Under the pieces are notes generated by a model, which saw only the letters and a list, made by a program, of their open reading frames with translations, was not told the origin of the DNA and did no database searches. A stretch of DNA of 46,245 nucleotides, taken from positions 1 to 46,245 of the forward strand of contig JAUXQB010000245.1 in NCBI GenBank assembly GCA_030685215.1. Direction: 5' to 3'. Numbering within the stretch: position 1 is the first letter of the stretch; each line of letters starts with the position of its first letter. The stretch is from Actinomycetota bacterium. GTDB taxonomy: Bacteria > Actinomycetota > Acidimicrobiia > Acidimicrobiales > Ilumatobacteraceae. This document shows positions 1 through 46,245 of this stretch, in pieces. The translations under genes and the position numbers were made by a program.

Positions 1-137
1 GCTGCGCATCGAGATCGACTCGCTGCCCACCGAGATCGACGTGGTGCAGCGCCGCATCCTGCAGCTCGAGATCGAAGAGGTCGCGCTGCAGAAGGAGACC
101 GACACGGCCTCCAAGGAACGGCTCGACACCATCGTCG
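1..137 (+). repeat. Partial copy of bases 484-620 (ClpB middle domain)
   Basis: Bases 1-137 align without gaps to 484-620 at an offset of 483. There are three mismatches (positions 23, 43 and 53), all silent in the ClpB frame. Identity ends in the short sequence ACCATCGTCG, which also fits the first ATPase domain just after the junction, so the join lies in microhomology. Confidence 0.9.
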
Positions 138-184
138 GTGCCGGCGGTGCCGATGTGGCCATGGACGCGGGCAACATGATCTAG
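2..184 (+). pseudogene. clpB: ClpB fragment, chimeric and ended by an in-frame TAG
   Basis: The frame is open from base 2 and reads part of the ClpB middle (coiled-coil) domain. At about base 137 it switches to the first ATPase domain (VGAGG...MDAGNMI) and stops at TAG 182-184. The following codons ([15 protein letters not shown]) continue the same frame exactly as in ClpB, where the usual sequence is GNM(L/I)KPMLARGEL, so AAG to TAG at a conserved lysine is the simplest reading. Domain order is wrong: the middle domain should follow, not precede, the VGAG motif. This is either a real duplication/pseudogene or an assembly chimera at a contig edge; the sequence alone cannot decide. Confidence 0.75.
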
Positions 185-187
185 CCG

Positions 188-1798
188 ATGTTGGCTCGCG
201 GCGAGCTGCACATGATCGGCGCCACCACGCTGGACGAGTACCGCAAGTACGTCGAGAAGGACCCCGCGCTCGAGCGCCGGTTCCAGCAGGTCTACGTCGG
301 CGAGCCGACCGTGGAGGACACCATCGGCATCCTGCGCGGCCTGAAGGAGCGCTACGAGGTGCACCACGGTGTGCGCATCCAGGACTCCGCGCTCGTGTCG
401 GCCGCGGTGCTCAGCAACCGCTACCTCACCAATCGCTTCCTGCCCGACAAGGCCATCGACCTGATGGACGAAGCGGCCAGCAAGCTGCGCATCGAGATCG
501 ACTCGTTGCCCACCGAGATCGACGTCGTGCAGCGTCGCATCCTGCAGCTCGAGATCGAAGAGGTCGCGCTGCAGAAGGAGACCGACACGGCCTCCAAGGA
601 ACGGCTCGACACCATCGTCGACGAGCTGGCCGCGCTCAACCACCAGGTGCACGAGATGAAGGCGCACTGGGAGAACGAGAAGCAGGCCATCGACGCCATC
701 CGGTCGCTGAAGGAGGAGCTCGAGCACCTGCGCACGCAACTCGAACGCGAGGCCGATCTCAACGTGGCCGCGGAGATCCGCTTCGGCCGCATCCCCGAGC
801 TCGAGCGTCGCATCGACGAAGCCACCGGTCACCTCGACGAGCTGCAGGCGGGCACTCGCATGTTGAAGGAAGAGGTCGACGCGGAAGACATCGCAGAGGT
901 CGTCGCCAAGTGGACCGGTGTGCCGGTCAGTCGTCTGATGGAAGGGGAGATGACCAAGCTCATCCACCTCGAGTCGCAGCTGCACCAGCGCGTCATCGGC
1001 CAGGACGACGCGGTCACCGCGGTGGCCAACGCCATCCGCCGGTCGCGTGCCGGGTTGTCGGACCCCAACCGTCCGATCGGTTCGTTCATGTTCCTCGGGC
1101 CCACCGGCGTCGGCAAGACCGAGCTCGCCCGTGCGGTCGCGGAGTACCTCTTCGACGACGAGAAGTCGATGGTGCGCATCGACATGGGCGAGTACATGGA
1201 GAAGTTCAGCGTCACCCGGCTCATCGGTGCGCCGCCCGGCTACGTCGGCTACGACGAGGGCGGCCAGCTCACCGAAGCGGTGCGCCGCCGGCCGTACAGC
1301 GTCATCCTGCTCGACGAGATCGAGAAGGCGCACCCCGACGTGTTCAACGTGCTGCTGCAGGTGCTCGACGACGGCCGGCTCACCGACGGCCAGGGCCGCA
1401 CGGTGGATTTCACCAACGTCGTGCTCATCATGACCAGCAACCTGCCCGGCGATCCGTCGAGCTTCTTCAAGCCCGAGTTCATCAACCGCGTCGACGACAT
1501 CATCCGCTTCCGTTCGCTCACCGAGGACGACCTGCAGCGCATCGTCACCATCCAGCTCGAACGGCTGCGTCAGCGCATGGCCGAGCGTCGCATCACGCTC
1601 ACCATCAGCGAGGCCGCGATGCACTGGTTGGCGCACGAGGGCTACGACCCGTCGTTCGGCGCTCGCCCGTTGAAGCGGGTCATCCAGCGCGAGATCGCCG
1701 ACCCGGCGGCCATCCTCATCCTCGACGGCACCGTCGGCGAGGGCGACACGGTCACCGTCGACGCGGTCGACGGCCGCCTCACGCTCACCACCGGCTGA
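188..1798 (+). CDS. clpB: ATP-dependent chaperone ClpB (N-terminal part missing)
   Basis: ClpB is a cytoplasmic Hsp100 disaggregase that threads aggregated proteins through a hexamer together with DnaK. The 536 residues cover the end of ATPase domain 1 ([17 protein letters not shown]), the coiled-coil middle domain (about 95-235) and all of ATPase domain 2: Walker [11 protein letters not shown], pore-loop region [13 protein letters not shown], Walker [14 protein letters not shown] and arginine finger in EFINRVDD, then the C-terminal small domain. The stretch between TSNL and FFKPEF is shorter than in E. coli ClpB. Walker A of domain 1 and the N-domain are absent; ATG 188 is only the first Met after the TAG at 182. 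If the stop is real, the product cannot be a normal ClpB. Confidence 0.85.
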
Positions 1799-1804
1799 TC
1801 GCTG

Positions 1805-1810
1805 TACTGT
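1805..1810 (+). promoter_or_regulatory. -10 box of a leaderless transcript (TACTGT)
   Basis: TACTGT lies 6 bases before the ATG at 1817, so transcription would begin at or next to the start codon. No Shine-Dalgarno is present. No clear -35 is visible. Confidence 0.55.
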
Positions 1811-1816
1811 CACCGG

Positions 1817-2473
1817 ATGGACAACAGCCGGGTCGCTCGCATCGTGTTCGGGGCCACGTCGGCACTGGTCACCTTCGGGATCCTGCTGCAGCTGCAGGTG
1901 GCGGTCACCAACGACGAGGGGCTGTTCGAGGCGGTGCCCGCTCGCATCGTCAACGTGCTGTCGTACTTCACCGTGCAGTCGAACATCCTCGTCGCGCTCA
2001 CCACCGGACTGCTCGCGCTGCGGCTGCAGCGCACCGAGACCTGGTTCCGCGTGCTGCGGCTCACGGCGGTCATCGCGATCACCATCACCGGCGTGGTCTT
2101 CCACCTCGCGCTGAAGGGCCTCACCGAGCTCACCGACAAGGCGGCCACAGCCGACTGGATCCTGCACACCGCGTCGCCGCTGCTCTGCCTCGGCGGCTGG
2201 TTGCTGCTCGGGCCGCGCGGGTGGGTCACCACTCGTGTCGTGCAGCTGAGCGTCGTGTTCCCGCTGCTCTGGTTGGCGTACGCGCTCATCCGTGGCGCGC
2301 TGGTCGAGGATCGCAACGGCCGGCCGTTCTACCCGTACCCGTTCCTCGACGTGTTCGAGAAGGGGTATGCGCTGGTGTTGGTCAACGTGGCGCTGGTCGC
2401 CGCGCTGTTCTTCGGCCTCGCAATGGGGGCGCTGGCCGCCGACAAGCGGTTGCCGGGCGTGCGCACCGACTGA
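1817..2473 (+). CDS. Pr6Pr family integral membrane protein
   Basis: A 218-residue, highly hydrophobic protein with about six predicted membrane segments. It resembles the Pr6Pr (FAR-17a/AIG1-like) family: motif YFTVQSNILVAL near residue 55, a His in FHLALKG on the next helix, LLCLGGWLLLG, and the aromatic loop RPFYPYPFLDV before the last helix. The biochemical role of bacterial members is not established; eukaryotic relatives include hydrolases of fatty-acid esters of hydroxy fatty acids. It is monocistronic in appearance, with a leaderless-type -10 box directly upstream, which supports this ATG. Confidence 0.75.
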   Translation: MDNSRVARIVFGATSALVTFGILLQLQVAVTNDEGLFEAVPARIVNVLSYFTVQSNILVALTTGLLALRLQRTETWFRVLRLTAVIAITITGVVFHLALKGLTELTDKAATADWILHTASPLLCLGGWLLLGPRGWVTTRVVQLSVVFPLLWLAYALIRGALVEDRNGRPFYPYPFLDVFEKGYALVLVNVALVAALFFGLAMGALAADKRLPGVRTD

Positions 2474-2524
2474 GTTGCTCGAATCGATCGGAACCGATCG
2501 GGCGTCGGTGACGTCTATTGCAGC

Positions 2525-3451
2525 ATGACGCAGCGCCCTGCTTCCCGCACCCCACTCGGCCGACGAGCACGGTTGGCGCTCTCGGCGCTCGTGCTGCCAC
2601 TCGGTTTCGGTGCCGCCGGCTGCAGCGGTGGGCTCACCGACTCGCCCGACACCACCACGCCGACCACGGTCGAGGTGGTGATGATCGAGGGTCGCCCGCT
2701 GCGGCGTCGCAACGGCCGACTGCACCGTGCTCGCAGCCGTCGCGGACACTCGCGTCTCACGGATCGGCAGGCGCTGCGGCTCGCGCCGGCGGCACGTGAA
2801 GCCTTGGGCAGCCACTGGCGCAACCAGGGCGAGCTCGAGCACGCATCGGTGGTCGCCTTCCACGATCTCGCTCGCCGGCTGGCACTGGCCGACGCGCCCG
2901 ACGAACTGTTGCGCCGCTCGCTGCGCGCCGCTGCGCAGGAGGCCGACCACGCGCTGCGCTGCTTCGAACTGGCCGGTCGCTACCTGGGGGAGAGCGTGCG
3001 GCCCGGCCGCCTGCGTCGCCCGGTGCGGCTGCCTCGCTCGCGGGCGACCGAGCTGGTCCGCCTCGCCGAGGAAGCGCTGCGCGACGGCGTGCTCAACGAG
3101 GGCTTCGCTGCGTGGGTGGCCACGCAGCAGCTCGACCGCGCTCGCGATGCGCGGGTGGAGGAGACGCTCGCCGTCATCGCTCGCGACGAGGCCGAGCACG
3201 CGGCGCTGTCGGTCGACGTGCTGCTGTGGTGCCTCGCCGAAGGTGGCGCGCCCGTGCGCGCAGCCGTCCTCGCCGCCGCCGAGTCGCTTCCCGAGCGGAT
3301 GATCGCGTGCGTGGTGCCTGGCGACCTCGACCGCGCGGCGCTCGCCGATCACGGCTTCTTCGACGCCGACCCCACTGGCGCCGGCTACGCCGAAGTGCTC
3401 GCCGCCACCCTCGCCGTGGTCTGCGGCGACTGCAGCGACCGGGCCGCCTGA
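2525..3451 (+). CDS. Ferritin-like domain lipoprotein
   Basis: 308 residues. The N-terminus has an Arg-rich stretch (GRRAR), a hydrophobic segment and a lipobox GAAGC, with Cys33 as the expected lipidated residue; a Thr/Pro linker follows. From about residue 95 it carries a four-helix ferritin-like fold with di-iron-type ligand motifs: ELEHASVVAF, AAAQEADHALRCFELA and IARDEAEHAALSVDVL. Similar EHAS...DE..HA proteins occur as putative lipoproteins in several bacteria; substrate and function are unknown. Inferred role: metal binding or oxidant handling at the outer face of the membrane. The next gene is convergent. Confidence 0.7.
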   Translation: MTQRPASRTPLGRRARLALSALVLPLGFGAAGCSGGLTDSPDTTTPTTVEVVMIEGRPLRRRNGRLHRARSRRGHSRLTDRQALRLAPAAREALGSHWRNQGELEHASVVAFHDLARRLALADAPDELLRRSLRAAAQEADHALRCFELAGRYLGESVRPGRLRRPVRLPRSRATELVRLAEEALRDGVLNEGFAAWVATQQLDRARDARVEETLAVIARDEAEHAALSVDVLLWCLAEGGAPVRAAVLAAAESLPERMIACVVPGDLDRAALADHGFFDADPTGAGYAEVLAATLAVVCGDCSDRAA

Positions 3452-3467
3452 CCCGCCCGTTCCCGCT

Positions 3468-3513
3468 CGTGTCGCGTCCCCACCGACTCACACCCAGGTG
3501 GACCCGCGACACG
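3468..3513. terminator. Hairpin between convergent genes
   Basis: A perfect 9-base inverted repeat, CGTGTCGCG (3468-3476) and CGCGACACG (3505-3513), with an inner CACC/GGTG pairing. It sits between the ferritin-like gene and the CapA gene, which converge. It has no T-run, so it would be a weak intrinsic terminator. Confidence 0.5.
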
Positions 3514-3550
3514 TGCGCATGTGAATGCCAGTCGGGCCGGCGCGCCCGGG

Positions 3551-4744
3551 CTAGCGGAGGTCGGCGACGACCTGAATACTGCGGTTGAAGCAGGCTTCCA
3601 GCTTGGTGCGCAGGGTGCCGGTGATGGCGGGGTCGAACAGTGCGCTGACCCCGGGGTACACGGCGCGGCTGCCGGTGACGTTGCAGAGCAGCACGGTCCA
3701 TGGCTCCGTCAGCCAGCTGCCGTCGGGCTGCTCGGTGAAGCGGACGGTGGCCATCAGCCCGTCGAGCGTGCGCAGGTCGCTGTACTTGTCGCGGCCCGGC
3801 ACGCCCATGCCGGAGATGAAGTTGCCGAGGCTCCAGTAGACGAGCGTGTCGCCGACGCGCTCCACCGGCTGCACCACGTGCGGGCCGTGGATGACGATGA
3901 GATCCGGATGCGACTGGGCCACGATCTGGTTCACGAGTGCCCGGTCCTCCGCGGTGGGACCCTTCTGCATCTCGACGTACACGTGCAGGCTGACGATGAC
4001 CACCTCGGCGCCCACGGCGCGCGCGGCGGCGACGTCGCCGACCACGTTGGTGGCGGTGACGGCACGCTCCAGCCGCCACTCGTCGAGCGGGAAGCCGGTG
4101 TTGGAGTTACGCGCGAACGACAGGTGCGCCACGCGCACGCCGTTCACCGTGAACGGCACCGGGGTCGCTTCCGCCGGCGTGCGAGCGGTGCCGGTGTGGC
4201 TGATGCCGGCGGCGTCGAACGCGTTCAGCGTGCTGTCGATGCCCCCGTTGCCGAGATCGTTGGAGTGGTTCGACGCGGTGCTGCAGCGGTCGAAGCCGAC
4301 CCGCTTCAGGTCGCCGGCCACCTCGTACGGCGCGGCGATGAGGGCGGTGCCGTACACCCCGCGACCGATGAAGCCGGCCTTCGCGCCGGGCAGGCCGACG
4401 GGAATCTCCATGTGGCAGATGGCGAGGTCGACGTTCGACAGGATCGATGTGAGCGGTCGCAGCAGCGGCTCGTGGTCGTAGCGCACTCCTGGTGGAGCCG
4501 CGGCCGCGGCCGCGGTGTTCACCAGACCCTCGGACAGCCAGTCGCCGACCGCGGCGATGGTGAACGTGCGGCCCGGTGGCTGCGTGCGCTGCGCGAGCAC
4601 CGCCGGCGGCCCGCTGACGCCGGCGCCGTCGATCGGCACCGGTTCCTCGATCGGCGGCTGACCGGCCGCCCCCGGCGTGCTGCCCAGGGCGACCATGACC
4701 GCGCAAACCAGGATCGCCACCGCCGTCGCCCGCGTGGTCCGCAT
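3551..4744 (-). CDS. CapA family protein (PGA_cap metallophosphatase-like), exported
   Basis: 397 residues. A signal peptide (MRTTRATAVAILVCAVMVAL...) is followed by the CapA/PGA_cap fold: AVGDWLSEG near the start, NVDLAICHMEIP, ASNHSNDLGNGGIDST, VIVSLHVYVEMQKGPT, VIHGPHVVQPVE and VYWSLGNFISGMG. This calcineurin-like fold takes part in poly-gamma-glutamate capsule synthesis in Bacillus (CapA/PgsA), but many homologues lie outside capsule operons and their substrate is unknown. No capBC is nearby, so a capsule role is not supported here. The start at 4744 is supported by a signal peptide and a -10 box 6 bases upstream. Confidence 0.8.
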   Translation of the reverse strand: MRTTRATAVAILVCAVMVALGSTPGAAGQPPIEEPVPIDGAGVSGPPAVLAQRTQPPGRTFTIAAVGDWLSEGLVNTAAAAAAPPGVRYDHEPLLRPLTSILSNVDLAICHMEIPVGLPGAKAGFIGRGVYGTALIAAPYEVAGDLKRVGFDRCSTASNHSNDLGNGGIDSTLNAFDAAGISHTGTARTPAEATPVPFTVNGVRVAHLSFARNSNTGFPLDEWRLERAVTATNVVGDVAAARAVGAEVVIVSLHVYVEMQKGPTAEDRALVNQIVAQSHPDLIVIHGPHVVQPVERVGDTLVYWSLGNFISGMGVPGRDKYSDLRTLDGLMATVRFTEQPDGSWLTEPWTVLLCNVTGSRAVYPGVSALFDPAITGTLRTKLEACFNRSIQVVADLR

Positions 4745-4750
4745 GAGGCC

Positions 4751-4756
4751 AGCGTA
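4751..4756 (-). promoter_or_regulatory. -10 box of the leaderless capA-like gene (TACGCT)
   Basis: Read on the minus strand, TACGCT is followed by 6 bases (GGCCTC) and then the ATG at 4744. This gives the capA-like gene its own promoter in the 44-base gap behind the GT87 gene. Confidence 0.5.
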
Positions 4757-4788
4757 CGCGTGCGCGCGTCGACGAGTGAGCGCGTGCG

Positions 4789-5988
4789 TCAGAGGAAGGT
4801 GCTGGAGAGCTCGTCGCGCTCGTCGGCGACGCGGTCGAGGAGGAACCAGTAACCGAATCCGACCGCGAACGCAGTGACGAGCGGGAGGTAGTCGTAGAGC
4901 AGTTCGGCCACGTCGTAGAACGGCAACAGGGTGTTGCCGTGCGGGAACACCGCCATGAATGCGAGCACCGCCGCCGCTGCCGGCACCAATTGTCGCCGCG
5001 GCAGCTCGCGCAGGAGGTGGAGTGTGGGGACGAGCATGATGATGTACGAGTAGTTCTTCAGCCGGGGCACCATCAGGCAGTAGGCCACGCAGGTCACGAA
5101 GATGATCCACCGCTGATCGATCGGCGACCCCGCCCGGCGATGGCGCGTCACCAGCAGCAGCGTGATGCCCGCGACGGCGAGCGCAACCAGCCCGTAGACC
5201 ACCTCGTCGAGCATGGAGTCGGCCGAGAAGGTGGCGCCGCCGACGAGGTCGAGGGCGTCGCGGACGAAGGCCAGCGTGCTCGCCGACTCCGTGCCACGCT
5301 CGTCGAGCGCCTGCGCCACGTCGAAGAACTCTCTGGTCAGGGTGGGCTCGAGGATGAAGTTCAAGGAGAACACGGCGAGGAAGCCGGTGATGCACACTGC
5401 GAACCACTTCCACTGCGGCACCTTCGGCACGAGGAGCAGCGTCACCGCGAAGAACGCCGGTGTGAGCTTGAACTGCGAAACGAGGATGATGCACACGCAG
5501 AACCGGCCGTACTGCCCTCGCATCAGCGCCGCGAAGCCGAGCCACAGCCCGAACTGCTCGAAGATCGAGACGTTGCCGGCCACGAGGTCCGCGTACAGCG
5601 CGCCCGCGTACGCGAGCACCAGGTAGGCCACCGTCCACCACGATCGGCCGAGCTGCACGAAGGAGCGGTTCCACACCCACAGCAGGCCGCCGAGTGCGCA
5701 CACCTTGAGGACGAGCCACAGCTCGTAGGCCACGAAGTACGGCAGTCGGGCCGGCAGGCTGTAGAGGTACAACGTGAGCGGCGTCTGGTAGAACGACAGC
5801 CCTTCGCCTCGATAGGGGCTCACGTCGTCGAGGAAGTCGTTGGCCGACCCGTACGACAGGGAGAAGTCCCACTGGTAGTTGTTCCGGCGCACCGCGACCA
5901 GCACGACGAGTCCGATGGCTCCGATGAGCGCGACCTTGTGCCGGTCGAGTCTCGTCACATTGCGACGACCGTCTGAGTTGAGAAGCAT
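4789..5988 (-). CDS. GT87-type (DUF2029) polyprenyl-phosphate-mannose-dependent glycosyltransferase
   Basis: 399 residues with about ten predicted membrane helices. The N-terminal extracytoplasmic loop (NDFLDDVSPYRGEGLSFYQTPL) has the acidic-then-PY..G..F.Y.P layout of GT-C glycosyltransferases of family 87, and helices such as GNVSIFEQFGLWLGFAAL and QFKLTPAFF match the family. In mycobacteria, members add mannose from polyprenyl-phosphate-mannose to lipoglycans on the outer side of the membrane. The acceptor here is unknown. It is placed just upstream of, and co-oriented with, the CapA-like gene, so both may act on the envelope. ATG 5988 is the first Met that gives a normal N-terminus. Confidence 0.7.
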   Translation of the reverse strand: MLLNSDGRRNVTRLDRHKVALIGAIGLVVLVAVRRNNYQWDFSLSYGSANDFLDDVSPYRGEGLSFYQTPLTLYLYSLPARLPYFVAYELWLVLKVCALGGLLWVWNRSFVQLGRSWWTVAYLVLAYAGALYADLVAGNVSIFEQFGLWLGFAALMRGQYGRFCVCIILVSQFKLTPAFFAVTLLLVPKVPQWKWFAVCITGFLAVFSLNFILEPTLTREFFDVAQALDERGTESASTLAFVRDALDLVGGATFSADSMLDEVVYGLVALAVAGITLLLVTRHRRAGSPIDQRWIIFVTCVAYCLMVPRLKNYSYIIMLVPTLHLLRELPRRQLVPAAAAVLAFMAVFPHGNTLLPFYDVAELLYDYLPLVTAFAVGFGYWFLLDRVADERDELSSTFL

Positions 5989-6071
5989 CGTCGGCCCGCC
6001 CGTGTGGTCGGAGAAGCGCGCACCAAGTCTCGCGAAACTAACAGAGCCGCGTGGTGGTGCTTCTCGGGCGG

Positions 6072-6890
6072 TCAGCTGTTGCGGAAGCGTCGCACCGCCA
6101 GCGGCGCGAGCACCACGGTGATCGCCAACGACCACGCGATGGAACCCCACACGTAGTCCATCGGTTCGGTGCCCAACATCAGCGCACGAACGCCGCGCAC
6201 GGTGATGCTCAGCGGCTGGCGCTCGGCCCACCACCGCAGCCAGTCGGGCATCGTCTCGGTGGGCACGAATGCGTTCGACGCGAACGTGAGGGGAGCGAGG
6301 ATGGGGAACGCGGCTGCCTGCGCCGCTTCGCCGTTCGCGACCGACAGGCCGATGAGGGCGAAGATCCAGCAGATGGCGAAACCGAACAGCACCATCAGCC
6401 CGACGCCGGCAGCCACCTTGAACGGGTTGGTGTGCGTGTTGAAGCCGACGAGGAAGCCGACGAACAGCATCATCGTGACCACGAAGACGTTGCGCGAGGT
6501 GTCGGCGAGCACGCGACCGCCGAGCACCGCGGAACGGGCCATCGGCAGCGACTTGAGACGCTCGAGCAAGCCCTTGTTCTTGTCCTCGGCGAGCCCGACG
6601 GCCGTGTTGATGGCCCCGAACGTGACGGTCTGCACGAAAATGCCGGGCATCAGGTAGTCGACGTACGGCAAGCCCTCGGCACCGCTGGGGATGGCCCCGC
6701 CGAACACGTAGCGGAACATGAAGACGAAGATGAGCGGCTGCACCAGTGCGAACACCAGGAGCTGCGGTACGCGTCGCAGCACGGTGAGGTTGCGCCAGGT
6801 CATGGCAATGGTGTCGCGGGCGGCCCACATGAAGCCGGTGCCCGAGCGAGTGGAGATGGGCGGGTGCGTGGGGGCCGTGATGGTGGTCAT
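6072..6890 (-). CDS. ABC-2 type transporter permease (DrrB-like)
   Basis: 272 residues, six predicted membrane segments. After a cytoplasmic N-terminus it has the ABC-2 fold with YVDYLMPGIFVQTVTFG, the conserved cytoplasmic ERLKSLPMAR (coupling-helix region), and FPILAPLTFASNAFVPTETMPDWLRW, as in daunorubicin-exporter DrrB. It should form the membrane half of an exporter with the ATPase encoded just upstream. The two reading frames overlap by four bases (ATGA at 6887-6890), so translation is coupled. Likely cargo is a hydrophobic drug or lipid, but the sequence does not identify it. Confidence 0.9.
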   Translation of the reverse strand: MTTITAPTHPPISTRSGTGFMWAARDTIAMTWRNLTVLRRVPQLLVFALVQPLIFVFMFRYVFGGAIPSGAEGLPYVDYLMPGIFVQTVTFGAINTAVGLAEDKNKGLLERLKSLPMARSAVLGGRVLADTSRNVFVVTMMLFVGFLVGFNTHTNPFKVAAGVGLMVLFGFAICWIFALIGLSVANGEAAQAAAFPILAPLTFASNAFVPTETMPDWLRWWAERQPLSITVRGVRALMLGTEPMDYVWGSIAWSLAITVVLAPLAVRRFRNS

Positions 6891-7816
6891 GAGTTCGCTC
6901 CGCTGTTGCCGGTGAGTGTGAGGAAGACGTCGTCGAGGGTCGGTTCGCGCAGTGCGACGTGGCTGGGCGTGAGCTCGGCCGCATCGAGCCGGTTCATCGC
7001 ATCGCGCAGTGTGGCCGGGCCCTCGCTCATCACCAGCCGCACGACGGTGCCGGCGGCGACCGTGCCGCCGAGCGCCTCGGCGGCGTGCGATGCATCGGAC
7101 GGCGCGTGGAACTCGAACTCGATGACCGTGTCGCCGAGGCGGGCCTTCAACTGCTTGGCGGTGCCCTCGGCCACCACCAGGCCACCGTCGATGACCACGA
7201 TGTTGTCGGCGAGGCGATCGGCTTCCTCGAGGTACTGCGTGGTGAGCAGCACGGTGGTGCCGTCGGCCACCAGGGTCTCGATGACGGCCCAGAGGTCGAG
7301 TCTGCTGGCGGGGTCGAGCCCGGTGGTGGGTTCGTCGAGGAACAGCACCGGTGGCCGGCTCACGAGCGCGGCGCCCAGGTCGAGCCGGCGCCGCATGCCG
7401 CCGGAGTAGGTGCGCACCGGCCGGTTGCCGGCATCGGTGAGGTTGAACTGGTCGAGCAGTTCGTCGGCACGTTGACGCGCCGCTGCCTTCGCCATGTGGT
7501 TGAGGCGCCCGACGAGCGTGAGGTTCTCGTGCCCGGTGAGGTTCTCGTCGACGGCGGCGTACTGACCGGCGAGCCCGATGCTGCGCCGCACGGCCTGCGG
7601 CTGCTGCTGCACGTCGAACCCGTTGACGATGCCGCGGCCGCTGTCGACCTTCAGCACCGTGGTGAGCATGCGGACCATGGTGGTCTTCCCCGCGCCGTTG
7701 GCTCCGAGCAGCCCGAGCACGGAACCCCGTGGCACTGCGAGGGAGATGTGGTCGACCGCGACCACCTCGTCGAACGTCTTGCGGAGGTCGTCCGCCACGA
7801 TTGCCGTCTCTGTCAT
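6887..7816 (-). CDS. ABC transporter ATP-binding protein (DrrA-like)
   Basis: 309 residues. Walker A GANGAGKTT, Q-loop region GLAGQYAAVDENLTG, signature YSGGMRRRLDLG, Walker B VLFLDEPTTGLDP, and H-loop position replaced by Q (LLTTQYLEEAD), which is usual in the DrrA drug-exporter group. The C-terminal extension ends in EPTLDDVFLTLTG, the DrrA hallmark. Start 7816 is set by the family N-terminus and by a -10 box (TAGAGT) 8 bases upstream. The gene is divergent from a MarR regulator with a shared palindromic operator, which suggests induction by the exported compound. Confidence 0.92.
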   Translation of the reverse strand: MTETAIVADDLRKTFDEVVAVDHISLAVPRGSVLGLLGANGAGKTTMVRMLTTVLKVDSGRGIVNGFDVQQQPQAVRRSIGLAGQYAAVDENLTGHENLTLVGRLNHMAKAAARQRADELLDQFNLTDAGNRPVRTYSGGMRRRLDLGAALVSRPPVLFLDEPTTGLDPASRLDLWAVIETLVADGTTVLLTTQYLEEADRLADNIVVIDGGLVVAEGTAKQLKARLGDTVIEFEFHAPSDASHAAEALGGTVAAGTVVRLVMSEGPATLRDAMNRLDAAELTPSHVALREPTLDDVFLTLTGNSGANS

Positions 7817-7821
7817 GACCG

Positions 7822-7883
7822 TTGACTCTACACAATGGTTGAGAAAGGTCAATGTTGTATCTGAGTCAAGGGACTGGTAGGTT
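7822..7883. promoter_or_regulatory. Divergent promoters and nested palindromic operator of the ABC/MarR pair
   Basis: TTGACTC (7822-7828) and GAGTCAA (7863-7869) form a perfect inverted repeat. TTGA (7839-7842) and TCAA (7849-7852) form a second one with exactly the same centre (7845.5). Minus-strand promoter: TTGACC (7852-7847), 16 bases, TAGAGT (7830-7825), then 8 bases to ATG 7816. Plus-strand promoter: TTGTAT (7855-7860), 17 bases, TAGGTT (7878-7883), then 6 bases to GTG 7890. A MarR dimer at this palindrome would cover the minus-strand promoter and the -35 of the plus-strand one, so it could repress both genes. Confidence 0.65.
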
Positions 7884-7889
7884 GACGGT

Positions 7890-8348
7890 GTGCCAGGGAA
7901 CGACACGCAGTTGGCGGAAGCGTGGCAGCGGATGATGGCGCTGTTCTTCTCCCGGCGTGACGAGTTCTTCCGTGAGCTGGCCGCGCTCGACCTCACGCCA
8001 CCGCACGGTCACGCACTCATGTCGTTGCAGCAGGGCCCTGTTCGCATGCGCGAGCTGGCCGACGCGATGGCGTGCGACGCCTCCTATGTCACCGCCGTGG
8101 CCGACCGGCTGGAAGAGCTCGGCCTGGCGGAGCGTCGCAACGACGCCGACGACCGACGCGTGCGTGAGCTGGTGCTCACGCCGAAGGGCGTGCGGGTCGC
8201 TCGTCGCCTCGACGCCGTGTTCACCTCGCCTCCCGAGGTGCTGCGCGCGCTCCCCGCCGCCGACCAGGCGCACCTGCTGCGCATCATGCGCGAGCTGGTC
8301 GACGCGCCCGACTCGAACGTGTGGATGCCCACCAGGTCGTTGCGCTGA
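7890..8348 (+). CDS. MarR family transcriptional regulator
   Basis: 152 residues with the MarR winged helix: LTPPHGHALMSLQQGPVRMRELADAM (first helices), recognition helix CDASYVTAVADRLEELGL and wing ERRNDADDRRVRELVLTPKG. It is a dimeric DNA-binding repressor family that usually senses small phenolic or hydrophobic compounds. The GTG start at 7890 lies 6 bases after a TAGGTT -10 box, so the mRNA is probably leaderless. Its divergence from the DrrAB-like exporter across a palindrome argues that it controls that exporter and itself. The ligand is unknown. Confidence 0.88.
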   Translation: MPGNDTQLAEAWQRMMALFFSRRDEFFRELAALDLTPPHGHALMSLQQGPVRMRELADAMACDASYVTAVADRLEELGLAERRNDADDRRVRELVLTPKGVRVARRLDAVFTSPPEVLRALPAADQAHLLRIMRELVDAPDSNVWMPTRSLR

Positions 8349-8422
8349 CGGCGCTGCGTCGCGCCACCTGGGCCGCGACGTTTAGTGCCGAAGGTCCATG
8401 GTGACGAACGAGCCACCGCTCG

Positions 8423-8428
8423 TACTGT
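8423..8428 (+). promoter_or_regulatory. Probable -10 box (TACTGT) upstream of the Nfn fusion gene
   Basis: TACTGT ends 9 bases before ATG 8438. AGAGG directly abuts the ATG and is too close to act as a normal Shine-Dalgarno. A leaderless or near-leaderless message is likely. Confidence 0.4.
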
Positions 8429-8437
8429 CAGCAGAGG

Positions 8438-11389
8438 ATGTATCGCATCGTTCGCCGAGAGGCGCTGACTCCGTCGACGTTCCTGTGGGAGGTCGAGGCA
8501 CCCGACGTGGCTGCCGCGGCGCAGCCCGGACAGTTCGTGATGGTGCGCCTGCACGACGGCGCCGAGCGAGTGCCGCTCACCATTGCCGACTTCGACGCGA
8601 CGCGCGGCACGGTCACGATCGTCGTGCAGGCGCTCGGTCGCTCCACCGCCGAGATGCGCGATCGCTACCGAGAGGGCGACACGTTCGGCGACCTGGTCGG
8701 ACCGCTCGGCACACCCGCCGAGATCGAGCGGTGCGAGCCTCCCCGCTCCCGGCACGTCGTGCTGGTCGGTGGCGGGCTGGGCGTGGCGCCGGTGTTCCCG
8801 CAGCTGCGCGCGTTCAAGCAGGCCGGTCATCGCACCACGTGCATCGTCGGGTTCCGCAGCGACGAGCTGTCGTTCTGGCGCGAGCGGCTCGACGCGTGGG
8901 CCGACACGCTCATCGTGTGCACCGACGACGGCAGCGCCGGCCGCAAGGGGCTGGTCACCGAGGCGCTGGCCGACGTGGTGGCCAACGATCGCCCGGATCA
9001 CGTGGTGGCCATCGGCCCGATGGTGATGATGCGCGCCTGCGCCGAGGTGACGCGACCTGCCGGCGTCGACACCGTCGCCTCGCTCAACACGATCATGGTC
9101 GACGGCACCGGGATGTGCGGTTCGTGCCGAGTCACCGTCGACGGCCACACGCGTTTCGCGTGCACCGACGGGCCCGACTTCGATGCGCACGGCGTCGATT
9201 TCGACGAGCTGCTGCAGCGCAACCGCCGGTTCGCCACCGAGGAGCAGGCCGCAACGGCGGACTACGAGCACCGCTGCAAGGTGGAGCAGACGCTGTTCGT
9301 CGACGGCAAGCGCACGTACAAGAAGCTGCGCGAGATCGAGCCGACCAAGGTGCCGATGCCCGAACGCGACGCACAGGCGCGGTCGCAGACGTTCGACGAA
9401 GTGACGCTGGGCTACTCGCTGTCCGAGGCGTTGCGCGAAGCCGAGCGCTGTCTGCAGTGCACCCGACCGACGTGCATCAGCGGATGCCCCGTCGCCATCG
9501 ACATCCCGCGCTTCATCCGCCACCTGCTGGTGAAGGACGTCGACGGCGCGCTCGGGGTCATCCGCGAGGCGAGCATCCTGCCGTCGGTGTGTGGCCGGGT
9601 GTGCCCGCAGGAGACGCAGTGCGAGAGCCAGTGCGTCATCGCTCGCAAGATGGAGCCGGTGGCCATCGGCCGACTGGAGCGGTTCGTCGGCGACCACGGC
9701 ACCGTCGCACCCGAGCCGATGGCGCCGCCCACTGGCGCGCGGGTCGCCGTGGTCGGCTCGGGACCCGCGGGCATCGCGTGCGCGGCCGACCTCGCTCGCG
9801 CCGGTGTCGACGTCACCATCATCGAGGCGTTGCACGTGGTGGGCGGCGTGCTGCGCTACGGCATCCCGTCGTTCCGCCTGCCCCGCGAGATCATCGACCG
9901 GGAAGTCGCCGGCCTGCTCGCGATGGGAGTGCACATCGAGACCGACAAGGTGGTGGGTCGCACGTTCACCGTCGAGCAGCTGCTCACCACCCGCGGCTTC
10001 GATGCAGTGTTCCTCGGGGTGGGGGCTGGTGCTCCGTCGTTCCTTGGCATCCCCGGCGAGAACGCCGGGCGGGTGATCAGCGCCAACGAGTTCCTCACGC
10101 GGGTCAACCTGATGGGCGGCGACCGCTTCCCCGACATCGACACACCGGTGGGCATCGGCACCGACGTCATCGTCGTGGGTGCGGGCAACACTGCGATGGA
10201 CTGCATGCGGGTCGCGCGCCGGCTGCGCGCCGACGTCCGCTGCGTGTACCGACGGTCGCGTGCCGAGGCGCCGGCGCGAGCGGAGGAGCTGCGCCACGCC
10301 GAAGAGGAGGGCATCGAGTTCCTCTTCCTGCACAACCCGGTGGAGGTGCTCACCGACGCAATGGGTGCGGTCCGCGGCATGCGAGTGGAGCGGATGGAGC
10401 TGGGTGAACCGGACGAGCAGGGTCGTCGTCGCCCGATGCCCACCGGCGAGATCTTCGACGTGGAGTGCGACACCGTCATCGTCGCCCTCGGCACCAACCC
10501 CAACCCGATCGTCACCCGCAACACCGCCGGCCTGGCACTCGACTCGCGGGGTTACGTGGCCGCCGACCCGCTCACGCAAGCGACCAACCTGCCCGGCGTG
10601 TTCGCCGGCGGCGACATCGTCACCGGCGGCGCCACGGTCATCCTGGCCATGGGAGCCGGTCGGCGCGCGGCGGCTTCGATCCTCGAACATCTGGAGGCTG
10701 AACGTTCCATGGACACCATCCCGACTCCCACAGGTGGCAGCACCTGCCCGCGCTGCCATCGCCCGGTGGCCGACGGCGACGACGACGGCATCTGCTGTGC
10801 CGGTTCGCTCGTCGCCTGGCGCTGCACCGACTGCGGCAAGCGCAACGAAGGCTTCGCGTTCCCGTTCGGTCGGTGCCCAGCATGCGGCGGCGCGCTCGTG
10901 GTGCTCGACGCCGCGATGGTCGACGGCGCGTCGTTCGGCGGCCCACTGCCCGACGACGCACTCGAAGCCATCCGCACGGCGTTCGAGATCGAGCTCGGTG
11001 GTCGCGACTTCTACGTCGCCGCGGCGAAGCGCACCAGTGACGAAGCGTTGCACGACATGTTCGAACGGCTCGCGGCGATGGAGCGCGAACACATCGACAC
11101 ACTGGTCCGTCGCTACCACCTGCCGGCGCCTGCCGACGCCGACGGCGACCTGCACCCGAGCGCACTGCAGGCGGGCGTGCAGCGAGATCCCGACGACCCG
11201 ATCGATCTGCTCGAGCTGGCGGTCACCCTCGAGCGGCGGGCCGAGGCGTTCTTCGTCGAACGCCTGCAACAGGCCAACGAGGAGGCGCGTGAGCTCTACC
11301 GCGAACTCGCCGCCGAGGAAGGCGAGCACGTCGCACTGCTCACCACAGAGCTGGCAGCGCTGCGCGACGATCGTCGCGGACTGCTCTGA
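8438..11389 (+). CDS. Fusion of NfnA-like ferredoxin-NADP reductase, NfnB/GltD-like oxidoreductase, zinc ribbons and rubrerythrin
   Basis: 983 residues in four parts. (1) About 1-270: FAD/NAD-binding NfnA-like module ending in a [2Fe-2S] site D222-x4-C227-x2-C230-x11-C242; the Asp plus three Cys spacing matches what I recall for Thermotoga NfnA. (2) About 300-765: NfnB/GltD-like module with Cys338, 341, 346, 350 and Cys385, 389, 395, 399 for two [4Fe-4S] clusters, FAD site GSGPAG (440-445), NAD(P) site GAGNTA (581-586) and C-terminal GGDIVTGGATVILAMGAGR. (3) About 766-825: CxxC pairs at 770/773, 796/799 and 813/816, plus C786 and C787. (4) About 840-983: rubrerythrin-like helices with FEIELGGRDFY, MEREH, LERRAEAFF and EEGEH. 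NfnAB is an electron-bifurcating NADH-dependent ferredoxin:NADP+ oxidoreductase; rubrerythrins reduce peroxides. Inferred: one polypeptide feeds NAD(P)H electrons to a peroxide-reducing di-iron site. True bifurcation cannot be read from sequence. Confidence 0.88.
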   Translation: MYRIVRREALTPSTFLWEVEAPDVAAAAQPGQFVMVRLHDGAERVPLTIADFDATRGTVTIVVQALGRSTAEMRDRYREGDTFGDLVGPLGTPAEIERCEPPRSRHVVLVGGGLGVAPVFPQLRAFKQAGHRTTCIVGFRSDELSFWRERLDAWADTLIVCTDDGSAGRKGLVTEALADVVANDRPDHVVAIGPMVMMRACAEVTRPAGVDTVASLNTIMVDGTGMCGSCRVTVDGHTRFACTDGPDFDAHGVDFDELLQRNRRFATEEQAATADYEHRCKVEQTLFVDGKRTYKKLREIEPTKVPMPERDAQARSQTFDEVTLGYSLSEALREAERCLQCTRPTCISGCPVAIDIPRFIRHLLVKDVDGALGVIREASILPSVCGRVCPQETQCESQCVIARKMEPVAIGRLERFVGDHGTVAPEPMAPPTGARVAVVGSGPAGIACAADLARAGVDVTIIEALHVVGGVLRYGIPSFRLPREIIDREVAGLLAMGVHIETDKVVGRTFTVEQLLTTRGFDAVFLGVGAGAPSFLGIPGENAGRVISANEFLTRVNLMGGDRFPDIDTPVGIGTDVIVVGAGNTAMDCMRVARRLRADVRCVYRRSRAEAPARAEELRHAEEEGIEFLFLHNPVEVLTDAMGAVRGMRVERMELGEPDEQGRRRPMPTGEIFDVECDTVIVALGTNPNPIVTRNTAGLALDSRGYVAADPLTQATNLPGVFAGGDIVTGGATVILAMGAGRRAAASILEHLEAERSMDTIPTPTGGSTCPRCHRPVADGDDDGICCAGSLVAWRCTDCGKRNEGFAFPFGRCPACGGALVVLDAAMVDGASFGGPLPDDALEAIRTAFEIELGGRDFYVAAAKRTSDEALHDMFERLAAMEREHIDTLVRRYHLPAPADADGDLHPSALQAGVQRDPDDPIDLLELAVTLERRAEAFFVERLQQANEEARELYRELAAEEGEHVALLTTELAALRDDRRGLL

Positions 11390-11401
11390 GCAGCTCTGCC
11401 G

Positions 11402-12574
11402 TCAGGGCTGCGGCAGCGCCGCGGCTTCTGCCCGACTGGTGGCCGCGAACCGGCGCGTGGTGATGGTCTGCATCACGCCCAGCACCACCGCCACCGCTCC
11501 GACCACCAGCAGCCCCGGCAGGACACCACCGAGCAGGCACAGCACGGCCACCACGCCGATGGCCACGAACCGCTCGGGCGCAACCCGCCGGCGCACTCGG
11601 TACTGGATGGCGAGCAGCCCGCCGACGAAGGCCGCCACCGACGACGCCAGCAGCCAGCGGTCGTCGACGCTGAGGTGCCCGTCCGGGTGCGGGATGAGGT
11701 GCTTCACCACCACCGCGTAGAGGATGAGCCCGAACATCAGCGGGAAGTGCCCGAACGTGAACAGGTCGCGTGCGAGGCTGCCGCGCTCGGGGCCGTGGGC
11801 GCGGCGCAGCGACTGCTCGGTGACCCTGGGGATGAACGCGAAGTAGACCCACCACCACATGCACGCCACGGCGACCGACACCACGATCGCGAACGCGGTG
11901 AGTCGATCGAGTCCTTCAGCGCTGGCCGAGGCGCCGGCAGCCACCAGCACCTCACCCAGCGAGATGATGATGAACAGCGAGTGCCGCTCGACGAAGTGCT
12001 CGGGGATGAGCGCCCACTCGCCGCCGGCGCCACGCAGCGCGCCGAGCAGGTTGAACACACCTGCCGCCACCCACACCCAGATCTGCGCATGGCCGTGCAG
12101 GAAGCCGCCGATGAACACGAGCACCGGCGAGACCGACGCGAGCCCCGCGTATCGGATGAAGGCCGGTCGGCGACGCGGGTCTCGCAGCGCATGGCTGGCC
12201 TGCATGCCGAGCACGAGCAGCTGCACGCCCAGGTAGGCGCTGCCGAACCAGATGCCCCCACCGTGGAACACGTCGGGGATGCTGATGGTCATCACCAGTG
12301 CGAACGGGATGCAGCCGAGCACCAGCACCCTCGCGTTCCGCTCGCCCTCGAGGTCGATGGCAGAGCCGGCCCATGTGAACTGCGACCACTGCCACCAGAT
12401 GAGCACGGCCATCAGCAGGCCCTTCGCCGTGCCGGTGCCGGTGGGCTCGTGGCTGATGAGCGTCGCGATCTGCGTGACGGCGAACACGAACACCAGGTCG
12501 AGGAACAACTCCAGGTGGTTGACCTGGCGTTCCTCGTCGGCCTCGAACTCGTCCTCGGCCCCGGCCTCGCTCAC
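11402..12574 (-). CDS. Low temperature requirement protein A (LtrA) family membrane protein
   Basis: 390 residues, about ten or more membrane helices. Hallmarks of the LtrA family are near the N-terminus, HLELFLDLVFVFAVTQIA, and mid-protein, ERHSLFIIISLGEVLVA. The family was named from a Listeria gene needed for growth in the cold; its molecular activity is unknown. The GTG start (12574) directly follows the TGA of the upstream HisD-like gene, so the two form an operon. The 3' end converges on the Nfn fusion gene with only 12 bases between them. Confidence 0.85.
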   Translation of the reverse strand: MSEAGAEDEFEADEERQVNHLELFLDLVFVFAVTQIATLISHEPTGTGTAKGLLMAVLIWWQWSQFTWAGSAIDLEGERNARVLVLGCIPFALVMTISIPDVFHGGGIWFGSAYLGVQLLVLGMQASHALRDPRRRPAFIRYAGLASVSPVLVFIGGFLHGHAQIWVWVAAGVFNLLGALRGAGGEWALIPEHFVERHSLFIIISLGEVLVAAGASASAEGLDRLTAFAIVVSVAVACMWWWVYFAFIPRVTEQSLRRAHGPERGSLARDLFTFGHFPLMFGLILYAVVVKHLIPHPDGHLSVDDRWLLASSVAAFVGGLLAIQYRVRRRVAPERFVAIGVVAVLCLLGGVLPGLLVVGAVAVVLGVMQTITTRRFAATSRAEAAALPQP

Positions 12575-13897
12575 TCAGCGCCTCCGTTGCTCGGCGGCGT
12601 TGGCGTGCGCAGGAAACCCCTCGTGCTCGCTCATCGCCAGGATGGTGGGTGTCATGCGGGCCAGCGCGCGGGCATCGGCGCGAGCGACTGCGGTGCGCTT
12701 CAGGAAGGTGTCGGCGGTGATGCCACTGCTCACGTGCGCGAAGCCGCCGGTGGGCAGGCTGGCAGGGCAGCCGATGACGAAGTTGCCGGCGCTGAACAGC
12801 GTGTGCTGGCCGATGAGGATCTCGCCGGCGTTCACCAGGCGATCGAGCAGCTCGGCCTCCGCGTCGGGTGCGACGGCCACCTGCAGGTGCTCGGGCGCCC
12901 ACCGGTTGGCCACGTCGGCCGCCTCGTCGAGGTCGCCCACCAACACGCACCCGCCGTTGGGGCCGAGCGCTGCTCGGGCCGCCTCGGCGCGAGCCGGCGG
13001 GAAGGTGGCGAGCTGTGATTCGAGCTCGCGGTCGATCGCGTCGGCCAGCTCGATGCTCGGCGTGATGAGCAGCACCGAGCTGTCGGTGCCGTGCTCGGCT
13101 TCGTTCAACAGGTCGGCTGCTGCGAGCCGAGGGTCGGCGCTGTGATCGGCGACGACGACGCTCTCGGTGGGGCCGAGGATCATCATCGTGGCCACGCCGT
13201 AGCGCTGCATCTCCACCTGTGCGCACGCCACCGGCGGGCTGCCCGGCCCGACGATCTTGCGCACCTGCGGGATCGACTCGGTGCCGAAGCCGAGCGCGGC
13301 CACGCCGGCGGGGCCGTTCACGCGGAACACGTTGCGGATGCCGAGCTTGCGGCACACCACCAGCACGGCGGGGTCGATGCGGCCACTGCCGTCGGGCATC
13401 GGCGGCACCACCAGCGCCACCGTGGGTACGCCGGCAACGATGGCCGGAACGGCCAGCTGATACGCCACGCTGGGGTAACTGGCCTTGCCGCTGGGCACGA
13501 ACAGTCCGGCGCTGGTGATGGGAGTGATCTTCTCGCCGACCGTGAGGCCCGGCTCGCTCTCGAAGCTCCAGTCGGCGGCCCGTGCCATCAATTGCTCGTT
13601 GAACGCGCGCAGGTGCGCGATGGCGTCGTCGATCGCGGCATCGACCTCCGGGCTCACGCGTGCAGCAGCGAGCTCGTCGTCGGTGGCGCGCAGCTGGTGC
13701 GGCTCGAGCTGCACCTTGTCGAAGTCGCGCAGTGCGCGACACACGGCTTCGTCGCCGTTGGCTCGGACGTCGTCGATGATGCGACCGATGGCGGCCTTCA
13801 GCTCGGCGTCGAAGATGGCGGTGAGGCCGCGATCGCACAGCGCTCGACGGTCGTCCTCCGTCATCCGTGCCCAGGTCATCCGACGCATCACCGACAT
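12575..13897 (-). CDS. Histidinol dehydrogenase family paralog with substituted ligand residues
   Basis: 440 residues, full HisD length and fold: AGLFVPSGKASYPS, GFGTESIPQVRKIVGPG, LGPTESVVVAD, APEHL and LPTGGFAHVSSGITADTFLKR. HisD makes histidine from histidinol with NAD and zinc. Compared with E. coli HisD: Glu336/His337 match E326/H327, His269 matches H262 and His431 matches H419, but zinc ligand Q259 is Glu266, zinc ligand D360 is Asn372, and H367 is Ala379. GGAQAIAAL is replaced by NGPAGVAAL. It is therefore unlikely to be the biosynthetic enzyme, so I give no symbol; no other his gene is near. The start fits a -10 box 8 bases upstream. LtrA follows with no gap. Confidence 0.75.
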   Translation of the reverse strand: MSVMRRMTWARMTEDDRRALCDRGLTAIFDAELKAAIGRIIDDVRANGDEAVCRALRDFDKVQLEPHQLRATDDELAAARVSPEVDAAIDDAIAHLRAFNEQLMARAADWSFESEPGLTVGEKITPITSAGLFVPSGKASYPSVAYQLAVPAIVAGVPTVALVVPPMPDGSGRIDPAVLVVCRKLGIRNVFRVNGPAGVAALGFGTESIPQVRKIVGPGSPPVACAQVEMQRYGVATMMILGPTESVVVADHSADPRLAAADLLNEAEHGTDSSVLLITPSIELADAIDRELESQLATFPPARAEAARAALGPNGGCVLVGDLDEAADVANRWAPEHLQVAVAPDAEAELLDRLVNAGEILIGQHTLFSAGNFVIGCPASLPTGGFAHVSSGITADTFLKRTAVARADARALARMTPTILAMSEHEGFPAHANAAEQRRR

Positions 13898-13905
13898 GGC
13901 GCAAG

Positions 13906-13911
13906 ACGCTA
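13906..13911 (-). promoter_or_regulatory. -10 box (TAGCGT) of the HisD-like/LtrA operon
   Basis: On the minus strand TAGCGT is followed by 8 bases and ATG 13897. No Shine-Dalgarno is seen. Confidence 0.4.
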
Positions 13912-13920
13912 CCGCCCGCA

Positions 13921-13997
13921 CTTCTGGACAGGATTCGTCCCACTCCGGCATCTGGACCGGATTCGTCTCGCTGTGCGGGACGGGTCCTGTCCAGAAG
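13921..13997. repeat. Three copies of a ~20-base motif, two direct and one inverted, forming a hairpin
   Basis: Copies begin CTTCTGGACAGGATTCGTCC (13921), CATCTGGACCGGATTCGTCT (13949) and, on the minus strand, CTTCTGGACAGGACCCGTCC (13997 downwards). The outer copies give a perfect 13-base inverted repeat, 13921-13933 with 13985-13997. It lies just past the amidase stop and upstream of the HisD-like gene, so it could terminate amidase transcription; the extra direct copy is not needed for that. Confidence 0.75.
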
Positions 13998-14001
13998 CCG
14001 G

Positions 14002-15429
14002 TCAGGAGGGCATCGGACGCGTGGCGAACCAGGGTCGGACCTGCTCCAACTGGGCGGCCAGCTGCACCATCACCAGGTCGTCGCCGGCGCGTGCCATCAC
14101 GTGCGTGCCGACCGGGAGCCCGGCCTCGTTCCACCACAGCGGCAACGACATGGCCGGCTGGCCGGTGCCGTTCGCCAGCGCGGTGAACGGTGAGTACGGC
14201 AGCACGTGGCGGAGGCGGTAGTCGAGGAAGTCGCTCCACCCGTCGGCGCGACCGGAGGCGAAGCGGCCGAGCAGCGCGGGTGGCTCGGCCAGCGTGGCGG
14301 TGAGCAACATGTCGTACGGCGTGAGGAAGCGCGCCAGCTGCCGGCCGGTGGCGTGCACCACGTCGATGGCCGCGAGGTAGTCGGCGCCGCTGAGCGTCGC
14401 GCCCAACTCGCACGCGAGTCGAGTGACCCGCTCGACGGCGTCGATCCCTCCCGGCACGTCGCGCACGCTCAGGTGCGTGCCGCAGGCCACGATGACGGAC
14501 CAGGCGTGGATGAACGCCTCCAGGTCGAACTCCGGCTCGTCGGCGACCAGTTCGTGGCCGAGCGACTCGCACAGCCGCGCGGTGTGCTCGACGGCGGCGA
14601 CGCAGTCGGGATGGATGGCTTCGCCGGTGAACGAACGCGTGCACACCGCGATGCGCAGGCGTCGCGGCGGCGTGCGCAGCGCGTCGGTGAACGTGCCACC
14701 GAGCGGCGGCGCGTAGTACGGCGCGCCGACATCGGGACCGATGGTGGCGTCGAGCAACGCCGCGGTGTCGCGCACGGTGCGGGTGAGGAAGCCGTCGATG
14801 GCCATGCCCGCCCAGCCCTCGCCCGCGGCCGGGCCGTCGGGCAGCAGCGCCCGCGTGGGCTTCACGCCGAACAGCCCGCACGACGATGCAGGGATGCGTA
14901 CCGATCCGCCGCCGTCGCTGCCGTGCGCCATCGACACCACGCCCGCGGCGACCGCGGCGCCCGAGCCTCCGCTCGATCCGCCTGCCACGTGCGCGGTGTT
15001 CCAGGGGTTGCGCGTGGGTCGGCCGTACACCGCCGCCTCGGTGGTCACGCCGATGCCGAGCTCGGGGCTGGTGGTGCGTCCGAACGTCACCAGCCCGGCC
15101 GCGCGCAGCCGCACGAACAGCTCGCTGTCGTAGTCGTAGCGATAGACGTCGAAGAGACGCGAGCCCATCGAGGTGGGGAAGTCGATCGCTTCGCAGCCGA
15201 GGTCCTTCAGCAGGAACGGCACACCGGTGAACGGTCCGTCGGGCAGCCCGCTGTCGATCGCACGGCGAGCCGTGGCCTCCTGCACGTGCACCACCGCGGC
15301 GATCGCCTCGTCGGTGGCCGCAGTCTGCGCGAGTGCCGTGTCGAGCAACTCGTGCGCGGACACCTGACCGGTGCGGACCAACTCGGCCAGGCCCAACCCG
15401 TCGAACCCCACGTACTCGTCGATCCGCAT
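14002..15429 (-). CDS. Amidase signature family protein
   Basis: 475 residues. The Ser-cis-Ser-Lys triad is visible: Lys75 (PFLLKDLG), Ser152 (GGSSGGSG) and Ser176 (DGGGSVRIPAS), with the 24-residue spacing between the serines seen in GatA. The rest of the domain is intact up to the C-terminal LPVGTHVMARAGDDLVMVQLAAQLE. It should hydrolyse a carboxamide in the cytoplasm; the substrate is not readable from sequence, and it lacks gatB/gatC neighbours, so GatA is unlikely. ATG 15429 follows a -10 box by 6 bases. Confidence 0.9.
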   Translation of the reverse strand: MRIDEYVGFDGLGLAELVRTGQVSAHELLDTALAQTAATDEAIAAVVHVQEATARRAIDSGLPDGPFTGVPFLLKDLGCEAIDFPTSMGSRLFDVYRYDYDSELFVRLRAAGLVTFGRTTSPELGIGVTTEAAVYGRPTRNPWNTAHVAGGSSGGSGAAVAAGVVSMAHGSDGGGSVRIPASSCGLFGVKPTRALLPDGPAAGEGWAGMAIDGFLTRTVRDTAALLDATIGPDVGAPYYAPPLGGTFTDALRTPPRRLRIAVCTRSFTGEAIHPDCVAAVEHTARLCESLGHELVADEPEFDLEAFIHAWSVIVACGTHLSVRDVPGGIDAVERVTRLACELGATLSGADYLAAIDVVHATGRQLARFLTPYDMLLTATLAEPPALLGRFASGRADGWSDFLDYRLRHVLPYSPFTALANGTGQPAMSLPLWWNEAGLPVGTHVMARAGDDLVMVQLAAQLEQVRPWFATRPMPS

Positions 15430-15435
15430 GCGACG

Positions 15436-15441
15436 AGCGTA
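15436..15441 (-). promoter_or_regulatory. -10 box (TACGCT) of the leaderless amidase gene
   Basis: On the minus strand TACGCT is followed by CGTCGC and then ATG 15429: a 6-base gap and no ribosome site. Confidence 0.5.
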
Positions 15442-15521
15442 TGCACGTCATCGGGATGTGGCGTTCCACGTCGTCGGGTCATGACATGAACGAAGAATCG
15501 GGGCACAGATGCCGCGAGCGG

Positions 15522-15564
15522 TAGGCTCTCGACACGTTCCCTTCACTCCGAGGAGCGTTACGCC
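15522..15564 (+). promoter_or_regulatory. purA promoter -10 (TAGGCT) and Shine-Dalgarno
   Basis: TAGGCT at 15522-15527, then a leader of about 30 bases with AGGAG at 15551-15555, 9 bases before ATG 15565. This contrasts with the leaderless layout of most first genes in the window. Confidence 0.5.
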
Positions 15565-16788
15565 ATGCCCGTCACAGTTGTCGTTGGTGCCCAATGGGGC
15601 GACGAGGGCAAGGCCAAGGTCATCGACCTGCTGGCCGCCGAGCACACGCACGTCGTGCGCTACCAGGGCGGCCACAACGCCGGCCACACCGTGGTCGTGG
15701 GCAGCGAGCGCTACGCGCTGCAGCTCATCCCCAGCGGCGTGTTGTACCCGCACATCGTGCCCGTCATCGGCAACGGCGTGGTGGTCGACCTGCCCACGCT
15801 GTTCAAGGAGATCGACACGCTCGAGAGCCGTGGCATCAGCTGCGCGAAGTTGAAGGTGAGCAGCCAGTGCCACCTCATCTTCCCGTGGCACCAGGCGCTC
15901 GACGCGCTCTACGAAGCGGTGCGCGGCGACGATCGCATCGGCACCACGTTGAAGGGCATCGGCCCGGCCTACGCCGACAAGGCCCGCCGCATCGGCCTGC
16001 GCGCCGAGGAGGTGCTCGACGCCGCACGCTTCGCCAACTCGGTGACGGTGCAGGCCGTGGCACACAACAGCGAGATCTCCGCGCTCGGCGGCGAGCCGCT
16101 CGACGTGGATGCCGTGGTCGCCCAGTTCGCCGAGCTCGGCGCACGGCTCGCGCCATACGTGTGCGACACGGTCGAGATGCTGCACGAGTCGCTCGATCGC
16201 GACGACGCGCTGCTGCTCGAAGGTGCGCAGGCGACGTTCCTCGACCTCGATCACGGCACCTACCCGTTCGTCACCTCCAGCAACCCCACCGCCGGTGGCG
16301 CGTGCGTGGGTACCGGCATCGGGCCGCGCTACCTCACGCGCATCGTCGGCATCACCAAGGCGTATTGCACCCGTGTGGGGAGTGGCCCGTTCCCCACCGA
16401 GCTCACCGACGAGCTCGGCGACAAACTCGTCGAGATCGGCCGCGAGTTCGGCACCGTCACCGGGCGTCGGCGGCGCTGCGGCTGGCTCGACGTGGTGCTG
16501 TTGCGCAAGGCGGTGCGCATCAACAGCCTCACCGAGATCGCACTCACCAAGCTCGACGTGCTCGACACGTTCGACGAGGTGAAGGTGTGCACCGAGTACG
16601 CGGCCGACGGCAGCCCCGTCTACGCCGTGCTCCCTGGCTGGCTCACCGACCTCAGCGCGGTCACCACCCTGGAGGGGTTGCCGGAGAAGGCGAAGGCGTT
16701 GGTGTCGCTGGTGGAGAAGGAAGCCGGCGTGCCGGTGCGCATCGTCGGCACCGGTGCCGAGCGCGACAGCTACGTGACCTGGTCATGA
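15565..16788 (+). CDS. purA: Adenylosuccinate synthetase
   Basis: Joins IMP and aspartate with GTP to give adenylosuccinate, the first step from IMP to AMP, in the cytoplasm. 407 residues, a little shorter than the usual ~430. Visible sites: GTP-binding and catalytic loop GDEGKAK (12-18, with Asp13; the family usually has GDEGKGK), catalytic His41 in NAGHT, TTLKGIGPAYADKARR, LLEGAQATFLDLDHGTYPFVTSSN and KLDVLDTFDEVKVC. A strong Shine-Dalgarno supports the start. Its stop overlaps the purB start (ATGA), so the two enzymes of the AMP branch are co-translated. Confidence 0.95.
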   Translation: MPVTVVVGAQWGDEGKAKVIDLLAAEHTHVVRYQGGHNAGHTVVVGSERYALQLIPSGVLYPHIVPVIGNGVVVDLPTLFKEIDTLESRGISCAKLKVSSQCHLIFPWHQALDALYEAVRGDDRIGTTLKGIGPAYADKARRIGLRAEEVLDAARFANSVTVQAVAHNSEISALGGEPLDVDAVVAQFAELGARLAPYVCDTVEMLHESLDRDDALLLEGAQATFLDLDHGTYPFVTSSNPTAGGACVGTGIGPRYLTRIVGITKAYCTRVGSGPFPTELTDELGDKLVEIGREFGTVTGRRRRCGWLDVVLLRKAVRINSLTEIALTKLDVLDTFDEVKVCTEYAADGSPVYAVLPGWLTDLSAVTTLEGLPEKAKALVSLVEKEAGVPVRIVGTGAERDSYVTWS

Positions 16789-18095
16789 TCCCCCGCTACA
16801 CGCTCCCCGAGATGGCCAACGTCTTCAGCGACGTGGCCCGCTTCGACCGCTACCTCGAGATCGAGCTGCTGGCCACCGAGGCGCACGCCGCCATCGGCAT
16901 CGTGCCCGAGGCCGACGCCGCCGCGTGCCGGGCGAACGCTCCCACCGTCGACGACGAGTTCGTGCAGGCCGTCAGTGATCGCGAGGCGGTCACCGACCAC
17001 GACGTCGCCGCGTTCGTCGACGTGGTGCAGTCGGCCATCGGTGCACCCGCCGGCGCCTGGATCCACTACGGCCTCACCAGCAGCGATGTCGTCGACACTG
17101 CGTGGTGCTGGATGATGCGCGACGCGTGCGACCAGCTCATCGCGGCCAGCACCGAGCTGCTGCGCACCCTGGTGCTGCTGGCTCGCGAGCACCGCGACAC
17201 GGTGATGATCGGCCGCACGCACGGCATCCACGCCGAGCCCACCACGTTCGGCGCGAAGGTGGCGCTGTGGGCGCTGCAGGTGGACCGCGATCGCACGCGA
17301 CTGATGGCCGCTCGCGACACTGTCGGCGTGTGCAAGCTCAGTGGCGCGGTCGGCACCTACAGCAACATCGACCCCGCCATCGAGGCGCACGTCGCCACCG
17401 CCCTGGGGTTGCGTGCGGTGCCGGCCACACAGGTGATCGCACGCGATCGCCATGCCGAGTTCCTCTACGCCTGCGCCTCGGTGGGCGCCACGATGGAGTT
17501 GGTCGCGGTCGAGCTGCGGCACCTCCAGCGCACCGAGCTCAGTGAGGTGCAGGAAGGGTTCAAGCCCGGTCAGAAGGGCAGCAGCGCGATGCCGCACAAG
17601 CGCAACCCGATCAGTGCCGAGACCATCAGCGGACTGTCACGGGTGCTGCGCGGCAACCTGCAAGCCGGCTTGCAGGACGTGGCGCTGTGGCACGAGCGCG
17701 ACATCTCGCACAGCTCGGTCGAGCGCATCGTGCTGCCCGACAGCGCGCTGCTCGCGTACTACGTGCTGCGCCGCATGAACCGTCTGCTGCAGGGCCTGCA
17801 GGTGTTCCCCGAGCGCATGTTGGCGAACCTCCAGAGCAGCTTCGGCCTCGTGTTCAGCCAACCGGTGCTGCTCGGGCTGGTGCAGGCCGGCATGTCGCGC
17901 GACGAGGCGTACCGCATCGTGCAGGACAACGCGGGCCGGTCGTGGGACGAACGCCGCTCGTTTCGCGAACTGCTCGATGCCGACCCACGGGTCACCGTGC
18001 CGGCCGCTGTGCTCGACGACGCGTTCGACCTCCAGCGCTCGGTGCGCTACGCAGGCCGCGGCGTCGACGTGCTCGACTCGTTGCGAGTGGGGTGA
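16785..18095 (+). CDS. purB: Adenylosuccinate lyase
   Basis: Cleaves adenylosuccinate to AMP and fumarate and also acts on SAICAR in the purine pathway. 436 residues of the fumarase/aspartase superfamily: HYGLTSSDVVDTA, TVMIGRTHGIHAEP (catalytic His region) and the signature loop GSSAMPHKRNP (265-275), followed by HERDISHSSVERI. The start overlaps the purA stop by four bases, fixing ATG 16785. The gene converges with the small minus-strand gene behind it, only 7 bases away. Confidence 0.95.
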   Translation: MIPRYTLPEMANVFSDVARFDRYLEIELLATEAHAAIGIVPEADAAACRANAPTVDDEFVQAVSDREAVTDHDVAAFVDVVQSAIGAPAGAWIHYGLTSSDVVDTAWCWMMRDACDQLIAASTELLRTLVLLAREHRDTVMIGRTHGIHAEPTTFGAKVALWALQVDRDRTRLMAARDTVGVCKLSGAVGTYSNIDPAIEAHVATALGLRAVPATQVIARDRHAEFLYACASVGATMELVAVELRHLQRTELSEVQEGFKPGQKGSSAMPHKRNPISAETISGLSRVLRGNLQAGLQDVALWHERDISHSSVERIVLPDSALLAYYVLRRMNRLLQGLQVFPERMLANLQSSFGLVFSQPVLLGLVQAGMSRDEAYRIVQDNAGRSWDERRSFRELLDADPRVTVPAAVLDDAFDLQRSVRYAGRGVDVLDSLRVG

Positions 18096-18102
18096 CGCGC
18101 GG

Positions 18103-18516
18103 TCAGGCGCCGCGAGTGATGCCGGCAGCCTTGAGCACCGACGGTGCGATGCCCACCGCACGCCAGGCGGCGTACGTGACACCGGTGCGCTGACCGTACG
18201 ACTTGGCCACCTTCACGAAATCGGCCTCGAGCGCGGTCATGTCGACCGTGGCGCCCATGGTGGACAGTTCGGCCTCGAGATCGAGGCGCTCCTGCACCAG
18301 GCGCAGCTCCTTCACCGCGTCGGCGGAGCCGATCTCCGCGTCGATGGCTGCGAGCCGCTTGGCGATGGAGTCGGGCGTGCGCTTGCGGCCACGTGCTGGC
18401 TTGTTCGCGCGCAACGCTTCCAGGTAGTCGCGAACTGCTTTTCCTTCGGTACGACCGGTGGCGAGTGCCGCCTTGTGTGCATCGGACATGGGAGATTTCG
18501 GGCCTCGTTTTGCCAT
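18103..18516 (-). CDS. Conserved actinobacterial protein of unknown function
   Basis: 137 residues, basic and helical: MAKRGPKSPMSDAHKAAL at the N-terminus, a GRKRTPDSIAKRLAAIDAEI segment, then a probable coiled coil (KELRLVQERLDLEAEL) and a C-terminal GVTYAAWRAVGI...LKAAGITRG. This layout recurs in uncharacterised actinobacterial proteins; the Lys/Arg-rich AT-hook-like start and the small C-terminal helix-turn-helix-like stretch suggest nucleic-acid binding, which is inference. I chose ATG 18516 over 18537 because TATCCT lies 7 bases upstream of it. Confidence 0.75.
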   Translation of the reverse strand: MAKRGPKSPMSDAHKAALATGRTEGKAVRDYLEALRANKPARGRKRTPDSIAKRLAAIDAEIGSADAVKELRLVQERLDLEAELSTMGATVDMTALEADFVKVAKSYGQRTGVTYAAWRAVGIAPSVLKAAGITRGA

Positions 18517-18523
18517 GTTTGCC

Positions 18524-18548
18524 AGGATAACTGACATCGGAACTAACC
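18524..18548. promoter_or_regulatory. Divergent -10 boxes: TATCCT (minus) and TAACCT (plus)
   Basis: TATCCT (minus strand, 18529-18524) precedes ATG 18516 by 7 bases, a leaderless layout. TAACCT (plus strand, 18543-18548) lies 18 bases before ATG 18567; the short leader carries only a weak GAAAG. The segment is AT-rich for this window. Confidence 0.45.
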
Positions 18549-18566
18549 TCTACTGATTCGTGAAAG

Positions 18567-19403
18567 ATGGCCATGGACCTGAGCAGACTCTTCGAATTGG
18601 AACCGCACGGACCCGACACGTTCGTGGGAATCGGCCCTCGTTATCCATGGGGTGGCCTGTTCGGGGGGCAGATCGTGGCCCAGGCGCTGCGTGCCGCGGC
18701 CATCACGGTTGATTCCGAGCAGCAGGTGCACTCGCTGCGCGCCTATTTCATCCGTCGCGGCGATCACACCGAGCCAATTCGTTTTGAAGTCGACCGAATT
18801 CGTAACGGCCGTAGTTTCTCCACCCGTCGTGTGGTGGCACGCCAGGCCATCGGCGCGATCCTCAACCTGGAGGCCTCGTTCCACGCCCCGGAGGACACTG
18901 CCGACGTGCAGACGGTGCCGATGGCGCTCTCCGTCCCGCCGCCCGACCACCTGACGAGCGATGCCTGGAGCGACGCGTTCGACCGCCGCACGGTGCCGCG
19001 CGACCAGCTGCCCGACGACGAACGCACCGGCACCGGTCGCGCGGCAGCCTGGATGCGGGTGGTTGCCGATCTCTCGGCCATCCCCACGTTCGACCAGCTG
19101 CTGCACCGTTGCTGGTTGGCGTACATGAGCGACGACATGCCGGCCGAGACGGTGCGCGCTGCCCACCCCGACTTCGCGGGCGACGACGAGCACGGCCACA
19201 CGTTCACCGCCAGCCTCGACCACACCATCTGGTTCCACCGCGCGTTCCGCGCCGACGAGTGGCATCTGTACGACTTCAGTTGTCACGGCTTCACCGGTGC
19301 TCGCGGGCTGGGGGTGGGCCACGTCTTCACGCCCGACGGCACCCACGTCGCCACCGTCGCCCAGGAAGTGTTGATGCGCGACGCGCGCCAGCGGCAAGAC
19401 TGA
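18567..19403 (+). CDS. Acyl-CoA thioesterase II (TesB-like)
   Basis: 278 residues with a double hot-dog fold. It hydrolyses acyl-CoA to free fatty acid and CoA in the cytoplasm. Family motifs: GGLFGGQIVAQALRAA, HSLRAYFIRRGDHTEPI, RIRNGRSFSTRRVVARQ in the first half, and SLDHTIWFHR, WHLYDFSCHGFTGARGL and VATVAQEVLMR in the second. A second in-frame ATG lies two codons in. pyrE starts 4 bases after the stop, so the two genes are co-transcribed although their pathways are unrelated. Confidence 0.88.
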   Translation: MAMDLSRLFELEPHGPDTFVGIGPRYPWGGLFGGQIVAQALRAAAITVDSEQQVHSLRAYFIRRGDHTEPIRFEVDRIRNGRSFSTRRVVARQAIGAILNLEASFHAPEDTADVQTVPMALSVPPPDHLTSDAWSDAFDRRTVPRDQLPDDERTGTGRAAAWMRVVADLSAIPTFDQLLHRCWLAYMSDDMPAETVRAAHPDFAGDDEHGHTFTASLDHTIWFHRAFRADEWHLYDFSCHGFTGARGLGVGHVFTPDGTHVATVAQEVLMRDARQRQD

Positions 19404-19407
19404 CCCG

Positions 19408-19959
19408 ATGCCGCAACACGACGCCTCCCTCGATGCGTTGGCCGATCAGGTCAACGCCATCGCTCGCCTCACCGGCACCTTCACGCTGCGTTCGGGCCAG
19501 GTGGCCACGGAGTACTTCGACAAGTACCGGTTCGAGGCGCAGCCGGTGCTGCTCGCGCGCATCGCCGAGGCGCTGGCTCCCCTCGTCCCCGCTGGTACCG
19601 AGGTGCTGGCCGGGCTCGAGATGGGTGGCATCCCCATCGCCACGGCACTCTCGCTGCACACCGGCCTGCCGGCTGCGTTCGTGCGCAAGGAGGCCAAGCA
19701 GTACGGAACCGCGCAGTTGGCGGAGGGCAGCGACGTGGTGGGCAAGCGGGTCACCGTGGTGGAAGACGTCATCACTACCGGCGGTCAGGTGGTCATCAGC
19801 GCCAACGATCTGCGCGCGCTCGGTGCTGTGGTGGAGCACGTCGTGTGCGTCATCGATCGCAGCCCCGACCACGGCGCCGCACTCACGGCCGAAGGGCTCA
19901 CGATGCACGCACTGCTCACGCGCGCGCAACTCGACGCTGCCGAGGCCCGTCGCAGCTGA
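19408..19959 (+). CDS. pyrE: Orotate phosphoribosyltransferase
   Basis: Couples orotate and PRPP to give OMP in pyrimidine synthesis. 183 residues, normal for the family. Visible: SGQVATEYFDKY near the N-terminus, GLEMGGIPIATALS, the lysines of FVRKEAKQYG and the PRPP-binding VVEDVITTGG (117-126). It begins 4 bases behind the TesB-like gene. Its TGA abuts the TGA of the convergent ABC gene, so the two stop codons together form the palindrome TGATCA (19957-19962) with no intergenic base. Confidence 0.93.
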   Translation: MPQHDASLDALADQVNAIARLTGTFTLRSGQVATEYFDKYRFEAQPVLLARIAEALAPLVPAGTEVLAGLEMGGIPIATALSLHTGLPAAFVRKEAKQYGTAQLAEGSDVVGKRVTVVEDVITTGGQVVISANDLRALGAVVEHVVCVIDRSPDHGAALTAEGLTMHALLTRAQLDAAEARRS

Positions 19960-21831
19960 TCACACGGCGTCGTCGACGAGGTGCGTCTCGCCGGCGCGCA
20001 CCTGAGCCGCATACACACCGTCGAGCGCCAGCAGCTGCTCGTGCGTGCCGTGCTCCACGATGCGGCCGTCGTCGAGCACCACGATGCGATCCGCGTCGCG
20101 GATGGTGCTCAGCCGGTGCGCGATGACCAGCGCGGTGCGACCGCGCAGCGCTTCTTCGAGCGCCGCCTGCACGTGCGCCTCGTTCTCGTTGTCGAGGTGG
20201 CTGGTGGCCTCGTCGAGGATCATCACGGCCGGGTTCTTGAGCAGCAGGCGCGCGATCGCCAACCGCTGCTTCTCGCCGCCGCTGAGCCGATAGCCGCGCT
20301 CGCCGACCACGGTGTCGTAGCCGTCGGGCAGTGACGAGATGGTGTCGTGGATGCGAGCGCCGCGACACGCCGCGTCGAGCTGGGCATCCGTGGCGTCGGG
20401 CTTCGCGTAGCGCAGGTTGGCGCCGATGGTCTCGTGGAACAGGTGCGGGTCCTGGCTCACCACGCCGATGGCTTCGCGCAGCGAGTGCTGGGTGAGGTCG
20501 CGCACGTCGTGCCCGTCGAGCAGCACGGCGCCGCCGGTGACGTCGTACAACCGCGGCACCAGGCCCGACAGCGTGGTCTTGCCGGAGCCCGACGAACCGA
20601 CGAGGGCGACCGTCTCGCCCGGCTCGATGACGAGTGACACGCCCTGCAGCACATCGTGGTCGGGGTCGGTGGCGCTGAACGCGCTCGGCGCCTCCAGCGA
20701 ACGCACGGTGACGTCGGCGGCGGCGGGGTAGCGGAACCACACGTCGCGCAGCTCGACCCGGCCCTTGGGGTCGACGAGGTCGATGGCGCCCGGCCGGTCG
20801 GTGACGAACTCCGGCGCGTCGAGCACCTCGAAGACTCGCTCGAAGCTCACCATTGCGGTCATCAGGTCGACGCGAGCGTTGGTGAGGCCGGTGAGCGGTT
20901 GGTACACGCGGGTGACCAGTGCCGCCAGCGCCACCAGGGTGCCGGGGCTGATGTTGCCGCTGACGACCAGGTGTGCGCCGACGCCGTAGATGGCTGCCGC
21001 CCCCAACGCGCCGACCAGACCGAGCGCGACGAAGAACACGCGACCGATCATCGCGGCGCGCACGCCGGTGTCGCGAACGCGCGCCGCTCGGCCGCTGAAC
21101 ATCGTGACCTCGTCGTTCTGGCGGCCGAACAGCTTCACCAGCAGCGCGCCGGCCACGTTGAAGCGCTCTGCCATCTGCGAGTTCATCTCGGCGTTGGTGG
21201 CCATGTTCTCGCGCGACACCTCCTGCAGCCGGCGGCCCACCCGCTTGGCCGGGATGATGAAGATGGGCAGCACCACCAGCGCCAGCAGCGTGAGCCGCCA
21301 CTCGAGCAGTGCCATCGCGATGAGGGTGGTGACGAGCACCACCATGTTGCTCACCACGCTGCCGAGGGTGCTGGTGACCGCGGTCTGCGCCCCCACCACG
21401 TCGTTGTTGAGCCGGCTGGTGAGCGCCCCGGTCTGGGTGCGGGTGAAGAACGCCACCGGCATGCGCTGCACCTTCGCGAACAGGGCAACGCGCAGGTCGT
21501 AGATGAGCCCCTCGCCGATGTGCGCGCTGCACCAGCGCTGCACGATGGCCAACCCGGCATCGGCGAGTGCGGCCGCGACGACCACGACGGCCAGCGCAGT
21601 GATGAGCCCGCGGTCGCGGTCGGGGATGGCGTCGTCGAGGATGGTGCGGAACGCGAACGGTGGGATGAGCTCGACCAGCGCGGCGACGACGATGGCCGTG
21701 AGGAACAGCAGGATGGTGCGACGGTAGGGACGCGCGAACTGCCAAGCGCGTCGGATGGAGCGTCGCTGCAGCTTCTTGCCCTTGACGGCGTCGGAGTCGC
21801 CCGGCATCAGCATGTGTGGTCCCATACGCAT
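19960..21831 (-). CDS. ABC exporter, fused membrane and ATPase domains (MsbA/MDR-like half transporter)
   Basis: 623 residues: six membrane helices (about 35-320) followed by a nucleotide-binding domain. Walker A GSSGSGKTT, Q-loop VVSQDPHLF, signature LSGGEKQRLAIAR, Walker B VMILDEATSHLD and H-loop VIAHRLSTI. It should work as a homodimer or with an unlinked partner, exporting a lipid or drug; the cargo is unknown. ATG 21831 follows TATCCT by 7 bases. The first lipoprotein hydrolase is divergent 45 bases away. Confidence 0.9.
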   Translation of the reverse strand: MRMGPHMLMPGDSDAVKGKKLQRRSIRRAWQFARPYRRTILLFLTAIVVAALVELIPPFAFRTILDDAIPDRDRGLITALAVVVVAAALADAGLAIVQRWCSAHIGEGLIYDLRVALFAKVQRMPVAFFTRTQTGALTSRLNNDVVGAQTAVTSTLGSVVSNMVVLVTTLIAMALLEWRLTLLALVVLPIFIIPAKRVGRRLQEVSRENMATNAEMNSQMAERFNVAGALLVKLFGRQNDEVTMFSGRAARVRDTGVRAAMIGRVFFVALGLVGALGAAAIYGVGAHLVVSGNISPGTLVALAALVTRVYQPLTGLTNARVDLMTAMVSFERVFEVLDAPEFVTDRPGAIDLVDPKGRVELRDVWFRYPAAADVTVRSLEAPSAFSATDPDHDVLQGVSLVIEPGETVALVGSSGSGKTTLSGLVPRLYDVTGGAVLLDGHDVRDLTQHSLREAIGVVSQDPHLFHETIGANLRYAKPDATDAQLDAACRGARIHDTISSLPDGYDTVVGERGYRLSGGEKQRLAIARLLLKNPAVMILDEATSHLDNENEAHVQAALEEALRGRTALVIAHRLSTIRDADRIVVLDDGRIVEHGTHEQLLALDGVYAAQVRAGETHLVDDAV

Positions 21832-21838
21832 GGAGATG

Positions 21839-21869
21839 AGGATACGGACGGCCCCGACACTTCTACGAT
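21839..21869. promoter_or_regulatory. Back-to-back leaderless promoters: TATCCT (minus) and TACGAT (plus)
   Basis: TATCCT (21844-21839 on the minus strand) lies 7 bases before ATG 21831. TACGAT (21864-21869) lies 7 bases before ATG 21877 and argues for that start rather than the in-frame ATG at 21868. Confidence 0.5.
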
Positions 21870-21876
21870 GGCCGCC

Positions 21877-23478
21877 ATGCCTCGTCGCCTCGCTCTCCTT
21901 CTCGCGTGTTCCGTGGTGCTGGCCGCGTGCGGCGACGGCATCGACGAGGGTGCCAACGAAGGGCGCGGCAACCGAGGCACCATCGACGGCGTCACGCTCG
22001 ACACCGCCGACCCCAGCGCCACGATGCCGCCCGACACGGTGCAGTCGGCCCCCGAGCCGACCACCGATCCGACCGCTACCGACCCGGTGTCGACCGATCC
22101 GCGGCCGAACGACGACGACCCGTTCGACTGGGTCGAGCTGGAGCCAGGGTTGGAAGAGGGCACGCTGGAAGTGCCGCTCGACTACTCAGATCCCGACGGC
22201 GACACCATCGTGCTGTCGGTGGTGCGTTCACTCGCCACCGACCCTGCGAACCGCATCGGCTCGCTGCTCGTGAACCCGGGCGGCCCCGGGTTCGGCGGCA
22301 CCGGCCTCGCCTACGGCGCCGAGGGCATCTACGGGCAGGAGCTGCTCGACCGCTTCGACATCGTCGGCTGGGACCCTCGCGGCACCGGCTTCAGCGAACC
22401 TGCCGTCGACTGCATCGACGACTACGACGAGTACTTCGGCCTCGACTCGTCGCCCGACTCTCCCGAGGAGCGCGAGGCGCTGGTGGCCGCCGGCGACAAG
22501 TTCGGTGATTCGTGCCTGGTCGGCAACCGCGATCTGCTGCCGCACCTCAGCACCGAGAACTCGGCGCGCGACATGGACTCCATCCGTGCGGCGCTGGGCG
22601 AGGACACCATCTCCTACTTCGGGTTCAGCTACGGCAGCGAGCTCGGTGCCACGTGGGCCACGCTGTTCCCGTCGACGGTGCGCGCGGCCGTGCTCGACGG
22701 CGCCGTCGACCCGACGGTGGGCTACCTGCAGCAGAACATCCAGCAGGCCACCGGGTTCGAGACCACGTTCGCCACCTTCCTCGCACAGTGCAGCGCGCAG
22801 CCGGCCTGCGCGTTCCACAACGGCGGCGACGCGGAGGCCGCCTACGACGCGCTCGCCGCCGAGATCGACGCCGACCCGGTCGAGGTGGACCCCGACCGCA
22901 CACCGGTCACACAGGGTGTGCTCGGCACCGCGGTCGCGCAGGCCATGTACGACCCGAGCTACTGGCCCGAGCTCGAGCAGGCGTTGGCGGAGCTGCAGGA
23001 CGGCGACGGGCAGGCGGTGCTCGATCTCTACGACTCGTACTACGGCTACAGCTTCGGTGAGTGGGACAACTCGCTCGAGGCCTACTTCGCCATCGGCTGC
23101 CTCGACGATCCCGGCAGCACCGGTCCCGACGACCTGTTCTCCCACGAAGCCGAGTTCGCTGCCGCCGCGCCCAGGCTCGGTCGCGGCTGGATGGCCGAGC
23201 TCGCGTTCTGCTCGGTCTGGCCGATCGATCCTGTCGACCCCGTGGTCGTCACCGGTCGTGGTGCCGGCCCCATCGTGGTGGTCGGCACCACCGGCGATGC
23301 GGCCACCCCGTTGCAGAGCACGAGGAACATGGCCGCAGCGTTGGAGGACGGCCGGTTGGTGGTCGTGACCGCCGATCAGCACACCGGCTATGGCGTCAAC
23401 CGGTGCGTGAACGAGACGGTCGACGGATACCTGGTCGACCCCAGCGCGCCGCTCGCCGACGAGACCATCTGCGACTGA
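21877..23478 (+). CDS. Secreted lipoprotein alpha/beta hydrolase (tripeptidyl-aminopeptidase-like, TAP C-terminal domain)
   Basis: 533 residues. Lipoprotein signal MPRRLALLLACSVVLAAC with lipidated Cys18, then a Thr/Pro/Asp-rich linker to about residue 85. The hydrolase has oxyanion motif VNPGGPGFGG, WDPRGTG, nucleophile elbow GFSYGS (Ser251), Asp474 in GTTGD and His502 in ADQHTGYG: the complete triad of the S33/TAP group that trims N-terminal residues from peptides outside the cell. Four Cys in the cap domain could form disulfides. A close paralog follows 30 bases downstream with its own -10 box. Confidence 0.88.
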   Translation: MPRRLALLLACSVVLAACGDGIDEGANEGRGNRGTIDGVTLDTADPSATMPPDTVQSAPEPTTDPTATDPVSTDPRPNDDDPFDWVELEPGLEEGTLEVPLDYSDPDGDTIVLSVVRSLATDPANRIGSLLVNPGGPGFGGTGLAYGAEGIYGQELLDRFDIVGWDPRGTGFSEPAVDCIDDYDEYFGLDSSPDSPEEREALVAAGDKFGDSCLVGNRDLLPHLSTENSARDMDSIRAALGEDTISYFGFSYGSELGATWATLFPSTVRAAVLDGAVDPTVGYLQQNIQQATGFETTFATFLAQCSAQPACAFHNGGDAEAAYDALAAEIDADPVEVDPDRTPVTQGVLGTAVAQAMYDPSYWPELEQALAELQDGDGQAVLDLYDSYYGYSFGEWDNSLEAYFAIGCLDDPGSTGPDDLFSHEAEFAAAAPRLGRGWMAELAFCSVWPIDPVDPVVVTGRGAGPIVVVGTTGDAATPLQSTRNMAAALEDGRLVVVTADQHTGYGVNRCVNETVDGYLVDPSAPLADETICD

Positions 23479-23495
23479 CTCCAGCGCTTCGCCCG

Positions 23496-23501
23496 TAACC
23501 T
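23496..23501 (+). promoter_or_regulatory. -10 box (TAACCT) of the second hydrolase
   Basis: TAACCT is followed by 7 bases and ATG 23509, inside the 30-base gap between the two paralogs, so the second copy appears to have its own leaderless promoter. Confidence 0.45.
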
Positions 23502-23508
23502 CGCGGGG

Positions 23509-25029
23509 ATGAATCGGCCCTCCCCTCGACTCAAGATGTGCGCGTTCGTCGTCGCGCTCGCCGCCATCGGCGCGGGCTGCAACGACGACGCCACGGGCAA
23601 CGGCAACGACAATGGCACGGGCAACGGGTCGCGCGACACCATCGTGCCCGACGCCGACGACCCGTTCGGGTGGGTCGACTTCGGCGACGACGACCGTGTG
23701 CAGACCGGCAGCCTGGAAGTCCCGATCGACTACGCCGATCCGTCGAAGGGCACCTTCGACCTGTTCGTCGCCCGCCACCTCGCCGAGCCGTCACAGCGCA
23801 TCGGCAGCCTGCTCGTCAACCCCGGAGGTCCCGGATTCGGCGGCAGCGACTTCGCGGTCTATGCCGAGCAGGTGTACGGCGAGGCGCTGCTCGAGCGGTT
23901 CGACATCGTCGGCTGGGACCCACGTGGCACCGGCCTCAGCGAGCCCGCCGTCGACTGCACCGACGACTACGACCGGTTCTACGCGGGCCTCGACATCACG
24001 CCCGACGACGCCGCCGAGCGGCAGGCCGTCGTCGACACGGCGAAGGAGTTCGCCGATGCGTGCGTGGCGGCCAACGGCGAGTTCATCCAGTACGTGGGCA
24101 CCAACAACTCCGCTCGCGACATGGACTCCATCCGCGCGGCGCTCGGCGAAGCAACCATCTCGTACTTCGGGTTCAGCTACGGCAGCGAGCTCGGTGCCAC
24201 CTGGGCGACGCTGTTCCCCGACACGGTCCGCGCCGCAGTGCTCGACGGTGCGGCCGACCCCACCGCCGACTTCGTCGAGTCGGGTCTGCAGCAGGCCGTC
24301 GGATTCGAGTCCACCCTCACCACCTTCCTGCAGCAGTGCAGCGCCGACGCGTCGTGCGCGTTCCACCACGACGGCGACGCGGAAGGCGCGTTCGACGCGT
24401 TGATGCTGGCGCTCGACGAGCAGCCGGTGCCGTCCATCGAAGGTCGACCCGACGTCAACCGTCAGGTGGCCGTCACCGCGGTGAGTCAGGCGATGTACAG
24501 CGACCAGACGTGGCCGCAGCTCGCGCAGGCGTTGGCCGACGCCGAAGCCGGCGACGGCGCCGGTCTCCTCGAGCTCTACGACATGTACTACGACCGCAGC
24601 CCGGACGGCACGTACTCCGACGCGCTGGAAGCGTTCCAGACCATCGTGTGCATGGACGACAGCGAGCGACTCACCGTGGAACAGGACGACGCGTACGTGC
24701 CGCAGTACCAGGCCGCCGCACCGCGCCTCGCGCCCGGCACCACCGGGTCGTACTTCTGCACGTTCTTCCCCGCGAGCACCGACCCGCGAGTGCCTGCCAC
24801 CGGTGCCGGGGCCGGGCCCATCCTGGTGATGGGCACCACCGGCGACTCGGCGACGCCGTTGGCCGGCACGCGAGTGATGGCCGACACGCTCGAGGACGGT
24901 CGACTGGTCGTGGTCACCGCCGATCAGCACACCGGCTACAGCGTCAACGCGTGCTCTGCCGAGACGATCGAGCGTTACCTCATCGACCCCGTCGGCGCCG
25001 CCCCGGTCGACGGCACCGAGTGCACCTGA
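23509..25029 (+). CDS. Secreted lipoprotein alpha/beta hydrolase, tandem paralog
   Basis: 506 residues, clearly a duplicate of the preceding gene. Lipobox GAGC (Cys24), a short Asn/Gly/Asp-rich linker, then VNPGGPGFGG, WDPRGTG, GFSYGS (Ser223), Asp446 and His474. The Ser-Asp and Asp-His spacings (223 and 28) are identical to those in the first copy. The linker is much shorter and the cap region differs, so specificity may differ. Likely role: extracellular peptide trimming. The gene converges with the secreted repeat protein across an 18-base tandem repeat. Confidence 0.88.
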   Translation: MNRPSPRLKMCAFVVALAAIGAGCNDDATGNGNDNGTGNGSRDTIVPDADDPFGWVDFGDDDRVQTGSLEVPIDYADPSKGTFDLFVARHLAEPSQRIGSLLVNPGGPGFGGSDFAVYAEQVYGEALLERFDIVGWDPRGTGLSEPAVDCTDDYDRFYAGLDITPDDAAERQAVVDTAKEFADACVAANGEFIQYVGTNNSARDMDSIRAALGEATISYFGFSYGSELGATWATLFPDTVRAAVLDGAADPTADFVESGLQQAVGFESTLTTFLQQCSADASCAFHHDGDAEGAFDALMLALDEQPVPSIEGRPDVNRQVAVTAVSQAMYSDQTWPQLAQALADAEAGDGAGLLELYDMYYDRSPDGTYSDALEAFQTIVCMDDSERLTVEQDDAYVPQYQAAAPRLAPGTTGSYFCTFFPASTDPRVPATGAGAGPILVMGTTGDSATPLAGTRVMADTLEDGRLVVVTADQHTGYSVNACSAETIERYLIDPVGAAPVDGTECT

Positions 25030-25030
25030 G

Positions 25031-25101
25031 GCGTCACTGGAACGACACGCGTCACTCCAACGACACGCGTCACTCCAACGACACGGTCACTGGAACGACA
25101 C
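25031..25101. repeat. Four tandem 17-18 base units covering the end of the minus-strand gene
   Basis: Units: GCGTCACTGGAACGACAC (25031), GCGTCACTCCAACGACAC (25049 and 25067) and GGTCACTGGAACGACAC (25085). The last unit encodes the C-terminal VSFQ and stop of the minus-strand gene; the others lie past its stop. The array fills the gap between convergent genes, and TGGA/TCCA alternation allows base pairing between units. Confidence 0.8.
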
Positions 25102-27294
25102 GGTCACGTCGATCAGCAGGTGTGAGGAGCGGCTGGTGTGCAGGCACAATCCGCCGGCGACCGACAGACCGGTGGCCACCAGGCCGGCGCGGTTCTCGTT
25201 GAGCGCGTAGCTCACGCTGGCGCCAACCGGCAGTGCGCCGCAGGAGAAGGCGGTGAGCCGCCCGGCGGCGACAGGGTTCACCGCGGCGACGTTGGCGACG
25301 ACGGCAGTCGTGCCCGGCGGCAGGTCGTCGGTGAGCAGCACCGTGGTGGTGCTCTCCGCCGCCGGCTTCGTGCCGCCGCGTGAGTCGTACAGTCGCTGCG
25401 GCGTCGCCAGGGTGGCACGCAGCCCGTCCGCTCCCCACCACGCGCCCACGTCGACGGTGACGTTCGTGGCCACCGACGAGAACACGCACAGGTCGCCCGC
25501 GGCGCCCAGCGGCATCGTTGCAGCGTTGGAGATGGTGTCGCCGGCCACGAAGTTCAAGGTCGACACGGTCGGCCGCTGCGTGCTGCACGGCCAGACGGTG
25601 AGGTAGCCGTAGCCCGACGGTGTGCTGGCGGTCACCGTGACCGTCACGGCCTGAGCGCCACTGGCCGGCACGCCGCCGACTCCCGCCACCGGCACCACCA
25701 GCGTGCCGTTCGCCGCCAGCCGTGTGCCGCCGGTGTCGGCGAGGCGCGCCGGCGGCAGAGGGTGCAACTCCGCCGCACCGGTCGGCATGTACGACCCGGC
25801 GACGTCGACCAGCACGTCGGAATCGACCGACGACATGATGCACAGCTCTTGGGCGGGGCCCAGTCGAGTGTGCACGGCGTTGGCGGTGTTGCGACTGCCC
25901 TGGAAGTTGAGCACGGAGGCCGTCGGCATTCGCGCGCCGCAGGGCCACGCGGTCAGGAAGCCCGAGTACGCAGGGTTCACCGCGGTCACGTTGGCCACCA
26001 CACCCACTGCGCCCGCGGCCACCTTGCCCGCCAGCGGCACCTTCACCATCGTGCCGGTGCGCACGCGTTGCGCCGTCTGGCGTGTGTCGAGCGCCCGCAC
26101 CGGTGTGCGTGGCTGCATGCCGGCGTCACCGAGGCTCGCGTCGGTGCGGTACGTGGGCAGCGTCACTGCGCGGAAGCTCGGTCGGTAGAGGAACGCGTTC
26201 GCCTGCCACAGGTGGAACGGCGCCCCGTTCGACCACGAGAGCACCATCTTGCCGTCGGCTGTCAGGGTGGGGAGCAGCTCGGCGTGGTAGATGCCGCACT
26301 GGCTGCACTTGCGGTCGTTCACGATGAAGATCGACTCGGCGGCCTCCCACGGGCCCCACGGGTTGGGTGACTTGTCCACGTAGACCCATGCACCCCACCA
26401 GTCGTCGATCTTGGTGACGTTCACGTAGAGGTCGCCGAACTTCTGCACGCTCATCGGGTTGGCGGCGCCGCGAGTCATCAGCGGTGTGGCGGCGAACGCG
26501 TTGCCGCTCCATCCGAGTGCGGTGCGGTACTGCGGCATCAGGTCGAAGCGACCCTTGGGCACGCGTGCCAGATAGGTGTGCGGCATGCAGGCCGCGTCGA
26601 ACTGGCCGACGCTGTCGACCTGATGGATGAACTGTCGATAGCAGTGCCCGTACAGGTACGTGAAGTGCTCGTCGCTGGTCACCGACCAGCCGTAGAGGCG
26701 AGTGCTGCCGTCACGCGCTGGTGCGAACGAGAGCACCGCCAGGCTGGTGGTGTCGATGCGGGCCACCCACGTGCCCGCCGGCGCCGCGCCCCACGCCGCG
26801 CCGATGCCGTTCGGGTTGCGCATCTCCACCATGAACACCCACAGCGCGCCGTCGGCACCGATCTCTCCGTCCATCGGCCAGAACCAGCGACGCAGTGGCG
26901 TGGTCTCGGCGCGCCCGATGTAGTTGTTCATCTGCGGCCCGCCGACCACCGACCAGCAGGTGCCGTTCTGCACGAGACCGGCGTTGTGCGCCGCCATCGT
27001 CAAGCTGTCGCGCAGGTCGTTGTCGGCGCTGAAGAACACGTCCTGGAACAACCACAGCTGGCGTCCGTCGGGCAACGGGTACACGTGCTGGTAGTCGCCG
27101 CCCGCGTAGCCGGCACCGCCGCCCACGCCCGGGTTCGCGAACACCGCGTTCAGCTGCGCCGCCGTGAGCGTCGACCCGTCGCACGCGGCAGCAACCGGCG
27201 CGGGGTCGACGGCCTGCACCACGCCCAGCGCCACCAGCGCGACCGTGCACGCGACGATGCATCGACGGACGCGTCCGAGGACGACCAGGCTCAT
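25087..27294 (-). CDS. Large secreted protein: propeller-like N-terminal domain plus three ~115-residue surface repeats
   Basis: 735 residues. Signal peptide at the N-terminus (RRCIVACTVALVALGVV...PVAAA). Residues about 45-390 look like a DUF4185/glycosidase-like beta-propeller: LWLFQDVFFSADNDLRDSL, WFWPMDGEIGADGALWVFM and LSWSNG. From about 400 there are three copies of a beta-rich module, each with (L/Y)DTR/DSRGG, VVANV(T/A)AVNP, a FLTAWPCG-like core, LNF/YALN, a Cys-containing LC..SS line and a closing VDVAGS/VDVGAW/IDVTVS line. Such modules are common in surface proteins of Acidimicrobiia. Function is unknown; carbohydrate binding or hydrolysis at the cell surface is a guess. Confidence 0.75.
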   Translation of the reverse strand: MSLVVLGRVRRCIVACTVALVALGVVQAVDPAPVAAACDGSTLTAAQLNAVFANPGVGGGAGYAGGDYQHVYPLPDGRQLWLFQDVFFSADNDLRDSLTMAAHNAGLVQNGTCWSVVGGPQMNNYIGRAETTPLRRWFWPMDGEIGADGALWVFMVEMRNPNGIGAAWGAAPAGTWVARIDTTSLAVLSFAPARDGSTRLYGWSVTSDEHFTYLYGHCYRQFIHQVDSVGQFDAACMPHTYLARVPKGRFDLMPQYRTALGWSGNAFAATPLMTRGAANPMSVQKFGDLYVNVTKIDDWWGAWVYVDKSPNPWGPWEAAESIFIVNDRKCSQCGIYHAELLPTLTADGKMVLSWSNGAPFHLWQANAFLYRPSFRAVTLPTYRTDASLGDAGMQPRTPVRALDTRQTAQRVRTGTMVKVPLAGKVAAGAVGVVANVTAVNPAYSGFLTAWPCGARMPTASVLNFQGSRNTANAVHTRLGPAQELCIMSSVDSDVLVDVAGSYMPTGAAELHPLPPARLADTGGTRLAANGTLVVPVAGVGGVPASGAQAVTVTVTASTPSGYGYLTVWPCSTQRPTVSTLNFVAGDTISNAATMPLGAAGDLCVFSSVATNVTVDVGAWWGADGLRATLATPQRLYDSRGGTKPAAESTTTVLLTDDLPPGTTAVVANVAAVNPVAAGRLTAFSCGALPVGASVSYALNENRAGLVATGLSVAGGLCLHTSRSSHLLIDVTVSFQ

Positions 27295-27348
27295 GTAGCT
27301 CAATCGGGTGATGCGCCCGTCGCCTTGAGCAGGCGTGGCCGAAAACGG

Positions 27349-27382
27349 CGACACACCGCCCGGCGAGCCGAGCGGTGTGTCG
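27349..27382 (-). terminator. Intrinsic terminator of tRNA-Ser(CGA)
   Basis: Perfect 11-base stem CGACACACCGC (27349-27359) with GCGGTGTGTCG (27372-27382). On the minus strand it is followed by CCGTTTTC, a short T-run. It starts 2 bases past the tRNA CCA end. Confidence 0.75.
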
Positions 27383-27383
27383 G

Positions 27384-27471
27384 TGGCGGAAGGGGTGGGA
27401 TTTGAACCCACGGAGGCTTGCACCTCGCACGCTTTCGAGGCGTGTCCCTTTGGCCGCTCGGGCACCCTTCC
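27384..27471 (-). tRNA. tRNA-Ser (anticodon CGA), CCA encoded
   Basis: Class II tRNA with a long variable arm, 88 bases with CCA. Acceptor GGAAGGG/CCCTTCC, D-arm GCCCGAGCGG, anticodon arm ACGCCTCGAAAGCGT (CGA), T-arm GTGGGTTCAAATCCCAC, discriminator G and encoded CCA at 27386-27384. Confidence 0.95.
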
Positions 27472-27552
27472 GGGGCGGCAGGTTAGCGGCTGCAGCGACG
27501 CTCACCACCGGAGGTTGCGGCGCCCGGCGGGGTCGGCGGGCCGAGAATCATC

Positions 27553-28701
27553 ATGCGTCGCGAGATCCTCAAGATCTCGTACAGATGTGCCGAAGAAGGA
27601 GACGTGCGTGCGGATCTGTTTCCCGACGAAGGTGAGTTCTCCCCCCGACCTGCCTGGCAGGTGATCGAGGCGGCGCGCCGCCAGCTGCTCACGGGTGAGC
27701 TCACGCTGGCGACCACCCCCGCGACACATGTCTACCTGCGTGACGGCCAGGTGTACTTCGCCGAGCGGAGCACCGACGGTGGCCTGGGCGTGCGCCTGCT
27801 CGTGGAGGGTGTCATCACTCGCCAACAGATGGGCAAGGGCGCGCTGCTGGTGAGCGGAGTCGAGCACCTCGGCCGCATGTTCCAGCGCGACACCACCATC
27901 GATCGCCAGTCGGTGGAGCTGTGCGTGGAACTGATGACCGACGACGTGCTCACCTCGGTGGCCAACGACGTGATCGGCCACTACGTGATGAACATGTACA
28001 AGCGGCACACCAGTGGCATCGATCGCTGGCTGCCGACACGTGTCGAGGTCATCACTCATGTCGTCGATGACGCTCGTCTTGCCGAGCCGGAGAGCACGAT
28101 CACCCCCGGACCTGGTCCTCGACGCCGCGTCGACGCGGTGATCCCCGCCGTCGTGCAGCCGGCCCCGGAGCCGGTGGTCGTGGAAGTGGCCGTCGTCGAG
28201 ACCCCTGCCATCGAGCCGCCTGCCATCGAGCCGCCGGTCGTCGAGCGGCCGGTCGTCGAAACACCAGCCGTCGAACCGTCGGTGATCGAAGTCCCGGTCG
28301 TCGAAGTCCCGGTCGTGATCGAACCGGTCGTGATCGAACCGGTCGCTGCGACGCCGCCGCCCGTGGTGTCGATCGGCTCGTGGGAACCGATCACCGCCGA
28401 GCAGCTCCTCACGACCACACGGATGCCGGTGATCTCCGAGTTCACGCTCGAACCGATCGCGGAGCCTGTCATCGAAGCCGCCGATCCGGTCGCCGAGCCC
28501 GTCGAAGAGGTGGCGTCCAACGACTCGGGCATCCACCTGGCACAGTCGGCGGTCGACGCCATCATGTCGACGGCCATCGCCGACGAGGTCGCCGAAGCCG
28601 TGCGACGCGCGCTGGCGGCGATCGACGGTGCGGCACAGCCGGTGCCCAGCATCTCGCCCAGCGACTTCGACCAGCCGGCCGACGTCGTCTCCAACGCCTG
28701 A
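27553..28701 (+). CDS. Putative DUF4388-like regulatory protein with a long Pro/Glu/Val tail
   Basis: 382 residues. About 30-165: a compact domain (LLTGELTLATTPATHVYLRDGQVYFAER...LLVEGVITRQQM) resembling DUF4388/PATAN-type domains that often accompany type IV pilus and signalling genes. About 190-280: low-complexity tail of PA(I/V)E, VVE and VVIEP units, then a short C-terminal helix (AVRRALAAID). No enzyme motif is seen. Its place among T4P genes suggests a pilus-linked regulator; this is inference. The start is uncertain: ATG 27553 has no ribosome site, and AAGGAG at 27596 is only 2 bases from GTG 27604 (residue 18). Confidence 0.6.
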   Translation: MRREILKISYRCAEEGDVRADLFPDEGEFSPRPAWQVIEAARRQLLTGELTLATTPATHVYLRDGQVYFAERSTDGGLGVRLLVEGVITRQQMGKGALLVSGVEHLGRMFQRDTTIDRQSVELCVELMTDDVLTSVANDVIGHYVMNMYKRHTSGIDRWLPTRVEVITHVVDDARLAEPESTITPGPGPRRRVDAVIPAVVQPAPEPVVVEVAVVETPAIEPPAIEPPVVERPVVETPAVEPSVIEVPVVEVPVVIEPVVIEPVAATPPPVVSIGSWEPITAEQLLTTTRMPVISEFTLEPIAEPVIEAADPVAEPVEEVASNDSGIHLAQSAVDAIMSTAIADEVAEAVRRALAAIDGAAQPVPSISPSDFDQPADVVSNA

Positions 28702-28714
28702 CGACCCCGTACCG

Positions 28715-29176
28715 TCACCCGCGACGCGCGGCGAAGAACTCCTTCAGCAGGCGCCCGCACTCGTCCGCGAGCACACCGGCGGTGACGGGCGGCCGATGGT
28801 TCAGGCGTTCGTCGCCGCACACCTGGTACAGGCTCTGCACCGCGCCGGCCTTCGGGTCGGTGGCGCCGTAGACCACGCGGCCGATGCGTGCGTTCACCAG
28901 CGCGCCGGCGCACATCACACACGGTTCGAGGGTCACGTAGAGCGTGCAGTCGAGCAGGCGCCAGTGCCCCACGACGCTCGCCGCATCGCGCACGGCCAGC
29001 ACCTCGGCGTGTGCAGTGGGGTCGCCGGTGAGCTCGCGCTCGTTGTGCCGCGCGGCGATGACCACGCCGTCGCGCACCACCACTGCGCCGATCGGTACGT
29101 CGTGGTGCGCTGCCGCGGCGACGGCTTCCGCGAGCGCCGCTCGCATCGCCTGCTCGTCGGTCAGCGGCGGGTTCAT
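28715..29176 (-). CDS. tadA: tRNA adenosine(34) deaminase TadA
   Basis: Deaminates A34 to inosine in tRNA-Arg(ACG). 153 residues; zinc-site residues His56-Ala-Glu58 and Cys86-x2-Cys89 (PCVMC) match E. coli TadA closely, and DPTAHAE, RLLDCTLYVTLEPC and GRVVYGATDPKAG are conserved. The A of its ATG (29176) is also the last A of the CCA end of the tRNA-Ser gene directly upstream, and the tRNA occupies the space where a ribosome site would be. An alternative ATG 30 bases in would remove the first helix turn seen in the family. The gene ends 13 bases from the convergent DUF4388-like gene. Confidence 0.92.
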   Translation of the reverse strand: MNPPLTDEQAMRAALAEAVAAAAHHDVPIGAVVVRDGVVIAARHNERELTGDPTAHAEVLAVRDAASVVGHWRLLDCTLYVTLEPCVMCAGALVNARIGRVVYGATDPKAGAVQSLYQVCGDERLNHRPPVTAGVLADECGRLLKEFFAARRG

Positions 29177-29263
29177 GGCGGAGGGGGTGGGATTCGAACC
29201 CACGGAGGGTTGCCCCTCACACGCTTTCCAAGCGTGCCGATTCGGCCGCTCTCGCACCCCTCC
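29176..29263 (-). tRNA. tRNA-Ser (anticodon GGA), CCA encoded
   Basis: Class II tRNA of 88 bases with CCA. Acceptor GGAGGGG/CCCCTCC, D-arm GCGAGAGCGG, anticodon arm ACGCTTGGAAAGCGT (GGA), T-arm GTGGGTTCGAATCCCAC, discriminator G, CCA at 29178-29176. Its terminal A is shared with the tadA start codon. Confidence 0.95.
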
Positions 29264-29305
29264 CGGGTGGCGGAGCAGGCTAGCGGCAAGTCCGGCGAAT
29301 GTCGC

Positions 29306-29311
29306 TAGGCT
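29306..29311 (+). promoter_or_regulatory. -10 box (TAGGCT) of the SRP RNA gene
   Basis: TAGGCT is followed by 7 bases and then the first paired base of the RNA (29319), a normal -10 to start distance. Confidence 0.55.
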
Positions 29312-29318
29312 TCGGCCT

Positions 29319-29456
29319 GCACCCGTCGGGTGTGGTGATGGTCGGGCCCTGTGCGACGGGCGTCCGGGAATCAGGTCAGGACCGGGAGGTAGCAGCCTTC
29401 AACGGTGCCGCTCGTGTGCCGCAGGCCACCTGGCCGTCACCACAGCCGACGGGTGC
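29319..29456 (+). ncRNA. ffs: Signal recognition particle RNA (4.5S type)
   Basis: The conserved helix-8 region is present: GGTCAGGACC, a tetraloop, then GGTAGCAGCC, with the asymmetric bulge bases AGCA. The ends pair over about 24 bases, GCACCCGTCGGGTGTGGTGA... with ...TCACCACAGCCGACGGGTGC. It would bind Ffh for cotranslational membrane targeting. The tetraloop reads GGGA where GGAA is usual. The mature ends are inferred from the pairing and the upstream -10 box. Confidence 0.85.
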
Positions 29457-29476
29457 GAACGCGCCCCGTCCCGCTC

Positions 29477-30361
29477 TCAGTTGCGAGCCAGCACGCGCTG
29501 CCACATGCGGTCGGCGCGTTCGGCCAGATCCGGGGCTCCCAGCCGCGCCGCCACGGTGGCCAGCGCCGGCGTCGGCCCACGCCACTCCCACTCGTCGACC
29601 GTGCCCACCGGCACGTCGAGCGCGGTGGTGGCGATGACCTTGAACAGCAGCGCATCGGCGAGCTGGTCGTGCAGCGTGCGAGCCAGCTTCTCCGCGCCGC
29701 GTAGCGCGGGCAGGCCCCAGTCGCCCGATGAGGCCGGGATGGCTTCGATGCTGCCGAACTTGGCCAGCACCGTCGACGCGCTCTTCGCGCCCCAGCCGGG
29801 CAGACCCGGGTAGCCGTCGGCCGAGTCGCCGACGAGCGCGAGGTAGTCGGCGATCGACGACGGCGGCACGCCGAACTTCTCGGTGACGGCCGCCTCGTCG
29901 ACGATCTCGTCCTTGCGGCGATCGAACTGCACCACGCGAGTTCCCTTCACGCACTGGCCGAGATCCTTGTCAGGGGTGACGATGAGCACTTGGCTCACGC
30001 GAGGGTCGGCGTCGGCCACCGCTGCGGCCGCGGCCAAGGCGTCGTCGGCCTCCCACTCCACCATCGCCCAGGTGGTGAACCCGCACGCGACGAGCGCTTC
30101 CTCCATGATGGGGATCTGGTGCAACAGCACCGGATCCATGCCCTCGCTGCTCTTGTAGCCCGCGTACAGATCGTTGCGAAAGCTCTCGATCACATGGTCG
30201 CTGGCCACCGTGACGTGGGTGGCGCCGGACGCCACCAACTGCAGCGTGCTGGACACCACACCCACCGCCGCATCGAACGGACCGGCGTCGCCATGACGGG
30301 AAACCTGGCCGAAGTGTTGACGGAACAACTCGTAGGTGCCGTCGATCAGATGTACTCGCAC
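29477..30361 (-). CDS. 5'-3' exonuclease-like protein (PIN/FEN domain with H3TH)
   Basis: 294 residues, like the 5'-nuclease domain of DNA polymerase I but free-standing. Acidic metal-site positions appear in VHLIDGTYELFR, VEWEADDALAAAA and VTPDKDLGQCV; the helix-hairpin region is VPPSSIADYLALVGDSADGYPGLPGWGAKSAS. It would remove 5' flaps or RNA primers during replication and repair. Some sites differ from canonical enzymes (for example SDH where polymerase I has a DR-containing motif), so activity is probable, not certain. The GTG start at 30361 is supported by TACGGT 6 bases upstream. Confidence 0.82.
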   Translation of the reverse strand: MRVHLIDGTYELFRQHFGQVSRHGDAGPFDAAVGVVSSTLQLVASGATHVTVASDHVIESFRNDLYAGYKSSEGMDPVLLHQIPIMEEALVACGFTTWAMVEWEADDALAAAAAVADADPRVSQVLIVTPDKDLGQCVKGTRVVQFDRRKDEIVDEAAVTEKFGVPPSSIADYLALVGDSADGYPGLPGWGAKSASTVLAKFGSIEAIPASSGDWGLPALRGAEKLARTLHDQLADALLFKVIATTALDVPVGTVDEWEWRGPTPALATVAARLGAPDLAERADRMWQRVLARN

Positions 30362-30367
30362 CGGGCC

Positions 30368-30373
30368 ACCGTA
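30368..30373 (-). promoter_or_regulatory. -10 box (TACGGT) of the leaderless exonuclease gene
   Basis: On the minus strand TACGGT is followed by GGCCCG and GTG 30361, a 6-base gap. It favours GTG over the upstream in-frame TTG at 30385. Confidence 0.5.
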
Positions 30374-30480
30374 TCGCGGCAGCAATCTCTCAAGAGTTGG
30401 GCAAGACGGTCCGATAACTCAACTGTGGCGACGGAACACGACCCCGCCGTGGGGACCATGACGAAGAAGGAGGGCCCAGC

Positions 30481-31824
30481 ATGAGCGCAACGACGTCTTC
30501 AGCGGGTTCCTCGACGACTCCCGCACCGTCTCCGACGAGTGCATCGACGGGCATGTCGCCGAGCAGCACCGAGGTGTTGGCTGCGACGATCGCCGGTGCC
30601 GTGGAGCGACAGCTCACACAGTACGTGACCGCGATGGCACAGCAGGTGGATGCTGCACGGCAGGCTGTCGAGACCAACAAGCAGGAGCTGCGCGCGGAGT
30701 TCCAGCAGCAGCTCGACTCGGTCACCGCGCAGCTCGCGGCCAGCCGGCAGACGGTGGAGGAGCAGCAGCAGGTGCTGCAGTCCGTGCTCGAGGCGCGCCT
30801 CGGCGACTTCTCCGCTCACCAGCAGCTGCGCCTCAACGAGGTCGAGAACCGGATCCTCGAGGCGGGCGTGAGCGGCAGCTCGATCGACGCCGGCGAGATC
30901 GTCCTGCTGCGCGAGCACATCGACAACCAGAGCGCCGCCGCGCATGCTCGCATCGACGAGCTGCACAAGGCGACGCGTCGCTTCGACGAGCAGGCGTCGG
31001 CGATGGTGCAGCACGTGAACGACACCACGCTCGCACTCAGTCAGCGGATGGACGAAGGCAACCAGGCGCTCGCCGGTGCCGTCGAGGAGCGTCTCGGCTT
31101 CGTGCGCACCACGCTCGAAGCGGTCGGTCCCGAAGTGCAGCGTCAGTTGGCGGAACAGACGCACCTCCTCTCGCAGCGACTCGACTTCACCGAGCACAAG
31201 GTCACCGACCGCATGCTCGCGATGGAGGAGCGTGTCAACGAAGCGAACGGCACCAAGATCGCGCACCTCGAGGCAACGGTTGGTCGCATCGGCGCCGGCT
31301 TCGACGACGCGATCGCTGCGCTCTCGCAGCGGATGCTCGAGCTCGAGAACCGCATGTTCGAGTCGGCCGATCAGCTCGCCGCCCTCGCGGCACAGGTGAG
31401 CACCGTCGACGAGAAGGCGATCAACGCCGTCAAGGAGCAGCTGTCCGCTGCTGTCGGTGAGGCGATGCTCGTCCGCATCGAACTCGATCGCGTGGTCGCC
31501 AGCACCGAGGAGAAGATCGGGAAGAACGCGTTGCGCATGGCCGAGATCGAGGCACTGCTCGCCGACGAGATGGATGTGAGCGCCTCGGTGCAGCTCGAGC
31601 GTCTCGAGGAGCTCGAACGAGCACTCATCGCGCTCGACCCCGACCAGTTCGTGCGCAAGACCGACCCGGGTGTCGGTGGCTCCACGCGCAGCGCGGCGTC
31701 GATGCCGCCGCCTCCCCCGACTCCGGCCGCGGGTACGCCCGCCGTGCCGAGCGCATCACTCAACACCACGCTGCCCGACGGCAGCACGACCAACTCGACG
31801 GAGCCGAGTCTGTCGTCGTTCTGA
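30481..31824 (+). CDS. Long coiled-coil protein at the head of the pilBC operon
   Basis: 447 residues. A Ser/Thr/Pro-rich N-terminus (1-30), then almost continuous heptad-like helix from about 35 to 385, including ELRAEFQQQLDSVTAQL, LREHIDNQSAAAHARIDEL and MEERVNEANGTKIAHLEA, ending in a Pro/Ser/Thr-rich tail. No signal peptide or membrane helix. A good Shine-Dalgarno (AAGGAGG) lies 8 bases before ATG. It is 42 bases upstream of pilB in the same direction, so it is probably a cytoplasmic scaffold or polarity factor for the pilus machine; this is inference, and I know of no named family. Confidence 0.75.
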   Translation: MSATTSSAGSSTTPAPSPTSASTGMSPSSTEVLAATIAGAVERQLTQYVTAMAQQVDAARQAVETNKQELRAEFQQQLDSVTAQLAASRQTVEEQQQVLQSVLEARLGDFSAHQQLRLNEVENRILEAGVSGSSIDAGEIVLLREHIDNQSAAAHARIDELHKATRRFDEQASAMVQHVNDTTLALSQRMDEGNQALAGAVEERLGFVRTTLEAVGPEVQRQLAEQTHLLSQRLDFTEHKVTDRMLAMEERVNEANGTKIAHLEATVGRIGAGFDDAIAALSQRMLELENRMFESADQLAALAAQVSTVDEKAINAVKEQLSAAVGEAMLVRIELDRVVASTEEKIGKNALRMAEIEALLADEMDVSASVQLERLEELERALIALDPDQFVRKTDPGVGGSTRSAASMPPPPPTPAAGTPAVPSASLNTTLPDGSTTNSTEPSLSSF

Positions 31825-31866
31825 CGACCGATTCGTTTTTGACACCCTGCGGCGGGAGACGGGTAC

Positions 31867-33606
31867 ATGGCACTCTTCAAAGGTTCGAAAGAAGCGGCAC
31901 CCTCGGCGGTGGAAGGCGAGTCCTCCACGGAATGCATGAAGGTGGGTCAGGCCCTCGTCGAGGGCGGGCACCTCACCGCTGAGCACCTCGCGCAGGCGCT
32001 CGCCCAGGCCAACGGCGACCTGCTGCAGTTCGCCGACATCCTCCTCGGTCGCTACGGCACCGGGCGCACCGAGCTGGCCATCGCCATCTCCGCGGCGACG
32101 GGCGTGCCGGCCGTCGACACCAAGGGCATCGTCATCGCCGACGAGGTGAAGGGTGTGCTCGACGAGGCCGTCGTGCGTCGCCACTGTGCTGTCGCGGTCG
32201 CCGAAGAGGGCGGCACACTGGTCGTGCTGTGCAGCGACCCCGCTCCGGCGCGCCGCGCCGAGCTCGAGGCGGCCGCCAAGCGCCCGGTGAAGTTCTTCAT
32301 CTCCGATCCGTCGACGGTGCGCACCTTCATCGATCTCGTCTACCGCGCCGACGCCGACATCAGTCGCCTCGTCGCCTCGCTGGAGACGACCGACGACCAG
32401 GCGAAGCTGGCGGCCATCGCCGCCGAGGTGAGCCTCGACGACCAGGCGCCCGTCATCCAGCTCGTCAGCCGGATCGTCAGCCAGGCGATGCGCGACCGAG
32501 CCAGCGACATCCACATCGAACCCACCGACGAGCACGTCCGTGTGCGGTTCCGCATCGATGGTCACCTCGTCGAGACCTTCTCGCTGCCGCAGGGGGTGCA
32601 CGCCGCGCTCACCAGCCGCCTGAAGATCATGAGCGGCATGAACATCGTGGAGAAGCGTCGTCCGCAGGACGGCCAGTTCTCCACCGTCATCGACGGTAAA
32701 GAGGTCGACGTGCGCGTGGCCAGCGTGGCCACTGTGTTCGGCGAGAAGATCGTCATGCGAATCCTCGACAAGGGCCGGTCGATGATCGGTCTCGCCGAGT
32801 TGGGGTTCCCTCGCGAGACGTACCTCCACTACTCGAAGATGATCCATGCGCCGTTCGGCATGGTGATCTGCGCCGGCCCGACGGGTGCCGGCAAGACCAC
32901 CACCCTGTACGCGTCGCTGCTCGAGGTGAACTCGGCGGGCAAGAACATCACCACGGTGGAAGACCCCGTGGAGTACGTGTTCCCCGGCATCAACCAGATC
33001 CAGACGAACGACCAGGCGGGCCTCACCTTCGCCACCGGCCTCAAAGCCATCCTGCGTCAGGACCCCGACGTCATCCTCGTCGGTGAGATCCGTGATGCCG
33101 ACACGGCACGCATCGCCGTGCAGTCGGCCCTCACCGGTCACCTCGTGCTGTCGTCCTTGCACGGCACCGACAGCGTGGCCGCACTGCACCGCTTCCTCGA
33201 CATGGGCATCGAAGCCTTCCTCATCGCGTCCTCCGTGGTGGGCGTCATCGGTCAGCGTCTGCTGCGCCGAGTGTGCGACAGCTGCAAGGAGCCGTACACC
33301 CCCGGCGCCGAAGAGCTGGCAGTGTTCCGCCAGAACAGCGGTGGCAGCGAGAAGAGCGTGTTCTACCGCGGCGCCGGCTGCAACTTCTGCGCCGGCACCG
33401 GCTACCGCGACCGCATCGGCGTGTACGAACTGCTGCGCATCACGCCGGAGCTGCGCCGTCTCATCGTCGGTTGGGCAACCACCGAAGAGCTTCGTCGCCT
33501 CGCCGTCGCCCAGGGCATGCGCACCATGCTCCGCGAGGCCATGGCCTTGGTCGAGAACGACGTCACCACCATTCCCGAAGTCGTCCGCACCCTTTTCGCC
33601 AGCTAA
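31867..33606 (+). CDS. pilB: Type IV pilus assembly ATPase PilB
   Basis: 579 residues. N-terminal PilB/GspE domains (about 1-190), then the hexameric motor: SDIHIEPTDEHVRVRFRIDG, Walker A GPTGAGKTTT with Lys343, Asp box region TTVEDPVEY, Walker B DPDVILVGEIRD, His box SSLHGTDSVAAL. The C-terminal tetra-Cys zinc site is present: Cys470, Cys473, Cys505, Cys508. It powers pilin extraction from the membrane and polymerisation at the inner side of the membrane, acting on PilC. GGAG lies 8 bases upstream of the start. pilC follows after 34 bases. Confidence 0.95.
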   Translation: MALFKGSKEAAPSAVEGESSTECMKVGQALVEGGHLTAEHLAQALAQANGDLLQFADILLGRYGTGRTELAIAISAATGVPAVDTKGIVIADEVKGVLDEAVVRRHCAVAVAEEGGTLVVLCSDPAPARRAELEAAAKRPVKFFISDPSTVRTFIDLVYRADADISRLVASLETTDDQAKLAAIAAEVSLDDQAPVIQLVSRIVSQAMRDRASDIHIEPTDEHVRVRFRIDGHLVETFSLPQGVHAALTSRLKIMSGMNIVEKRRPQDGQFSTVIDGKEVDVRVASVATVFGEKIVMRILDKGRSMIGLAELGFPRETYLHYSKMIHAPFGMVICAGPTGAGKTTTLYASLLEVNSAGKNITTVEDPVEYVFPGINQIQTNDQAGLTFATGLKAILRQDPDVILVGEIRDADTARIAVQSALTGHLVLSSLHGTDSVAALHRFLDMGIEAFLIASSVVGVIGQRLLRRVCDSCKEPYTPGAEELAVFRQNSGGSEKSVFYRGAGCNFCAGTGYRDRIGVYELLRITPELRRLIVGWATTEELRRLAVAQGMRTMLREAMALVENDVTTIPEVVRTLFAS

Positions 33607-33640
33607 CCCCACGACACCTTCGCCAGCCAGGAGCACACCA

Positions 33641-34852
33641 ATGCCGAAGTTCGCATACGCAGCCATCGACTCGAACGGAACGAGCGTCGAAGGGTTCACC
33701 AAGGCCGACACCGTCGGTGCTGCCCGCGCGCACCTGCTCGACCAGAACCTGTACCCGGTGAAGATCGAGGAAAAGCGCGGCGCGCTGCAGTTCGAGCTCA
33801 CCACCATGAAGGTGAAGAAGAAGGAGCTGATGCACTTCACGCGTCAGCTCGCCGTGTTCGTCAAGGCCGGCATCCCGCTCACCGAAGCGATGGAAGTGAT
33901 CGGCGACGAGACCACCGACGTGGCGCTGCAACGCACCATCACCGGCATGGTGGAGGATCTCCGCAACGGTGGCACGCTCTCCGGCGCTGCCAGCAAGCAC
34001 CCGGAAGCGTTCCCCGCCTACTACATCGGCATCCTCGGTTCCGCGGAGCTCACCGGCAAGCTCGACGACACGCTCGACAGCCTGGCCGGCTACCTGGAAC
34101 GCGAGGTGGAGACCCGCTCGAAGGTGGTGTCGGCGCTGTCGTACCCGGGTGTCGTCATGGTGCTGGCGATGTTCACGGTGGCCGTGCTCGCCGGCTACGT
34201 GCTGCCCCAGTTCAAGCCGCTGTTCGAAGAGCTCGATGCCGAGCTGCCGTTCGCCACCCGTGCGCTGCTCTTCGTGGCGGACCTGTTCACCGTGATGTGG
34301 TACATCCCGTTCACGTTCATGATGCTCGTCGTCGGCTGGGTGATGTGGATGGTGAAGTCCGAGAAGGGCAAGATCTTCAAGGACAAGTTCGTGCTGAAGG
34401 TGCCCGTCATCAGTGGCATCGTCGAGTACGCGATCCTCGAGCGCTTCTGCCGCATCCTCGGCGCCATGGTGAAGGCCGGCGTGCCGCTGCCCGACGCGAT
34501 GCGCACCACCACCGACGCCACCAACAACGTCGTCTTCCACGATCGTCTGGTGGAGGCACAGGCCGAGATGATGGAAGGTGGCGGCTTCGCGAAGCCGCTC
34601 GCCCGCACCGAACTGTTCCCCGGCGCCGCTCGCCAGATGTTCAAGGTGGGCGAGGAGACGGGAACGCTCGATGCCCAGCTGGAAGTCGCCGGCATGTACT
34701 TCGACCGCGAGCTGGAGAGCCGCATCAAGCGCTTCACCACCATGTTCGAGCCGCTGATGATCGTGTTCGTCGGTCTCATCGTCGGCTTCGTCGCCGTCGC
34801 ACTCGTGCAAGCCATGTACGGCGTGCTCGACGGCGTCAAGCAGCAGGTCTAG
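33641..34852 (+). CDS. pilC: Type IV pilus platform protein PilC
   Basis: 403 residues, GspF/PilC family. N-terminal pseudo-domain (FAYAAIDSNGTSVEG), then two T2SS-F domains, each with the family signature: FTRQLAVFVKAGIPLTEAM and FCRILGAMVKAGVPLPDAM, with GSAELTGKLDDTL and MFKVGEETGTLDAQL at matching places. Three membrane segments. It is the membrane platform that PilB and PilT turn. AGGAG lies 7 bases before ATG 33641. The operon is followed by a long palindrome and an inserted nuclease-like gene in place of the pilD that follows pilC in many loci. Confidence 0.94.
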   Translation: MPKFAYAAIDSNGTSVEGFTKADTVGAARAHLLDQNLYPVKIEEKRGALQFELTTMKVKKKELMHFTRQLAVFVKAGIPLTEAMEVIGDETTDVALQRTITGMVEDLRNGGTLSGAASKHPEAFPAYYIGILGSAELTGKLDDTLDSLAGYLEREVETRSKVVSALSYPGVVMVLAMFTVAVLAGYVLPQFKPLFEELDAELPFATRALLFVADLFTVMWYIPFTFMMLVVGWVMWMVKSEKGKIFKDKFVLKVPVISGIVEYAILERFCRILGAMVKAGVPLPDAMRTTTDATNNVVFHDRLVEAQAEMMEGGGFAKPLARTELFPGAARQMFKVGEETGTLDAQLEVAGMYFDRELESRIKRFTTMFEPLMIVFVGLIVGFVAVALVQAMYGVLDGVKQQV

Positions 34853-34884
34853 TCGCCCTCGGCTCAGTCCGAGTCCCCTCGCTC

Positions 34885-34925
34885 AGGAAGCTTTTCATCA
34901 CGGCATCCGTGATGAAAAGCTTCCT
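34885..34925. repeat. Long perfect palindrome, left copy (19-base arms)
   Basis: AGGAAGCTTTTCATCACGG, loop CAT, and its exact complement. Outer bases 34875-34884 and 34926-34938 (CCCCTCGCTC... and ...AGCGAGTGGGG) extend the pairing with one bulge. It lies 32 bases past the pilC stop. There is no T-run beyond the stem. A second copy with the loop reversed (ATG) is at 35944-35984. Confidence 0.9.
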
Positions 34926-34961
34926 CAAGCGAGTGGGGTTGGTGAGTGAGCCGCGGCCGGA

Positions 34962-34967
34962 TACGTT
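34962..34967 (+). promoter_or_regulatory. -10 box (TACGTT) of the nuclease-like gene
   Basis: TACGTT is followed by 8 bases and ATG 34976, so the gene seems to have its own leaderless promoter downstream of the left palindrome. Confidence 0.4.
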
Positions 34968-34975
34968 CCGCTCGC

Positions 34976-35971
34976 ATGCCTGCATGCGTCCTGCCCGACG
35001 CCGTGGGTGAGCTTGCGGCCTCTCGCCACGGTGCCATCTCCAGACGCCTGGCCGCCGAGTACTTGAATCCCATGGCCATCGCCCGGCTGTGCCACCGCGG
35101 CGTGTTCCTCGAACCGGCGCCTGGTGTCCTGGTCGTCGCCGGCTCGCCCGCGACCTACGAGCAGCGGGTGATGGTCGCGACCCTCACCAACGCCGGCCGG
35201 AACATCGCGATCGGCGGCTGCGCCGCAAGGTTGCACGACGTCGACGGCTTCGCCGACCACCCCGACGTCTTCGTCGCGTCGCCCCGAGGCAGCCGAGTGC
35301 TGCTGGCGGACGCGACAGCGACTCAGCGCCGAGAGCTGTACCCGCCGGCCGACGTCACCACCATCCAACACATCGCGTGCACATCGCTGGCGCGAACGGT
35401 CGTCGATCTCGCCCGGTGTCACCCGGACCGGTACGAGCGTGCGGCGGACGACTTCCAACGTCGCGGCCACAACCTGATCTGGCTGCAGCACACGATGGAG
35501 CGAGTCCCACGTCAGCGCGGCGACGGGCTCGACATGGCGTTCGCCGACCTGGCTGCCCGAATGACGGGTGGCAGGGTGCGCGGCTCATGGTTCGAGCAGC
35601 TCGTCGAGGAGTGCCTGGCCTCCCCACGGATTCCGCCGATCGAGCGGCAGTACGAGATCCGTTCCGCCTCGGGCGCGTTCGTCGCGAGACCTGACCTCGC
35701 TGTCCCGTCACTCCGGCTCGGCATCGAAGCGCACAGCCGGAAGCATCACACCGGCCCACGGCAGGAAGCATTCGACGAGCGGCGCGACAACCGCGCCGCC
35801 GAGCACGGTTGGTACATCTCCTACGTCGGTTGGGCCGACACCAGGACTCCGGCCTCGGTTCGCCGCAGCATCGAACGCATCGTCGCCCGACGCGCCAGCG
35901 ACCTCGGTCTCGATCTGCGCGAACTCTGCCGACCACTGGCTCGAGGAAGCTTTTCATCACGGATGCCGTGA
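34976..35971 (+). CDS. AbiEi/DUF559-type protein: N-terminal winged helix, C-terminal endonuclease-like domain
   Basis: 331 residues. The N-terminal ~90 residues (HGAISRRLAAEYLNPMAIARL, GVFLEPAPGVLVVAGSPATYEQ, IGGCAARLHDVDGF) resemble the winged-helix domain of AbiEi-type antitoxins. The last ~120 resemble DUF559/Vsr-like PD-(D/E)xK nucleases: SWFEQLVEECL, ARPDLAVPSLRLGIEAHS and FDERRDNRAAEHGWYISYVGW. The closing GSFSSRMP and stop are encoded by the left arm and loop of the right-hand palindrome. An upstream GTG (34946) is possible. Such genes are scattered in actinobacteria with no proven role. It sits between pilC and pilD but has no pilus feature; bracketing palindromes suggest insertion. 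Confidence 0.7.
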   Translation: MPACVLPDAVGELAASRHGAISRRLAAEYLNPMAIARLCHRGVFLEPAPGVLVVAGSPATYEQRVMVATLTNAGRNIAIGGCAARLHDVDGFADHPDVFVASPRGSRVLLADATATQRRELYPPADVTTIQHIACTSLARTVVDLARCHPDRYERAADDFQRRGHNLIWLQHTMERVPRQRGDGLDMAFADLAARMTGGRVRGSWFEQLVEECLASPRIPPIERQYEIRSASGAFVARPDLAVPSLRLGIEAHSRKHHTGPRQEAFDERRDNRAAEHGWYISYVGWADTRTPASVRRSIERIVARRASDLGLDLRELCRPLARGSFSSRMP

Positions 35972-35984
35972 TGAAAGGCTTCCT
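35944..35984. repeat. Long palindrome, right copy, inverted relative to the left copy
   Basis: The left arm is identical to the left copy (AGGAAGCTTTTCATCACGG), loop ATG, right arm with one G that makes a G-T wobble. Because the loop is the complement of CAT, this copy is inverted with respect to 34885-34925. It overlaps the last codons of the nuclease-like gene and lies before the end of the convergent pilD. Confidence 0.9.
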
Positions 35985-36015
35985 GAACTGCGGGAACCGG
36001 CGGCCGGGGGTTGCG

Positions 36016-36780
36016 TCAGCGGACGAGGAGGAAGTCGATGTACTGCTGGCCGAAGAAGATGGCCAGCACGGTGCCCAGCGCGAGGAAGGGTCCGAACGGG
36101 ATGGCGGTCTTGCGGTTGCCGCGGCGAGCGACCAGTAGGGCCACACCCACGACGGCGCCGCAGGCGAACCCGAAGAACAGACCCACCGGTGCGAGTCCGG
36201 GGTTGAGCCAACCGAGGTAGGCGCCCAGCAGCGGCGCGAGGCGCACGTCGCCGTCGCCCATGCCGCCACGGCTGGCCCAGTAGACCACGCCCATCAGTGC
36301 CAGCGAGATGCCGGCGCCGAGGAGCATCATCCACAGTCGTTCCGGTGCTCGCTCGACCAGCGCGGCCACCACGAGGAGTGGGATGCCGACGGCGGCGGTG
36401 CCGTAGATGATCTGGCGCGGCAGTCGCCGAGTGTGCAGGTCGATCCAGCTCAGCGCCACCAGTCCGGCCATCAGGACGCAGTACGCGGGCGTGCGCCACG
36501 ACAGGCCGAAATGCCACGCCGTGAGACCGAAAAGAAGGCCCGTTGACAACTCAAGCACGAGCGGTTCGGTGCCGATATTCGTATGGCACTTTCGGCATCT
36601 GCCACGGAGCGCCAACCAACTGAAGACAGGTACCAGATCGAGGGGGCCGAGGCGCAAGCCGCAGTTCCCGCACGCTGATCCGGGCTGGACGATCGAGGCT
36701 CCACGTGGGACGCGGTCGACCACCACGGTGAGGAACGAACCAATGAGTAGCCCGTAGAGGGCAGAGATCGCAATCGTCAT
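36016..36780 (-). CDS. pilD: Prepilin peptidase / N-methyltransferase PilD
   Basis: 254 residues. N-terminal helix, then the cytoplasmic zinc-type loop with Cys37-x2-Cys40 and a second C-x2-C in GRCRKCH, and two membrane aspartates in SWIDLHTRRLP and GGMGDGDVRLAP (GxGD). It cleaves the leader of type III signal pilins and usually methylates the new N-terminus. The four pilin-like genes further on are its expected substrates. It is divergent from pilT, with 51 bases between starts; the ATG forms a CATATG palindrome at 36778-36783. Confidence 0.94.
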   Translation of the reverse strand: MTIAISALYGLLIGSFLTVVVDRVPRGASIVQPGSACGNCGLRLGPLDLVPVFSWLALRGRCRKCHTNIGTEPLVLELSTGLLFGLTAWHFGLSWRTPAYCVLMAGLVALSWIDLHTRRLPRQIIYGTAAVGIPLLVVAALVERAPERLWMMLLGAGISLALMGVVYWASRGGMGDGDVRLAPLLGAYLGWLNPGLAPVGLFFGFACGAVVGVALLVARRGNRKTAIPFGPFLALGTVLAIFFGQQYIDFLLVR

Positions 36781-36831
36781 ATGCAAGGGCCGGCTCGCAC
36801 GTGCGAGGCGGAGACACCGGAGGCTAGCCCC

Positions 36832-37983
36832 ATGTTCAATCCAGATCCGATGTTGGTCACGCTGCTGCAAGCGACCGTGGCCGCCGGCGCCTCCGACCTC
36901 CACCTCACCGTGGGTCGGCCACCGACGGCTCGCCGCGACGGCGTGCTCGTGCCCTTCGAAGGCGTCAGCCTGTTGAAGCCGGAGGAGACGGAGCGGATGG
37001 TCATGTCGCTCCTCGCCGACCACCACAAGGCAGAGCTCGCCGAGAACTCGCAGGTCGACTTCTCGTTCGGACTCGAGTCGATCGGTCGTTTCCGTGCGAA
37101 CGCCTTCATGCAACGCACGAGCCTCGCGCTTGCCTTGCGCGTCATTCCGTTCCGCGTGCGCACGCTGGAAGAGCTGGGCACGCCCTGGGCCTGTGGCGAG
37201 CTGCTCAACCGTCCCTACGGTCTGGTGCTGGTGGTGGGTCCCACCGGTTCCGGTAAGAGCACCACGCTCGCGGCGATGATCGACCGCATCAACGAGACCA
37301 AGCCGCTGCACATCCTCACCATCGAGGACCCGATCGAATACCTGCACCACCACAAGGTGGCGATGGTCAACCAACGTGAGGTCGGCACCGACGTGACCGG
37401 CTTCACCGAAGGTCTCCGCAGTGCACTGCGTGAAGACCCCGACGTCATCCTCCTCGGTGAAATGCGCGACCTCGACTCGATCGCGATCACGCTGACGCTG
37501 GCCGAGACCGGTCACCTCGTGTTCGCCACGTTGCACACCAACGACGCGTCGCAGGCCCTCGACCGCATCATCGACGTGTTCCCCGCCGAGCGTCGCGACC
37601 AGATCCAGATCATGCTCGCCGGCACCCTGCAGGGCGTGGTCAGCCAGCGCCTGCTCCCCGCCGAGGGCGGTGGCCGCGTGGCCGCGTACGAGGTGCTGAT
37701 GGCCAACGAGGCCGTCAAGAACCTGGTGCGCGAGGGCAAGAGCCGACAGCTGCGCAACACGATGATCAGCGGTCAGCAGGAAGGCATGCAGACCATGGAG
37801 ATGGACCTCGCCCGCCTCGTGTCGAGTGGCATCATCAGCTTCGAGACCGCTGCCGAGATCAGCCAGTACCCGAAAGAGATCCTGGCGCAGGCCGCCACCT
37901 ACCGCTCGCAGATGCAGGCGCAGGCGACGATCGACGCCGGTCAGGCCGCCACCACTGGCGCCGGCACCTACGTGAACGTCTGA
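36832..37983 (+). CDS. pilT: Type IV pilus retraction ATPase PilT
   Basis: 383 residues. GASDLHLTVGRPP at the N-terminus, Walker A GPTGSGKSTT with Lys142, Asp box TIEDPIEYLHHHK, Walker B DPDVILLGEMRDLDS and His box ATLHTNDASQALDRI. It powers pilus retraction, giving twitching, uptake or surface sensing. ATG 36832 is preferred to ATG 36781: GGAGG is 8 bases upstream and the protein then starts like other PilT proteins. A DUF429-like gene follows after 16 bases. Confidence 0.94.
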   Translation: MFNPDPMLVTLLQATVAAGASDLHLTVGRPPTARRDGVLVPFEGVSLLKPEETERMVMSLLADHHKAELAENSQVDFSFGLESIGRFRANAFMQRTSLALALRVIPFRVRTLEELGTPWACGELLNRPYGLVLVVGPTGSGKSTTLAAMIDRINETKPLHILTIEDPIEYLHHHKVAMVNQREVGTDVTGFTEGLRSALREDPDVILLGEMRDLDSIAITLTLAETGHLVFATLHTNDASQALDRIIDVFPAERRDQIQIMLAGTLQGVVSQRLLPAEGGGRVAAYEVLMANEAVKNLVREGKSRQLRNTMISGQQEGMQTMEMDLARLVSSGIISFETAAEISQYPKEILAQAATYRSQMQAQATIDAGQAATTGAGTYVNV

Positions 37984-37999
37984 GAGAGGCGAACACACC

Positions 38000-38719
38000 G
38001 TGGCGGCAGCGAAGCTCCCCTACAAGATGCTGGGCGGCATCGTGCCCTGCCCCGGCGGATGGCTCATCGTGCCGGCGCGCCTCGCCGGCGTGACCGTGGT
38101 CGCCGAGGATCCGGAAGTGGTGAAGACGCTGCTCGACGTGATGGAGTTCAAGCCCAAGTTCGACGCGGCTGCCATCTACTCGCCGATCGGCCTGCCCGAC
38201 GACCCTGCCGGCCCGTACCGCCCGTGCGACGTGGAGGCCCGCGACTACATCGGCTGGCCCCGCCAGCTCGCGGTGCGACCGACCCCGTCGCGCGCCGCCC
38301 TGCACGCACCCACCCGCGAAGCGGCACTCGAACTCGAGCCGTGGCTCACGCGCGACGACTTCCGTCGCTTCAAGTGGCTGCGTGAGGCCGAGCGCGAGTT
38401 CCAGCCGTTCCACCAGCGCATGTTCTTCGCGGCGCACCCGGATCTCACCTTCGTGCAGCTCAACAACGATCAGCCGTTGCTCTCCTCGCCGTACCAGCAG
38501 GACGGCGTGGTCGAGCGCATGGCCCTCATCCGCGAGAAGCTGCCAGGTGTGGAGGAGATCGTCACTCGCACGCCTCCTCCCGGCTGTGCCCAGGTGCACA
38601 TGCTGCAAGCCACCGGCCTGCTGTGGACCGCCCGCCGCGCCGCCGGCCGAGCGATGAACCGCCTTCCGGCCGAGCCGAAGTGGGACTCCTCCGGCCTGCG
38701 CATGGAGCTCGTCCGCTAG
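38000..38719 (+). CDS. DUF429-like protein lacking the usual acidic residues
   Basis: 239 residues. The layout matches DUF429 (predicted RNase H-fold nuclease): GGIVPCPGGW near the N-terminus for the usual GVDGCPGGW, YSPIGLPDD for DxPIGLP, PCDVEARDYIG, a C-terminal LLWTARRAAGRA and GLRMELVR. The expected acidic positions are changed: Val15 for Asp, Tyr61 for Asp, and QVHMLQA for the usual acidic DDxLDA-type stretch. So it is probably not an active nuclease. It is 16 bases behind pilT (GTG start), hence likely co-expressed with it; a structural or regulatory role in retraction is a guess. Confidence 0.65.
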   Translation: MAAAKLPYKMLGGIVPCPGGWLIVPARLAGVTVVAEDPEVVKTLLDVMEFKPKFDAAAIYSPIGLPDDPAGPYRPCDVEARDYIGWPRQLAVRPTPSRAALHAPTREAALELEPWLTRDDFRRFKWLREAEREFQPFHQRMFFAAHPDLTFVQLNNDQPLLSSPYQQDGVVERMALIREKLPGVEEIVTRTPPPGCAQVHMLQATGLLWTARRAAGRAMNRLPAEPKWDSSGLRMELVR

Positions 38720-38775
38720 AACGCTGGTCCGCCGGGCACTCGGGTGCTCGGCTGGCACTCGGATGACGCCCCTGC

Positions 38776-38804
38776 GGCGCCTCGTGCGCCGCACTCGAGG
38801 CGCC
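38776..38804 (+). terminator. Hairpin after the pilT/DUF429-like operon
   Basis: Stem GGCGCCTCG (38776-38784) with CGAGGCGCC (38796-38804), loop of 11, followed by a pyrimidine-rich CCGTCTCCTTCTCT. Confidence 0.6.
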
Positions 38805-38826
38805 CCGTCTCCTTCTCTCGGACCGT

Positions 38827-38864
38827 GACAACTTTGGTTGCGCGCTGGAGCGACCAAGGTTGTC
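38827..38864. repeat. 38-base imperfect hairpin
   Basis: GACAAC.TTGGTTGC pairs with GCGACCAA.GTTGTC around a short loop. It follows the GC hairpin directly and could reinforce termination. Confidence 0.55.
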
Positions 38865-38902
38865 GCGCTTCCAACCTGCCACATCACCAACGACGAAACC
38901 CG

Positions 38903-38978
38903 TCATCCGAGTGGCAGAGGACCATCCGAGTGCCAGACGACCATCCGAGTGCCAGACGACCATGCGAGTGGCAGACGC
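38903..38978. repeat. Four tandem 19-base units, with an inverted unit nearby
   Basis: Units starting at 38903, 38922, 38941 and 38960; units 2 and 3 are identical (CCATCCGAGTGCCAGACGA), the outer two differ at a few bases. The core CCATCCGAGTGGCAG returns inverted at 38994-39008, and a further inverted core is at 38752-38766. Confidence 0.85.
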
Positions 38979-39187
38979 ACCCCCGTCGGGCCGCTGCCAC
39001 TCGGATGGACCACAACCGATGCCGGCGACGACCACGACGCTCTCGAGGAGAACCACTCTTGCTGCACTTGGTGCAGCAGATGTTGTCGCTGAGCGGAGAG
39101 AACTCTTGCAGCCAATGGTGCTCGGCACCCGACGGCGACCGCCGGACACCCACACCATCGTGAGCCCCAGGGCTCGAGGAATTCAGC

Positions 39188-39217
39188 CGGCTGACGTCGG
39201 CCCAGCGACGTCAGCCG
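39188..39217 (-). terminator. Terminator of the pilin cluster
   Basis: Perfect 12-base stem CGGCTGACGTCG (39188-39199) with CGACGTCAGCCG (39206-39217), 6-base loop, 8 bases past the TAG at 39226. Confidence 0.7.
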
Positions 39218-39225
39218 ACCGAGAA

Positions 39226-40665
39226 CTATGCGACCGAGATCTCCCAGGAGTTCACGACGTACTCGCCGTAGTCGTTGATCTGCACGACGGCGGTCGACAC
39301 GACGCGGGGTGAGCCGGCGGTGGTGCTCGACACGACCTTGAAGGTCTTCTGCACCACGCGGTTGACGATGCCCAGCTGCAGCGTCTCGGGCTGATCGGGT
39401 GTCTGCGCCCAGTAAGCCGCGAGCACGCCGCCGACCATCTGCACGTTCTTGTTCACGGCCGCGCCCGGCGTGATGGCGATGTTGATGTAGCCCTGCGGCA
39501 CCGCGATGTACCCGGGGATCCACAGCGTGGCCGTGGTGCCGGTGGTGAAGCTGACATCGATGATCGCCGGGTACGGCGTTGCCACCGCGTCGGTGACCAG
39601 TGTCGACGGCTGGTACTGGTCGACCATGGCCTGCACCGGCGGCGTGGCCGAGTTGGTGGAGCGAGGCACGAAGAGCTGTCCGGGCAGGTTGAAGTCGATT
39701 GCCGACCCGCCGCCGTCGACGCCGTTCACCGACATGATCGACACGCTGCGCGACGAGAGCGACGCGATGTCGGTGTCGGCCACGAGGCGGGCGTTGAACT
39801 GCAGGCTGGGCCCGGCGCCGGCGACCGTGTCGTTGAACGCCAGCCGCCCCGCCCCGCCGAAGATCCACGTGGCTCCGTAGCCGGAGATGTTGTGGTTGGT
39901 GGGAGCGCCGAGTGCTTCGAACGCTGCTTCCTGATCGGTGGTGCACGCTTCGACCGAGCCGCCGCCGACGACGACGTTGGCGCTGCCGGAGATGGTGACC
40001 GTGTTGTCGAAGTAGTAGATGCCGCTGGCGAAGAACACCGGCTCCGAACCGGTGATGGTGATCGGGTCGTTGTACGTGCCCGGGAAGAACACTCGGCAGC
40101 TCCCCACCCACGCCGGCATGGCGTAGCCCGCCGACGACGGGTGCGTCAGCGCGTGGGCCGGCAGCGTCGGGAGCAGGATCTTGTCGCCCTGGCTGACCGA
40201 CGTGGTGTCGGCCACCCACGCGGTGGGGTCGGCACCACCGGAACCGGCGTACACGCTGCCGACGGTGCCCACGGGCGCAGGTGCCCCCACGTAGGTGGTG
40301 GTCATCGCCGCGCGCAGTTCCGAGCTGTCGAGCTCGAGTGCGTACTTGACGGTGGTGCACTGGGTGGTCACGCCGATGTCGAGGCCGGGGCTGGCGAGCG
40401 TGACAGGCTCGTTGAGGCCGCTCAGCGAGCAGGCGTCGTAGAGCAGGTGCGGATCGGCCATCGCCGTGCGGAACGCACCCTTCACGGCTTCGGCGCGAAC
40501 GATCTTGTCCTGCTGGCTGGAACCGGCGCGGGTGACCGCGACGGCGTACTGCATCATCGGCGTGATGAACAGCGCGCCGATCAGGATGAACGCCAGCACG
40601 ATGACGAGTGAGGAACCGTCGTCGGTGCCCGCCCGAGGGCGGCGAGGTGTGGGTCGGCGCCTCAC
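39226..40665 (-). CDS. PilX-like pilus protein with a beta-helix-like body
   Basis: 479 residues. A prepilin-like N-terminus (DDGSSLVIVLAFILIGALFITPMM): a basic leader, Gly17, then a hydrophobic helix, but no Glu at position +5 of the mature chain, as in some minor or PilX-type pilins. The body is rich in short beta strands (ITITGSEPVFFASGIYYFDNTVTISGSANVVVGGG), suggesting a right-handed beta-helix. The GTG start overlaps the stop of the VWA pilin gene by four bases (GTGA), so the two are co-translated. Likely a minor pilin or pilus-associated surface protein. Confidence 0.75.
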   Translation of the reverse strand: MRRRPTPRRPRAGTDDGSSLVIVLAFILIGALFITPMMQYAVAVTRAGSSQQDKIVRAEAVKGAFRTAMADPHLLYDACSLSGLNEPVTLASPGLDIGVTTQCTTVKYALELDSSELRAAMTTTYVGAPAPVGTVGSVYAGSGGADPTAWVADTTSVSQGDKILLPTLPAHALTHPSSAGYAMPAWVGSCRVFFPGTYNDPITITGSEPVFFASGIYYFDNTVTISGSANVVVGGGSVEACTTDQEAAFEALGAPTNHNISGYGATWIFGGAGRLAFNDTVAGAGPSLQFNARLVADTDIASLSSRSVSIMSVNGVDGGGSAIDFNLPGQLFVPRSTNSATPPVQAMVDQYQPSTLVTDAVATPYPAIIDVSFTTGTTATLWIPGYIAVPQGYINIAITPGAAVNKNVQMVGGVLAAYWAQTPDQPETLQLGIVNRVVQKTFKVVSSTTAGSPRVVSTAVVQINDYGEYVVNSWEISVA

Positions 40666-43460
40666 GTGAGTGCCACCTGCTGGACGCACGAGATGGCCGT
40701 GTTGGGAGCCACCGTCAGCGTGATCTTCGACCACGGCGAGTCGGGGATGGGCGTGACCACGAACGGGTAGTCGGCGCCCGCCGACTTGCAGGACCAGCTC
40801 ACCGGCGTGTACTTGGTGAGGCCCGACAGGTTCAGCGGGGTGATGTCGGCCGTCACGCTGACGCCACCGCTGAGGTCGAAGTCGAACGTGCCGCTGCGGT
40901 ACTGCGCACTGGTGGTGGCGATGGTGAGGTCGGCCGAGTTCTGGTAGGTGAACGGGTCGGCGGCCGATGCGGAACCGACCTTGGTCTGCACGGTCACCGT
41001 GCCGCCACACTCCGCGAGCGCCATCGAGTTCAGGGCGCCGGCGAACTGGTCCCAGTTGGGGAGGATGTACATGTCAGCCACGGCGGCGTTCGTGTACGGG
41101 CCCCCGCTGGGCACGGCCGGCACGGTGGCACCTTCCGACACGATCTGCGACAGGATCTCGGTGTTCGGTCGGCTGTAGCTGGTGGCGCTCTCGTGGAACG
41201 TGTACGGCTGGTCGTAGACCTTGTTCGAGCTCCAGCCGTCGCTGTTGTCGGCGGTGCTGTTGTTGCTGTTGTACAGCGCCTCGGTGGTGATTTCCCACGA
41301 CGAATACGGCGAGCTGTAGATGTTGTTCACCCGGTAGCCGTCGGTGTCGTCGGGGGTGGTGTTGCCCGAGTTGTAGGTCGACTGGTTGATGCTGGCCCAC
41401 GAGCTGTACGGCGGGTTCAGCTGCACGGTGCCGCGCCAGCCGTCGGTCTCGTCGTTGGTGGTGTTGTTGTCGGCGAACAGTGCTTCGGTGGTGTTCTCCC
41501 ACAGGCTGTACGGCGCCGAGTAGCTGGTGGCAGTGCGGTAGCCGTCGCTGCTGTCACCGGAGGTGTTGTTGAGGTTGTAGTAGTCCTCGGTCGTCTGGGT
41601 CCAGTTGCCGAGCGAACCGGTGGTGGTGCGGAAGCCGTCGGTCTGGCCGGCAACCGTGTTGCTCGCGTCGTAGAGCGCCTTGGTCGTGTTGGTCCAGCTG
41701 CCGAGCGAACCCGTCGTGGTGCGGTAGCCGTCGGTCTGGCCGGCAACGCTGTTCGACCGCTCGTAGTACGTGCGCGACTCGGAGGTCCAGCTGCCGAGCG
41801 TGCCGGTGACCCGCACGCGGTAGTTGTCGCTCTCGCCGACGACGGTGTTGTTGCTGTTGTAGGTGCTGCGGCTCACCGAGCTCCACGTGCTGCCACTCTT
41901 GCGCTCGTAGGTGAGGCCGCTCGCCGCGTACTGGTACGTGACGCCGCTGTTGGCGCGCTGGTAGGTGAGGCCGCTGGCGGCGTACTCCCAGGTGGGCCGG
42001 TAGCCGCGCTGCGGGTTGTCGACGTGGAAGCCGATGTCCCAGGTCTGGTGGTAGCCACGCTGGAAGTCGGCGAGGTGGTAGCCGGCGCCCTGCTCACGCC
42101 AGGTCGACGTGCCGTTCACGTCGGTGCCCACGTACACACCGATGAAGCGCTCCACGTCGGCGTAGTAGTCGCGAGCGATGCGCCACGCACGGTTCCAGGC
42201 CACCTGGTTGTAGCTGCTGCCGGTGGCTGCCGGCAGTCCGCTGTCGTCGTTGTCCGCCACGGCCGGGGCAGTGGCCGAGCTGGCGTTGAGGCGGCTGTAG
42301 CTGGGCATACCGTCCGTGAAGAAGATGAGCGTGTCGGGCAGCGTCGGCTGCACCGTGCCGTCGCTGTTCTTGAACACGCGGAACATCGCGTCTTCCCAGT
42401 TCGTCGCGCCGGAAGAGGTGAGCGTGGCCACCTGTGCCTTCAGGTCTGCGACGTCGCTCTCCACGAGCATGTCGTAGTAGCGCGACCAGCCGGCGCCGGC
42501 GCCGAGGGTGACCGCCGTGCTGGAGAAGCGGACGATCTCGAGCTTGATGGGGGTGCCGGCGAACGAGTCGATGAACGCGGTGATACCGGTGCGCACGCTG
42601 GCCATGTTCGTGCTGCCGATGGAGCCGGAGGTGTCGACGGCCATCACGAAGTTGCCGCCGCAGCGCGAGCGAGTGGCGCCGAAGCTGGGCGGGTTGCTGA
42701 AGTTGCTGGTGCTCAGATCGCTCTCGCGGTCGGTGCCACCGGCGGTGAGCGTGATGGTGTCCTCACCACCACCGGCACCGTCGACGTCGCCACCACCGTT
42801 GATGGTGACCGACACTCGGCGACCGTTCTTCGTGTAGTAGGTGGGGTCCGACGGCACGGTGTCCTCGGGGCCGCCATCGGGGATGGCCGGGTCGAGGGCC
42901 AAGCGCACCACGATCACCCACACCGGCGAGGTGACGCCGGGTTCCCAGGTCTGCCCGGGCGGCGGTGCCGGCACGTCGTGCAGCACCACGCCCTCGTTGC
43001 ACGTGGGGGCGCCACTGCCGACCTTCACGCACGCGACGCGGAGGATCTGCCACTCGTCGCCCACCTGCACGTAGCGGTAGGAGACGGTGGTGAGCGTGGC
43101 GACGGGCTCGGTGCCGCCGGAGACCCAGCCGGTCCACGAGAGCATCAGTGCGTTGGAGCCACCGACGTTGATGCCGGGCGGGCACTCGGTGCCGCACGGC
43201 GAAGCGCCGGGCGACGTGTCGACGTCCTCCGCCGACGCGAGGTCGCTGGGCAACCAGATGCCCACGTTCTGCTCGGAGCGAGCGTTGTTGAGACGGCCCT
43301 CGCTGTTGTCCTGCTGCTTGAGGATCACCGAGGTGGCAGCCACCAGCGAGGTGAGGAGCGTGCCCATGATCACCATCGTGATCAGCACTTCCGGAAGGGT
43401 CATGCCGTCGTCGAGCCGGGCGGTCGCCCGTCGGCGAAGGCGTTGCAGGTGCTTCGTCAT
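40662..43460 (-). CDS. Large minor pilin with a VWA module carrying inserted tandem repeats
   Basis: 932 residues. Basic leader, cleavage at Gly19/Met20, Glu24 at +5 and hydrophobic helix (MTLPEVLITMVIMGTLL): a type III prepilin signal. About 270-470: VWA module with a complete metal site, DTSGS from Asp276, Thr353 and Asp383 (FFTDG). After strand FIGVYVG the chain leaves the fold: a GYH/GYR...TY(Q/E)R segment (about 465-520), then seven ~33-residue repeats (523-751), before returning to a VWA-like last helix (WDQFAGALNSMAL) and a C-terminal beta domain. S. sanguinis PilB is a precedent for a pilin with a VWA module; PilY1 uses VWA at pilus tips elsewhere. Role: probable tip adhesin. ATG 43460 is chosen for GAGG 6 bases upstream. 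Confidence 0.85.
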   Translation of the reverse strand: MTKHLQRLRRRATARLDDGMTLPEVLITMVIMGTLLTSLVAATSVILKQQDNSEGRLNNARSEQNVGIWLPSDLASAEDVDTSPGASPCGTECPPGINVGGSNALMLSWTGWVSGGTEPVATLTTVSYRYVQVGDEWQILRVACVKVGSGAPTCNEGVVLHDVPAPPPGQTWEPGVTSPVWVIVVRLALDPAIPDGGPEDTVPSDPTYYTKNGRRVSVTINGGGDVDGAGGGEDTITLTAGGTDRESDLSTSNFSNPPSFGATRSRCGGNFVMAVDTSGSIGSTNMASVRTGITAFIDSFAGTPIKLEIVRFSSTAVTLGAGAGWSRYYDMLVESDVADLKAQVATLTSSGATNWEDAMFRVFKNSDGTVQPTLPDTLIFFTDGMPSYSRLNASSATAPAVADNDDSGLPAATGSSYNQVAWNRAWRIARDYYADVERFIGVYVGTDVNGTSTWREQGAGYHLADFQRGYHQTWDIGFHVDNPQRGYRPTWEYAASGLTYQRANSGVTYQYAASGLTYERKSGSTWSSVSRSTYNSNNTVVGESDNYRVRVTGTLGSWTSESRTYYERSNSVAGQTDGYRTTTGSLGSWTNTTKALYDASNTVAGQTDGFRTTTGSLGNWTQTTEDYYNLNNTSGDSSDGYRTATSYSAPYSLWENTTEALFADNNTTNDETDGWRGTVQLNPPYSSWASINQSTYNSGNTTPDDTDGYRVNNIYSSPYSSWEITTEALYNSNNSTADNSDGWSSNKVYDQPYTFHESATSYSRPNTEILSQIVSEGATVPAVPSGGPYTNAAVADMYILPNWDQFAGALNSMALAECGGTVTVQTKVGSASAADPFTYQNSADLTIATTSAQYRSGTFDFDLSGGVSVTADITPLNLSGLTKYTPVSWSCKSAGADYPFVVTPIPDSPWSKITLTVAPNTAISCVQQVALT
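41208..41894 (-). repeat. Seven protein-coding tandem repeats of 30-34 codons
   Basis: Each unit has a W, a Y about 9 residues on, an N(N/S)(T/S) and a DGYR/DGWR/DNYR ending (for example NTVAGQTDGYR, NTTPDDTDGYR, NSTADNSDGW). The first units start GSLGSW, the later ones PYSSW, so they fall into two subfamilies; an eighth, decayed unit (PYTFHESATSYSR) follows. The pattern suggests a rod of stacked small beta domains. Confidence 0.85.
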
Positions 43461-43476
43461 CGTGAACCTCATTCCG

Positions 43477-43956
43477 TCAGATGTTGCTCTTGACCACCTG
43501 GACGGACCGCGAGATGCGGCCGTCCGGGCTGGTCACCGTGATGTTGACTCGTTGCACGAGGCCGTCGCTGTAGCCCCCTGCGGGGCATGCGCCGGTCTGC
43601 CACGTGCCGGCCGTGGTGGCAGTGGCGCCGGGGGTGTACCAGGCGTAGTTCACCGACACCTGGCTCTCCGACCAGCCCTCGGCCTGCACTGCGGCCTCGT
43701 AGTAGATGGTGTAGTCGCAGCCCTCGGTGGCGCGGTTCACGCGGTCGGCGGCGTTGCTGAGCACGGTCTCGACACGAGTGGCGTTGCGGTTGAACGACGA
43801 GTTCTTGACGAGCGAGAGTGCCGCCACCATCAGCGGGATCATCGCCAGGCCCATCAGCGTGACGGTCACGACCATCTCCACCAAACTGAAGCCGCCGTCG
43901 CGGCGCGCAGGAACTGCATCCGCCGTCTCGTCGACTTGATCCACGCGCCGTTTCAT
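43477..43956 (-). CDS. Minor pilin (type III prepilin signal)
   Basis: 159 residues. Leader of 22 residues ending GG, cleavage before Phe23, then FSLVEMVVTVTLMGLAMIPLM with Glu at +5. The globular part has two cysteines (GCDYTIYY and TGACPAGG) that may form the pilin disulfide loop. The size and place, just before the VWA pilin gene with a 16-base gap, suit a member of the pilus-tip complex (PilV/PilI-like). ATG 43956 gives a normal short leader; an upstream in-frame start at 44028 would make it unusually long. Confidence 0.85.
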   Translation of the reverse strand: MKRRVDQVDETADAVPARRDGGFSLVEMVVTVTLMGLAMIPLMVAALSLVKNSSFNRNATRVETVLSNAADRVNRATEGCDYTIYYEAAVQAEGWSESQVSVNYAWYTPGATATTAGTWQTGACPAGGYSDGLVQRVNITVTSPDGRISRSVQVVKSNI

Positions 43957-44057
43957 CTCGCCCACTCCCGCTTCTGACGTACCTAGGTGCGTATCGACAA
44001 TTCTCCGTGTGACCTTGAGGAAAGTCACTTCAAGAGTTCCTCATTTCGAAAACGCAG

Positions 44058-44089
44058 AGAGCGGCCGACCCCGAAGGGCCGGCCGCTCT
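44058..44089 (-). terminator. Terminator or attenuator behind the main pilin gene
   Basis: Stem AGAGCGGCCGACCC (44058-44071) with GGGCCGGCCGCTCT (44076-44089), 14 pairs with one mismatch, loop CGAA. On the minus strand it is followed by CTGCGTTTTCG. It lies between the pilA-like gene and the minor pilins, so it could make the main pilin message far more abundant than the rest. Confidence 0.8.
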
Positions 44090-44125
44090 GGATTGCGTAC
44101 CGATTGAAACCAGGAGGACCTGGGA

Positions 44126-44473
44126 TCAGGTGGTCACGGCTCCTGCGCATGCGCCGCCGGCAGTGGCGGTCACGCTGATGCCGTCGGAGCCGATGTCGTA
44201 CGTGCTCGACTCGCCGCGGAGCAGCTCGCCGCTCACCAGCAGAGCCTCGGTGGCCGTACCGGCCGCGCCGCCGTTGGCGTAATAGGTCTCGACAGCCACT
44301 TCCAGGACCTTTGCGTCCGCGGCGCACGCCGAGTCCTGGCCCTTGTCGGCGATGCCACGCACGGCGAACACCGTGACAGTGGCGAGGATGCCGAGGATGA
44401 CGATGACGATGAGCAGTTCCACCAAAGTGAAGCCACGCTCGGTCTTCTGCGTCTCTACGATTTCATTTTCCAT
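44126..44473 (-). CDS. pilA: Type IV pilin (main pilin, PilA-like)
   Basis: 115 residues. Leader MENEIVETQKTERG, cleavage before Phe15, mature FTLVELLIVIVILGILATV with Glu at +5: a textbook type IVa pilin N-terminus. The short globular part has two cysteines (DSACAADAK and GGACAG). It is the expected main subunit of the fibre made by PilB/C/D. The Shine-Dalgarno GGGAGG lies about 12 bases before ATG, and a terminator follows the gene. Confidence 0.92.
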   Translation of the reverse strand: MENEIVETQKTERGFTLVELLIVIVILGILATVTVFAVRGIADKGQDSACAADAKVLEVAVETYYANGGAAGTATEALLVSGELLRGESSTYDIGSDGISVTATAGGACAGAVTT

Positions 44474-44692
44474 GATTTGGGTTACCTCCCGCTAGATGCT
44501 TGTCCCACAACGCCGACCCGCTCAGGCGGTGCGGACGCATCACAGCTTTCGGGAGTTGTCTTCCAGGGCTTTAGGGATTTCTTCTTCAATAGATCGTCAA
44601 GCCGAACAACACTCAAGAACGCCCTCCGTCATACCGATGAATGCGTGTCAACAACCACGCCGCGCACGCGGTGGATCGAGAGGGCGGGCGAC
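44474..44692. other. Intergenic region upstream of pilA and of the small coiled-coil gene
   Basis: 219 bases, less GC-rich than its surroundings. On the minus strand it has TTGACA (44652-44647), TTGACG (about 44603) and a GGGAGG ribosome site near pilA, but no clear -10 at standard spacing. The pilA leader could be well over 100 bases. On the plus strand GAGAGGG precedes ATG 44693. No known riboswitch pattern was recognised. Confidence 0.5.
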
Positions 44693-45211
44693 ATGCGTCG
44701 GAGCGAGAAGAGCTGGATGGAATACGACGAGCTCACGAAGCCGTTCCTCTCGCCTGATTCTGAGGAAAGCGCCACCTCGGTTGCGGTGGAACTTCGGGAT
44801 CGGATGGTGCGTGTGGAGCAGCAGGTGCTCGCGCAGTACACCGCCACTGCGGCGTACGCGACGCTCGCCAACCAAGGCGTCGAGCAAGCCCGCGCCGAGT
44901 CGCGTGCCGACCTCGATCGCTCGCAGGCCACCATCATCGGTCTGCTCGATCGGCTGCGCGGCGAGATCAACAACCGCCTCGACGGACTCGACGCCCGTCC
45001 GCCGGTGAGTGGCGGTGCGTTGCCGTCCGACATCGGCGGGCGCCTCGCGGCGATGGAGGAGCGCATGAACGGTGTGCTCCACGCGCTCGAAGGCTGCGTG
45101 CACGAGAACATGGCGCTGCGCCAGCAGATCGACGAGCTCGTGCAGCGTCAGATGCAGACCGACGGTTGGTTGGTCAGCAACGGTGGCGCCTCGGAGCTCT
45201 CGCTGCTCTGA
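44693..45211 (+). CDS. Small coiled-coil protein of unknown function
   Basis: 172 residues, mostly helical: VAVELRDRMVRVEQQVLAQ, ESRADLDRSQATIIGLLDRLRGEINNRLDGLDAR, then a Gly/Pro break and a second helix (RLAAMEERMNGVLHALEG...ALRQQIDELVQRQ). No signal or membrane segment. Start 44693 is chosen for GAGAGGG about 8 bases upstream. It is divergent from pilA. Its composition resembles the coiled-coil protein ahead of pilB (30481-31824), so a link to the pilus machine is possible but unproven. Confidence 0.6.
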   Translation: MRRSEKSWMEYDELTKPFLSPDSEESATSVAVELRDRMVRVEQQVLAQYTATAAYATLANQGVEQARAESRADLDRSQATIIGLLDRLRGEINNRLDGLDARPPVSGGALPSDIGGRLAAMEERMNGVLHALEGCVHENMALRQQIDELVQRQMQTDGWLVSNGGASELSLL

Positions 45212-45223
45212 TCCGCTCGCCGT

Positions 45224-45229
45224 TACCGT
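45224..45229 (+). promoter_or_regulatory. -10 box (TACCGT) of the leaderless methyltransferase gene
   Basis: TACCGT is followed by GAGCGT and GTG 45236: a 6-base gap and no ribosome site. Confidence 0.5.
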
Positions 45230-45235
45230 GAGCGT

Positions 45236-46245
45236 GTGAGCACTTCACCCGCGACCATCTGGCTGCAACCCACCCGTGAGCGATCGCTCGTGCGGCGGCA
45301 TCCGTGGGTGTTCAGCGGCGGCGTTGCTCGCGTCGACGGCAACCCCGGCAGCGGCGACACCGTGCGGGTGCGCTCGGCCGACGGCACCGAGCTCGGTTGG
45401 GCGGCGTACAGCCCGTCGTCGCAGATCCGTGCGCGCATGTGGTCGTTCGAACCCGACGCACCGGTCACACCCGAGTTCGTCACCGGGCGCGTGCATGCGG
45501 CGGCGGCCCGCCGTGCCGCGTTGCTCGGCTCCGGCCGCACCGACTCGGCGCGGCTGGTGTTCAGCGAGGCCGACGGCGTGCCCGGCCTGGTCGCCGATCG
45601 ATACGGCGACACCATCGTGTGCCAGCTCACCACCGCCGGCGCCGAGGCGTGGCGCGAGGTGCTGGCCGACGCGCTGTTCGCACTGCCGGGGGTCGCGTGC
45701 GTGTACGAGCGCAGCGACGCCGACGTGCGTGAACGCGAAGGCCTCGGCCCGCGTGTGGGTCTGTTGCGCGGTGCTGCACCGTCGCCCGACCTCGTCGCCA
45801 ACGAGTCCGGCTTCCGCTTCGCGGTGGAGGTGGAGGGCGGCCACAAGACCGGCTTCTACCTCGACCAGCGCGACGGCCGCGACGCGGTGGCGCACTGGGC
45901 GCCGGGTCGTCGTGTCCTCAACGTGTTCAGCTACACCGGCGCCTTCAGCGTCATCGCCGCCGCGCGCGGCGCGTCGTCGTTGCTGTCCATCGACTCGTCG
46001 GGGCCCGCGCTCGAGGTGGCGGCGCGCAACGCGCAGCTCAACAGCATCGACATCGGCGACCTGATGGAGGCCGATGCGTTCACCGCGCTGCGCGGGCTGC
46101 GCGACCGGGCGCGCCAGTACGACCTGATCCTGCTCGACCCGCCGAAGTTGGCGAACACGGAACGGCAGCTCGACAAGGCCACGCGGGCGTACAAGGACCT
46201 CAACCTGTCGGCCGTGAAGCTGCTCGCTCCGGGTGGCGTGCTGCT
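45236..46245 (+). CDS. Class I SAM-dependent rRNA methyltransferase, RlmI-like (runs off the window)
   Basis: At least 336 residues, open at the window end. An N-terminal PUA domain (RHPWVFSGGVARVDG...GDTVRVRSADG), a middle EEHEH-like domain with LVFSEADGVPGLVADRYGD, and a Rossmann methyltransferase: GHKTGFYLDQRDGR, SAM loop LNVFSYTGAFSV, and catalytic-type LDPPKLANTE. E. coli RlmI makes m5C1962 of 23S rRNA; several relatives share the layout, so the exact site modified is not certain. The GTG start is set by the PUA domain and the -10 box. Confidence 0.88.
   Translation, partial: MSTSPATIWLQPTRERSLVRRHPWVFSGGVARVDGNPGSGDTVRVRSADGTELGWAAYSPSSQIRARMWSFEPDAPVTPEFVTGRVHAAAARRAALLGSGRTDSARLVFSEADGVPGLVADRYGDTIVCQLTTAGAEAWREVLADALFALPGVACVYERSDADVREREGLGPRVGLLRGAAPSPDLVANESGFRFAVEVEGGHKTGFYLDQRDGRDAVAHWAPGRRVLNVFSYTGAFSVIAAARGASSLLSIDSSGPALEVAARNAQLNSIDIGDLMEADAFTALRGLRDRARQYDLILLDPPKLANTERQLDKATRAYKDLNLSAVKLLAPGGVL

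Follow-up and report, generated by a model that had tools for sequence, protein, structure and literature searches.

VWA pilins and VWA domains with inserted arms are already known. Collagen-binding integrin I domains have an extra element, the alphaC helix, in the betaE-alpha6 loop near the metal site (MIDAS), and PilY1, which carries a beta-propeller, is a protein of its own. The VWA pilin PilB of S. sanguinis is described in PMC8179133 as a bimodular protein that has been modeled at the pilus tip and whose metal site is needed for twitching. Its modules are joined by a nine-residue linker, and it has two small arms, one of which is a four-stranded sheet. In the pilus-tip adhesins RrgA, GBS104, and Mfa5 (PMC7835359 and PMC7893114), ARM1 is inserted in strand C, and ARM2 follows the fourth strand and precedes the fourth helix. 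Finally, according to PMC8201768, Periscope proteins (such as SasG, Rib, and Sgo_0707) use a rod of highly similar folded domains to carry a ligand domain outward.

We analyzed a 46,245-nucleotide stretch of the genome of an uncultured acidimicrobial actinobacterium of the family Ilumatobacteraceae (the window), in which an ORF on the minus strand encodes a VWA modular prepilin of 936 aa (40665..43472, or 40662-43472 with the stop). This length is counted from the first ATG; the original prediction for this gene began at the second ATG (43460), and its residue numbers are 4 lower. A search of the same genome with this VWA-pilin gave one match only. The protein is probably a minor pilin of modular build, belonging to a type IVa pilus, with a VWA domain split by an out-and-back rod, and it likely acts as the tip adhesin.

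The window protein shares with PilB an N-terminal pilin module, a VWA domain with an intact MIDAS, protrusions beside the MIDAS, and a monoderm host, and the tip location modeled for PilB would extend this likeness. Unlike PilB, however, the window protein is not bimodular, because its VWA domain bears an inserted rod of repeats and is followed by a C-terminal beta domain (residues 825-936). As in RrgA, GBS104, and Mfa5, the VWA domain has an inserted element beside the MIDAS, and a place at the pilus tip would be a further common feature. The pili of these adhesins are not type IV, and their arms are compact and lie in other loops (the arms of PilB are likewise compact), whereas the rod here consists of variable repeats and sits one strand later than ARM2, after betaE, and is thus not an ARM2 insert. 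It lies in the same loop as the alphaC element of collagen-binding integrin I domains, which, unlike the rod, is a single short helix.

The number of repeats in the rod also varies, with 5, 7, 8, or 9 found within the genus, between species rather than strains. In Periscope proteins, repeat number sets the length of the surface-adhesin rod, and copy number here would set reach in the same manner. Unlike the domain chains of those proteins, the repeats examined here have diverged from one another, the rod is inserted in a VWA domain, and there are seemingly two coupled arrays. Among the matches listed from the open-access PMC literature, none reported a VWA domain with a repeat or out-and-back rod in the betaE loop, and none reported two unlike arrays coupled in number. 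Although its parts have precedents, the rod may be a new building principle.

The N-terminal region carries the prepilin signal that had been predicted. The class III leader (residues 1-23; 43404..43472, minus strand), with cleavage predicted after G23, between DDG and MTLPE, is supported by TIGR02532 (21.2 bits versus a cutoff of 16.3) and by conservation; Pfam N_methyl gave 18.1 bits, which is below its cutoff of 21.2. D21, the Gly at position -1 (G23), and the Glu at position +5 (E28) are invariant in 41/41 rows that have a residue there, in a 42-row alignment that includes the window. An AlphaFold model of the window protein built with 42 sequences (mean pLDDT 82, pTM 0.56) gives the domain order as leader, pilin module, Gly-rich stretch, VWA domain with inserted rod, and C-terminal beta domain. 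The pilin module (residues 24-190; 42903..43403, minus strand) has a long N-terminal helix (26-80) and beta strands (83-191), to which the extra module is added. Both the signal and this arrangement are those of a modular type IV pilin, and the sequence thus points to a modular minor pilin with a predicted place in the pilus.

The joint between the pilin module and the VWA domain, a nine-residue loop in PilB, corresponds here to residues 191-268 (42669..42902, minus strand), a Gly-rich stretch of low confidence (ten-residue pLDDT means 35-51) with two weak strands. In the model, these strands (218-225 and 237-244) may belong to the pilin module, leaving the remainder as linker. The C-terminal beta domain (40665..41000, minus strand), seen in the AlphaFold model and the alignment, has two conserved cysteines, C895 and C929. 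A 961-codon open frame runs antisense across the entire gene (40608-43493, plus strand) and is very likely a coincidence of GC-rich DNA.

Relatives were drawn from genomes of the same family, giving 53 distinct proteins (that of the window included) in which the front of the VWA domain and the C-terminal part are both present. The gene is present in 14/15 genomes of the genus; there was no match in G011 (63% complete), and a broken copy in G005 was not scored. In that copy (L045:6522-10039), the coding sequence is spread over two open frames that overlap (553 and 832 codons), which reflects either a frameshift or an assembly error. The insert analysis was conducted without this two-frame gene, without L093 (which overlaps L068), and without genes in which the two halves are not both present (L054/L067, L057, L062/L075, one gene of L078, and L089).

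The VWA domain of the window protein is interrupted. Its front (residues 269-454; 42111..42668, minus strand), delimited by Pfam, AlphaFold, structural alignment, and conservation, runs from betaA to betaE and includes C271 and the MIDAS residues D280, S282, S284, T357, and D387. Its rear (residues 759-824; 41001..41198, minus strand), for which AlphaFold, structural alignment, and conservation agree, comprises alpha6 (770-778), betaF (801-804), alpha7 (807-822), and C822. The metal site had been described as intact on the basis of Asp276, Thr353, and Asp383, which are D280, T357, and D387 in the present numbering. This description proved correct and can be extended to S282 and S284, since the complete DxSxS, Thr, and Asp set is present within a VWA fold and is invariant in 42/42 aligned sequences (window included); metal binding itself is predicted. 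C271 and C822 flank the entire VWA domain and are also invariant in 42/42 sequences. The A1 and A3 domains of vWF have a terminal disulfide, which a C271-C822 disulfide, if formed, would resemble.

The Pfam VWA profile (PF00092) matches with 25.5 bits versus a cutoff of 23.8, but covers only profile positions 3-120 of 174 and stops at residue 395, as expected if the domain is interrupted. The early stop could also mean that the VWA domain simply ends there and that the repeats are an ordinary stalk leading to a separate C-terminal domain. We consider this reading very improbable on the following evidence. In the AlphaFold model, the insert begins after betaE (442-448), which is preceded by a helix (423-435), and it ends before the last VWA helix (807-822). 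The stretch from betaE to the VWA rear is 21-74 aa long in 22/53 distinct proteins and 110-625 aa long in the other 31 (window included), and in the short-loop relatives betaE, alpha6, betaF, and alpha7 align in one run, with the flanking halves continuous. Furthermore, VIA-align placed residues 266-823 of the model on S. sanguinis PilB 7b7p (Z 18.8, 206 residues, 3.3 Å; Z 18.8 and 19.1 for 7B7P and 7BA2, respectively), residues 271-823 on 4fx5 (Z 20.2), and similar spans on Mfa5 (Z 18.9) and integrin I domains. Among the 50 PDB matches listed (Z 17.5-20.2), for which first and last residues only are given, the last aligned model residue is at least 817 in all 50. The invariant pair C271 and C822 also argues against an early end.

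Because the short-loop relatives are continuous and the model VWA domain aligns with solved VWA domains across the gap, we conclude that the repeats interrupt this domain and that the rod is inserted within the VWA fold itself. The AlphaFold model and the structural alignments rule out a VWA domain that ends before residue 470, and the proposal of a modular pilin with a VWA fold split by a rod of repeats is supported by the model, the alignments, and the relatives alike.

The rod contains two repeat arrays. The array originally predicted, seven repeats of ~33 residues between a late VWA strand and the final helix, was recovered through HMM units, AlphaFold, structural alignment, and the short-loop relatives. 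These seven long repeats (residues 529-758; 41199..41888, minus strand) have 31-34 aa each and a strand-helix-strand fold, according to HMM units and AlphaFold, and their autocorrelation is best at 34, 31, and 68. A second array, absent from the earlier description, precedes them. It consists of seven mini-units of 8-9 aa (GYHLADFQR, GYHQTWDI, GFHVDNPQR, GYRPTWEY, AASGLTYQR, ANSGVTYQY, and AASGLTYER) at residues 464-524 (41901..42083, minus strand), as found by sequence, AlphaFold, and a tokeniser. The two arrays are separated by the rod tip turn KSGS (residues 525-528; 41889..41900, minus strand; assigned by sequence), and a tip motif resembling [YFWH][EQ]...[GS][STNR].W is present in 20/31 long inserts.

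In the AlphaFold model, the outbound array forms a near-unbroken strand of ~70 residues (E455-461, E464-507, and E511-526), and the rod (451-770) has a pLDDT of 85-95 in 26/32 ten-residue blocks, with a minimum of 71. The most likely form of the insert is a rod that runs out and back, with each outgoing mini-unit paired with one returning repeat. This idea was first drawn from the sequences, and the AlphaFold model then agreed. The suggestion of a repeat stalk growing out of the VWA domain was thus right about the place of insertion, but the structure is not a simple stalk; it seemingly runs out and back and has a second, matched array.

This rod architecture is derived from one model with a pTM of 0.56. 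A second AlphaFold model, made for the L063 relative with 6-aa mini-units, resolved the VWA domain, the start of the outgoing strand, and the final two repeats. Residues 457-489, 524-643, and 645-722, however, fell below a pLDDT of 50, and the middle was mostly at 25-45. With one good model and another that failed mid-rod, it is conceivable that AlphaFold drew the long strand erroneously because the sequence is repetitive, and that the repeats in fact form a loose tandem array. We judge this improbable, since the mini-units follow the long repeats in both number and type order (see below), a pattern that is independent of the model.

In Pfam and PHROGs, the rod repeat matched no family over the cutoff (best E 0.13 and 0.074, respectively), and NCBIfam and the PDB sequences gave no match; the rod sequence also had no match in phage and plasmid records at E 0.01. 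The possibility that the repeat belongs to a known family was therefore rejected; neither this outcome nor an early VWA end, the two that would have refuted the original prediction, was observed. Structural comparisons with solved and viral structures gave lists filled by VWA matches, and thus the rod fold was masked. Some relatives use other units. In L039 and L051/L063, near-perfect 6-aa repeats (SFHYQR) take the place of most 8-9-aa mini-units in the outbound segment, and the long repeats are mostly 30-31 aa. The longest inserts, those of L061 and L070 (487 and 625 aa), have different repeats, with YHYTYTH-like units going out and GYSASDPSWAISAKQ-like units returning, which suggests the same plan built from different units.

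We then compared the two arrays within the genus. Long repeats were typed as P-type (ending P[YF].) or G-type, and mini-units as H-type (GYH..) or A-type (AASGLTY..), using motif classes and regular expressions that were defined after the sequences had been inspected. By the tokeniser, the number of mini-units equals the number of long repeats in 13/13 complete genes of the genus, with counts per gene of 5, 5, 5, 5, 7, 7, 7, 7, 8, 8, 8, 8, and 9. When type order is read from base to tip, the arrays match at 88/89 positions in the antiparallel arrangement versus 24/89 in the parallel one, and shuffling types within proteins gives a mean of 50.5 and a maximum of 70 (n = 10,000). Counting each distinct pattern once leaves 42/43 antiparallel and 14/43 parallel matches, and 0/100,000 shuffles were as good. 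The types come in blocks, which weakens this as a test of register: the value of 88/89 mainly tests orientation and block lengths, and only L046 tests the finer order.

Proteins with more long repeats have longer outbound segments (Spearman 0.87, 21 strictly scored proteins), and the relationship persists in tree-corrected contrasts (r 0.87; 20 contrasts, 10 non-zero). For 19/21 scored proteins, the outbound length is at most 4 residues from 13+9N, the exceptions being L046 and L077. The 21 proteins are those of the 31 with long inserts that passed a contiguity and score filter, which dropped L039, L047, L048, L051, L052, L058, L059, L061, L070, and L076. The type test used 20 rows, with L077 left out due to the absence of its start motif.

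On the genus tree, array composition changed at least 5 times and total number at least 4 times (two nodes have support of ~0.65), and therefore the match between the arrays is not a single inherited accident. In this tree, L031 was entered as 4+3, as its long repeats indicate; one of its mini-units had been assigned to the A-type by the tokeniser. In L042, long units 6 and 8 are identical at 97/102 bases, which marks a recent duplication. Judged by these sequences, the two unlike arrays of the gene seem to have grown and shrunk jointly in the course of evolution. On balance, we lean toward a new way of building a rod of variable length, in which N short units form a near-uninterrupted strand and close, one by one and in matching type, onto N longer repeats unrelated to them. 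The arrays would gain and lose copies in step, giving a pilus-tip probe whose reach evolves in ~3-nm steps from the VWA metal face.

The one-to-one rule weakens outside the genus. As a rule for the whole family it was rejected, since L046, L039, L061, and L070 break it. In L046, from another genus, the tokeniser counted 8 mini-units versus 10 repeats, and the first seven types, which alternate, are in register. Counts made by eye are also unequal in L039 (12 mini-units versus 7 repeats), L061 (~9 versus 10), and L070 (~11 versus 14). They are equal in the 860-aa gene of L044 and in L053 (5 to 5), in the two-unit relatives (the 576-aa gene of L044, L055, and L066; 2 to 2), and in L051 (9 to 9, with mostly 6-aa units). 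Across the 20 rows read by the tokeniser, 13 have equal counts; of the other seven, five (both L044 genes, L053, L055, and L066) are equal by eye only, L056 is ambiguous, and L046 is unequal. Tandem repeats in metagenome assemblies may have been miscounted.

The genes surrounding the VWA-pilin are consistent with a type IV pilus. Upstream is a minor prepilin of 183 aa (43477..44028, minus strand; PF07963, 24 bits versus a cutoff of 21.2) that is conserved near the VWA-pilin. Downstream is a PilX/GspK-like protein without Glu5, of about 478 aa (39226..40665, minus strand; start approximate), assigned from its position and N-terminal sequence; it had no match in Pfam or NCBIfam. Beyond the minor prepilin lies a major-pilin-like protein of 115 aa (44126..44473, minus strand; PF07963, 36.8 bits). 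The window also encodes a prepilin peptidase (PilD; 36016..36825, minus strand, start approximate; PF06750 and PF01478), a PilB-type assembly ATPase (31867..33606, plus strand; PF00437 and PF05157, with the best NCBIfam models below their cutoffs), the PilC/GspF platform protein (PF00482) within an ORF at 33083..34852 on the plus strand whose true start is inside, near 33.6 kb, and a PilT retraction ATPase (36781..37983, plus strand; TIGR01420, 446.2 bits versus a cutoff of 319.1). Directly before PilB is a coiled-coil-looking protein (30481-31824, plus strand), which has a match beside PilB in L040 (69% identity).

The trio of minor prepilin, VWA-pilin, and PilX-like protein is present in 20/20 loci from L031 to L050 (in L050, the best minor-pilin match is by a second VWA gene) and in 34/40 named loci (L094-L133), with the other six at contig ends. 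The named loci mostly overlap L031-L092 and were used for gene order and taxonomy only. The trio also occurs in loci without a match to the window PilA and in loci with a rodless VWA domain. A secretin was found in 0/12 genomes with a control search positive in 6/14, which agrees with the apparently monoderm nature originally ascribed to this organism. PilM_2 (PF11104) was found in 0/4 genomes (G000 and three of the same genus), even though the window encodes PilB, PilC, PilT, and PilD; its control was positive in 9/14.

The gene order here is similar to that of PilY1 with the minor pilins PilV, PilW, and PilX. In both cases, a VWA domain works with a set of minor pilins, but here it is fused to a pilin. 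Pfam found no PF05567 match in the VWA-pilin, which has a prepilin signal instead, and the protein thus differs from PilY1 in both features. A search for PilY1 matched 0/12 genomes, although its controls were equally silent. It is plausible that the VWA-pilin stands in place of PilY1.

The 40 named loci with the gene are assigned to Acidimicrobiaceae, Acidimicrobiales, Ilumatobacter or Ilumatobacteraceae, Actinomycetes, and Actinomycetota. Matches to the rod sequence at E 1e-5 occurred in 6/395 genomes of a class sample and 3/396 genomes of a phylum sample (own genome included), all from the same family. In several genera of the family (L044, L050, L068, L077, L078, and L082), there are two or three VWA-pilin genes per stretch, and L044, L068, and L077 have rod-bearing as well as rodless genes. 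Interchangeable tip cassettes have been proposed for Myxococcus Kil pili (PMC12075869), and by analogy, multiple VWA-pilin genes could possibly be such cassettes.

Regarding function, the protein would enter the pilus by way of its pilin module, together with the two neighboring minor pilins and most likely at the tip, as S. sanguinis PilB is modeled at the pilus tip. The chain would then exit the loop after betaE, run outward through N mini-units (8-9 aa each) in a single long strand, turn at the tip loop, and come back as N beta-alpha-beta repeats of ~33 aa, each pairing antiparallel with one mini-unit, before finishing the VWA fold. With such unit-by-unit pairing, rod length would depend on both arrays, which would have to change in concert. 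A seven-unit strand of 61-72 residues would measure ~20-24 nm at full extension (calculated with 0.33 nm/residue). In VWA folds, the loop after betaE sits on the metal side of the sheet, and the rod would thus be the outermost contact, with the metal site at its base. The rod would be more exposed than anything else at the pilus tip and, along with the VWA metal face, would be the first to touch a surface, another cell, or a polymer. Its reach would be tuned by repeat number, and retraction by PilT would put the bond under tension.

The rod may instead be the binding surface itself, an aromatic-rich ladder for polysaccharide or another polymer, with the VWA domain merely its mount. Trp, Tyr, or Phe recurs in most units of both arrays, and rodless relatives keep the VWA domain and its metal site, such that the rod may add a separate specificity. 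However, the metal site is invariant in 42/42 sequences with or without a rod, which argues that the VWA domain still works, and profile searches matched no carbohydrate-binding family. We regard this possibility as doubtful but deserving of attention. The force sensor raised in the original prediction seems less likely still. Here, the rod would act as a lever by which tension at the tip reaches alpha6 and alpha7, switches the VWA domain as in integrin I domains, and signals through the pilus. The rod does enter and leave between betaE and alpha6 in the AlphaFold model, PilT is encoded nearby, and the P. aeruginosa PilY1 VWA domain is reportedly connected with surface sensing (PMC8806160 and PMC9210963); yet both ends of the rod are on the same loop, so that pulling need not shift alpha7. 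We continue to favor a tip adhesin with a paired, out-and-back rod that has the VWA metal face at its base.

The coupled arrays provide a clear and testable example of joint evolution between two unlike repeats. Furthermore, the natural length series in this family, from 2 to ~10 units along with the short-loop relatives, bears on the role of reach at the pilus tip of a monoderm bacterium.
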